From positions 1-37,806 of the forward strand of contig CACHRR010000008.1 in NCBI GenBank assembly GCA_902582355.1: DNA of 37,806 nucleotides. The letters run 5' to 3'. Position 1 is the first letter of the stretch, and each line of letters starts with the position of its first letter. A program made the position numbers and the translations under genes. The notes below the pieces were generated by a model, which was given only the letters and a program-made list of their open reading frames with translations, was not told the DNA's origin and searched no databases. The stretch is from an uncultured SAR86 cluster bacterium. Its GTDB lineage: Bacteria > Pseudomonadota > Gammaproteobacteria > Magnimaribacterales > D2472. Positions 1 through 37,806 of the stretch are shown piece after piece.

Positions 1-1
1 A

Positions 2-532
2 GCACCAGTATTTACGTCGTCTGCTAGCTTTACAGCTGTTGAAAATCAAACAAGTATTGGTACTGTTACTGCAACTGATGTAAGTACTGTTTCGTTTACA
101 GTTTCAGGCTCAGAGTTACAAATAACTTCTGATGGAGTTCTAACTTTTGTAACTGCACCTGATTATGAGACAAAGTCATCATACACCGCTACTGTAACGG
201 CTACTGATGAGAGTTCCAATGAATCAACACAGGATATAACTGTAACAGTTATAAATGATGAATCTGATGATGATACTGGCACAGGAACTGGAACTGGCAC
301 AGGAACTGGAACTGGAACTGGCACAGGAACTGGAACTGGAACTGGAACTGGCACAGGAACTGGGACTGGCACAGGCACTGGGACTGGCACAGGCACTGGC
401 ACAGGAACTGGCACAGGCACTGGCACAGGAACTGGAACTGGAACTGGCACAGGAACTGGAACTGGCACTGGAACTGGAACTGGCACCGGAACTGGCACTG
501 GCACCGGAACTGGCACAGGCACAGGAACATAA
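2..532 (+). CDS. C-terminal end of a cadherin-like surface protein with a Gly-Thr repeat tail (5' partial)
   Basis: The frame is open from base 2 with no start in the window, so this is the last 176 codons of a longer protein. Codons 1-86 read as one cadherin-like beta-sandwich repeat: it opens APVFTSS, has AVENQT and GTVTATD strands, then DGVLTFVTAPDYE, and closes DITVTVIND. Such repeats usually occur in tandem in large secreted or outer-surface adhesins. After an acidic DESDDD linker, codons 92-176 are an uninterrupted alternation of threonine and glycine, and the protein stops directly after it. No sorting motif or membrane anchor is visible at the end. The tail is built from hexanucleotide units, so copy-number changes would keep the frame. 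An HU/IHF-like gene starts 15 bp downstream. The fold call is by pattern; the ligand is unknown. Confidence 0.75.
   Translation, partial: APVFTSSASFTAVENQTSIGTVTATDVSTVSFTVSGSELQITSDGVLTFVTAPDYETKSSYTATVTATDESSNESTQDITVTVINDESDDDTGTGTGTGTGTGTGTGTGTGTGTGTGTGTGTGTGTGTGTGTGTGTGTGTGTGTGTGTGTGTGTGTGTGTGTGTGTGTGTGTGTGT
275..529 (+). repeat. Coding hexanucleotide repeat (Gly-Thr minisatellite)
   Basis: This is 85 codons of strictly alternating ACN (Thr) and GGN (Gly), with degenerate units such as GGCACA, GGAACT, GGGACT, GGCACT and GGCACC. The unit is 6 bp, so gain or loss of units changes tail length without a frameshift. The degeneracy is arranged in larger blocks, for example GGCACAGGAACTGGAACT, which suggests past segmental duplication. 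The other five frames also stay open across it, which is a by-product of the repeat and not evidence for other genes. Confidence 0.95.
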
Positions 533-547
533 TATAAATTTTAACTG

Positions 548-823
548 ATGAGCCTTGGAAAAAAGGATATCGTAAAGGGTATCAAATCCAAGGCTCAGAT
601 TTCAAGGACCATTAGTCAGGAACTTTTAGATAAATTTATTGATATAATAATAAAGAAGTCTAAAAACTTTAACGTTAAGATTTCAAATTTTGGTACTTTT
701 TATGTTCATATATCACCAAAAAGAATTGGCAGAAATCCAAAGACAGGAGAGGAATTTTTGATTGGAAAGAGATCTAAATTATCTTTAAAGGCATCAAACT
801 CTTCTAAAAAATTATTAAACTAA
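548..823 (+). CDS. HU/IHF-family DNA-binding protein
   Basis: This 91-residue protein is the usual length for a histone-like HU/IHF subunit. The N-terminal half is the helical dimerisation body. The family core [11 protein letters not shown] lies at residues 44-54, and the beta-arm with [11 protein letters not shown] at residues 60-70. The arm proline (about residue 64) is the one that intercalates into bent DNA in HU and IHF. The C-terminus is Lys- and Ser-rich. The GRNPKTG arm is shared by IHF alpha and beta, and I cannot assign it to either subunit. The ATG is 15 bp after the stop of the adhesin-like gene, with no clear Shine-Dalgarno, so the two may be co-transcribed. It could be an accessory paralogue, not the main nucleoid protein. 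Confidence 0.88.
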
Positions 824-827
824 ATTG

Positions 828-904
828 TGGTCGGGATGGCCGGATTTGAACCGACGACCACTACACCCCCAGTGTAGTGCGCTACCAGGCTGCGCTACAT
901 CCCG
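828..904 (-). tRNA. tRNA-Pro (anticodon GGG)
   Basis: Read on the minus strand, a 77-nt cloverleaf is visible. The acceptor stem CGGGATG pairs with CATCCCG, followed by discriminator A and an encoded CCA. The D arm is GCGC-AGCCTGGTA-GCGC. The anticodon arm is CTACA-CTGGGGG-TGTAG with anticodon GGG, and the T arm is GTCGG-TTCAAAT-CCGGC. It decodes CCC/CCU proline codons. It lies antisense to, and between, the HU/IHF-like gene and the carboxylesterase gene. No integrase or duplicated 3' end is seen beside it. Confidence 0.96.
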
Positions 905-921
905 AAATTATATATACTATC

Positions 922-2898
922 ATGCAATATCTTCAAGGGCTTAGTTATAAAGTGAATACATTAAAATCAGAAATTTTCTTGATAATAGTAACTCTAATTT
1001 TTTCAGTTTCTTTATTTGCAAATATTTCTTCAGCAGAATCCTTTTCTAATGATGATGCGCGAAAAAATACTAAAAAAGATGATTATAATTGGGAAGGAGA
1101 TTCATCAATTCATACACAAAGTAAAATTTTTGGATTTGGAAAATTTAGAGAGACAATTCCTATTACAACCTCATCAGGAGTAGTTCAGACTAAGTTTCAT
1201 CGCGGCGTTTATTTTTGGGAGGATATTCCATACGCCAAACCACCAATAGGAAATCTAAGATGGAAAGCTCCACAAAAAATAGAGTCAAGTTCAGAATTAA
1301 TTAGACCTAAAACTGACAATTTTTGTTTACAAAGGACGTCACGTTTTGGCGGTTCTGCAGATTACGTTGATCATGATGATCTGATTTCAGGAAATGAGGA
1401 CTGTTTATACCTTGATATTTTTGCCCCTTTGAATAAGTCTAAAAAATTACTTCCTGTTATGTTTTGGATACATGGAGGTGGAAATACCTCAGGTCTAAAA
1501 GATTTATATGATTTTCAAAAATTAGTAAAAAAACATGATGTTATTGTTGTAAGAATTAACTATAGATTAGGTCCACTAGGCTGGTTTACTCATCCATCAA
1601 TACAAGGTCTTCAAAGTGATATTGATAAGGCTTCAAATTTTGGAACTTTAGATATTATTTCTGCTCTTGAATGGGTAAACGAAAATATAATCTTATTTGG
1701 CGGTGATTCAAACAATGTCACAATATTTGGTGAATCAGCAGGAGGCCATAATGTTTTATCTTTGCTGGTATCAAAAAGAGCAGATGGACTTTTTCATAGA
1801 GCAATATCAATGTCTGGTTATACAACATCTGTGACGACCCAAGATGCTTATAAACAGGACAAAAATTCTTTTAGTTCTAATCATACTAGTTGGGAAATAG
1901 TAAATAGAATTATTCAAGATATCCAAAATAAAAAAAAACAAAGCGAATATAGTCCTCATGATTTAAGAAAAATTTTATTAAATTTATCTGGCAAAGAGTT
2001 TTATAAATACTATGAAAATAGAAAGACCTTTGAAGAAATACCTTTGTTAACAAATGATGGAATTGTAATTCCAGAGATTGGATTGAGAGAGGCTTTATCA
2101 ATGAAAGAGTATGTTAATAATGTGCCAACTATGATTGGCTCTAACAGGGATGAGGTAAAATTTTGGTTAGCATTTTCAGAATATTTTGTTGAGCTTGACT
2201 TTTCTTTAGGCGGCTCATTATTTGGATTGCCTAAAATTATTTTGAAAAATAAAGACACATATGAAGCATTCAACTATTATAGAAGTACTGCTTGGAAAGT
2301 AAGAGGTGTTGATGAACCCCTAGCTTTTCTAGCAAATGCTGGTAACGAAAATCTTTATTCATATAGATTTGATTGGGATGACCAACGAAGATTTATAATA
2401 GCTGATTTCAAGCAGCTTTTTGGTGCAACACATGCACTTGAAGTTCCATTATTGGCTGGAGATGACACTCTTGTTGGAGGAAGGCCAGTTTCTAACTTTG
2501 TTTATCCAAGAGGGATTTCACGTTTTTATATTTCTAGAAATATGATGAGATTTTGGACAAATTTTGCAAAATATGGTGATCCAGGATTATCAACCAACAA
2601 TATAAAATGGAGGCTTTATTCAGATGATAAATCGCGGGCAACCTCTTATATTATTCTAGATAATAAAAAAAATTTAAAAATGTCATCGAAGATGTCTTCA
2701 TTAGAAACTTTATCAAAAGAACTATTTGATGATTTAAGACTTAATGAAATAGAAAAGTGTGTTGTTGCATATCAAATGTATACTTTTGTTGGTAATGATT
2801 TATATGATGATAATATAAAAAATTATCCTGGAAAATGCGATAGAAAAACTTCGGAGAAATTTATAAAAGAAAATGCTAGTACAATTCAATATGATTAA
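922..2898 (+). CDS. Type B carboxylesterase / lipase-family hydrolase, exported
   Basis: This alpha/beta-hydrolase of the carboxylesterase B (cholinesterase-like) family hydrolyses carboxylic esters; the substrate cannot be told. From the ATG at 922 it is 658 residues. A hydrophobic signal-like segment (about residues 19-37) suggests export. Family marks are [26 protein letters not shown] near the N-terminus, [10 protein letters not shown] (158-167), the oxyanion-hole HGGG (184-187), nucleophile Ser272 in GESAGG, Glu411 in GSNRDE, and His504 in [11 protein letters not shown], so the triad looks complete. An in-frame ATG at 877 lies inside the tRNA gene and was rejected as the start. The gene ends 4 bp from the convergent TerB-like gene. 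Confidence 0.9.
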
Positions 2899-2902
2899 AG
2901 AC

Positions 2903-3334
2903 TCATTTCATTATATCTTTTAGTTTAAGTACCTCAATATCTTTAATTTTAATTAGATCTGCTACTCTCCTTACCAAACGTTCTTCATCGACATCTAATT
3001 TTCCATCTGCGTATGCTGTTTTCCACATAAACCTTAAAAGAGAGATTTTTTCATCTTTAGAATAATTTTTATTTATATCTTCAATAAATTCATGAAATGA
3101 AACACTATTTTTGCTATGTTCTTCAATTAAATTTAGTATCTCCAATTTATCTTTACCAACTTTAACAGATATCTTTTCAACTTCTTGCATTAGAACGGAT
3201 AATTCATCGCTGCTTATTTCTCCATCTGATCGAGCAATCTCATATGCCAAAACAGCTGCAGTAAGCTCTAAGTCAAATGATGCTTGCTCAACCTTTTGAT
3301 CATTTCTTTCTTTCTTTTTAAAAAAACTAAACAT
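2903..3334 (-). CDS. TerB-like protein
   Basis: This 143-residue helical protein is of the TerB (tellurite-resistance TerB-like) superfamily. It has two acidic motifs that resemble the metal-binding turns of that family: ARSDGEISSDE (about 34-44) and YADGKLDVDEE (about 108-118). They sit in two repeated helical halves. The N-terminus MFSFFKKKER is basic and hydrophobic, common in cytoplasmic TerB-domain proteins that may touch the membrane. No other ter genes are present, so tellurite resistance should not be inferred. The start codon overlaps the end of the upstream wecA-like gene by 8 bp, which implies translational coupling. Its role is unknown. Confidence 0.8.
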   Translation of the reverse strand: MFSFFKKKERNDQKVEQASFDLELTAAVLAYEIARSDGEISSDELSVLMQEVEKISVKVGKDKLEILNLIEEHSKNSVSFHEFIEDINKNYSKDEKISLLRFMWKTAYADGKLDVDEERLVRRVADLIKIKDIEVLKLKDIMK

Positions 3335-4397
3335 TTTTTTTATTGTATATATTTAAAAAATTATTACTAAAAAATCCCGAAACCAAATAATATATCAATC
3401 CATAGATAAAGAATAATAACATTGAGAAATATGATGTTAAATGTTTTTCAATGACAATACCAAACAAACCTGTAATGAGAGTTACAATTAAAATAACTAA
3501 GAGTGTTCCTCTGGGTGAAAATCGGTTCATTAATTTATGATGAATATGATCTCTACCAGCAGAACTCCAACTCTTACCTTTTTTTATTCTAGAGAAAATA
3601 AGCCCAATACAATCAAGGAAAGGGATCGCTATTACCCATATCATTGTAATAGGTTCAACATTATAGAATTGATTCTGAGAGGAGTAGATGGCAACCCATG
3701 CAATCCAAAATCCAATAAGATTGGAGCCACTATCTCCGAGAAAAACTCCACGTTTCTTCCCCAAAAAACCCATATTGAATATCAAAAAACCAATCATTGA
3801 ACCTATTATCAAAACCAGCATTGAATCATATATTAATCCAGAGTGGAAACCAATAAGAAGCATAGCTATCATTGCACAACCTGAACATAAACCATTTATG
3901 CCATCCATCATATTAAAAGCGTTCATAACACCAACAACACAAAAAACAGTGAACGGAATTCCAAATAAACCTAAATTAATACTACCAAAACCAAATAAAT
4001 CTCCTAATGACTCTATGTAAACGTCTGTACTTATTATCAAATATATGGAAAGAACACACTGAATTAGAATTCTGTGTATGGGTTTTAATTCTTTAATATC
4101 ATCAATAACAAATATAAGAAGAAGAGGAATTGAAATAATTAATAATTGAAAAGTAAACTCCGGAACGTAATCGTTTAAGTTATTTAGGTCAATGTAAAGC
4201 TTTCCTGAAATTAAAACAGCTAATAAGATCCCAATACCCCCCGTTAGAGGAGTCGGTCTTTTGTGAAACTTTCTACTTCTGTCAGGTAAATCAACAAGTA
4301 TTTTATATTTTTTAGCATAATTTCTTAGTATAGAATTGATGGTCATTGATGCAATTATGCTTATAATTATGTAATCTAATATTAACGTTAAATCCAT
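3327..4397 (-). CDS. wecA: Undecaprenyl-phosphate N-acetylhexosamine-1-phosphate transferase (WecA-like)
   Basis: This 356-residue polytopic membrane protein is of the MraY/WecA glycosyltransferase-4 family. The family transfers a sugar-1-phosphate from a UDP-sugar to undecaprenyl phosphate and starts O-antigen or other surface glycan synthesis. Visible marks are RKFHKRPTPLTGGIGI (42-57), the Asp pair at 99-100 (IDDIKEL), NMMDGINGL (162-170), the catalytic-loop FLGDSGSN (Asp222), and the cytoplasmic RDHIHHKLM loop (282-290). That loop is typical of WecA-type enzymes and not MraY. About ten hydrophobic helices are apparent. The start codons of this gene and the divergent dehydrogenase gene are only 20 bp apart. 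The exact donor sugar is not certain. Confidence 0.9.
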   Translation of the reverse strand: MDLTLILDYIIISIIASMTINSILRNYAKKYKILVDLPDRSRKFHKRPTPLTGGIGILLAVLISGKLYIDLNNLNDYVPEFTFQLLIISIPLLLIFVIDDIKELKPIHRILIQCVLSIYLIISTDVYIESLGDLFGFGSINLGLFGIPFTVFCVVGVMNAFNMMDGINGLCSGCAMIAMLLIGFHSGLIYDSMLVLIIGSMIGFLIFNMGFLGKKRGVFLGDSGSNLIGFWIAWVAIYSSQNQFYNVEPITMIWVIAIPFLDCIGLIFSRIKKGKSWSSAGRDHIHHKLMNRFSPRGTLLVILIVTLITGLFGIVIEKHLTSYFSMLLFFIYGLIYYLVSGFFSNNFLNIYNKKNV

Positions 4398-4417
4398 ATT
4401 TCTATTTTATAACTATT
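4398..4417. promoter_or_regulatory. Compact divergent promoter between wecA and the sugar dehydrogenase gene
   Basis: The 20 bp between two divergent ATGs is almost pure A/T. On the plus strand TATAAC (4408-4413) ends 4 bp before the ATG at 4418. On the minus strand a TATAAA/TAAAAT stretch ends about 6 bp before the ATG at 4397. If these are -10 boxes, both transcripts would begin at or very near their start codons (leaderless). This is inference from spacing only. Confidence 0.4.
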
Positions 4418-5566
4418 ATGATTAAATTTAATACACAAATTCGAATAATAAAAAAAATATATATTTTTTGTTCAATTTTTTATATTTCATTTTCTTTGAA
4501 TGCAAATCAAAACTTAGAAAATTTAGTTCTTCCTGCAGGTTTTGATATAACAATATATGCTGACAAAATTGATTCTCCTAGACAGCTTGCAGAAACTAAA
4601 GATGGTTATCTGATTGTTGGTTCGAAAAATGGAGATAAAATTTTTGCATTACATGATAAAAATAATGATGGGTATGCTGAAGAAAAAATTATTGTTGCAG
4701 AAAATTTAAAAAATCCTACTGGTGTGACAATTCATGAAGGAGATCTATATTTTTCTGAAATAAATACTATTTGGTTTATTAAAAACATTGATGAATGGCT
4801 AAAATCAAGTCATGAAACATTACCAGTTAAATCTATTTATATGAACGATTTACCTTCAGAAACATGGCATGGTTTTAAATATCTTGATTTTGGCCCAGAT
4901 GGTAATCTGTATATACCGGTTGGAGTTCCTTGTAATATTTGCCTAAAACCACAAACAACTGATAAAAGATTTGCAGCGATTCATAAGTATAAGGATGGTA
5001 AATTAATTACTGTAGCAGAGGGAGTAAGAAATAGTGTTGGGTTTGATTGGCATCCTGTGACAAAAAAAATGTATTTTTCTGATAATGGAAGAGATTGGTT
5101 GGGTGATGATTCACCGTCATGTGAGCTAAATGTTGTTGATGATGAAGGAAGTTTTTATGGTTATCCATATAAACATGCAAAAAATGTAATTGATCCTGAG
5201 TTTGGATATCTTATCCCAGAAGTCAAAAAAGACTTCGTTGATCCTATTGCTGAGTTAGGCCCACATGTTGCTCCTTTAGGAATAACTTTTTATGATAAAG
5301 ATGCATTTCCTTCTTACTATAAAAATAGTATTTTTGTAGCTCTGCATGGTTCATGGAATAGAACAAAAAAATCTGGATATAAAGTTATTTTTGTAAAACT
5401 AGATGAAAATGGTGATTATTTAGGTCAAGAAGACTTTATAACCGGCTGGTTGTCAAAAGAAACTGCATGGGGTAGACCTGTATCACCATTCATTATGGCT
5501 GACGGCTCTATGTTATTGTCAGATGATAAATTTGATGTTATTTATAAGATATCTTATAAAAGTTAA
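4418..5566 (+). CDS. PQQ-dependent sugar dehydrogenase-like beta-propeller protein (sorbosone dehydrogenase family), exported
   Basis: The 382-residue protein has a signal peptide (basic start, hydrophobic stretch, then SLNANQN at about 27-33), so it acts in the periplasm or outside. The body resembles the soluble glucose/sorbosone dehydrogenase six-bladed propeller. Features seen are LPAGFDITIYAD and PRQLAETKDGYLIVGSKNGDKIF blades, the conserved FGPDGNLYIPVG near residue 158, NSVGFDWHPVTKKMYFSDNGRDWLGDD, and FVALHGSWNRTKKSGY around His310. Members oxidise sugars or aldehydes using PQQ. CNIC near residue 170 is not a CxxCH heme site. No PQQ biosynthesis genes are in the window, so the cofactor is assumed from family. 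The stop is immediately followed by the ATG of the phosphatase gene, indicating one operon. Confidence 0.8.
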   Translation: MIKFNTQIRIIKKIYIFCSIFYISFSLNANQNLENLVLPAGFDITIYADKIDSPRQLAETKDGYLIVGSKNGDKIFALHDKNNDGYAEEKIIVAENLKNPTGVTIHEGDLYFSEINTIWFIKNIDEWLKSSHETLPVKSIYMNDLPSETWHGFKYLDFGPDGNLYIPVGVPCNICLKPQTTDKRFAAIHKYKDGKLITVAEGVRNSVGFDWHPVTKKMYFSDNGRDWLGDDSPSCELNVVDDEGSFYGYPYKHAKNVIDPEFGYLIPEVKKDFVDPIAELGPHVAPLGITFYDKDAFPSYYKNSIFVALHGSWNRTKKSGYKVIFVKLDENGDYLGQEDFITGWLSKETAWGRPVSPFIMADGSMLLSDDKFDVIYKISYKS

Positions 5567-6316
5567 ATGAAACTTGAAGATATAACTAATGATTTAAATT
5601 TAGCAAAAATGGCTGCTCGTGAGTCAGGAAAATTATTAGTCAAAAGTAAAACCCAAATTAATGAAAGATTGAATACAGACACAAAAGATACTAAATTAAG
5701 AGCTGATATAGAATCAGAAAATTTAATAAAATCTCTTCTTTCTGCAAATTCAGATTATCCAATACTAGCTGAAGAAAGTGGAAGTTCCTCCAAAGATTTA
5801 GGTAATATTTTTTGGGTAGTAGATCCGTTAGATGGAACAGCTAATTATCATCGAGAAATCCCGATATGTTGTGTTTCCATTGGTCTAATTCATCAGATGA
5901 ATCCAATTTTAGGAGTTGTATATGATTTTAATAATGATGATTTATATAGCGGAGATAAATTAAGTAAATTATCTAAATTAGATGAGAATGAAATACACGT
6001 TTCAAACAAAACAAAAAAAGAAGATAGTATTTTAATAACTGGACTACCGCATGATAGTAATTTTTCGGAAAAATCTTTAAATAGTTTAATTAAAGATATG
6101 CAAATTTATCAAAAAGTTAGAATGATAGGCTCTGCTGCAATGGCTGCATGTTATGTTGCTTCTGGAAAAGCAGAAGTATACAAGGAAAAGGGAATATATC
6201 TTTGGGATATAATTGCTGGTGCTGCAATAGTTGAATCAGCAGGTGGAACTGCAAAAATATCAAATCAAAAAGATAATTTTCAAGTTGATGTTGTTTTTTC
6301 AAATTCAAAATTTTAA
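5567..6316 (+). CDS. Inositol monophosphatase family phosphatase (SuhB/CysQ-like)
   Basis: This 249-residue metal-dependent phosphatase shows the IMPase family metal sites: Glu69-Glu70 in LAEESG, Asp86 and Asp89 in VVDPLDGTANY, and Asp214 in YLWDIIAGAAIVESAGG. The family removes phosphate from inositol phosphate, from 3'-phosphoadenosine nucleotides (CysQ) or from similar small substrates. The motif VDPLDGTANY followed by IPICCVSIGLI is nearer to the SuhB/inositol-phosphatase pattern than to CysQ, but substrate cannot be fixed from sequence. A PAP phosphatase role would be useful to the sulfotransferases at 24.5-26.1 kb; that link is speculation. The start directly abuts the preceding stop, and the photolyase gene follows after 9 bp. 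Confidence 0.82.
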   Translation: MKLEDITNDLNLAKMAARESGKLLVKSKTQINERLNTDTKDTKLRADIESENLIKSLLSANSDYPILAEESGSSSKDLGNIFWVVDPLDGTANYHREIPICCVSIGLIHQMNPILGVVYDFNNDDLYSGDKLSKLSKLDENEIHVSNKTKKEDSILITGLPHDSNFSEKSLNSLIKDMQIYQKVRMIGSAAMAACYVASGKAEVYKEKGIYLWDIIAGAAIVESAGGTAKISNQKDNFQVDVVFSNSKF

Positions 6317-6325
6317 AAGGAAATC

Positions 6326-7741
6326 ATGAAAGGATTAGTTTGGTTAAGAAATGATCTTCGTATGGATGATAATCCAGCATTAAGGGAAGCATGTATTCAT
6401 TCAGATGAGGTTCATTGTGTTTATATTTATTCTGAAGAGCAAATGAAATTTCATAATGGAGCAGATTGTAAAATTGAGTTTATTATTGATAATCTTAAGA
6501 GCCTTAATGAGTCTCTAAAGGAGATAAATGTATCTCTTACAATTATTGAATCTGAAGGTTTTAATGATAACGCAAATAAACTGCTAAATATTTTATTAGA
6601 CAGGTCAATAGATAATATTTATTGGAATAATATGTTTGGTACAGATGAAAATGATAGAGATGAAGAAGTGAAAGCACTTTTAAATAAAAATAATATTAGT
6701 TATAAAAACTTTGATGATCAGGTTGTTTATGCACCTGGAGCAATAAAAACTAAAGAGCAAAAACCTTACTCAGTTTTTACACCATTTAAAAGAAGATGGA
6801 TTGAAAAATTTAACATTGATTTTCTTGATATTGAATTCCAATATACACCAAAGGCAAAGTCAGAGGTTGAGTCAAATGTTCACGAATTTAATTTTAAGTT
6901 CCAAAAAAATCATCATGTTGATATGTCTTTATGGAAAATTGGTGAAGAAAATGCATTAAATATTTTAAAGAACTATCTAGATAAGAAAGTTTTAAGGTAT
7001 TCATTTGATAGAAATGATCCTATTACAGACGGAACAAGTAGGTTATCACCATATTTGGCTCTAGGGATAATTTCACCAAAGAGATGCATATTAGAGGCCT
7101 TAAAGAAGAATAATTTTGAGTTAGATTCTGGAGAAAAAGGAATTGTTAAGTGGATTGACGAAATAGTTTGGAGGGAGTTTTACAAAAACATAATGTTTTC
7201 TTTTCCAAAAGTTAGCAGAGGATCTCCATTTCAAGACTACACAAAGAACATTAAGTGGAGATTTAATAAAAATGAATTCCAAGCATGGAAAGATGGTAGA
7301 ACAGGTTTTCCTATAATAGATTCCGCAATGAAGCAACTTAAATCTGAGGGCTGGATGCACAATAGACTTAGAATGGTTGTAGCAATGTTTTTTACAAAAA
7401 ATATGCTTCATGATTGGAGATTGGGTGAAGCTTTTTTTATGGAGAATTTATTAGATGGTGATTTTTCTTCAAATAATGGTGGATGGCAATGGAGTAGTTC
7501 AACTGGTACTGATGCCGCACCTTACTTCAGGATTTTTAATCCAATCACGCAGTCAAAAAATTTTGATGGCGAGGGATTATTTATAAAGAAATATATCAAA
7601 GAACTAAAAAATGTAGATAAAAAAGAAATTCATGATCCTTCTGAAATTATAAGAAAAGAAGTAAATTATCCCTCACAAATTTTAGATCTTAAAGAATCAA
7701 GATTAAGAGCAATCGATGCATTTAATTCCGCAAAAAATTAA
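6326..7741 (+). CDS. phrB: Deoxyribodipyrimidine photolyase (class I CPD photolyase)
   Basis: This flavoprotein splits cyclobutane pyrimidine dimers using light. The 471 residues match the E. coli PhrB length. The N-terminal alpha/beta antenna domain starts KGLVWLRNDLRMDDNPAL. The FAD domain has GTSRLSPYLALGIISP, IVWREFYKNIMFSFP, WMHNRLRMVVAMFFTKNMLHDW and NNGGWQWSSSTGTDAAPYFRIFNP. The electron-transfer Trp triad is present as W311, W364 and W387, with the same spacing as E. coli W306/W359/W382. An AAGGAA ribosome site lies just before the ATG. A photolyase fits life in sunlit surface water. The ASTGTD-type active-site loop and bacterial length argue against a cryptochrome. Confidence 0.95.
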   Translation: MKGLVWLRNDLRMDDNPALREACIHSDEVHCVYIYSEEQMKFHNGADCKIEFIIDNLKSLNESLKEINVSLTIIESEGFNDNANKLLNILLDRSIDNIYWNNMFGTDENDRDEEVKALLNKNNISYKNFDDQVVYAPGAIKTKEQKPYSVFTPFKRRWIEKFNIDFLDIEFQYTPKAKSEVESNVHEFNFKFQKNHHVDMSLWKIGEENALNILKNYLDKKVLRYSFDRNDPITDGTSRLSPYLALGIISPKRCILEALKKNNFELDSGEKGIVKWIDEIVWREFYKNIMFSFPKVSRGSPFQDYTKNIKWRFNKNEFQAWKDGRTGFPIIDSAMKQLKSEGWMHNRLRMVVAMFFTKNMLHDWRLGEAFFMENLLDGDFSSNNGGWQWSSSTGTDAAPYFRIFNPITQSKNFDGEGLFIKKYIKELKNVDKKEIHDPSEIIRKEVNYPSQILDLKESRLRAIDAFNSAKN

Positions 7742-7755
7742 AATAAATCTATAGT

Positions 7756-7761
7756 TATAAC
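7756..7761 (+). promoter_or_regulatory. Putative -10 box upstream of fhs
   Basis: TATAAC lies within ATAGTTATAAC about 50 bp before the fhs start. The same AGTTATAA string recurs before the aldehyde dehydrogenase gene, the phosphoribosyltransferase gene and guaB. No strong -35 box is seen. Confidence 0.3.
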
Positions 7762-7811
7762 AATATCTTATATGTATACTTAAGAAAATTTTTATAGTAC
7801 TTGGAGAAATT

Positions 7812-9491
7812 ATGGCTTCCTATCCTAGCGATTTAGAAATAGCAAATGCTGCCTATAAAAAACCTATTGAAGAAATTGCTGAATCTGTAAATATAAGTAA
7901 AAAAGGATTAATTAAATTTGGTGAAGATAAAGCTAAGTTAAAGTCTGATTTTATAGATTCAATTTCAAATAATGAAGATGGCAAATTAATACTTGTAACT
8001 GCAATATCTCCAACACCTGCAGGTGAAGGAAAAACTACTACAAGTGTTGGTTTAGTTGATGGACTTTGTCACATTGGAAAAAAAGCAATGATTTGTTTAA
8101 GAGAGCCAAGTTTAGGACCATGCTTTGGAATGAAAGGTGGTGCCGCAGGAGGAGGGTATGCTCAGGTTATTCCAATGACTGATATTAATTTACATTTCAC
8201 AGGTGATTTTCATGCAATTGGAGCGGCACATAATCTTTTGTCAGCATTAATCGATAATCATATTCATTGGGATAATGAACTTAACATTGATCCAAGAAGA
8301 ATTACCTGGAAGAGAGTAGTAGACATGAATGATAGATCTCTCAGAGATATAACATGCGGTTTAGGAGGAACAGGCAATGGTATTCCTAGACAAAGTGGTT
8401 TTGATATTACGGTTGCATCAGAAATAATGGCAGTGTTTTGTTTAGCTTCTGATATAGAAGATCTACAAAAAAGAATTGGAAATATTGTAGTTGGTTATAC
8501 TAAATCTAATGAGCCAGTAAGAGCAAAACAATTAAAAGCTGATGGCGCAATTACTGCTTTGTTAAAGGATGCTTTTCAACCAAATTTAGTTCAGACTTTA
8601 GAAAATAATCCAGCATTTATGCATGGAGGACCTTTTGCAAATATTGCTCATGGTTGTAATTCAGTTATTTCTACAAAAACAGCACTAAAACTCGCAGATT
8701 ATGTTGTAACTGAAGCAGGATTTGGAGCTGATTTAGGCGCTGAAAAATTCTTTGATATTAAATGTAGAAAATCTGGTCTCAGTCCCGATGCAGTTGTTTT
8801 AGTTGCAACTACAAAAGCTTTAAAAATGCATGGTGGAATTAAGAAAGAAGATTTGGCATCTGAAAATGTTAATGCGGTTATGGCAGGGTGTAAAAATCTC
8901 GAAAAACATGTTGAAAATATTGGTAAATTTGGCGTACCCGTGGTTGTTGCAATTAACGATTATGTTACTGATACTTATAAAGAGCATGAAGCAATTATAA
9001 GTTTCTGTAAAAATTTAGGTGTTCAGTGCAAAATTTCTTCTCATTGGGAAAAGGGCGGTGAGGGAGCTTCACAGCTTGCTGAAGAAGTTGCTAAAATTGC
9101 TGATTCAAATTCCTCCGAGTTTAAAACCTTATATCAAGATAGTTTATCCTTGTGGGAAAAAACTAAATATGTAGCACAAAATATTTATGGAGCAAAAGAT
9201 ATACTCGCAGATAAAAAAGTAAGAAACCAGTTTAAAAAATTAGAAGATGATGGCTTTGGAGAATATCCTATTTGTATGGCAAAGACCCAATACAGCTTTT
9301 CCACAGATCCATTATTAATGGGTGCTCCCTCAGGACATGAGGTACCTATTAGAGAGGTTAGGCTATCAGCTGGAGCAGAATTTGTTGTTGTAGTTTGTGG
9401 AGAAATTATGACAATGCCTGGCTTACCTCGAACTCCTGCAGCTGAGTCTATTGGACTTGATGCAGAAAATGAAATTAAAGGTTTGTTTTAA
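7812..9491 (+). CDS. fhs: Formate--tetrahydrofolate ligase
   Basis: This enzyme makes 10-formyl-tetrahydrofolate from formate, THF and ATP in the cytoplasm, feeding the one-carbon pool used for purines and fMet. The 559 residues match the family. The ATP-binding loop [10 protein letters not shown] is at residues 68-77, followed by [46 protein letters not shown], and the conserved C-terminal block [25 protein letters not shown]-type ribosome binding (TTGGAGAAATT) precedes the ATG. It stands alone between the photolyase and aldehyde dehydrogenase genes, each separated by about 60-70 bp with -10-like boxes, so it is probably its own transcription unit. Confidence 0.97.
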
Positions 9492-9514
9492 AAAATCTAG
9501 TTCAATAATTACTA

Positions 9515-9526
9515 TTTAGTTATAAT
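9515..9526 (+). promoter_or_regulatory. Putative extended -10 promoter for the aldehyde dehydrogenase gene
   Basis: TTTAGTTATAAT with a perfect TATAAT at 9521-9526 lies 26 bp before the ATG at 9553, followed by an AGGAGA ribosome site. This is the clearest copy of a string that recurs before several genes in the window. Confidence 0.5.
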
Positions 9527-9552
9527 TTAGACCGATATTTTTAGGAGAAGTT

Positions 9553-10971
9553 ATGAATAATGATTTAAATTTTTATATCAATGGCGAGTGGGTAAAATCT
9601 GAATCAAATGAATTAATTGATGTAATTAATCCTGCAAATGAAGAGGTGCTTGGTCGCATAACAGCAGGCACAAAAGAAGATATTAATAACGCGGTTAAAT
9701 CAGCATTGAGTGCATTTTCTTCTTTTCAGTACACCTCAAAAGTTGAAAGAATTGAATTACTGAATAATATCATTACCGAGTATGAAAATAGATATGATGA
9801 TTTTGTTAAAATCATTACTAAAGAGATGGGTGCTCCGATATGGTTATCTGAAAAAGCACAAGCTTCAACAGGAATTAAAAATATTCATGAAACTTTGGAT
9901 GCATTAAAAGACTATCAATTTGAAAGACCAGAGGGTGACTATACTTTGATAAAGGAACCAATTGGAGTCATAGGTATGATTACGCCATGGAATTGGCCAA
10001 TGAATCAAATCACAACAAAAGTTTCTGCAGCATTAGCCGCTGGATGCACTATGGTTCTTAAACCCAGTGAAATATCACCATTTTGTGCGATGCTTTTAGC
10101 GGAAGTATTTGATAAAGCTGGTGTTCCAAAAGGAGTATTCAATGTTGTTAATGGTTATGGTCCAATTGTTGGAGCTGCATTATCTGAGCATCCAGATGTT
10201 GCAATGATGTCTTTCACTGGCTCGACAAGAGCAGGCATAGCTGTTGCTCAAGCATCGGCGGTATCTGTTAAGCGTGTTCATCAGGAGTTGGGTGGAAAAT
10301 CTTCAAATATTATTCTTGATGATGTCGCTGATTTGGAGAGATCAGTTAAGGGTGGAGCTGGTCATTGCTTTTTAAATTCAGGACAATCCTGTAATGCGCC
10401 AACTAAAATGTTAGTATCAGCTAAAAATTATGACAAAGCTGTTGAGGTTGCTGTTAATACTGCAAATAATACTTCCGTTGGAGATCCAATGGGCGAATTT
10501 AGAATAGGGCCAATTGCTAATAAAGCACAGTACGAAAAAATTTTAAAAATGATAGAGATTGGTATTGAAGAGGGCGCTTCTTTGGTAGCTGGCGGTATTG
10601 AAAAGCCCGAAGGATGTGACAAAGGTTACTATATAAAGCCAACTGTATTTGCGAATGTAACAAATGATATGACAATTGCTAAGGAAGAAATATTTGGACC
10701 AGTATTGTCAATCATTAAGTATGAAAACGAAGATGAAGCAATTAAGATTGCTAACGACACCGAATATGGTCTTGCAGGTTATGTTCAGGGTGAGCCAGAA
10801 CATGCAAAAGAAGTTGCACGTAAAATAAGAGCTGGACAAGTAATCATTAATGGTGGTGCAAGAGGAACAGGAGCACCATTTGGTGGTTACAAATCTTCAG
10901 GTAACGGAAGAGAGCATGGTCTCCATGGATTAGAAGAATGTCTTGAGACTAAAGCAGTTATAGCTCCGTAG
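9553..10971 (+). CDS. NAD(P)-dependent aldehyde dehydrogenase family protein
   Basis: This 472-residue member of the ALDH superfamily oxidises an aldehyde to the acid with NAD(P). The Rossmann/cofactor region holds TPWNWPMNQITTKVSAALAAG and KPSEISPFCA, with GFxGST-type SFTGSTRAG. The general base Glu245 is in HQELGGKSS and the nucleophile Cys280 in NSGQSCNAP, so it looks active. EEIFGPVLSIIKY and the C-terminal GGYKSSGNGREHG are standard. Substrate is unknown. AGGAGA precedes the ATG. The stop is 1 bp from the stop of the convergent aldolase-like gene. Confidence 0.92.
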   Translation: MNNDLNFYINGEWVKSESNELIDVINPANEEVLGRITAGTKEDINNAVKSALSAFSSFQYTSKVERIELLNNIITEYENRYDDFVKIITKEMGAPIWLSEKAQASTGIKNIHETLDALKDYQFERPEGDYTLIKEPIGVIGMITPWNWPMNQITTKVSAALAAGCTMVLKPSEISPFCAMLLAEVFDKAGVPKGVFNVVNGYGPIVGAALSEHPDVAMMSFTGSTRAGIAVAQASAVSVKRVHQELGGKSSNIILDDVADLERSVKGGAGHCFLNSGQSCNAPTKMLVSAKNYDKAVEVAVNTANNTSVGDPMGEFRIGPIANKAQYEKILKMIEIGIEEGASLVAGGIEKPEGCDKGYYIKPTVFANVTNDMTIAKEEIFGPVLSIIKYENEDEAIKIANDTEYGLAGYVQGEPEHAKEVARKIRAGQVIINGGARGTGAPFGGYKSSGNGREHGLHGLEECLETKAVIAP

Positions 10972-10972
10972 A

Positions 10973-11782
10973 TCAATCTAGCAGATCTGGCTGCATTTTT
11001 ATGATTTTATCAAAAGCAGGCTGATAACTTGCCCATGCAGCAATATCATTTGCTATAAATTCTCTTGTTTTTATAGCAGTTTCATGAGGAATTACCACTG
11101 GTTTACCAGCAGCATCAGCCATTAACTGTGCTTGGCAACATCTTTCCATAGACATATAAAACCAAAGGGCAATATCAACTGATGGTCCTGTCGTAAGTAT
11201 TCCGTGATTTTGTAAAATAGCAACTTTTTTATCACCTAAAGCTTTAGCAATTTCATCACCTTCATCAACTTCTTCCACAACTCCAGAAAAATCTTTATAT
11301 ATACCTTGATTTTCATAAAATGCGCAAGCATCTTGTGAAATAGGTTCAAGCAATTTTCCTAAAGTTGAAAAGGTTCTACCATAAATTGAGTGAGAATGTG
11401 CCGCTGCGTTTACATCGGGTCTGGCTTTATGAAGCCTAGAATGAATTGCAAATGCGGCGACATTTATATCCTTATCACCTTGAACTACCTTTCCATCATG
11501 ATTTACTAGAATAAGATCAGAAACAGAAATTTGTGAAAAATGAACTCCAAGAGGATTGACCCAAAAATGATCTTTAAATTCAGGATCTCTATATGTGATA
11601 TGTCCTGCTACGCCTTCGTTAAAACCAAAGTAGTCAAAAAGCCTAAAACCAGCTGCAAGTTTTTCTAGTTGATTACGTCTTTCTTCAGAGGGACTTGCAA
11701 ATTCTTGAAAAATTAATCCTTTTTCCTTTATTGGTAATCTTCCATCTGTAATATCTATCTTAATTGGCGCAACATTTGACAT
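10973..11782 (-). CDS. Class II aldolase/adducin-family protein
   Basis: This 269-residue protein is of the fuculose-1-phosphate aldolase / adducin N-terminal family, usually zinc enzymes that cleave or epimerise sugar phosphates, or metal-binding relatives. Metal ligands are His129 and His131 in AAAHSHSIYG and His193 in LQNHGILTTG. GFNEGVAGHITYR (53-65) and FWVNPLGVHFSQI are typical of the family. The start at 11782 is chosen because a strong AGGAGA lies 8-9 bp upstream. The frame is open for 53 more codons but these cross into fumC and look non-coding. The acidic EEVDEGDEIAKALGDKKVAIL stretch is common in uncharacterised class II aldolases, so I give no sugar substrate. Confidence 0.88.
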   Translation of the reverse strand: MSNVAPIKIDITDGRLPIKEKGLIFQEFASPSEERRNQLEKLAAGFRLFDYFGFNEGVAGHITYRDPEFKDHFWVNPLGVHFSQISVSDLILVNHDGKVVQGDKDINVAAFAIHSRLHKARPDVNAAAHSHSIYGRTFSTLGKLLEPISQDACAFYENQGIYKDFSGVVEEVDEGDEIAKALGDKKVAILQNHGILTTGPSVDIALWFYMSMERCCQAQLMADAAGKPVVIPHETAIKTREFIANDIAAWASYQPAFDKIIKMQPDLLD

Positions 11783-11841
11783 AGTTTTTATTCTCCTGAG
11801 CTCTTTAATGTTAAAATAGCTTATCAAATAAAGAAACAAAT

Positions 11842-13233
11842 ATGAAATATAGAATTGAAAAAGATAGCATGGGAGAGATAAAGGTTCCTCAAAAAGCGAT
11901 GTGGGGCGCTCAAACACAAAGAGCAGTGAATAATTTCCCAATTAGTGGAATTAAAATGGATTTTCCATTTACAAAATCTTTTATTTCTTCACTGGGGCTT
12001 ATCAAAGATGCAGCTTCAAAAGCTAATTTAAGACTTAAACTAATTTCGTTCAAAAAATCTAAGGCTATTTCAAAAGCTGCAAAAGAGGTTTGGAGAGAAA
12101 AACATCATCATGAATTCCCAATTGATGTCTTCCAAACTGGATCTGGTACAAGCTCAAATATGAATGCAAATGAAGTTATTGCTAATCTGGCTTCAAAATA
12201 CTCAAAAATTGAAATTAGTCCTAATGATGATGTGAATATGAGTCAAAGTAGTAATGATGTCATACCAACAGCTATTAAAATTAGTGCTCATACAGACTTA
12301 ACAAAAAAATTATTTCCATCTCTAGATGAATTAATTAAGTCTATTGAAAATAAAGCAGATAATTTAAGAGGAATTATTAAAACAGGTCGAACTCACTTAA
12401 TGGATGCCATGCCAATAGATTTTGCTGAAGAACTAAATGCTTGGTCAAGTCAGTTAAGATCCTCCAAAGAAACATTACTTGTTTTAGAAAAAAAACTTCT
12501 CGAGTTGCCACAAGGCGGAACTGCTATTGGGAGTGGAATCAATGCACATAAACAATTCACAAAATATTTTGCCCAAGAAATGACAAAATTATTAGGAAAC
12601 AACCTTAAATGTATATCTAGTAAAAATTTTTATCATGAGTTAAGCGCTCAAGACTGTTCAGTTCAATTATCGGGAGAGCTTAAAAATCTTGCAGTTATTC
12701 TTATGAAAATTTCTAATGATTTACGATGGATGAATAGTGGACCCTTAACTGGATTATCTGAAATTGAATTAAAAGCACTTCAGCCTGGAAGCAGTATCAT
12801 GCCTGGAAAAGTAAATCCAGTTATTCCTGAGGCAGTTACAATGGCTTCTGCTGATGTTATTGGAAATGATGTTTCCATTACAGTAGCAGCTCAGTCAGGT
12901 AATTTCCAATTAAATGTAATGCTTCCGGTAATTGCATATAATTTGCTAAAAAGTATTAATCTTTTGTCAGGAGCAATGAGTGTTTTATCAAAAAAAGCCA
13001 TTAAAACTTTCAAAGTTAATAAGAAAAACTTAGAAATATCGCTATCAAAAAATCCAATTTTAGTCACAGCACTTAATCCTATTATTGGATATGAAAATGC
13101 AGCTTCTATTGCAAAAAAAGCCTACAAGGAAAATAGACCTATAATAGATGTGGCTTATGAGGAAACAAATATTTCAAGAGCAAAGCTGGAAAAGATTTTG
13201 GATCCAATTAAACTTTCAAAAGGCGGCATATAG
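11842..13233 (+). CDS. fumC: Fumarate hydratase, class II
   Basis: This iron-independent fumarase interconverts fumarate and malate in the TCA cycle. At 463 residues it is full length. Key motifs are MSQSSNDVIPTA beginning near residue 133, TGRTHLMDAMP with His185, and the superfamily signature GSSIMPGKVNP (316-326) carrying the catalytic-loop serine Ser318. GTGTSSNMNANEV-type FQTGSGTSSNMNANEV is also present. It starts 59 bp from the divergent aldolase-like gene with no evident Shine-Dalgarno. Its TAG stop overlaps the GTG start of the pterin dehydratase gene, so the two are coupled. Aspartase is the main alternative in this superfamily, but the motifs favour fumarase. Confidence 0.95.
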   Translation: MKYRIEKDSMGEIKVPQKAMWGAQTQRAVNNFPISGIKMDFPFTKSFISSLGLIKDAASKANLRLKLISFKKSKAISKAAKEVWREKHHHEFPIDVFQTGSGTSSNMNANEVIANLASKYSKIEISPNDDVNMSQSSNDVIPTAIKISAHTDLTKKLFPSLDELIKSIENKADNLRGIIKTGRTHLMDAMPIDFAEELNAWSSQLRSSKETLLVLEKKLLELPQGGTAIGSGINAHKQFTKYFAQEMTKLLGNNLKCISSKNFYHELSAQDCSVQLSGELKNLAVILMKISNDLRWMNSGPLTGLSEIELKALQPGSSIMPGKVNPVIPEAVTMASADVIGNDVSITVAAQSGNFQLNVMLPVIAYNLLKSINLLSGAMSVLSKKAIKTFKVNKKNLEISLSKNPILVTALNPIIGYENAASIAKKAYKENRPIIDVAYEETNISRAKLEKILDPIKLSKGGI

Positions 13234-13592
13234 TGCAAACAGATCTCTCAAGTGGAAAATGTGAAGCTTGTTCAAAAGATGCTACTTTATTATCTTTAAA
13301 TGAGATAAATGAATTAAAGGGCCAAGTCCCATCATGGATTGTTTTTCATGATGATGAAGATGAAATTCAAAAATTGGCATGCTCATTCTCATTCATGAAT
13401 TATAAAAATTCAGTTGAATTTGCAAATAAAATTGCAAAACTTGCCGAGGAAGAAAATCATCATCCCCAAATCAATCTTGAGTGGGGAAAAGTAACTGTTA
13501 TTTGGTGGTCTCATGAAATAAAAGGACTCCATATGAATGATTTTATTTGTGCAAAAAAAACAGATTTATTATTTGGATCTGATAATAAGTGA
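13233..13592 (+). CDS. Pterin-4a-carbinolamine dehydratase
   Basis: This 119-residue DCoH/PhhB-family protein dehydrates 4a-hydroxytetrahydropterin, recycling the cofactor of aromatic amino-acid hydroxylases. The family signature is E-N-H-H-P at residues 74-78 with a further His at 94 in VIWWSHEIKGL, giving the usual three histidines. The GTG start overlaps the last base of the fumC stop. The N-terminal 20 residues carry CEAC, which is seen in some bacterial members. No phenylalanine hydroxylase gene is in the window, so the enzyme may serve a distant gene or another pterin. The next gene overlaps its stop (GTGA). Confidence 0.92.
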   Translation: MQTDLSSGKCEACSKDATLLSLNEINELKGQVPSWIVFHDDEDEIQKLACSFSFMNYKNSVEFANKIAKLAEEENHHPQINLEWGKVTVIWWSHEIKGLHMNDFICAKKTDLLFGSDNK

Positions 13593-13816
13593 ACCAAAAT
13601 GAAAAACCATATCAAGTTTTAGCATGGTCTGCGACTGGTTTATTAATTCTTGCTGCCGTTTTAGCAAGCTTTGTTCCTCAAATGGAATACCATCATTGGG
13701 CATTTATTGGTGCAAATTCATTATGGGTAATAGTCGGTATATTATGGAAAGAACAGACTTTAATTGTTCTTAATGCAGGCCTTACAATTATTTATATTTT
13801 AGGGCTTATTTTATAG
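13589..13816 (+). CDS. Small membrane protein of unknown function
   Basis: This 75-residue protein starts with GTG overlapping the previous stop (GTGA), which supports translation. It has a short polar start (MNQNEKPYQ), then three hydrophobic stretches: about 12-28 (WSATGLLILAAVLASFV), 38-53 (FIGANSLWVIVGILW) and 58-75 (LIVLNAGLTIIYILGLIL). I recognise no family. The coupling to fumC and the pterin dehydratase is close, but gives no functional clue. The stop is 3 bp from the stop of the convergent permease. Confidence 0.7.
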   Translation: MNQNEKPYQVLAWSATGLLILAAVLASFVPQMEYHHWAFIGANSLWVIVGILWKEQTLIVLNAGLTIIYILGLIL

Positions 13817-13819
13817 TGT

Positions 13820-15118
13820 TTATAGAAAAATAAATTTTGACACAAAAATTAAAGTTAAAAACCACGCTCCAGATGAAATTCTTTTAATATCACCTGAGCC
13901 AATTTTTAAAGCGACATAACTCAAAAAACCTAATGCAATTCCATCGGCAATGGAAAAGGTAAGAGGTATCATAATTATAATAATTAAAGCAGGAATTATT
14001 TCAGAAGAGATCTTCCAATTAAGACTTTCTATTCCACTTAACATTAAGATTGCAACATATATAAGAGCACCTGCAGTTGCATAAGGTGGAACAATTGCAG
14101 CCAATGGAGAAAAGAAAATTGCAAATATAAATAAAATAGCAACAATAACAGCTGTAAGGCCTGTTCTTCCTCCAGCTTCAACCCCTGCAGAACTTTCAAC
14201 ATAACTTGTTACTGGAGAACACCCAAAAAAGGTTCCAAAAATACTTGAACTGCTATCAGCAATAAGAGCTTTATCTAGATTTGGTGCATCCCCATTTTGA
14301 TCGACCAATTTTGCTCTTGTGGCCACTCCTAAAAGAGTCCCTGTTGTATCAAAAAGATTAACAAACAAGAAAGACATAATTACACTTATCATTGCGACAT
14401 CTAAAGCACCAACAATATCTAACTTCAAAAGGGTAGGCATTATTTCAGGAGGATAGGCGATAAGACCTTGATACTCTATTAATCCTAAGAAAAGAGATAA
14501 AAGTGTCACACTTAAAATACCTATAATTATTTCACCTGTAATTTTTCTTAAAGCTAAAATAGATATCAATAAAAATCCACAGGCTGAAAGTATTGTTTCA
14601 TAATTATTGAAATCGCCTAAGCTTAAGAAAGTAGCATTATTGCTTACTATAATTCCTCCACTTTTAAGTCCTATAAATCCAATAAACAAACCAACACCTG
14701 AGCCTATAGATATTCTGAGATTTAAGGGAATGCTATCAATCATCCATCTTCTGAGTTTAGTTGCGCTCATGATAAAAAACAAAATACCCGCCAAAAATAC
14801 TGCACCTAAAGCAACTTCCCATGAATAGCCCATCTCACCAACAACAGTGTATGTGAAAAAAGCATTAAGCCCCATACCTGGTGCAAGACCTATTGGCCAA
14901 TTTGCATACAAACCCATAAATAAACAAGCCAAAGATGCCGCGAGACAGGTGCCAACAAATATTGCACCTTGATCCATTCCGCTTGCGGCCATCATTTGAG
15001 GATTTACAAATATAATGTAAGCCATAGTCACAAATGTTGTAAAACCGGCTAAAATTTCATTTTTAATAGTTGTTTTATTATCTTTTAACTTAAAAAAATT
15101 TTCTAATGCTTGTTTCAT
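13820..15118 (-). CDS. NCS2-family purine nucleobase permease (AzgA/GhxP-like)
   Basis: This 432-residue inner-membrane transporter of the AzgA branch of NCS2 takes up adenine, guanine or hypoxanthine with protons. The start MKQALENFFKLKDNKTTIKNEILAGFTTFVTMAYIIFVNP is typical of this branch, as are GLAPGMGLNAFFTYTVV, the FLFVNLFDTTGTLLGVATRA stretch, and GCSPVTSYVESSAGVEAGGRTGLTAV, which belong to the substrate-binding region. About a dozen hydrophobic helices are visible. It is divergent from a TonB-dependent receptor and lies near hpt-like, guaB, guaA and guaC genes, so a role in purine salvage fits. The precise base preference cannot be told. Confidence 0.92.
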   Translation of the reverse strand: MKQALENFFKLKDNKTTIKNEILAGFTTFVTMAYIIFVNPQMMAASGMDQGAIFVGTCLAASLACLFMGLYANWPIGLAPGMGLNAFFTYTVVGEMGYSWEVALGAVFLAGILFFIMSATKLRRWMIDSIPLNLRISIGSGVGLFIGFIGLKSGGIIVSNNATFLSLGDFNNYETILSACGFLLISILALRKITGEIIIGILSVTLLSLFLGLIEYQGLIAYPPEIMPTLLKLDIVGALDVAMISVIMSFLFVNLFDTTGTLLGVATRAKLVDQNGDAPNLDKALIADSSSSIFGTFFGCSPVTSYVESSAGVEAGGRTGLTAVIVAILFIFAIFFSPLAAIVPPYATAGALIYVAILMLSGIESLNWKISSEIIPALIIIIMIPLTFSIADGIALGFLSYVALKIGSGDIKRISSGAWFLTLIFVSKFIFL

Positions 15119-15148
15119 TTAAGTAACTAATGTTATTTTAAAATTTTT

Positions 15149-15179
15149 AGTATACATTCATTTACTAACTCAATATCAA
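15149..15179 (-). promoter_or_regulatory. Putative promoter of the NCS2 permease gene
   Basis: On the minus strand TTGATA (15174-15179) and TATACT (15149-15154) are separated by 19 bp and lie about 30 bp before the permease ATG. This is a weak sigma-70-like match, seen by eye only. Confidence 0.35.
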
Positions 15180-15221
15180 AATAGAAAATATATTTAAATT
15201 TTTTAAAATAATTATGGTTCG

Positions 15222-15238
15222 GCATGCATATTGCATGC
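15222..15238. promoter_or_regulatory. Perfect inverted repeat in the permease/TonB-receptor divergent region (operator candidate)
   Basis: GCATGCA-TAT-TGCATGC is a perfect 7-bp inverted repeat with a 3-bp centre, placed 38 bp before the receptor ATG. It is immediately followed by a TAATAT/TATATAA stretch that could be the -10 region. It is the only G/C-containing patch in otherwise A/T sequence. Position and symmetry suggest a binding site for a dimeric regulator; the regulator is unknown. Confidence 0.5.
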
Positions 15239-15275
15239 ATAATATATAAATAACAATTTGTATGGGGATTTATAA

Positions 15276-17594
15276 ATGAATTTAAGAACAATATTTAATA
15301 TTAATTTTCAAATGCTAGCATTATGTTTTTTAATAAGCTTTAACATTTCATCACAAGAGCAAGTTATTGAAGATATTATTGTTACTGCAGAAAAGAGGGA
15401 TGAAAGTCTTCAAACAGTTTCACAAGCTGTTACTGCTATAACTGATTCAGAGCTAGAAGCAAAAAATATAACCTCTTTCGTAGACTTAACTGCTCTTGTA
15501 CCTGGTGTTACTGTTGCAAAGAACGAAGGCTATAAAACTGTAATATCAATAAGAGGTGTTGGTAATGAAACTAATCAAAATGCTATTGCAGCTCCTTCAG
15601 TTGCATATCATATGGATGGTATTTTTGTTGCATCTCCATTTTCTCTGCAGACTGACTTTGTTGATGTTGAAAGAATTGAAGTCTTAAGAGGTCCTCAGGG
15701 AACACTGTTTGGTCAAAACTCAACTGGGGGTGCAATTAATGTTATCTCTAATAAGCCAACTTCCGATGATTTTTATGCAAAAACTGATATAACTGTTGGT
15801 GACTATAATCTAACAAAGATTGGAACAGCAATTAATTTCCCAATCTCAGACAAGTTGGCAACTAAACTAACAGTATCTTCAATAGAGAGAGATGGATTTT
15901 CTGAAAACTTAATCAATGGACAAGATCTTGACGATGCTTCAAGTGTAAGTATTCGTAGTGATTGGATTTACGAAATCAGTGATGCTGCGTCTCTAAGATT
16001 CTTTGTACAATATTTTGATTCTGATAGAAATGGCGCAGCCATGAAAGGTAAAGATGATCTTTCTTCAGATGCTAGAAAGTTATCACAAGATTCTATGTCA
16101 AAACAAGAATTGTCTTCAAAAATTTTAGCTCTTATTTATGAATCAGATCTTGGATATGCAAATCTAAAAGTTTTAGCAAGCATACAAGAAGATGATATTT
16201 TAGTTGTTAGAGATAATGATAGGCATGCTGCAGGTGTACAACCAGTTTTATCAATGCCTGGGCTACCATATATTTATATTGATAATGCACCATATTATCC
16301 CATGGCTGAGTTTAGGCCAGAAACTTCATTAGTAGATACTGATACTTTTGAGATAAATCTAATTTCAAATGAGCCAATTTTAGATGGAACAACAGATTGG
16401 ACTATTGGCGCTTTTTATCTAAAACATGAAATAGAAAATCATATTCGTGGATATGTCGATAATGATTTAGATGGTGAATTTAAATATGTTTGTGATGAAC
16501 CTTTCGCTAATCCTAATTATTGTTTTAATATTGGTGAAGATCCATTTGGAGCAGACTTTGATTTTGTAACAGATGCATTTCCTGTAAGAGAGTCTTTTTC
16601 AATATATGGTCAAACAACATATGCAATATCCGATGTTTCAAGATTAATAAGTGGGATTAGATATACTGAAGATGAAGTAACCACATGTAATGCTAACTTT
16701 TTCTTTGGCTGTGATAATTTGACTACAAGTTCAGATGAAATAACTGGAAAGGTTGCTCTAGAGTATGATGTTAATCCAGATACTATGGTTTATTTATCAT
16801 TTACTGCCGGTTATAAACCGGGTGGGACAAACCTTACTTACGGTTCTGATGCAGAAGATGGTTCTTTTTCTGCAATGGTTTTTGAAACTTTTGAACCTGA
16901 AACAGTTGATTCAATAGAATTTGGTATTAAATCAGATTTTTATGATGGCAAAGCAAGAGCTAATATAGCTGTATTTTCATATGATTATGAGAATCTTCAA
17001 TTCCAAGCAACAGATCCAATCCCCTATCAAGGAGGAGTGGCAAATATTCCTTCATCTGAGATGTCCGGTGTTGAAATAGAGTTTACAGCTCTAGCCACAG
17101 ATAGCATTTCATTTGATATGAATCTCGGTTTTATTGACTCTGAAGTAAGTTCAGATTACGAAGTTCTTGATAATGTTCTTGCTTTCCAATATTTTTTTGA
17201 TGAAGAGAGTCTCAGATATGATCTTAGAGAAAATGTCAACGGAAATGAGCTTGCAAAAACTCCTGATTTCACAGCAGATATATCAATGACATATGAAACA
17301 GAGCTTTCTTCTGGTAATTCTCTCACAAGTGTTTTTCAATTCGTCAAAAGAGGTGAATTCATGCAACGTGTAAATAATAATCCTTCTGTAGATATAGTCC
17401 CCTCATATAGAGTTTTTAATATATCTGTTGGCATTGATTTTAAAAATGATCTTAGTTTAGATTTCATTTTAATGAATGTAGATGACGAAGATGGTGTTAA
17501 CTCAGCTATGACCGATGTTTTTGGTGTTGCTGGTACAGGAATTGAATATATACCTCCAAGACAAATGATGACAAGATTAAGTTATAACTTCTGA
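15276..17594 (+). CDS. TonB-dependent outer-membrane receptor
   Basis: The 772-residue protein has a signal peptide (about 1-27, ending near NISSQEQ), then a TonB box-like EDIIVTAEKRDESLQ. A plug domain follows with VPGVTVAKNEG, ISIRGVGNETNQNA, VERIEVLRGPQGTLFGQNSTGGAINVISNKP, and then a long beta-barrel. The barrel ends PPRQMMTRLSYNF with the terminal Phe that marks outer-membrane barrels. It takes up a ligand with energy from TonB-ExbBD. There is no N-terminal signalling domain. GGGGA lies before the ATG. The gene is divergent from the NCS2 purine permease, so a nucleobase or nucleoside-containing substrate is possible, but TonB receptors of this branch also import siderophores, vitamins and sugars. 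Confidence 0.95.
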   Translation: MNLRTIFNINFQMLALCFLISFNISSQEQVIEDIIVTAEKRDESLQTVSQAVTAITDSELEAKNITSFVDLTALVPGVTVAKNEGYKTVISIRGVGNETNQNAIAAPSVAYHMDGIFVASPFSLQTDFVDVERIEVLRGPQGTLFGQNSTGGAINVISNKPTSDDFYAKTDITVGDYNLTKIGTAINFPISDKLATKLTVSSIERDGFSENLINGQDLDDASSVSIRSDWIYEISDAASLRFFVQYFDSDRNGAAMKGKDDLSSDARKLSQDSMSKQELSSKILALIYESDLGYANLKVLASIQEDDILVVRDNDRHAAGVQPVLSMPGLPYIYIDNAPYYPMAEFRPETSLVDTDTFEINLISNEPILDGTTDWTIGAFYLKHEIENHIRGYVDNDLDGEFKYVCDEPFANPNYCFNIGEDPFGADFDFVTDAFPVRESFSIYGQTTYAISDVSRLISGIRYTEDEVTTCNANFFFGCDNLTTSSDEITGKVALEYDVNPDTMVYLSFTAGYKPGGTNLTYGSDAEDGSFSAMVFETFEPETVDSIEFGIKSDFYDGKARANIAVFSYDYENLQFQATDPIPYQGGVANIPSSEMSGVEIEFTALATDSISFDMNLGFIDSEVSSDYEVLDNVLAFQYFFDEESLRYDLRENVNGNELAKTPDFTADISMTYETELSSGNSLTSVFQFVKRGEFMQRVNNNPSVDIVPSYRVFNISVGIDFKNDLSLDFILMNVDDEDGVNSAMTDVFGVAGTGIEYIPPRQMMTRLSYNF

Positions 17595-17613
17595 TTTACT
17601 TAATACAAATAGT

Positions 17614-17619
17614 TATAAT
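17614..17619 (+). promoter_or_regulatory. Putative -10 box upstream of the phosphoribosyltransferase gene
   Basis: TATAAT sits in AATAGTTATAAT, 33 bp before the ATG at 17653. It is another copy of the recurring AGTTATAAT string. Confidence 0.4.
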
Positions 17620-17652
17620 TAAAACATTAAATTAATATCTTGCATTTGACTG

Positions 17653-18216
17653 ATGGATAAATTTTTTATCAATTCTGACAGTTTGTTGAAAGACTCATTT
17701 CAGCTTGCGTGGAATGTTTACGAAAGCGGCTATAAACCTAATTATATTATTGGAGTATGGAGAGGAGGAGCCCCAGTTGGTATTGCAGTTCAAGAGTTTT
17801 TAAGTGTTTTGGGAGTAAAATCTGATCATATTGCAATTAGAACTTCTTATTACTCTGGAATTGATGAAAGACAGGAATGCGTTCAAGTTTATGGCCTAAA
17901 TTATGTAATAAGAAAACTAGAATCCGAAGATAAATTATTGATTGTAGATGATGTTCATGACACTGGAAACTCAATTAAACAAACTATTACTGATATTAAG
18001 AAAGCATGCAAAAAAAATACTCCTGAGATTAGAATTGCAACTCCTTATTTCAAACCTAATAAAAATCAAACTGAAAATAAACCAGATTATTATTTACACG
18101 AGACTGACCAATGGCTAGTTTTTCCTCATGAGCTAGAAGGACTTTCTTTTGAAGAGTTAAAATCTAATAAACCTGAGTTAGAATCACTGTTATCAAATAT
18201 TAAAGAATTACTATAG
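17653..18216 (+). CDS. Purine-type phosphoribosyltransferase family protein
   Basis: This 187-residue type I PRTase has the PRPP-binding loop LIVDDVHDTGNSI (residues 96-108) with the paired acidic residues, and GVWRGGAPVG near residue 34 that fits the PPi loop. The family joins a base to PRPP. The aromatic C-terminal hood (DQWLVFPHELEG) resembles hypoxanthine or xanthine-guanine PRTases. The location directly before guaB and guaA supports purine salvage. It is not closely like E. coli Hpt or Gpt as far as I can see, so no symbol is given. No Shine-Dalgarno is evident. Confidence 0.8.
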   Translation: MDKFFINSDSLLKDSFQLAWNVYESGYKPNYIIGVWRGGAPVGIAVQEFLSVLGVKSDHIAIRTSYYSGIDERQECVQVYGLNYVIRKLESEDKLLIVDDVHDTGNSIKQTITDIKKACKKNTPEIRIATPYFKPNKNQTENKPDYYLHETDQWLVFPHELEGLSFEELKSNKPELESLLSNIKELL

Positions 18217-18259
18217 ATAATCACAGATTCATACTCTTTTTTTTCTTATTTTCTTTAGT

Positions 18260-18265
18260 TATAAT
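18260..18265 (+). promoter_or_regulatory. -10 box of guaB placed 5 bp before the start codon
   Basis: TATAAT within TTTAGTTATAAT ends at 18265, and the guaB ATG is at 18271. The usual 6-7 bp from -10 to transcription start would put +1 at or next to the ATG. CTGAC between them is not a Shine-Dalgarno. The start codon itself is supported by alignment of [12 protein letters not shown] with other IMP dehydrogenases. Confidence 0.5.
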
Positions 18266-18270
18266 CTGAC

Positions 18271-19734
18271 ATGGAAAAATTAAAATCAAAAGCGTTAACT
18301 TTCGATGACGTCTTATTATCTCCAAAATACAGTAATTTTCTGCCTAGTGATGCGGATATTAGCTCATCTTTAACCGAGAAAATTACCTTAAAGACTCCTT
18401 TAATTTCAGCTGCAATGGATACGGTTACAGAATCTAAGATGGCAATTGCATTGGCAGAAGCAGGCGGAATAGGAGTGATTCATAAAAATAATTCTATTGA
18501 AACTCAAGCAGATAACGTTAAATCAGTTAAAAAATATGAGAGTGGTATTGTTAGAGATCCCGTTACAATTGATTCATCTAAATCTATTGGAGAACTCAAA
18601 AAATTAACAAGTGAATTAAGTATTTCTGGAATGCCTGTTGTTGACGATAAAAAGCTTAAAGGAATTGTTACAAGTAGGGACTTCCGCTATGCAGAAAATA
18701 TGAACTCAAAAGTATCATCAATCATGACTCCACTAGAAAAACTTGTAACTGTAAAAGAAGGTTTTGTTCAAGATGAGGTAATGAGATTGATGTATCAAAA
18801 TAGAATAGAAAAGATATTAGTATTGGATGACTCAAACTCTTTAACAGGCTTAGTCACAATGAAAGATATTGAAAAAGCTGCTCAACATCCGAATGCTACA
18901 AAAGATTCATCTGGAAGACTTAGAGTCGCTGCAGCACTTGGGACAGAATCAGATACTATAAACAGAGCAAGTGCTCTTTATGAATCTGGAGTGGATGTTT
19001 TTGTTATAGACAGCGCACACGGACATTCAAAAAATGTTATTAAAACTATTCAAGAAATAAAAGAAAACTTTAAAGATGTTCAAATTATTGGTGGAAATAT
19101 AGCTACTGCTGAAGCTGCGCTTGACCTAAGTAAAGCAGGAGTAGATGCAGTTAAGGTAGGCATGGGACCTGGCTCGATTTGCACAACAAGGATTATTGCT
19201 GGTATTGGAGTCCCTCAAATAACAGCTATCCTTAATATAAATGAAGCCCTAAAAGATAAAAAAACAAAAATTATTGCAGATGGTGGTATTAGATTTTCAG
19301 GAGATATTGCCAAAGCAATTGCAGCTGGAGCTGATACAGTGATGTTAGGTAGTTTATTTGCAGGGACTGAAGAAGCACCCGGTAAAGTAGAGCTTTTTCA
19401 AGGAAGAAGTTTTAAGACATATAGAGGGATGGGTTCAATAGGTGCAATGACAGAAAGAAATGATTCAAATAGATATCTTCAAGAGGATATTGAATCTGAC
19501 AAACTTGTACCAGAAGGAATCGAAGGAAGAGTCCCATATAAAGGTCTTGTAATAAATGTAATAAATCAACTGATTGGAGGCTTAAGACAAAGTATGGGAT
19601 ATGTTGGTTGTAAAAATATTTTGTCAATGCAAAAAGATAGTCAATTTGTTGAAATTACTAATGCGGGCATGACAGAGAGTCATGTGCATGACGTTATGAT
19701 TACAAAAGAGGCTCCTAATTATCAAAGAAGTTAG
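18271..19734 (+). CDS. guaB: Inosine-5'-monophosphate dehydrogenase
   Basis: This enzyme oxidises IMP to XMP with NAD, the committed step to GMP. At 487 residues it is full length. The barrel starts [16 protein letters not shown] pair of CBS domains spans about residues 95-205 and is usually a regulatory nucleotide-binding module. The catalytic loop [11 protein letters not shown] carries Cys304. [21 protein letters not shown] and the flap [10 protein letters not shown] are present. The start lies 5 bp after a TATAAT box, so the mRNA may be leaderless. guaA follows after 7 bp in the usual guaBA order. Confidence 0.97.
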
Positions 19735-19741
19735 ATAATTT

Positions 19742-21307
19742 ATGAATAAGCTTTCTATTAGCAATAAAAGTATAGATACAATTTTAGTTCTTGATTTTGG
19801 ATCTCAATATACTCAGTTAATCGCAAGAAGAGTTAGAGAAAGTAAAGTTTACTCTGAAATACTGCCATGGGATATAGCTGAAGATAAAATTCGCAATCTA
19901 AATCCAAAAGGAATAATTCTATCAGGTGGACCAAACTCTGTTACAGAAAGTTTTACGCCAAGGGCTCCCCAGTGTGTTTTCGATTTAAAAGTGCCTATTC
20001 TAGGAATTTGTTATGGAATGCAAACAATTGCTGAACAAATGGGTGGACAAGTTATGTCTGTTGATCAAAAAGAATTTGGACACTCTGAATTAAAAATTAT
20101 TAATGAATCTATTTTATTTAAAAATCTTGATAAGAAAATCAATGTTTGGATGAGTCACGGTGACCAAGTTCAAGATTTACCTGATAATTATAATTTAATT
20201 GCTTCAACTAAAACTGCTCCAATTGCAGCTATGGAACACAAAAATTTACCAATATATGCAATTCAATTTCATCCTGAGGTGACACATACAGAAAATGGAC
20301 AGAATATATTAAATAATTTTATTTTTGATATCTGCCAGTCAAAAAATGAATGGAGAATTGAAAATCTCATTTCACAAAGAATAGAAGAAATTAAAGAAAA
20401 AGTAAAAAAAGATAAAGTTTTGTTAGGCTTATCAGGAGGAGTAGATTCCTCAGTTACTGCTGCTCTTCTTCACAAAGCAATTGGTAAAAAACTTACATGT
20501 GTTTTTGTAGATAATGGATTGCTTAGAAAAAATGAGTCAGTGGAGGTAATGCAAACTTTTAAAGATAACTTAGATTTGAACGTTATTAAGTCTGATAGTT
20601 CAGATATTTTCCTAAGACATCTTGAAAATGTTGACGATCCTGAACAAAAAAGAAAGATTATTGGAAGAACTTTTATTGATATCTTCGATGCAGAAGCAAT
20701 TAAGTTAAAGGATATTAAGTTTTTGGCGCAAGGAACTATCTATCCCGATGTTATTGAATCATCTGGATCAGAATCAAAGGAAGCAAGAGTAATAAAATCT
20801 CACCATAATGTTGGTGGATTGCCAGAAGAAATGAAACTTGATTTAGTAGAGCCATTGAGAGATCTTTTTAAAGACGAAGTCAGAAAAATGGGCATACAGC
20901 TCGGAATACCCAAAGAAATGATTGAAAGACATCCTTTTCCTGGACCAGGTTTAGGAGTAAGAATTATTGGTGAAATAACTAAAGAAAAGATAAAGATACT
21001 GCAAGACGCTGATGCAATATTTATTGAAGAATTAGTGAAAGCTAATTTATATAACAAAGTTAGCCAGGCATTTGCGGTTTTATTGTCTGTAAAGTCAGTT
21101 GGTGTTGTTGGAGATGAACGAAGGTATGCCGAAGTTATTGGATTAAGGGCAGTTGAGACTGTAGATTTTATGACAGCCAGATGGGCGCATTTACCTTTTA
21201 AATTTTTAGAAAATGTTTCAAATAGGATTGTAAATGAAATAGAAGATGTCAGTAGAGTAGTTTATGACATATCAAGCAAACCTCCTGCAACTATCGAGTG
21301 GGAATGA
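19742..21307 (+). CDS. guaA: GMP synthase (glutamine-hydrolysing)
   Basis: This 521-residue enzyme converts XMP to GMP with ATP and glutamine. The N-terminal class I amidotransferase has Cys90 in [15 protein letters not shown], and His177 and Glu179 in FHPEVTH, a complete triad. The ATP-pyrophosphatase P-loop [11 protein letters not shown] begins near 230. The dimerisation domain ends with the conserved PPATIEWE. The last codons (ATCGAGTGGGAATGA) are repeated at 22733-22747, as expected for an integration site at the gene end. It forms an operon with guaB. A hairpin lies just past the stop. Confidence 0.97.
21296..21305 (+). other. Putative attL core within the guaA stop region
   Basis: GAGTGGGAAT encodes the end of IEWE plus the first bases of the stop and matches 22736-22745 exactly. 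The guaA frame and stop are intact, as expected when the target gene end is restored by the element. Confidence 0.5.
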
Positions 21308-21316
21308 AGGGTGACT

Positions 21317-21347
21317 CTGAAACCCATATAAAATAGGGGTTCTTCAG
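21317..21347 (+). terminator. Hairpin just after guaA
   Basis: CTGAA-ACCC and GGGGT-TC-TTCAG can pair around an A/T loop (ATATAAAATA). It lies 10 bp past the guaA stop, so it could act as a terminator, but there is no T tract after it. A similar hairpin is found at the other end of the islet, which suggests it belongs to the element. Confidence 0.45.
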
Positions 21348-21431
21348 ATACAAACTTAATACAAACTTATGACAATACCCTTATTCTTATTTGATTAGTG
21401 TTCTGTAGATACAAACTTTAGTGCAAAGTTT
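21347..21431 (+). repeat. Left cluster of GATACAAACTT motifs
   Basis: GATACAAACTT occurs at 21347-21357, a partial copy ATACAAACTT at 21359-21368, and GATACAAACTTT at 21408-21419. The last forms an inverted repeat AAACTTT-AGTGC-AAAGTTT (21413-21431). The same motif occurs at the right side of the islet. Repeated short sites near both ends resemble recombinase arm-type sites or a regulator's operators. Confidence 0.6.
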
Positions 21432-21479
21432 GGTCACTTACTGCAAAACATAAGCACAAGTTAATCGAACTCATCTCAA

Positions 21480-21568
21480 AACCATTTTCTGATGTTCTAA
21501 AAACTGACACAGGGAGACACAAATTTTTGTTTAAGGCTTAACTACTTTCTCCCTAAAAACTGTATAAT
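21480..21568 (+). repeat. Left copy of the ~90 bp direct repeat (carries the promoter of the islet gene)
   Basis: It matches 22499-22588 with about 14 differences in 90 columns by eye. The first 40 bp are the same apart from one indel. It contains CTGACACAG, whose pairing partner is degraded here (TTGTTTAAG in place of CTGTGTCAG). It ends with TATAAT at 21563-21568, 28 bp before the ATG of the islet gene, so the repeat probably supplies that gene's promoter. Confidence 0.75.
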
Positions 21569-21596
21569 AATTTTTTTACATATACTATTAAATTCA

Positions 21597-22490
21597 ATGG
21601 GCATAATACATAACAACGCAATCGCTTTATTAAAAGCCAAAAAGAAGGGCACATCTTTTAAAAAAGTATTGTTAATTGGTAGACAACAGTTATTCATAAG
21701 TTCAAAAAAAATGAAATTATTATCAGAACAGTTCTCAATTAACACATCTAACTTTTCATATGAATATGGAGGATATTCAGAAGAGTTTTTTAAATATTTC
21801 CTTGATGCAGAAATAGTTGACTCTTTAGATTATGATGATTTTGAGGGTTCGAATATAATACATGATCTTAATTTTCCAATTTCAACAGAGTATTATGAAA
21901 GTTATGATGTTGTTATCGATGGTGGAACTTTAGAGCATGTGTTTAATTTTCCGATTGCTATCGGGAATTGCATGAATTTTGTCAAAAAAAATGGAAGTTT
22001 ATTTGTTTTCAATATGGCTAATAACCATATGGGTCATGGTTTCTATCAATTTAGCCCAGAACTTTTCTTTAGATTATTTGAAAGTAATGGCTTCATAACA
22101 AAAGATATTATTCTGGATGTTCATAACTATTCAGGAGCAGAGCTTGGGCCGACAGGAAAATGCTACTCAGTAACTGATCCAAAAGAATATGGCGGTAGAA
22201 TTTCCCTGGTTTCAAAAAAACCAGTTATGATTATGGCGCATGGAGTTAGAAAAGAAATTATTGAAATTCTATCATCTTATCCAATTCAGTCGGATTATGA
22301 AGCTGATACCGGAAGCACGTTTTTAGATAGATCAAGAGTTTTAGAGAATAATAATAATTTTAATATAAAAGATTTTGCAAAAAACCTCATTGATTTGCTT
22401 CCAAGAAACCTTAAAGAACATATTTATGGCCTATATCAACTTAAAAATAATTCAATTAAAAATAAAAAATTTTTTACAAAATGGAAATAA
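21597..22490 (+). CDS. SAM-dependent methyltransferase-like protein, sole gene of the islet
   Basis: This 297-residue protein resembles class I methyltransferases. KVLLIGRQQLF (24-34) is in the place of the SAM-binding first strand but lacks the usual GxGxG. YDVVIDGGTLEHVFNFPIAIGNCMNFVKKNGSLFVFNMANN (about 103-143) matches the motif II/III and post-motif strand pattern, with LEHV typical. Then FSPELFFRLFESNGF is seen, as in many small-molecule or glycan methyltransferases. The C-terminal ~90 residues are basic and not recognised. The missing glycine loop raises doubt about activity. It is flanked by ~90 bp direct repeats inside the guaA islet. The sulfotransferases just beyond guaC hint at surface-glycan decoration, but the substrate is unknown. 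Confidence 0.65.
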   Translation: MGIIHNNAIALLKAKKKGTSFKKVLLIGRQQLFISSKKMKLLSEQFSINTSNFSYEYGGYSEEFFKYFLDAEIVDSLDYDDFEGSNIIHDLNFPISTEYYESYDVVIDGGTLEHVFNFPIAIGNCMNFVKKNGSLFVFNMANNHMGHGFYQFSPELFFRLFESNGFITKDIILDVHNYSGAELGPTGKCYSVTDPKEYGGRISLVSKKPVMIMAHGVRKEIIEILSSYPIQSDYEADTGSTFLDRSRVLENNNNFNIKDFAKNLIDLLPRNLKEHIYGLYQLKNNSIKNKKFFTKWK

Positions 22491-22498
22491 ATATTTCT

Positions 22499-22588
22499 AA
22501 CCATTTTCTGATGTTCTAAAAGACTGACACAGGGAGACGCAACTTTCTGTGTCAGACCCAACTATTCATTCCCTAAAAAATGTATAAT
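22499..22588 (+). repeat. Right copy of the ~90 bp direct repeat with an intact hairpin
   Basis: It is the second copy of 21480-21568. Here CTGACACAG (22524-22532) and CTGTGTCAG (22547-22555) form a perfect 9-bp stem with a 14-base loop. It ends in TATAAT (22583-22588) like the left copy, but no gene follows before guaC. The unit may be a repeated promoter-plus-structure module that preceded a second cargo gene now lost. Confidence 0.75.
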
Positions 22589-22593
22589 CCTTT

Positions 22594-22690
22594 GATACAA
22601 ACTTTGTATGAAACACCTAGTTGATAGGCATACTCTTACAAAAATGGGTGCAAAATGAGAAATCTCTTATACAAAGTTGATACAAACTTT
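22594..22690 (+). repeat. Right cluster of GATACAAACTT motifs
   Basis: GATACAAACTTT occurs at 22594-22605 and 22679-22690, in the same orientation as on the left side. The first is embedded in a perfect palindrome ATACAAA-C-TTTGTAT (22595-22609). A reverse-oriented partial copy (ACAAAGTTG) lies beside the second. Confidence 0.6.
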
Positions 22691-22693
22691 TTT

Positions 22694-22718
22694 GAAACCC
22701 CTTTAAATAAAGGGTTCC
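22694..22718. other. Hairpin at the right end of the islet
   Basis: GAAACCCCTTT and AAAGGGTTCC pair around AAAT, with a one-base bulge. It mirrors the hairpin just after guaA and lies 17 bp inside the right GAGTGGGAAT copy. There is no T tract on either exit side, so a role as terminator is unlikely. Confidence 0.5.
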
Positions 22719-22735
22719 AGAGGTTATTACTCATT

Positions 22736-22745
22736 GAGTGGGAAT
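22736..22745 (+). other. Putative attR core (copy of the guaA end)
   Basis: GAGTGGGAAT, preceded by CATT and followed by AA, would read IEWE-stop like the end of guaA, but no open frame leads into it. From here to the guaC start (22831) I see only A/T-rich DNA with a TATAAA at about 22799-22804. Confidence 0.5.
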
Positions 22746-22830
22746 AATCAAAAGCTATAAAAAAATTTATAAAACAATTTTAATGATTGATCTAATGATA
22801 TAAAGTATTAAATTATAGGAAATTTTTCTT

Positions 22831-23823
22831 TTGTTAATTAATGAAGACATAAAATTAGATTATTCTGATGTTTTGATAAGGCCTAAAAGGTCGACAATGA
22901 GTTCAAGAAGCGAAGTTAATCTAAAGCGCACTCACAGATTTCTTTGGAGCAAAAGAAAGTGGACCGGCGTCCCCATAATGTCAGCTAATATGGATACAGT
23001 TGGCACTCCAGCAATGCATAAAATACTATCTAAAAATAATCTTATCACTTGTCCTGCGAGGCATTATCTTAAAAAAAACTCAAATAAATTTAAAAAAGGA
23101 GAAGCTAACATTTGTTGGTTCGGAGGGATAGATGATATTTCAAAATTATCAAAAATGTCATCTGGTTTTATTGGACTTGATGTTGCAAATGGTTACACAA
23201 TTAAATTTGTTGATGCAGTTAAGAATTTAAGAGATAAATGTCCTAATGCGACAATTGCAGCTGGAAATGTTGTTACTGCAGATATGACACAAGAGCTAAT
23301 TCTAGCAGGCGCTGACATAGTAAAAGTTGGCATTGGTCCTGGCTCAGTTTGTACAACAAGAATAAAAACTGGAATTGGTTATCCTCAACTAAGTGCTGTT
23401 ATTGAGTGTGCAGACGCAGCACATGGTTTGGACGGTCATATTATTGCAGATGGTGGTTGCACGAGTTCAGGAGATATTGTGAAAGCATTTGCGGGTGGAG
23501 CAGACTTTGTAATGATCGGTGGAATGTTAGCTGGACATGACGAATGCGAAGGTCAATTGGAGGATGGAGTAATGAAATTTTATGGAATGGCTTCAAAATC
23601 AGCTATGAGCAAACACGGAAATCATAATGATTACAGGGGGACAGAAGGTAAAACAGTTGAGGTAAATTATCGTGGAAAAGCAGATGAAACTGTTAAGGAT
23701 ATTTTGAGTGGTATTCGATCAGCATGTACATATGTCGGCGCTAATAAATTAAAAACACTCTCTAAATGTACAACATTCGTAAGAGTAAATAATACTCACA
23801 ACACTATATTTGGAAATGAATAA
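22831..23823 (+). CDS. guaC: GMP reductase
   Basis: This enzyme reductively deaminates GMP to IMP with NADPH, closing the purine interconversion loop with GuaB and GuaA. At 330 residues it resembles the IMPDH/GMPR barrel without CBS domains. [15 protein letters not shown] opens the barrel, the catalytic loop [12 protein letters not shown] carries Cys174, and [29 protein letters not shown] binds phosphate. YRGTEGK marks a GMP reductase flap and not the IMPDH flap. The start is a TTG at 22831: its sequence lines up with the N-terminus of known GuaC, AGGAAA lies 7 bp upstream, and no in-frame ATG is close. It is separated from guaA by the islet. Confidence 0.95.
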
Positions 23824-23841
23824 GACTCAAGCTTGTGAAAA

Positions 23842-24450
23842 ATGAAAATTTGTGTAGTTTTTGGTCATTTTAATACTGAGAATTCTTTTAATGCATGTAT
23901 CAGAGATGCATTTATTGATGAAGCTACAAAGATAGGGCACGAGATTGACTTAATTAATCTTTACAATGAAACAGAACAGCTACCATTTTATAGAAGTGAC
24001 ATAAATCCACCTCCTAAATTAGTTCTTGAATACAGAAAAAGGCTTGAAGAGGCAGACGCAATGTTTTTAATAAGCGCTTGCCATAATCTAAGAATGAACA
24101 TTATTCTCGAAAATTGGATTGACTGGGTTCTTCATCCAACATGGTTTTTTTCTTACAAATCAATAATGCCTGATAGTAAATTTTTTGGTAATTATGGATA
24201 TCCAGTTGCTGGCGCAATGAAAAATAAAATTGGAATAGTTTCCATGACATATGGCGGACCAATGGTAAGTTATTTTAACTTTTCTTTCTTTGATAATATT
24301 CCTTACAGAAGATTGAAAAAATCAATATTTCAATCAGGGGGATTAAAAACAAAGTATTTGAGATTTTATTCAGTCCTTCCAAATATGAAAAAAAGTGAAT
24401 TTGAAAAGCACATGCAGAAAGTAAGAAAATTTGCAAGAAGTCTAAAATGA
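23842..24450 (+). CDS. NAD(P)H oxidoreductase with flavodoxin-like fold
   Basis: This 202-residue protein resembles the NQO1/MdaB/KefF flavodoxin-like quinone reductase group. It opens MKICVVFGHFNTENSFNACIRDAFIDEATKIGHEIDLINLY, the typical first strand, FMN phosphate loop and second strand. ADAMFLISACHNLRMNIILENWIDWVLHPTWFF is the central strand and the aromatic substrate wall, and NKIGIVSMTYGGP is the fourth strand. Such enzymes bind FMN or FAD and reduce quinones in two-electron steps. It lies 18 bp after guaC and may be co-transcribed. The classic HPLYWFS-like pattern is altered to HPTWFFSY. Confidence 0.8.
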   Translation: MKICVVFGHFNTENSFNACIRDAFIDEATKIGHEIDLINLYNETEQLPFYRSDINPPPKLVLEYRKRLEEADAMFLISACHNLRMNIILENWIDWVLHPTWFFSYKSIMPDSKFFGNYGYPVAGAMKNKIGIVSMTYGGPMVSYFNFSFFDNIPYRRLKKSIFQSGGLKTKYLRFYSVLPNMKKSEFEKHMQKVRKFARSLK

Positions 24451-24488
24451 ATAAAAACTCAAACAAAGTTATACATCATGAATAAAAT

Positions 24489-25217
24489 ATGATTGTTTTA
24501 CACAAACAAAAAATAATTGCACTCAAGGCAAGGAAAGTGGGTGGAACTTCATTTGAGATAGCTCTTTCGAAGTTTGCGAATAAGGATTCAATAATTACTC
24601 CTATTACACTTGATGATGAAAAACTAAGAGAAAGTCTTGGCTATCTAGGACCACAAAACTATAAATATAAAACTGAAGAAATAAAAAAACTTTCACTTAA
24701 AAAAAGAATTGGTATGAGCTTAAATGAAAAAAAAAGATTAAAGTTTTACAACCATATACCTGCATATCTTGTAAAACAAAGATTAGGAGATAATATTTGG
24801 AATACTTATACAAAGATTGCAATTATAAGAAATCCCTTTGATTACATGGTAAGTAGCTTTTTTTGGGAGATGAAAACAAAAAAGAAAAAAACTGATTTAA
24901 GTTTTGAAGAATATGTTCTTAAAAGAAAAGACAAAATTAAAGCAAATGAAAAAATATATAAAATAAACAATGAGAACATTATTGATTACAAGATTAGATA
25001 TGATAATTTGCAAACTGATATTTTAAATTTTGAAAGTAAATGTCCTACATTAAGTGGGCTTTCAGATACATTTGTTAGGATATCTGCCAAAGGACAATAC
25101 AGGCCAAAAAATGCAAGTACTGTGGAAATGTTTAAAAATGCACCATTTGCTAAAGAATTAATTCAAGAAATTTGTAAAGAAGATATAAAATTACATAATT
25201 TTAAAGTACCTGTTTAA
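24489..25217 (+). CDS. Sulfotransferase family protein
   Basis: This 242-residue protein has the two PAPS-binding elements of sulfotransferases. The 5'-phosphosulfate loop is KARKVGGTSFE (about 13-22), and the 3'-phosphate site is IIRNPFDYMVSSFFW with Arg114 and Ser122/123. It would transfer sulfate from PAPS to a hydroxyl or amine, possibly on a glycan. The middle is Lys-rich (KTKKKKTDLSFEEYV). No signal peptide is visible, so it is cytoplasmic. The acceptor is unknown. It is followed 66 bp later by a second, different sulfotransferase. Confidence 0.8.
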   Translation: MIVLHKQKIIALKARKVGGTSFEIALSKFANKDSIITPITLDDEKLRESLGYLGPQNYKYKTEEIKKLSLKKRIGMSLNEKKRLKFYNHIPAYLVKQRLGDNIWNTYTKIAIIRNPFDYMVSSFFWEMKTKKKKTDLSFEEYVLKRKDKIKANEKIYKINNENIIDYKIRYDNLQTDILNFESKCPTLSGLSDTFVRISAKGQYRPKNASTVEMFKNAPFAKELIQEICKEDIKLHNFKVPV

Positions 25218-25283
25218 ATATCTAATACAAATACGTTATATTCATATGCCATTTCTTGCTAAGATATAAACCATATTAATTTT

Positions 25284-26090
25284 ATGAATGCATATGTAGT
25301 AATTAGGGTTCCAAAATGTGGAAGTACATCTCTTGCAAGGATGATAACTAGTGCAATGCCAAATTCGAAAGTTTTTTATATTTCAAGTGCTGGAATCGAG
25401 TTAGCTAAAGAAGCAAATCAAAATATTTCATCACTTGAGAGGTTTAGAATTTTTAAAAACACAACGAGAAGCATATGGAAAAAACATAGATGCTTAACAT
25501 TCGATTCTGTCTGGATGAAAACTAACAAAAATATTAGAGATAACGATATTATTCATGGGCATTTAACAATAGATGCTATTAAGTTGAATGCAATTAATAA
25601 AAGACTTATAACAGTTATAAGGGATCCTTATGACAGGATGTTATCAGATTATAATTATTCAAGAACTTCATATAATAAAAAAAATTTTATTTCGAGAAAA
25701 TATAAAAATAAACTTTATGTAGCTGGAAATTATTCTCTTGAAGGTTACATTTCATACCTGAAAGAAAATCAACCACTAAACGGCAGGTATATTTCAAGAT
25801 TTGTTATTGGAAAGGATAAAATTAACAATCCTATTGAATTTCTCGAAAACAATTATTTTACTTATGGTATTTTGGAAAGAATGGATTTATTTATTGAGGA
25901 TTTTTATAAGAAAAGTAATGTAAGGTTACTTCAAGAAAAGGCAAATGTTACAAAATTAAGGAAGGTAGTTAAACTTTCAACTTCAGAAAGACATGCAATT
26001 GAAAAATTTTGTGAAGAAGATATTGATTTATATCAAAACATCAAAGAGAAAATTAAAAATAAAAATGAATCATCTTCAAGAAATTCTTAA
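25284..26090 (+). CDS. Sulfotransferase family protein (sulfotransferase-2-like)
   Basis: This 268-residue protein begins MNAYVVIRVPKCGSTSLARM, the 5'-phosphosulfate loop of glycan-type sulfotransferases (PKCGSTS at 10-16). The 3'-phosphate site is VIRDPYDRMLSDYNY with Arg113 and Ser121. NYFTYGILERMDLFIEDF is a common C-terminal block in this group, related to eukaryotic heparan/chondroitin sulfotransferases and bacterial capsule or Nod-type relatives. It lacks a signal anchor. The acceptor is unknown. The next gene starts inside its last 26 bp. Confidence 0.85.
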   Translation: MNAYVVIRVPKCGSTSLARMITSAMPNSKVFYISSAGIELAKEANQNISSLERFRIFKNTTRSIWKKHRCLTFDSVWMKTNKNIRDNDIIHGHLTIDAIKLNAINKRLITVIRDPYDRMLSDYNYSRTSYNKKNFISRKYKNKLYVAGNYSLEGYISYLKENQPLNGRYISRFVIGKDKINNPIEFLENNYFTYGILERMDLFIEDFYKKSNVRLLQEKANVTKLRKVVKLSTSERHAIEKFCEEDIDLYQNIKEKIKNKNESSSRNS

Positions 26091-26484
26091 TTTACCTGAC
26101 AGTAATTACAAAAAGATGATTTTGTTTGGATTGGCGATGTTTTTTATTTTTTTTGGAATTGATCATCTTGTAAATCCTGAGTTTTATTTATCAATAATGC
26201 CACCTTCATTTCCACTTCATTTAGAGGCAGTTTATTTAAGTGGATTTTTTGAAATTTTAGGTGGTACTGGAGTTTTATTTTCAAAGTTTCGTATTATAGC
26301 TGGTTGGGGCTTGGTTGCCTTACTAGTTGCTGTCTATCCAGCAAATATCTATATGGCACTAAATGCAGAGGCATTTCCTAATATCTCGACAGGACTACTC
26401 TATCTTCGTCTAATTCTTCAATTTTTATTTTTTTATTGGGCATACACAGTAACGACACATGCATATAATAAGCATTTAGACTGA
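26065..26484 (+). CDS. MauE/DoxX-like small integral membrane protein
   Basis: This 139-residue protein has four hydrophobic helices (about 18-34, 46-64, 72-93 and 108-128). Helix 1 carries FFIFFGIDHLVNPEFYLSIMPP and is followed by YLSGFFEILGGTGVLF. This pattern resembles the DoxX/MauE four-helix family, which is often annotated as a DoxX-like membrane protein and has mixed redox roles. The start at 26065 overlaps the sulfotransferase end by 26 bp; ATGs at 26116 and 26119 remain possible. Confidence 0.75.
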   Translation: MNHLQEILNLPDSNYKKMILFGLAMFFIFFGIDHLVNPEFYLSIMPPSFPLHLEAVYLSGFFEILGGTGVLFSKFRIIAGWGLVALLVAVYPANIYMALNAEAFPNISTGLLYLRLILQFLFFYWAYTVTTHAYNKHLD

Positions 26485-26491
26485 AAATATT

Positions 26492-26896
26492 ATGTTAAAA
26501 AAATATTCAAGAGCATGTATTAAAGAAATTCTAGAAACTGTAAAAACTATAGCAATTGTTGGTGCGAGTTCAAAATCAGACAGAGATAGCTATAAAGTTA
26601 TGAAGTTTCTAATGAAAAATGGTTTCAAAGTTTTTCCAGTAAACCCTAATGAAAAAATGATTCTAAAGCAAAAATGCTATTCATCACTTTCAGAAATTAA
26701 AGAAAAAGTTGATATGGTAGATATTTTTAGAGCTGATGAATTTATATTAGATCTTGCTAAAGAGGCTATAGAAATTAATGCAAATATTTTTTGGACTCAA
26801 GAGGGTATCTACAATGAACAGGCAGAATTTATTACCAAAAGAAATGGACTTAAAGTAATAATGGATGAATGCCCTAAAAAAATTCTATTATCTTAA
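26492..26896 (+). CDS. CoA-binding domain protein (YccU-like)
   Basis: This 134-residue single-domain Rossmann-type protein matches the YccU/succinyl-CoA-synthetase-alpha CoA-binding fold. TIAIVGASSKSDRDSYKVMKFLMKNGFKVFPVNPNE (19-54) is the nucleotide-binding front. VDMVDIFRADEF follows, then IFWTQEGIYNEQA (about 99-111) and the C-terminal VIMDECPKK. The MDxCPK end is a hallmark of YccU-type proteins. Biochemical role is not established; CoA binding is inferred from the fold. It follows the membrane protein by 7 bp. Confidence 0.85.
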   Translation: MLKKYSRACIKEILETVKTIAIVGASSKSDRDSYKVMKFLMKNGFKVFPVNPNEKMILKQKCYSSLSEIKEKVDMVDIFRADEFILDLAKEAIEINANIFWTQEGIYNEQAEFITKRNGLKVIMDECPKKILLS

Positions 26897-26917
26897 AATT
26901 GGACTAATAATTATATT

Positions 26918-26923
26918 TATAAT
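26918..26923 (+). promoter_or_regulatory. -10-like box 10 bp before a crotonase-fold gene
   Basis: TATAAT lies in ATTTATAATTT. The ATG follows at 26934 with no Shine-Dalgarno, which would give a leader of about 4 bases or none. Confidence 0.35.
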
Positions 26924-26933
26924 TTAATAAGTA

Positions 26934-27740
26934 ATGAAAAAAATTTCAGAAGGTATACTTTTATCAGAAGTAAAAGAAAAATGTATATTAAGGTTAACTC
27001 TCAACGATCCCGATAATAAAAATTCATTATCAGAGGAAATGTTATTAAAACTTTCACAAAATATAAAAGAAGCATCTTTTAAAAAATCAATCAAAGTGAT
27101 AGTTATAGCTGCAAAAGGTGATGTATTCTGTTCTGGCCACAATCTTAAAGAAATTACTGCTGCAAGAAATCATAAAGATAATGGCGCAGAATATTTTAAA
27201 GACTTATTTGATAAGTGCTCTTTATTAATGCAATCTATTGTGAATTGCTCAAAGCCTGTGATTGCAGAGGTATGCGGAATTGCCACTGCTGCTGGATGCC
27301 AGCTAGTCGCAAGTTGTGACTTGGCAATATCTTCAAAATCCTCCAAATTTGCAACTCCTGGAGTAAATTTAGGATTATTTTGTTCAACTCCTATGGTTGC
27401 ATTATCTAGAAATGTTGCTAAAAAAGATGCCATGAAGATGTTATTAACTGGAGATATGATCGACTCTCATGAGGCAAAAAGAATTTCTTTGATTAATGAT
27501 TATGTTTCATCAGAGAACTTAACATCAACAGTAATGGAACTAGCAAACAAAATTGCTGAAAAATCTTCCAAAACAGTAAAAATTGGTAAAGAGGCATTTT
27601 ATAACCAAGTTGAATTAAGTTTATCTGATGCATATAAATATACATCAAATGTAATGGCAGAAAATACAATGAACGATGATGCAAAAGAGGGTATTAGTTC
27701 CTTTATAGATAAACGAAAACCTACTTGGAACGATGATTGA
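26934..27740 (+). CDS. Enoyl-CoA hydratase/isomerase (crotonase) family protein lacking both hydratase glutamates
   Basis: The 268-residue protein is a crotonase-fold enzyme. The acyl-CoA oxyanion hole is formed by FCSGHNLKE and by CGIATAAGCQL. In standard enoyl-CoA hydratases two glutamates act on the double bond. Here those positions appear to be Gln123 (AGCQL in place of GGCEL) and Gly143 (TPGVNLG in place of QPEILLG), so a plain hydratase reaction is unlikely. This pattern resembles the ECHDC3-type members, whose reaction is not settled. It overlaps the apt start by one base (TGATG). The start is chosen at the ATG with a TATAAT nearby. Confidence 0.85.
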   Translation: MKKISEGILLSEVKEKCILRLTLNDPDNKNSLSEEMLLKLSQNIKEASFKKSIKVIVIAAKGDVFCSGHNLKEITAARNHKDNGAEYFKDLFDKCSLLMQSIVNCSKPVIAEVCGIATAAGCQLVASCDLAISSKSSKFATPGVNLGLFCSTPMVALSRNVAKKDAMKMLLTGDMIDSHEAKRISLINDYVSSENLTSTVMELANKIAEKSSKTVKIGKEAFYNQVELSLSDAYKYTSNVMAENTMNDDAKEGISSFIDKRKPTWNDD

Positions 27741-28282
27741 TGGATGACCCATTAAATTTAAAGCAATATATTAGAACTGTAAAAAATTTTCCTATAAGTG
27801 GCATCACTTTTAGAGATATTACGAGTCTTATAGAAACTCCAGTTGCTTTTGTGAAAACTTGTAATGAACTAACCAAAATTACGAAAAAATTTAATGCGAA
27901 TATTGTTGCGAGTATTGAAAGCAGAGGTTTTATTTTTGCAGGCACAATTGCGAGAGATCTTGAGTTGCCATTTGTTTTAGCAAGAAAGCCTGGAAAGTTA
28001 CCAAATAAAACTTTTTCAAAAAGTTTTGACTTAGAATATGGAAGCACTTCAATAGAAATACAAAAAAATACAAAAATTAGCACCGATAATAATATTGTTA
28101 TTGTTGATGATCTAGTGGCTACTGGCGGAACAGCTTTAGCCTGCGCAGAATTATTTACAAATAATTTTAATATTAAGATTGAAAATATATTAATTTTAAG
28201 TGTTATTGATTTACCAGAACTTGGAGGGAGTAAGTTAATAAAGGATAAAGGTTTTAATATTTCAACTATTGTGAGTTATTAA
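27740..28282 (+). CDS. apt: Adenine phosphoribosyltransferase
   Basis: This 180-residue protein makes AMP from adenine and PRPP. It starts MDDPLNLKQYIRTVKNFPISGITFRDITSLIETP, the classic Apt opening. ASIESRGFIFAGTIARDLELPFVLARKPGKLP is the adenine and PPi loop. The PRPP loop VIVDDLVATGGTAL has Asp123-Asp124. The ATG at 27740 overlaps the preceding TGA; a TTG one codon earlier is also possible. Apt fits the purine set, being able to use adenine from the NCS2 permease. nagZ follows after 4 bp. Confidence 0.95.
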   Translation: MDDPLNLKQYIRTVKNFPISGITFRDITSLIETPVAFVKTCNELTKITKKFNANIVASIESRGFIFAGTIARDLELPFVLARKPGKLPNKTFSKSFDLEYGSTSIEIQKNTKISTDNNIVIVDDLVATGGTALACAELFTNNFNIKIENILILSVIDLPELGGSKLIKDKGFNISTIVSY

Positions 28283-28286
28283 TCTA

Positions 28287-29291
28287 ATGGAAGACTTATT
28301 TGGCCCTTTGATGGTTGATGTTGATGGTAAATATCTAAGCGAAGAGGACAAAAATATTTTAAACAATAAATATATTGGGGGGATTATTCTTTTTTCTAAA
28401 AATTTTGAGTCTTTTGAGCAGTTACAAAAATTAATAAAAGAAATTAAAAAAGTTAAAAAAAATATACTTATAGCTGTCGATCAAGAGGGTGGTAGAGTAC
28501 AGAGGTTTCATAACGAATTTACCAAAATACCTTCGATGCAAAATATATCAAAATATGCAATTAAATATAACCATTTAAGAGTCTTTCAGGAAATTGGTTG
28601 GTTAATATCTAGCGAATTAATTGCTTCTGGAGTTGATTTAAATTTTTCTCCAGTTTTAGATCTTGATGAAAATACTTCAAGTATTATTTCCGATAGAGCT
28701 TTTTCAAATGATAAATCTAAAGTAACTAAATTTGCATCTAAATATATTGACGGTATGCATGAAGCTGGAATGAAATCTACAGCAAAACATTTTCCTGGTC
28801 ATGGAGGCGTCCATGAAGATAGTCATATAGATCTGCCAGTTGATGACAGATCACTTGAAGAGCTTTTACAAAATGATATTGAACCTTATCTAAAACTTAA
28901 AGGTAAGATAGATGCTGTAATGTGTGCTCATGTATTATTTTCTTCAATTGATAAGAATATCCCAAGTTATTCAAAATTTTGGATCCAAAAGATTATTCGA
29001 AATAAATTAGATTTTGATTGCATTGTTTTTAGTGATGATTTATCAATGTATGGTGCTGGCGAAGAAAGTTATTACTCAAAAACTCTAAAATCATTAAATG
29101 CTGGTTGTGATATGGTTTTAATTTGTAATAAAAGGAATCATCTAAAAGAAGTTTTAGATAATTTAGAAAAAAGCAGTATCAAATTATCTAATAAATTATC
29201 TAATATGAAGAAATATAAGGATGTAAGTTGGAATGATTTAAATCAAGATAAGAGAGCGCTTAATATTAGAGAGTTGCTTTCTAAGATATAA
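28287..29291 (+). CDS. nagZ: Beta-N-acetylhexosaminidase (NagZ, peptidoglycan recycling)
   Basis: This GH3 glycosidase removes GlcNAc from anhydro-muropeptides in the cytoplasm. At 334 residues it is the single-domain bacterial form. GPLMVDVDGKYLSEEDKNIL, IAVDQEGGRVQRF, KHFPGHGGVHEDSHIDLP (Lys167, with the Asp178/His180 acid-base dyad) and the nucleophile loop FSDDLSMYGA (Asp250) are all present. No signal peptide is seen, consistent with cytoplasmic recycling. It ends 2 bp from the stop of the convergent acyl-CoA synthetase. Confidence 0.95.
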   Translation: MEDLFGPLMVDVDGKYLSEEDKNILNNKYIGGIILFSKNFESFEQLQKLIKEIKKVKKNILIAVDQEGGRVQRFHNEFTKIPSMQNISKYAIKYNHLRVFQEIGWLISSELIASGVDLNFSPVLDLDENTSSIISDRAFSNDKSKVTKFASKYIDGMHEAGMKSTAKHFPGHGGVHEDSHIDLPVDDRSLEELLQNDIEPYLKLKGKIDAVMCAHVLFSSIDKNIPSYSKFWIQKIIRNKLDFDCIVFSDDLSMYGAGEESYYSKTLKSLNAGCDMVLICNKRNHLKEVLDNLEKSSIKLSNKLSNMKKYKDVSWNDLNQDKRALNIRELLSKI

Positions 29292-29293
29292 AA

Positions 29294-31102
29294 TCAAAAA
29301 CCAGCTTCTCCATTTATGATTAATTTATAATAATCAGCATCTAATAAGCTGTAATAATTATCTGAAGGTTTTTTAACGAATATTTTGTTACCTTTAACTT
29401 TATCAAGATGATAAGCTTCCTTTCTTAATTCACCTTTTTTGAGTTTAAAAGTTCCTGTAGTCTCTAGCTCTTCAATAATTCTTATAAATACCGGTTGTGC
29501 ATAACTTGGCAATTTTTTGCATACAAAATCAGAAAAATCATTCCATTTAAATTCATTCAAAGAACAATTAAATGCAACCATTCCAGCACGACCTTCATTC
29601 TTAGGAATTTTAACACCATATACATTAGCCATATTCACTTGATCAAATGAATTTAAAATTTCTGCAACTTCGTTTGTTGAGACATTTTCTGATTTCCATC
29701 TAAAAGTATCTCCTACCCTATCTACAAATTGATAATGTTTTCTTCCTAGAGCAAAGCCAACGTCAACAGTTTTTACTAAATCACCCGTATTAAACCAACG
29801 ATCATCTTTATTAAAAACTCCCGTGATTACTTTTTCCTCACTGGCTTTTTTATCTGTATATCCATTATAAACAGCATTAGGTCCGATCTTTACAATAAGT
29901 AAACCGGGTTGATTTTCATCGACTTCAATATATTTACCTTCCTCATCTTTAACTAAAGTATCTTTTCCAACATCATATTCAAGCAGTGCAATATCTGCAT
30001 TAGTCATACCGATTGTTGCATCTTTATTAAGAAGATTCATGAACATTGCGTTTCCCTCACTAGCGCCATAAATTTCGACAATTCTTTCAACATTAAATCT
30101 GTTTCTAAAGCAATCCCAAAGATCTGGTCTAAGACCATTTCCTACCATCTTAGACATAGGATTATTTTTTTCACTATCACTAGGTTCTTGGAAACTTAGG
30201 TATCTACATAATTCTCCAACATAAACAAAAGCAGTCGTATTATATTTTTTAACTTCTGTCCAAAACGCTGAAGCTGAAAACTTTCTTCTTATAAATGTCG
30301 ATGCACCAACCTGAATACATGCGCATAGACCAAGCATCATGCCTGTTGAGTGATATAAGGGCAAACAGTTATACATACAATCTTCATGATTCATTCTATA
30401 GCCACCTTTAGTAATATTTACTGCAGCAGCAATGATCTTTACGTTTGGAAAAAGTGCAGCTTTTGGTACTCCAGTTGTTCCAGACGTAAAAATATAAAAA
30501 GCTATATCTTTTGCTGTAACTTTGTTTGTTATAGCAAGATTATTAATATTGATTGCATCAAGTTGAAACTTTAAGTCACTTGCCCAATATGGACATTCAT
30601 AATCATCAGTATCTTTAACCCATAAAAAATCTAATTTATTTTTAATATTAATTTTATCCAAAACCTCGCTTAGTGGTATAGAAAGCTCTGCACCAAAAAT
30701 ACATTTTTTTGAATAGGATGAGTTAATACAATGAATTAATGGCTGTCCAGTTAAGCTTGTATTAATCAAAACACCTATGGCACCAATTTTATTTAGAGCT
30801 AAAATACTAATCACATAGTCTGGTCTATTTTCCATGAATAAAACAACACGATCACCGTGATTGACACCATCATTAACTAATTTACTAGCAAGCATATTTG
30901 CAGAATTGTTTATCTGACTATAAGTCCAGGCTTCATTTTCAAAAAAAATAAAGTTTTTATCTCCAAATTGTTTAACAGTTTTTTCAAATGAGTGTGCTAA
31001 TGATGCATTATCATTTGGATTAGGAAATTTATATCTTAAAAGAGGAACTATGTATTTCAATTCATATAAAACTCTAAAAAATTCTTTGATCTTGTTAAAC
31101 AT
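29294..31102 (-). CDS. FATP-like very-long-chain acyl-CoA synthetase (AMP-binding)
   Basis: This 602-residue ANL-superfamily enzyme activates a fatty acid to acyl-CoA via acyl-AMP. The P-loop-like FTSGTTGVPKAAL is around residue 207. CLPLYHSTGMMLGLCACIQVGASTFIRRKFSASAFW is the FATP/SLC27-type middle block. IVEIYGASEGN, DRWFNTGDLVKT and DRVGDTFRWKSENVSTNEVAEIL give the ATP and hinge motifs. PVFIRIIEELETTGTFKLKKGELRKE holds the C-terminal lysine region. The start at 31102 (MFNKIKEFF) is chosen because upstream codons overlap the divergent reductase gene. Chain length is not fixed by sequence. Confidence 0.88.
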   Translation of the reverse strand: MFNKIKEFFRVLYELKYIVPLLRYKFPNPNDNASLAHSFEKTVKQFGDKNFIFFENEAWTYSQINNSANMLASKLVNDGVNHGDRVVLFMENRPDYVISILALNKIGAIGVLINTSLTGQPLIHCINSSYSKKCIFGAELSIPLSEVLDKINIKNKLDFLWVKDTDDYECPYWASDLKFQLDAININNLAITNKVTAKDIAFYIFTSGTTGVPKAALFPNVKIIAAAVNITKGGYRMNHEDCMYNCLPLYHSTGMMLGLCACIQVGASTFIRRKFSASAFWTEVKKYNTTAFVYVGELCRYLSFQEPSDSEKNNPMSKMVGNGLRPDLWDCFRNRFNVERIVEIYGASEGNAMFMNLLNKDATIGMTNADIALLEYDVGKDTLVKDEEGKYIEVDENQPGLLIVKIGPNAVYNGYTDKKASEEKVITGVFNKDDRWFNTGDLVKTVDVGFALGRKHYQFVDRVGDTFRWKSENVSTNEVAEILNSFDQVNMANVYGVKIPKNEGRAGMVAFNCSLNEFKWNDFSDFVCKKLPSYAQPVFIRIIEELETTGTFKLKKGELRKEAYHLDKVKGNKIFVKKPSDNYYSLLDADYYKLIINGEAGF

Positions 31103-31134
31103 ATCTACAATTAATATAAAAAAACTATTTATAT

Positions 31135-31140
31135 TATAAT
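31135..31140 (+). promoter_or_regulatory. -10 box in the FATP/reductase divergent region
   Basis: TATAAT lies 32 bp before the ATG at 31173. The whole 70-bp divergent space is A/T-rich. The minus-strand promoter is not clear. Confidence 0.4.
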
Positions 31141-31172
31141 CCTCTGTTAGAAGTTTATATAGGAAATCAATC

Positions 31173-32336
31173 ATGAATGGATCAAAAAAGTATGATGTTG
31201 TAATATTTGGTGCTACTGGATTTACAGGAAAGCTGGTTGTTGAATATGCTCTATCAAGATATTCAGGATCTGAAATCTCATGGGCTATTGCAGGAAGGAG
31301 CGATAAAAAATTAAATGATTTAAAAGAGAAACTTAAAATTCCTGAGGACATTGGCATAATTAATGTTGATAGTAATGATGAATCATCAGCTCACAATCTC
31401 GTTAACCAAGCAAAATGCATTTTGACAACAGTAGGACCTTATCAATTATATGGAGAGAAAATTATTAGAGCATGCATATCATCTGGAACTGACTACGTGG
31501 ATTTGTGTGGTGAGCCGGCTTGGATGTCTAAAATTATTTCAGAATATTCAAATGATGCAAAGTATTCAGGATCAAGAATAATATTTTCTTGTGGATTTGA
31601 TAGCATTCCATTTGATCTTGGCGTGCTTTTTCTTCAAGAAGAAGTTAAATCTAAAATTAATAAATATGCAAAAGAAATTAGCAGTAGAGTCAGAACTATG
31701 GATGGAGAATTTTCTGGAGGAACTGCTGCTTCTATGAAAGCAACAATTTCTTCTTTAAAAAAAAATCCTGAGCTATTAAGTATTTTAATAAATCCATTTG
31801 CATTATGTGATGGTGTTGAGGGTGTACAACAAAAAGATGATTCTAAAGTAAAATATGATGAAGATCTTCAAACATGGATCGCACCATTTTTTATGGCACC
31901 AATAAACACCAAAAATATTCATAGAACGAATAAATTAATGAACCATATTTATGGAAAAGATTTTTTATATGATGAAATGTGGGTTCAAGGACCTGGTGAA
32001 GAGGGGAAAGCAGCAGCCGAATATATCTCATCAATTAATCCTTTGGGTAACGCTCCTGAACCAGGAGAGGGACCCTCACGCGATAAAAGAGAAAAGGGAA
32101 GTTACGATATTTTATTTTATACGAAAGTTGATAATCATGTTTTTAAAGTATCAGTCTCAGGTGATATGGATCCTGGTTATGGATCTACCTCGAAGATGAT
32201 TTTTGAAAGTGCTTTATGTTTGGTAAAAGAATCAAAAGATTTACTGGGAGGTATATATACTCCTGCTGCGTCAATGGGATTTAAATTAATGAATAGACTT
32301 GAAAAAAATGCTGGACTTACTTTCAAGGTAGAGTAA
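31173..32336 (+). CDS. Saccharopine dehydrogenase-like / trans-acting enoyl reductase family protein
   Basis: This 387-residue NAD(P)-binding protein has a Rossmann opening YDVVIFGATGFTGKLVVEYAL (7-27) and AIAGRSDKKLNDL as the second-strand cofactor site. TTVGPYQLYGEKIIRACISSGTDYVDLCGEPAWM is the block shared with saccharopine-dehydrogenase-like oxidoreductases and the mycobacterial trans-acting enoyl reductase. SCGFDSIPFDLGV follows. This group is usually linked to lipid or polyketide reduction and not to lysine metabolism, and its head-to-head placement with an acyl-CoA synthetase supports a lipid role. Substrate is unknown. It ends 3 bp from a convergent stop. Confidence 0.85.
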   Translation: MNGSKKYDVVIFGATGFTGKLVVEYALSRYSGSEISWAIAGRSDKKLNDLKEKLKIPEDIGIINVDSNDESSAHNLVNQAKCILTTVGPYQLYGEKIIRACISSGTDYVDLCGEPAWMSKIISEYSNDAKYSGSRIIFSCGFDSIPFDLGVLFLQEEVKSKINKYAKEISSRVRTMDGEFSGGTAASMKATISSLKKNPELLSILINPFALCDGVEGVQQKDDSKVKYDEDLQTWIAPFFMAPINTKNIHRTNKLMNHIYGKDFLYDEMWVQGPGEEGKAAAEYISSINPLGNAPEPGEGPSRDKREKGSYDILFYTKVDNHVFKVSVSGDMDPGYGSTSKMIFESALCLVKESKDLLGGIYTPAASMGFKLMNRLEKNAGLTFKVE

Positions 32337-32339
32337 ATT

Positions 32340-32729
32340 TTATAATTCGCCTTTTTCCCTAAGTTTAGCTCTAATTTTAGTAGCACTAATAGATGTTATT
32401 TCGTCTTCAAATATTTCTTCCTCAAACACATACCCAACTCCTCTTCCATAGGTAATATTTGTTATATTTGGTACGAGCATAATTTCATAATCTTTACCTC
32501 TTTTGTAACCATCCTTTGACAGATTCTCATCAATATTTTTACAAACATCTTCCCAACAAAATGGATTATCATCCTGGCCGTCACCACCAGATGAACCTTG
32601 AACATCTCGAACTTGAATAATTACTTGTCCTGTTTTTCTAACACATCTTTTGAATAATTCTTGATGACCACCATGCCAAGGTTGCCATCTCCCCAACATC
32701 TGAACAGTTGGTTTTTTCCAATCAAACAT
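32340..32729 (-). CDS. HxGH nucleotidyltransferase (adenylyl/cytidylyltransferase-like)
   Basis: This 129-residue cytoplasmic enzyme has the nucleotidyltransferase signature GRWQPWHGGHQELF, with HGGH at 19-22, and the C-terminal SISATKIR (113-120) resembling the ISSTxxR ATP-binding motif. It would transfer a nucleotidyl group from a nucleotide triphosphate to a phosphate- or sulfate-like acceptor. The start at 32729 (MFDWKKPTV) overlaps the kinase gene end by 8 bp (ATGTTTGA). ATGs upstream at 32771 would overlap by 50 bp and are less likely. Pairing with an APS-kinase-like gene raises a role in nucleotide-sulfate or sugar-nucleotide supply. It is far shorter than ATP sulfurylase. Confidence 0.75.
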   Translation of the reverse strand: MFDWKKPTVQMLGRWQPWHGGHQELFKRCVRKTGQVIIQVRDVQGSSGGDGQDDNPFCWEDVCKNIDENLSKDGYKRGKDYEIMLVPNITNITYGRGVGYVFEEEIFEDEITSISATKIRAKLREKGEL

Positions 32730-33132
32730 TTTTGAGTATCTCTTTAGCAATAATTTTATGATTATTATCATTCATTTCTGTGACTATAAAATCAGCTTTT
32801 TCAGGTTTTTCAAACATTTTATTTGTATCTTCATATCTTCCAGATTTAATAGTATTCATCCATATTGTTAAATCCGGACTAAAATTTCTTTTAGTATTTT
32901 TTGTCGGACAAACAAAATCACATATTACAATTCTGCCATGACGTTTTTCAAAATCTGCAAGACTTTTCATCCTTAGACTCTGTCTAATTCTTCCTTCAGG
33001 AGAAAAGTCCCAATCATTTGCCATTTTTCTGACTACATCCGCATTGTACCAAGCTGCTTTTAAAAGAGGCTGCAATCTTTCCGCAAGGTATGTCTTCCCA
33101 CTTCCAGGTAAACCCATTACTAATATTTTCAT
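32722..33132 (-). CDS. Adenylylsulfate kinase-like P-loop kinase
   Basis: This 136-residue protein has a P-loop GLPGSGKT (7-14). YNADVVRKMANDWDFSPEGRIRQSLRM follows, which lines up with the DGDNxR...DLGFS..DR..NIRR block of APS kinase (CysC). ICDFVCPTKNTKRNF then resembles the SxISP block. It is shorter than CysC (about 200 residues), and its first motif residue differs (NAD in place of DGD), so the acceptor may not be adenylylsulfate. If it is an APS kinase it would make PAPS for sulfotransferases such as the two at 24.5-26.1 kb. The ATG overlaps the last base of the upstream methyltransferase stop. Confidence 0.7.
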   Translation of the reverse strand: MKILVMGLPGSGKTYLAERLQPLLKAAWYNADVVRKMANDWDFSPEGRIRQSLRMKSLADFEKRHGRIVICDFVCPTKNTKRNFSPDLTIWMNTIKSGRYEDTNKMFEKPEKADFIVTEMNDNNHKIIAKEILKNV

Positions 33133-34235
33133 TAATTGATTTTTTTTATTTTAAATATTTCATTTTCAAAATATATTTCTTTAGTTTGATGAATTAATTT
33201 TTTTACATCATCAAATAACTTTTTGTTTTTTTCTATTTTTAGTATATGTTTTTCAGGAACTTGTCCCACGTATAAAATATTGGCCCATTTTGAGTCAGTA
33301 GCATTTCCAAATAGTTCTGTTACTTTATGATCGGGAGATTTCCTAAAATTAAAATCGTAAATAACAGGCTTTGCAAAAATAAATTTTGATTTGTAATCTA
33401 AAGCATTTTCTTTTAAGTAATTAATAATATCATTAGCATTGTTCGGAAAAGCCTCAAAATCACTAAAAGCACTTTTGAGAATCTTCTGTATTGATTTTCC
33501 ACCAATTGAATGAGTAATTATTAGAGATCCATCTTTGTTTAATAAATTCATGAGCGGCTTGATAACATTATTAACTTTCATTTTTACAGATGATGCAGCT
33601 CTATATGCTTGAGAGGCAACTACTAAATCATATTTATTGTTGTCATATTTAAGATTGATAAAAGGCATTAGGTATTTTTTGTGATCTTCTCTATATATTT
33701 TTATTATGCAGGGGTTTGCATATGATGTTTTTCCTAATTTATTAATTTCAATACCCCAGTTCCTTTTAATAAAGTTTCCAATTGATGCTCCAGTAATTTG
33801 TTTATTAAAATCAAAAGAATTATTACTTTTCAAGACTAATTCAAAAGATTTAATTTTTTTACTATTAATTCTTTTCAAATTTTCTACATTATGAATTTCA
33901 GAAAATTTTACATTAGTCATAGTAACTAATAAGTTAGGATGTTCAACAAACCTGTCTGGCATTTTTTCAATTGTGTTTTTAAGATCTTCAAAACTTACTT
34001 CTTTTCCTGTCATTAGCAATGAACTATATGGATGATATCTATGAAATCCTTTAATAAGATTTGAATTTATTGTTCCATCACCAGTCCCTGCATCAAGTAT
34101 TCTTAAGAAACTTTTATTTTTAGGAAGTTTTGAAATATAAGGATACAGCCTCTCCGAGATTGCTTTTTTTTCTCCCGTATTTTGGATAAAAGATAAATAT
34201 TTTAACCTATCGTCAAAGAACCTTTTTTTCCCCAT
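33132..34235 (-). CDS. SAM-dependent methyltransferase-like protein
   Basis: This 367-residue protein has a clear SAM motif I, LRILDAGTGDGTI (44-56), and a later KYDLVVASQAYRAASSV in the position of motif II. NKDGSLIITHSIGG is the motif III-like strand. The long middle and C-terminal parts are not recognised. It is first in a three-gene operon with the kinase and nucleotidyltransferase; its stop overlaps the kinase ATG by one base (TAATG), so all three appear translationally coupled. It could modify the same small molecule or glycan precursor. A stretch of A/T-rich DNA with no gene lies upstream (34236-34342). Confidence 0.7.
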   Translation of the reverse strand: MGKKRFFDDRLKYLSFIQNTGEKKAISERLYPYISKLPKNKSFLRILDAGTGDGTINSNLIKGFHRYHPYSSLLMTGKEVSFEDLKNTIEKMPDRFVEHPNLLVTMTNVKFSEIHNVENLKRINSKKIKSFELVLKSNNSFDFNKQITGASIGNFIKRNWGIEINKLGKTSYANPCIIKIYREDHKKYLMPFINLKYDNNKYDLVVASQAYRAASSVKMKVNNVIKPLMNLLNKDGSLIITHSIGGKSIQKILKSAFSDFEAFPNNANDIINYLKENALDYKSKFIFAKPVIYDFNFRKSPDHKVTELFGNATDSKWANILYVGQVPEKHILKIEKNKKLFDDVKKLIHQTKEIYFENEIFKIKKIN

Positions 34236-34342
34236 TTTTCCCTCCCTAAAAGACTATATAAATAAAATTCTAAATAAGCAAATAATCCATTTACTCTTGA
34301 GATATTTTCCGATTAAAATACAGATAAATTTAAGGATAACAT

Positions 34343-35494
34343 ATGTCTAAATCTGCACTACCATTATTAATTGGAATTGGTACTAGAATAAGGAAATCTC
34401 CCTATTATGATTCAAATTTAAAGTATGGTGTAACAGGCTTTACTGTATACAATAAAATGTATCTACCAACTGGTTTTTCTGGACCAGAAAAGGAATATCA
34501 AAGCTTAATAAATGATGTAACATTTGGAGACTTTGCAGCCGAACGACAAATTGAAATTAATGGTCCAGATGCACTCGATTTTGTAAGATTTATTCAACCG
34601 AGGAATCTTGACAAATGCGATATTGGATCTTGTAAATATATTATATTAACTGACATGAATGGAGGCATCATTAATGATGCATGTTTATTGAGACTTGATG
34701 AAAATAAATTTTGGATCTCTCCAGGAGATGGAGATGTGATTCTTTGGCTTCAAGGAATTGCAATCAATTCTGGTATGGACATAACCATTCATGAGCCGGA
34801 TGTGTCTCCGCTTCAAATAAGTGGGCCTAAATCAGGTAAATTAATTCAGAAACTTTTTGATGGCAAGCATGATGAACTTGGTTACTACAAAGCTGAACAA
34901 ACTTCTCTTGACGGAATTCCTATGGTGATTGCACGAACAGGTTGGAGTGGTGAATTAAGTTACGAGTTATATCTCCAAGACAGAAAACTTGGAAATGATT
35001 TATTTGAAAAAGTTTATAAGGCTGCTCAGGAATTTAATGGTAGGGTAATAGCCCCAAATACAATAAGAACTATCGAAGGGGGACTTTTGTCATACGGTAG
35101 TGATTTTGGAAGAGAGCATAATCCATACACAATTGGTTTCGATAGACTTGTTAATGTTGATCAAGAAATTGATTTTATCGGCAAGGAAGCACTTAAAAAA
35201 ATTAAAGCAGATGGGCCATCTGAAAAATTAGTGGGATTAGAGCTTGAGGGCGAGCCAATAATTAAAGCACCTGAAAATTTTTGGCCAGTTTTGTATGATG
35301 GAGAAAAAATTGGAAGGCTTTCACGAGCATTTTATTCTCCAAGATTAACAAGAAATATAGGATTGGCGATATTAAAAGTTGATTTCTGTAAAGAGGGCAC
35401 TGAGGTATTGGTCGATTCACCATACGGAGACCTCATTTCAAAAGTCGTCAAATTACCTTGGTTCAAGGCGGATAAAGAAACATATCTTGATTAA
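34343..35494 (+). CDS. GcvT-family tetrahydrofolate-dependent methyltransferase, DmdA-like
   Basis: This 383-residue protein belongs to the GcvT/DmdA folate-binding family. RIRKSPYYDSNLKYGVTGFTVYNKMYLPTGF, FGDFAAERQIEINGPDALDFV, EPDVSPLQISGPKSGKL, ARTGWSGELSYELYL and IRTIEGGLLSYGSDFGREHNPYTIGFDRLV are family blocks. From memory the order and wording resemble DMSP demethylase (DmdA) more than classic GcvT: ACERQVEI, EPDVSPLAIQGPKANKL and IEGGLLSYGNDM are corresponding stretches of DmdA. DmdA moves a methyl group from DMSP to THF. Without a tree I cannot separate DmdA from other demethylases of this family. No glycine cleavage partner genes are nearby. AAGGATAAC precedes the ATG. Confidence 0.75.
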   Translation: MSKSALPLLIGIGTRIRKSPYYDSNLKYGVTGFTVYNKMYLPTGFSGPEKEYQSLINDVTFGDFAAERQIEINGPDALDFVRFIQPRNLDKCDIGSCKYIILTDMNGGIINDACLLRLDENKFWISPGDGDVILWLQGIAINSGMDITIHEPDVSPLQISGPKSGKLIQKLFDGKHDELGYYKAEQTSLDGIPMVIARTGWSGELSYELYLQDRKLGNDLFEKVYKAAQEFNGRVIAPNTIRTIEGGLLSYGSDFGREHNPYTIGFDRLVNVDQEIDFIGKEALKKIKADGPSEKLVGLELEGEPIIKAPENFWPVLYDGEKIGRLSRAFYSPRLTRNIGLAILKVDFCKEGTEVLVDSPYGDLISKVVKLPWFKADKETYLD

Positions 35495-35496
35495 AA

Positions 35497-36021
35497 ATGA
35501 ATAATATTAAGTATTTGTTTTTATTATTTTTTTGTACACACTCCTTAGCTATGATTATTGATAATTTAGATGACATAAAAGCAGATTGGACAGCTATATC
35601 AGACCAAGTGATGGGTGGAATTTCTGAGGTCAATTTTAATTTGATTGATGATGGAAATGAAAAATTTTATAGACTTAATGGAGTTGTAAGTACCAAAAAT
35701 AATGGCGGATTCATTCAATCACGTGTAAATATCAATATAAATTCAGATAATTATGAAGGTTTAAGAATTAAAGTGAAGGGAAACAATAATGATTACTATG
35801 TTCATTTGAGGGTTCCACGAATGATGCCTTGGAATTACTACTACGCGAAGTTTTATGCATCTGAGGAGTGGAGTGTTGTTGAATTGCCATTGAAGTCATT
35901 TAAATTTTCAAGGAATCAAAATATAAGTCTCAAGTCTTCAAAAATAAATTCAATAGGATTAGTTGCATACGGACGAAACTTCTACGCAGAGTTAGATATA
36001 GGAAATATAGAACTTTATTAA
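35497..36021 (+). CDS. CIA30-family protein (galactose-binding-like beta-sandwich), exported
   Basis: The 174-residue protein has a short signal peptide (MNNIKYLFLLFFCTHSLAM). The mature part matches the complex I intermediate-associated protein 30 fold: DDIKADWTAISDQVMGGISEVNF (the SDxVMGGxS signature), NGGFIQSRVNI, EGLRIKVKGNNNDYYVHLR, EWSVVELPLKSF and NSIGLVAYGRNFYAELDIGNIELY. Bacterial members are secreted and mostly uncharacterised. The gene starts 2 bp after the DmdA-like stop, and its TAA stop shares a base with the tadA ATG. Confidence 0.85.
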   Translation: MNNIKYLFLLFFCTHSLAMIIDNLDDIKADWTAISDQVMGGISEVNFNLIDDGNEKFYRLNGVVSTKNNGGFIQSRVNININSDNYEGLRIKVKGNNNDYYVHLRVPRMMPWNYYYAKFYASEEWSVVELPLKSFKFSRNQNISLKSSKINSIGLVAYGRNFYAELDIGNIELY

Positions 36022-36482
36022 TGATAGCTTTTTCAAGTCAAGAATCATTATTTATGAGGTCTGCAATTGATCTTGCAAATAAATCATTTAATTTAAATGA
36101 AGTACCTGTTGGTGCTGTCATTGTAAAAGATAATCAAATTATTGGAGAGGGTAGGAATAGTGTAATTGCTGATAAAGATGTTAGCTCACATGCTGAGATA
36201 AATGCAATAAGATCTGCATCAAAAAAATTAGGAAATTATAGATTAAATGACTGTTATATATATGTAACACTTGAGCCTTGTCACATGTGCGCAAAAGCAA
36301 TAGTTGATGCACGGATCAAATTTTTAATTTTTGCAACTAAAGAACCAAAAACAGGAAGTATATGTTCAATTGACAATTTTTTAGACAACGAGGCTTTGAA
36401 TCATAAAGTGAGTTATAAATTTGGATTACTTGAGGAAGAAAGTTCAAATTTGTTAAAAAATTTTTTTATTAGTAAACGATAA
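36021..36482 (+). CDS. tadA: tRNA-specific adenosine deaminase
   Basis: This zinc deaminase converts A34 to inosine in tRNA-Arg(ACG). At 153 residues it is the expected size. The zinc and proton-shuttle motifs are His57-Ala-Glu59 (SSHAEINAI) and Cys87-x-x-Cys90 (EPCHMC), and NEVPVGAVIVKDNQIIGEGRN is the standard opening. The ATG overlaps the CIA30-like stop (TAATG). It abuts the stop of the convergent GNAT gene with no gap. Confidence 0.95.
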   Translation: MIAFSSQESLFMRSAIDLANKSFNLNEVPVGAVIVKDNQIIGEGRNSVIADKDVSSHAEINAIRSASKKLGNYRLNDCYIYVTLEPCHMCAKAIVDARIKFLIFATKEPKTGSICSIDNFLDNEALNHKVSYKFGLLEEESSNLLKNFFISKR

Positions 36483-36920
36483 TTAGATTTTCTTTTCCAT
36501 TGTTGTATGGGGAATGCCTGTATCAGATCCATCAAATTTTGAAACAATCTTATAACCTGACTTTTTATAAAAATTTAAGACGTGATCTCTTGAATTCAGA
36601 ATAATCTTTACAGCATTTTTTTTAATAGCTCTTGCTTCAAGTAAATTTAATACATGCCTTCCGATACCTTTACCTTGAAAATTTTTTTCGACAGCCATAT
36701 ACCTAATCTGAGCCTCTTTATAATTATTAAAATGCAATCTACCACATGCTATTATTATGTTATTTTTAAGGGCAATGAGGTGATAGCTCGAATCTTCAAA
36801 ATCATCTTTTAATGAATTTATTGATTTACCAATAGGCTTTCTTAGAATTTTCCACCTAAATGCATTATATTTTTTATATTCCTTAAAATTTAAAGGAGTT
36901 CTAAATTCAATATTATCCAT
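36483..36920 (-). CDS. GNAT-family N-acetyltransferase
   Basis: This 145-residue protein has the acetyl-CoA-binding motif A, MAVEKNFQGKGIGRHVLNLLEARA, with QGKGIG at 82-87, and the C-terminal RDHVLNFYKKSGYKIVSKF (motif B). The family transfers acetyl groups to amines. Substrate is unknown. The ATG overlaps the end of xthA by 8 bp, so the two are coupled. Confidence 0.88.
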   Translation of the reverse strand: MDNIEFRTPLNFKEYKKYNAFRWKILRKPIGKSINSLKDDFEDSSYHLIALKNNIIIACGRLHFNNYKEAQIRYMAVEKNFQGKGIGRHVLNLLEARAIKKNAVKIILNSRDHVLNFYKKSGYKIVSKFDGSDTGIPHTTMEKKI

Positions 36921-37725
36921 TAATCTCTAACCACACCGGACAATGATCAGAGGGTTTTTCCATAGCTCGTGCATCATAGTCAATACCGACGTTTTGAATA
37001 TGTTTTTTTAAATTTTCGGACAGCAAAATATGATCAATTCTCAATCCTCTTTTTGGATTTTGATCAAACATTCTTGAACGATAGTCAAACCAGGAGTAAA
37101 CTGAAGATTCATTCGGAAAAATTTCTCTCCAAGAGTCGAGAAAACCAAGATTTTTTATACTATTCCACATTTCTCTTTCTTGAGGTTGAAATGAGGTTTT
37201 ACCAGTTCTTAGCCATCTTTTCGCATTTTCATCACCGATACCAATATCAATATCCTCAGGAGAGACATTAAAATCTCCCATTACTATAAGATTTTTTTCA
37301 GTTTTCTTTAGGTCAATAATGTGGTTTCTAAGGTCATCATAATACTTAATTTTTTTTGGAAATTTGGTTTCATGATTAATATTTTCACCTTGAGGAAAGT
37401 AACCATTCATAACAACAATTTCGGTATCATTGTATTTATATTTGCATTGTATAAATCTTTTTTGATCTTCTTCAGAGTCCTTCATAAAACCTTTTATGGT
37501 ATTAATAGGCTTTACTTTACTAAGTATAGCTACACCATAATGTCCTTTTTGACCCCAAAACTCTGCATGATAACCAATCTTATTTATTAGCTCTAAGGGA
37601 AATTCAGGATCATTTACTTTAGTTTCTTGCAGTCCAATTATATCTGGATCGATTGTATCTCTTAAATGTTCAATCTGGTGAGGCCTGGCTCTGATACTAT
37701 TAATATTAAATGATACAATTTTCAT
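36913..37725 (-). CDS. xthA: Exodeoxyribonuclease III
   Basis: This AP endonuclease and 3'-5' exonuclease acts in base-excision repair. The 270 residues are full length. FNINSIRARPHQIEHL opens the fold, Glu34 is in LQETKV, GDFNVSPEDID binds metal and phosphate, RIDHILLS is present, and the catalytic SDHCPVW carries His261. It lies 1 bp after the stop of a gene that enters from the right edge. The Crc-like regulator of pseudomonads is a relative, but the active-site residues here look intact. Confidence 0.95.
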   Translation of the reverse strand: MKIVSFNINSIRARPHQIEHLRDTIDPDIIGLQETKVNDPEFPLELINKIGYHAEFWGQKGHYGVAILSKVKPINTIKGFMKDSEEDQKRFIQCKYKYNDTEIVVMNGYFPQGENINHETKFPKKIKYYDDLRNHIIDLKKTEKNLIVMGDFNVSPEDIDIGIGDENAKRWLRTGKTSFQPQEREMWNSIKNLGFLDSWREIFPNESSVYSWFDYRSRMFDQNPKRGLRIDHILLSENLKKHIQNVGIDYDARAMEKPSDHCPVWLEING

Positions 37726-37726
37726 T

Positions 37727-37804
37727 TTATTGAGTTGTAGTCAAGATTATCTTTTTTTCAAATTCTATGTAGTCATTAATTATGTTTGTAGACTCAATTA
37801 AATG
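37727..37804 (-). CDS. C-terminal end of a gene running in from the right edge (3' end only)
   Basis: On the minus strand one frame stays open from the window edge for 25 codons (HLIESTNIINDYIEFEKKII...TTTQ) and stops with TAA one base before the xthA ATG. The other two frames stop near the edge. Tight spacing to xthA supports a real upstream gene in the same operon. Too short to assign a family. Confidence 0.5.
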   Translation of the reverse strand, partial: HLIESTNIINDYIEFEKKIILTTTQ

Positions 37805-37806
37805 GT

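Follow-up and report, generated by a model that had tools for sequence, protein, structure and literature searches.

The window analyzed here, a 37,806-nt stretch of DNA from an uncultured SAR86-cluster bacterium (cluster membership was judged by the nearest guaA records), carries a short gene islet at the 3' end of guaA, the gene for GMP synthase. Judged from sequence, the islet is best explained as one of many non-autonomous integrative cassettes, which are probably stacked at guaA by integrases supplied in trans. In the mechanism proposed here, a tyrosine integrase encoded outside the cassette would recombine the GAGTGGGA core of a circular cassette with the guaA end. Insertion would restore the last guaA codons and the stop codon and leave a displaced copy of the core on the far side. 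Because this displaced core could again serve as a target, cassettes would come to lie in rows. Although SAR86 bacteria abound in the ocean, they are uncultured, and the ways in which cells with such streamlined genomes gain genes are still poorly understood. With a single dock, short cassettes, ends that cross genera and an empty/occupied pair of sites, one such route becomes traceable in existing single-cell genomes, and arrays without any integrase pose the question of what moves the cassettes.

Parts of the cassette in the window

The host target gene, guaA (19742-21307, plus strand; Pfam GATase 8e-49, GMP_synt_C 2e-42), is 77-86% identical in 26 other genomes of the same genus. Its 3' end, ATCGAGTGGGAATGA (21293-21307, plus strand), which includes the stop codon, recurs as a direct repeat at 22733-22747 on the same strand, where ATTGAGTGGGAATAA forms a displaced copy of the guaA end. 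The stretch common to both joints is GAGTGGGAATRA, at 21296-21307 and 22736-22747, a site on which known guaA-specific integrases act, that of GIsul2 among them. For ATTGAGTGGGARTRR, the right core is the only exact match in this genome, and guaA's own copy reads ATCGAG. The left core carries GAGTGGGA, the same core as that of GIsul2, which sits at 5'-GAGTGGGA-3' of the guaA 3' end and whose integrase also excises and inserts the integrase-free CR2-sul2 unit bounded by the same core (PMC9376610). By analogy with that system, the two cores of the window are read as attL and attR, and the islet (21293-22747) as a single inserted cassette of 1.44 kb.

The cassette begins with a left end (21308-21479, plus strand), which has an imperfect hairpin (CTCTGAAACCC..GGGGTTC) near the core, and closes with a right end (22589-22735, plus strand). 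Both ends contain direct repeats of the ATACAAACTT type; the left end has three of them, the right end two or three. On the left, GATACAAACTT and AATACAAACTT lie at 21347-21368 and a third copy, again GATACAAACTT, at 21408-21418; on the right, the same motif appears as ATACAAAGTT and GATACAAACTT at 22669-22689 (all on the plus strand). The right-end pair is kept in G067, a SAR86 genome of another genus, and shows single changes in G065, G090, and G057. These repeats are placed like the arm sites of lambda-type integrases, and the proposed mechanism assigns them that role: they would be the sites at which the trans-acting integrase binds both ends. A palindrome, ATACAAACTTTGTAT (22595-22609), stands in the right end shortly past the TATAAT and is kept in G065, G090, and G057. 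The right end also contains an ORF of 16 codons, MKHLVDRHTLTKMGAK (22608-22658), which has the same length in G067, G065, G090, and G057. It was not taken as coding, because its changes among genomes, compared by eye, alter residues; its constant length probably reflects arm-site spacing instead.

Between the ends lie two copies of a repeat, R1 (21480-21568) and R2 (22499-22588), and between these the cargo gene (21597-22490, plus strand), which starts 289 bp past the guaA end. Its 297-aa product is the only ORF of at least 80 aa in the islet and weakly resembles SAM-dependent methyltransferases (UbiG model, 3.6e-4; Methyltransf_12, 0.039; both matches fall below the cut-off). No other full-length relative was found in 34 genomes of the genus, and viral contigs and phages yielded no relatives. 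R1 is separated from the cargo gene by a stretch with a degenerate core (at 21589; 6 mismatches in 18), which was discarded as evidence, being picked post hoc and equaled by 78 of 5000 shuffles.

Downstream of the cassette, the GMP reductase gene (22831-23823, plus strand; NCBIfam GMP reductase, 2e-141) is an islet gene in G027 and G008 too, and the DNA of G027 is 88.8% identical to the window from 22759 on, 12 nt after the core. Farther on, at 24489-26090, two genes stand between an azoreductase-like gene and a CoA-binding gene, the first of them with a weak sulfotransferase match (phrog_3347, 0.0011). Relatives differ over the whole region between guaA and 26492.

Shared ends, arrays and the missing integrase

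The ends of this cassette recur in other genera. The right end has matches in 14 of 107 SAR86-family genomes, from three genera, and runs straight into the GAGTGGGA core in G065, G090, G057, and G050. The left end is 169/172 identical in G067 and partially matched in G066 and G080. In G067 the order is left end, one copy of R, a shortened right end with a degenerate core (ATTGAGTAGAAATAA), a beta-lactamase-like gene, a second right end (127 bp at 97% identity to that of the window) and a core, the whole being part of a 7.9-kb array. The guaA proteins of the two genera are about 70% identical. From this comparison it follows that the ends are shared across genera while the cargo differs, which bears out the original prediction in so far as it described the islet as a modular cassette.

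The G067 array is not at guaA itself; it lies at a displaced fragment of the guaA end reading ..IIYDASSKLMVTIEWE. A close relative, G065, has the same place without the array; its flanks match those of G067 at 98.7 and 98.9% identity, each over 3 kb, and a single CTATTGAGTGGGAATGA in G065 corresponds to the two cores that enclose 7.9 kb in G067. The pair, read from these alignments, shows exact core insertion between close relatives and so indicates that cassettes move, implying neither a particular enzyme nor arrival one by one; homologous recombination in the flanks could have brought in the G067 array as one piece. Displaced guaA 3'-end fragments away from guaA (..TIEWE stop, with 12-50 codons open) occur in G067:C1, G065:C2, G048:C5, and G060:C1 and C3, and these act, or could act, as second docks.

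Arrays at guaA are common across SAR86. Further cores lie downstream of guaA at 29 of 47 SAR86 loci versus 4 of 51 loci of other gammaproteobacteria, counts that include apparent chance matches inside genes (e.g., SAR86 L062 and control L167). An exact search for the core in 107 genomes gave more than 130 matches, whereas the reversed pattern gave 4. Between one core and the next lie 49 candidate cassettes, 118-3105 bp in length, in which 66 ORFs lie on the guaA strand and 8 on the opposite one. The cargo comprises 72 ORFs in 55 families, including an AT3 acyltransferase, FkbM-type methyltransferases, a short-chain dehydrogenase, and beta-lactamase-like and metallo-hydrolase proteins. Right ends, taken as the last 100 bp before the core, form six families with two or more members at an identity threshold of 0.66, where chance identity is at most 0.54. 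Of the 49 cassettes, 27 have a GGGTTTCAGA-like motif no more than 60 bp from the right core (about 1 in shuffles), and a TCTGAAACCC-like motif is present in 16 of the 49 left ends (again about 1 in shuffles).

Several single loci deserve mention. The first cassette after guaA in L059 (c0, genome G010) encodes an EcoRI-type methylase (Pfam 1e-136) beside an HNH-like protein, possibly a mobile restriction-modification pair. In L215 (G066), at about 10140-10180 of the guaA-oriented strand, a lookalike of the 3' part of a tRNA, GGTCGGAGGTTCGAGTCCCCCCGAGCCCA, directly precedes the end motif of a cassette right end. Outside SAR86, guaA islets without an evident integrase are seen in L126 (Halioglobus), L145 (Microbulbifer), and L151 (Pseudomonas); their right ends have CATGGTATT-like repeats in common. 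In both L126 and L145 the core is preceded by a CATTGAATATAAA stretch, and L126 has two islets in tandem.

No integrase was found in or near the examined arrays. The genome of the window has one PF00589 match, Xer-sized and on a contig other than the window's, and nearly all genomes of the same genus have one or two such genes, whose products of about 300 aa are presumed to be XerC and XerD. Where extra integrases occur (G015, G017, G034, G060, G066, G077, G082, G087, G088, G101, and G104), none is near a core or a matching end. In viral contigs, the guaA core is present at 13 loci. Several of these are prophages inserted at guaA in other hosts, the others are chance matches, and no locus is SAR86-like; three integrases from the guaA-site prophage contigs have no relative in SAR86 guaA loci, and no viral contig gave an exact match to any of three end motifs. 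The acting integrase was thus found neither in the SAR86 genomes examined nor in the core-bearing viral contigs. The SAR86 genomes are few and incomplete (that of the window is 80% complete), so the gene could be missing from the assemblies, and a helper integrase may reside in plasmids, phages or rare strains.

In most SAR86 genomes the only tyrosine recombinases seen are one or two that are presumed to be XerC and XerD, which would also suit a model in which the arrays are shuffled by host homologous recombination or by the Xer recombinases, with the guaA ends as relics of old phage insertions. Xer elements use dif rather than a gene end, and the action of an integrase fits the arm-like repeats in paired ends, the common ends around differing cargo and the insertion precisely at the core, so that host shuffling is an unlikely account of the arrays. 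On another reading, each cassette is the decayed remnant of a phage or island that has lost its integrase and is immobile today, as the small size, the lack of an integrase and some degenerate cores (such as ATTGAGTAGAAATAA in G067) might suggest. Against this, nearly identical complete ends surround different cargo in different genera, the right ends group into recurring families, and the G065/G067 polymorphism between close relatives points to recent movement of the integrase-free form; we regard immobile remnants as quite improbable. Cassettes mobilized by integrases supplied in trans would account for these features, and a bolder version of that explanation can be offered tentatively. SAR86 guaA might be an integron-like dock for at least six integrase-free families that have different arm repeats but one core and one orientation, some with their own promoter, and that pass from genus to genus by means of integrases present only transiently and encoded outside the genome of the cell.

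The internal repeat and its TATAAT

The original prediction placed two direct repeats of about 90 bp around the islet gene, each ending in TATAAT, and both are present as placed: R1 has 89 nt and ends in TATAAT at 21563-21568, and R2 has 90 nt and ends in TATAAT at 22583-22588. They lie in the same orientation (plus strand). Of 90 aligned columns, 14 are different, 13 by substitution and 1 by a gap; the left half accounts for 3 of these and the right half for 11. Their likeness exceeds chance, since in a BLAST search inside the genome (966 kb) the second copy is found at E 8.6e-22, while all else is no better than E 0.2. No further copies occur in 34 genomes of the genus, and among the 107 SAR86-family genomes there are three full-length copies: R1, R2, and one in G067, which is 91-92% identical to R2. 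The expectation of many copies, each before a different gene, is therefore not borne out for R, though it is for the cassette ends, given the spread of right-end matches described above. R2 contains a stem-loop, CTGACACAGGGAG-acgcaa-CTTTCTGTGTCAG (22524-22555, plus strand), with a 13-bp stem (-20.8 kcal/mol, z -3.3); both of its arms are kept in the G067 copy and lost from R1. A viral match to the stem (L265) was set aside as a chance match on a high-GC contig.

The repeat had also been proposed to mark the joints between cassettes. The joints found here are the guaA 3'-end cores, which lie outside the repeats. A related reading makes R itself the recombination site, with the stem-loop as a possible recombinase target and R plus the methyltransferase gene as a mobile unit entering a resident R. 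R1 and R2 do flank the gene closely, R2 beginning 8 nt past its stop codon, and the left half of R1 and the right half of R2 resemble the single G067 copy while the right half of R1 does not, a mosaic expected of such uptake. This contrast between the halves is weak (p 0.04) and fits plain decay of R1, and three full copies of R in 107 genomes stand against guaA-end cores that border 49 candidate cassettes. We consider it doubtful that R is the general joint; within the preferred explanation of cassettes joined at guaA cores, uptake at R is a possible origin of this one duplication.

In that explanation R would be an internal module of the window's cassette family, carrying the TATAAT. The junction of R with the left end is seen at R1 in the window and exactly so at the single copy in G067; that with the right end is seen at R2, and in G067 too, there in shortened form. 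On the simplest view, the ancestral cassette probably ran from core to left end, R, right end and core again, whereas that of the window has R1 after its left end, then the methyltransferase gene, then R2 before its right end. R could have doubled when an empty cassette and a gene cassette fused and the core between them was lost, for which G067 looks like a half-way stage; or a gene together with a copy of R could have been taken up at R.

The left copy had been proposed to supply the promoter of the islet gene. The repeat does stand in front of the cargo gene, and in G067 in front of a different, beta-lactamase-like one. R is plausible as a promoter on sequence grounds, R1 being the candidate promoter of the cargo gene; a consensus scan returned no -35 box for either TATAAT and no sigma-70 promoter. 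Under the proposed mechanism, R1 would drive the cargo gene and R2 would read out of the cassette toward the next gene. As to the claim that no gene follows the right copy, it holds for the first 240 bp or so, beyond which the GMP reductase gene begins. The suggestion that a second cargo gene was lost there is needless, because four other genomes (G065, G090, G057, and G091) have the same TATAAT, as GTATAAT, directly against the same right end and before its first arm repeat, where the sequence upstream is not R. For the same reason, R2 is better understood as belonging to the right end than as the promoter of a lost gene. Taken as a whole, the original interpretation is partly supported.

An outward TATAAT as a general feature was rejected, since over all cassette types it is found in 13 of 47, with 14 expected by chance; it is kept only in the window's cassette family. 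In left ends of other families, the pattern TTGANN-spacer-YATAMT is found in 6 of 47 versus 1.5 expected. The left ends of L042, L051, L056, L052, L059, and L060, which belong to two arm families, have one promoter-like stretch, TTGAAAGTCATAAGTTCATGGCATAAT, before the cargo, with small changes.

Relation to known elements

The closest known relatives are GIsul2 and the CR2-sul2 unit (PMC9376610). The SAR86 cassettes use the same attachment gene and core, the islet in the window lies at the guaA 3'-end GAGTGGGA with the core duplicated, and an integrase-free unit is known there as well. On the other hand, GIsul2 has a length of about 15 kb and an integrase gene of its own, whereas the SAR86 cassettes are 0.1-3.1 kb, none of those examined encodes one, and the window's contig has no PF00589 match. 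No earlier description of such SAR86 guaA cassettes was found among the open-licence full-text papers searched.

CIMEs (cis-mobilisable elements) are usually remnants beside a helper element. Like CIMEs and other products of tandem accretion, the SAR86 arrays consist of att-bounded segments in tandem stacks, and the islet in the window is itself bounded by att-like cores and has no recombination or transfer genes; they differ in that no helper was found in the SAR86 genomes and viral contigs examined, and in having several end families and highly varied cargo. Integron arrays and CALINs likewise hold short cassettes in rows, in nearly one orientation and at one site, and may lack the integrase. 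The SAR86 site, in contrast, is the end of a host gene flanked by arm-like repeats, and some cassettes have their own candidate promoter.

Tycheposons, too, are integrative, carry ecological cargo and occur in marine bacteria with streamlined genomes, but they are tRNA-bounded, span 4-200 kb and carry a tyrosine recombinase (PMC10872708). The only tRNA in the window is at 828-904, on a contig without an integrase, and the islet is thus no tycheposon. In the features compared here, the SAR86 cassettes can be classed as a variant of the guaA integrative elements that is integrase-free, very short, stacked, and divided among several end families.
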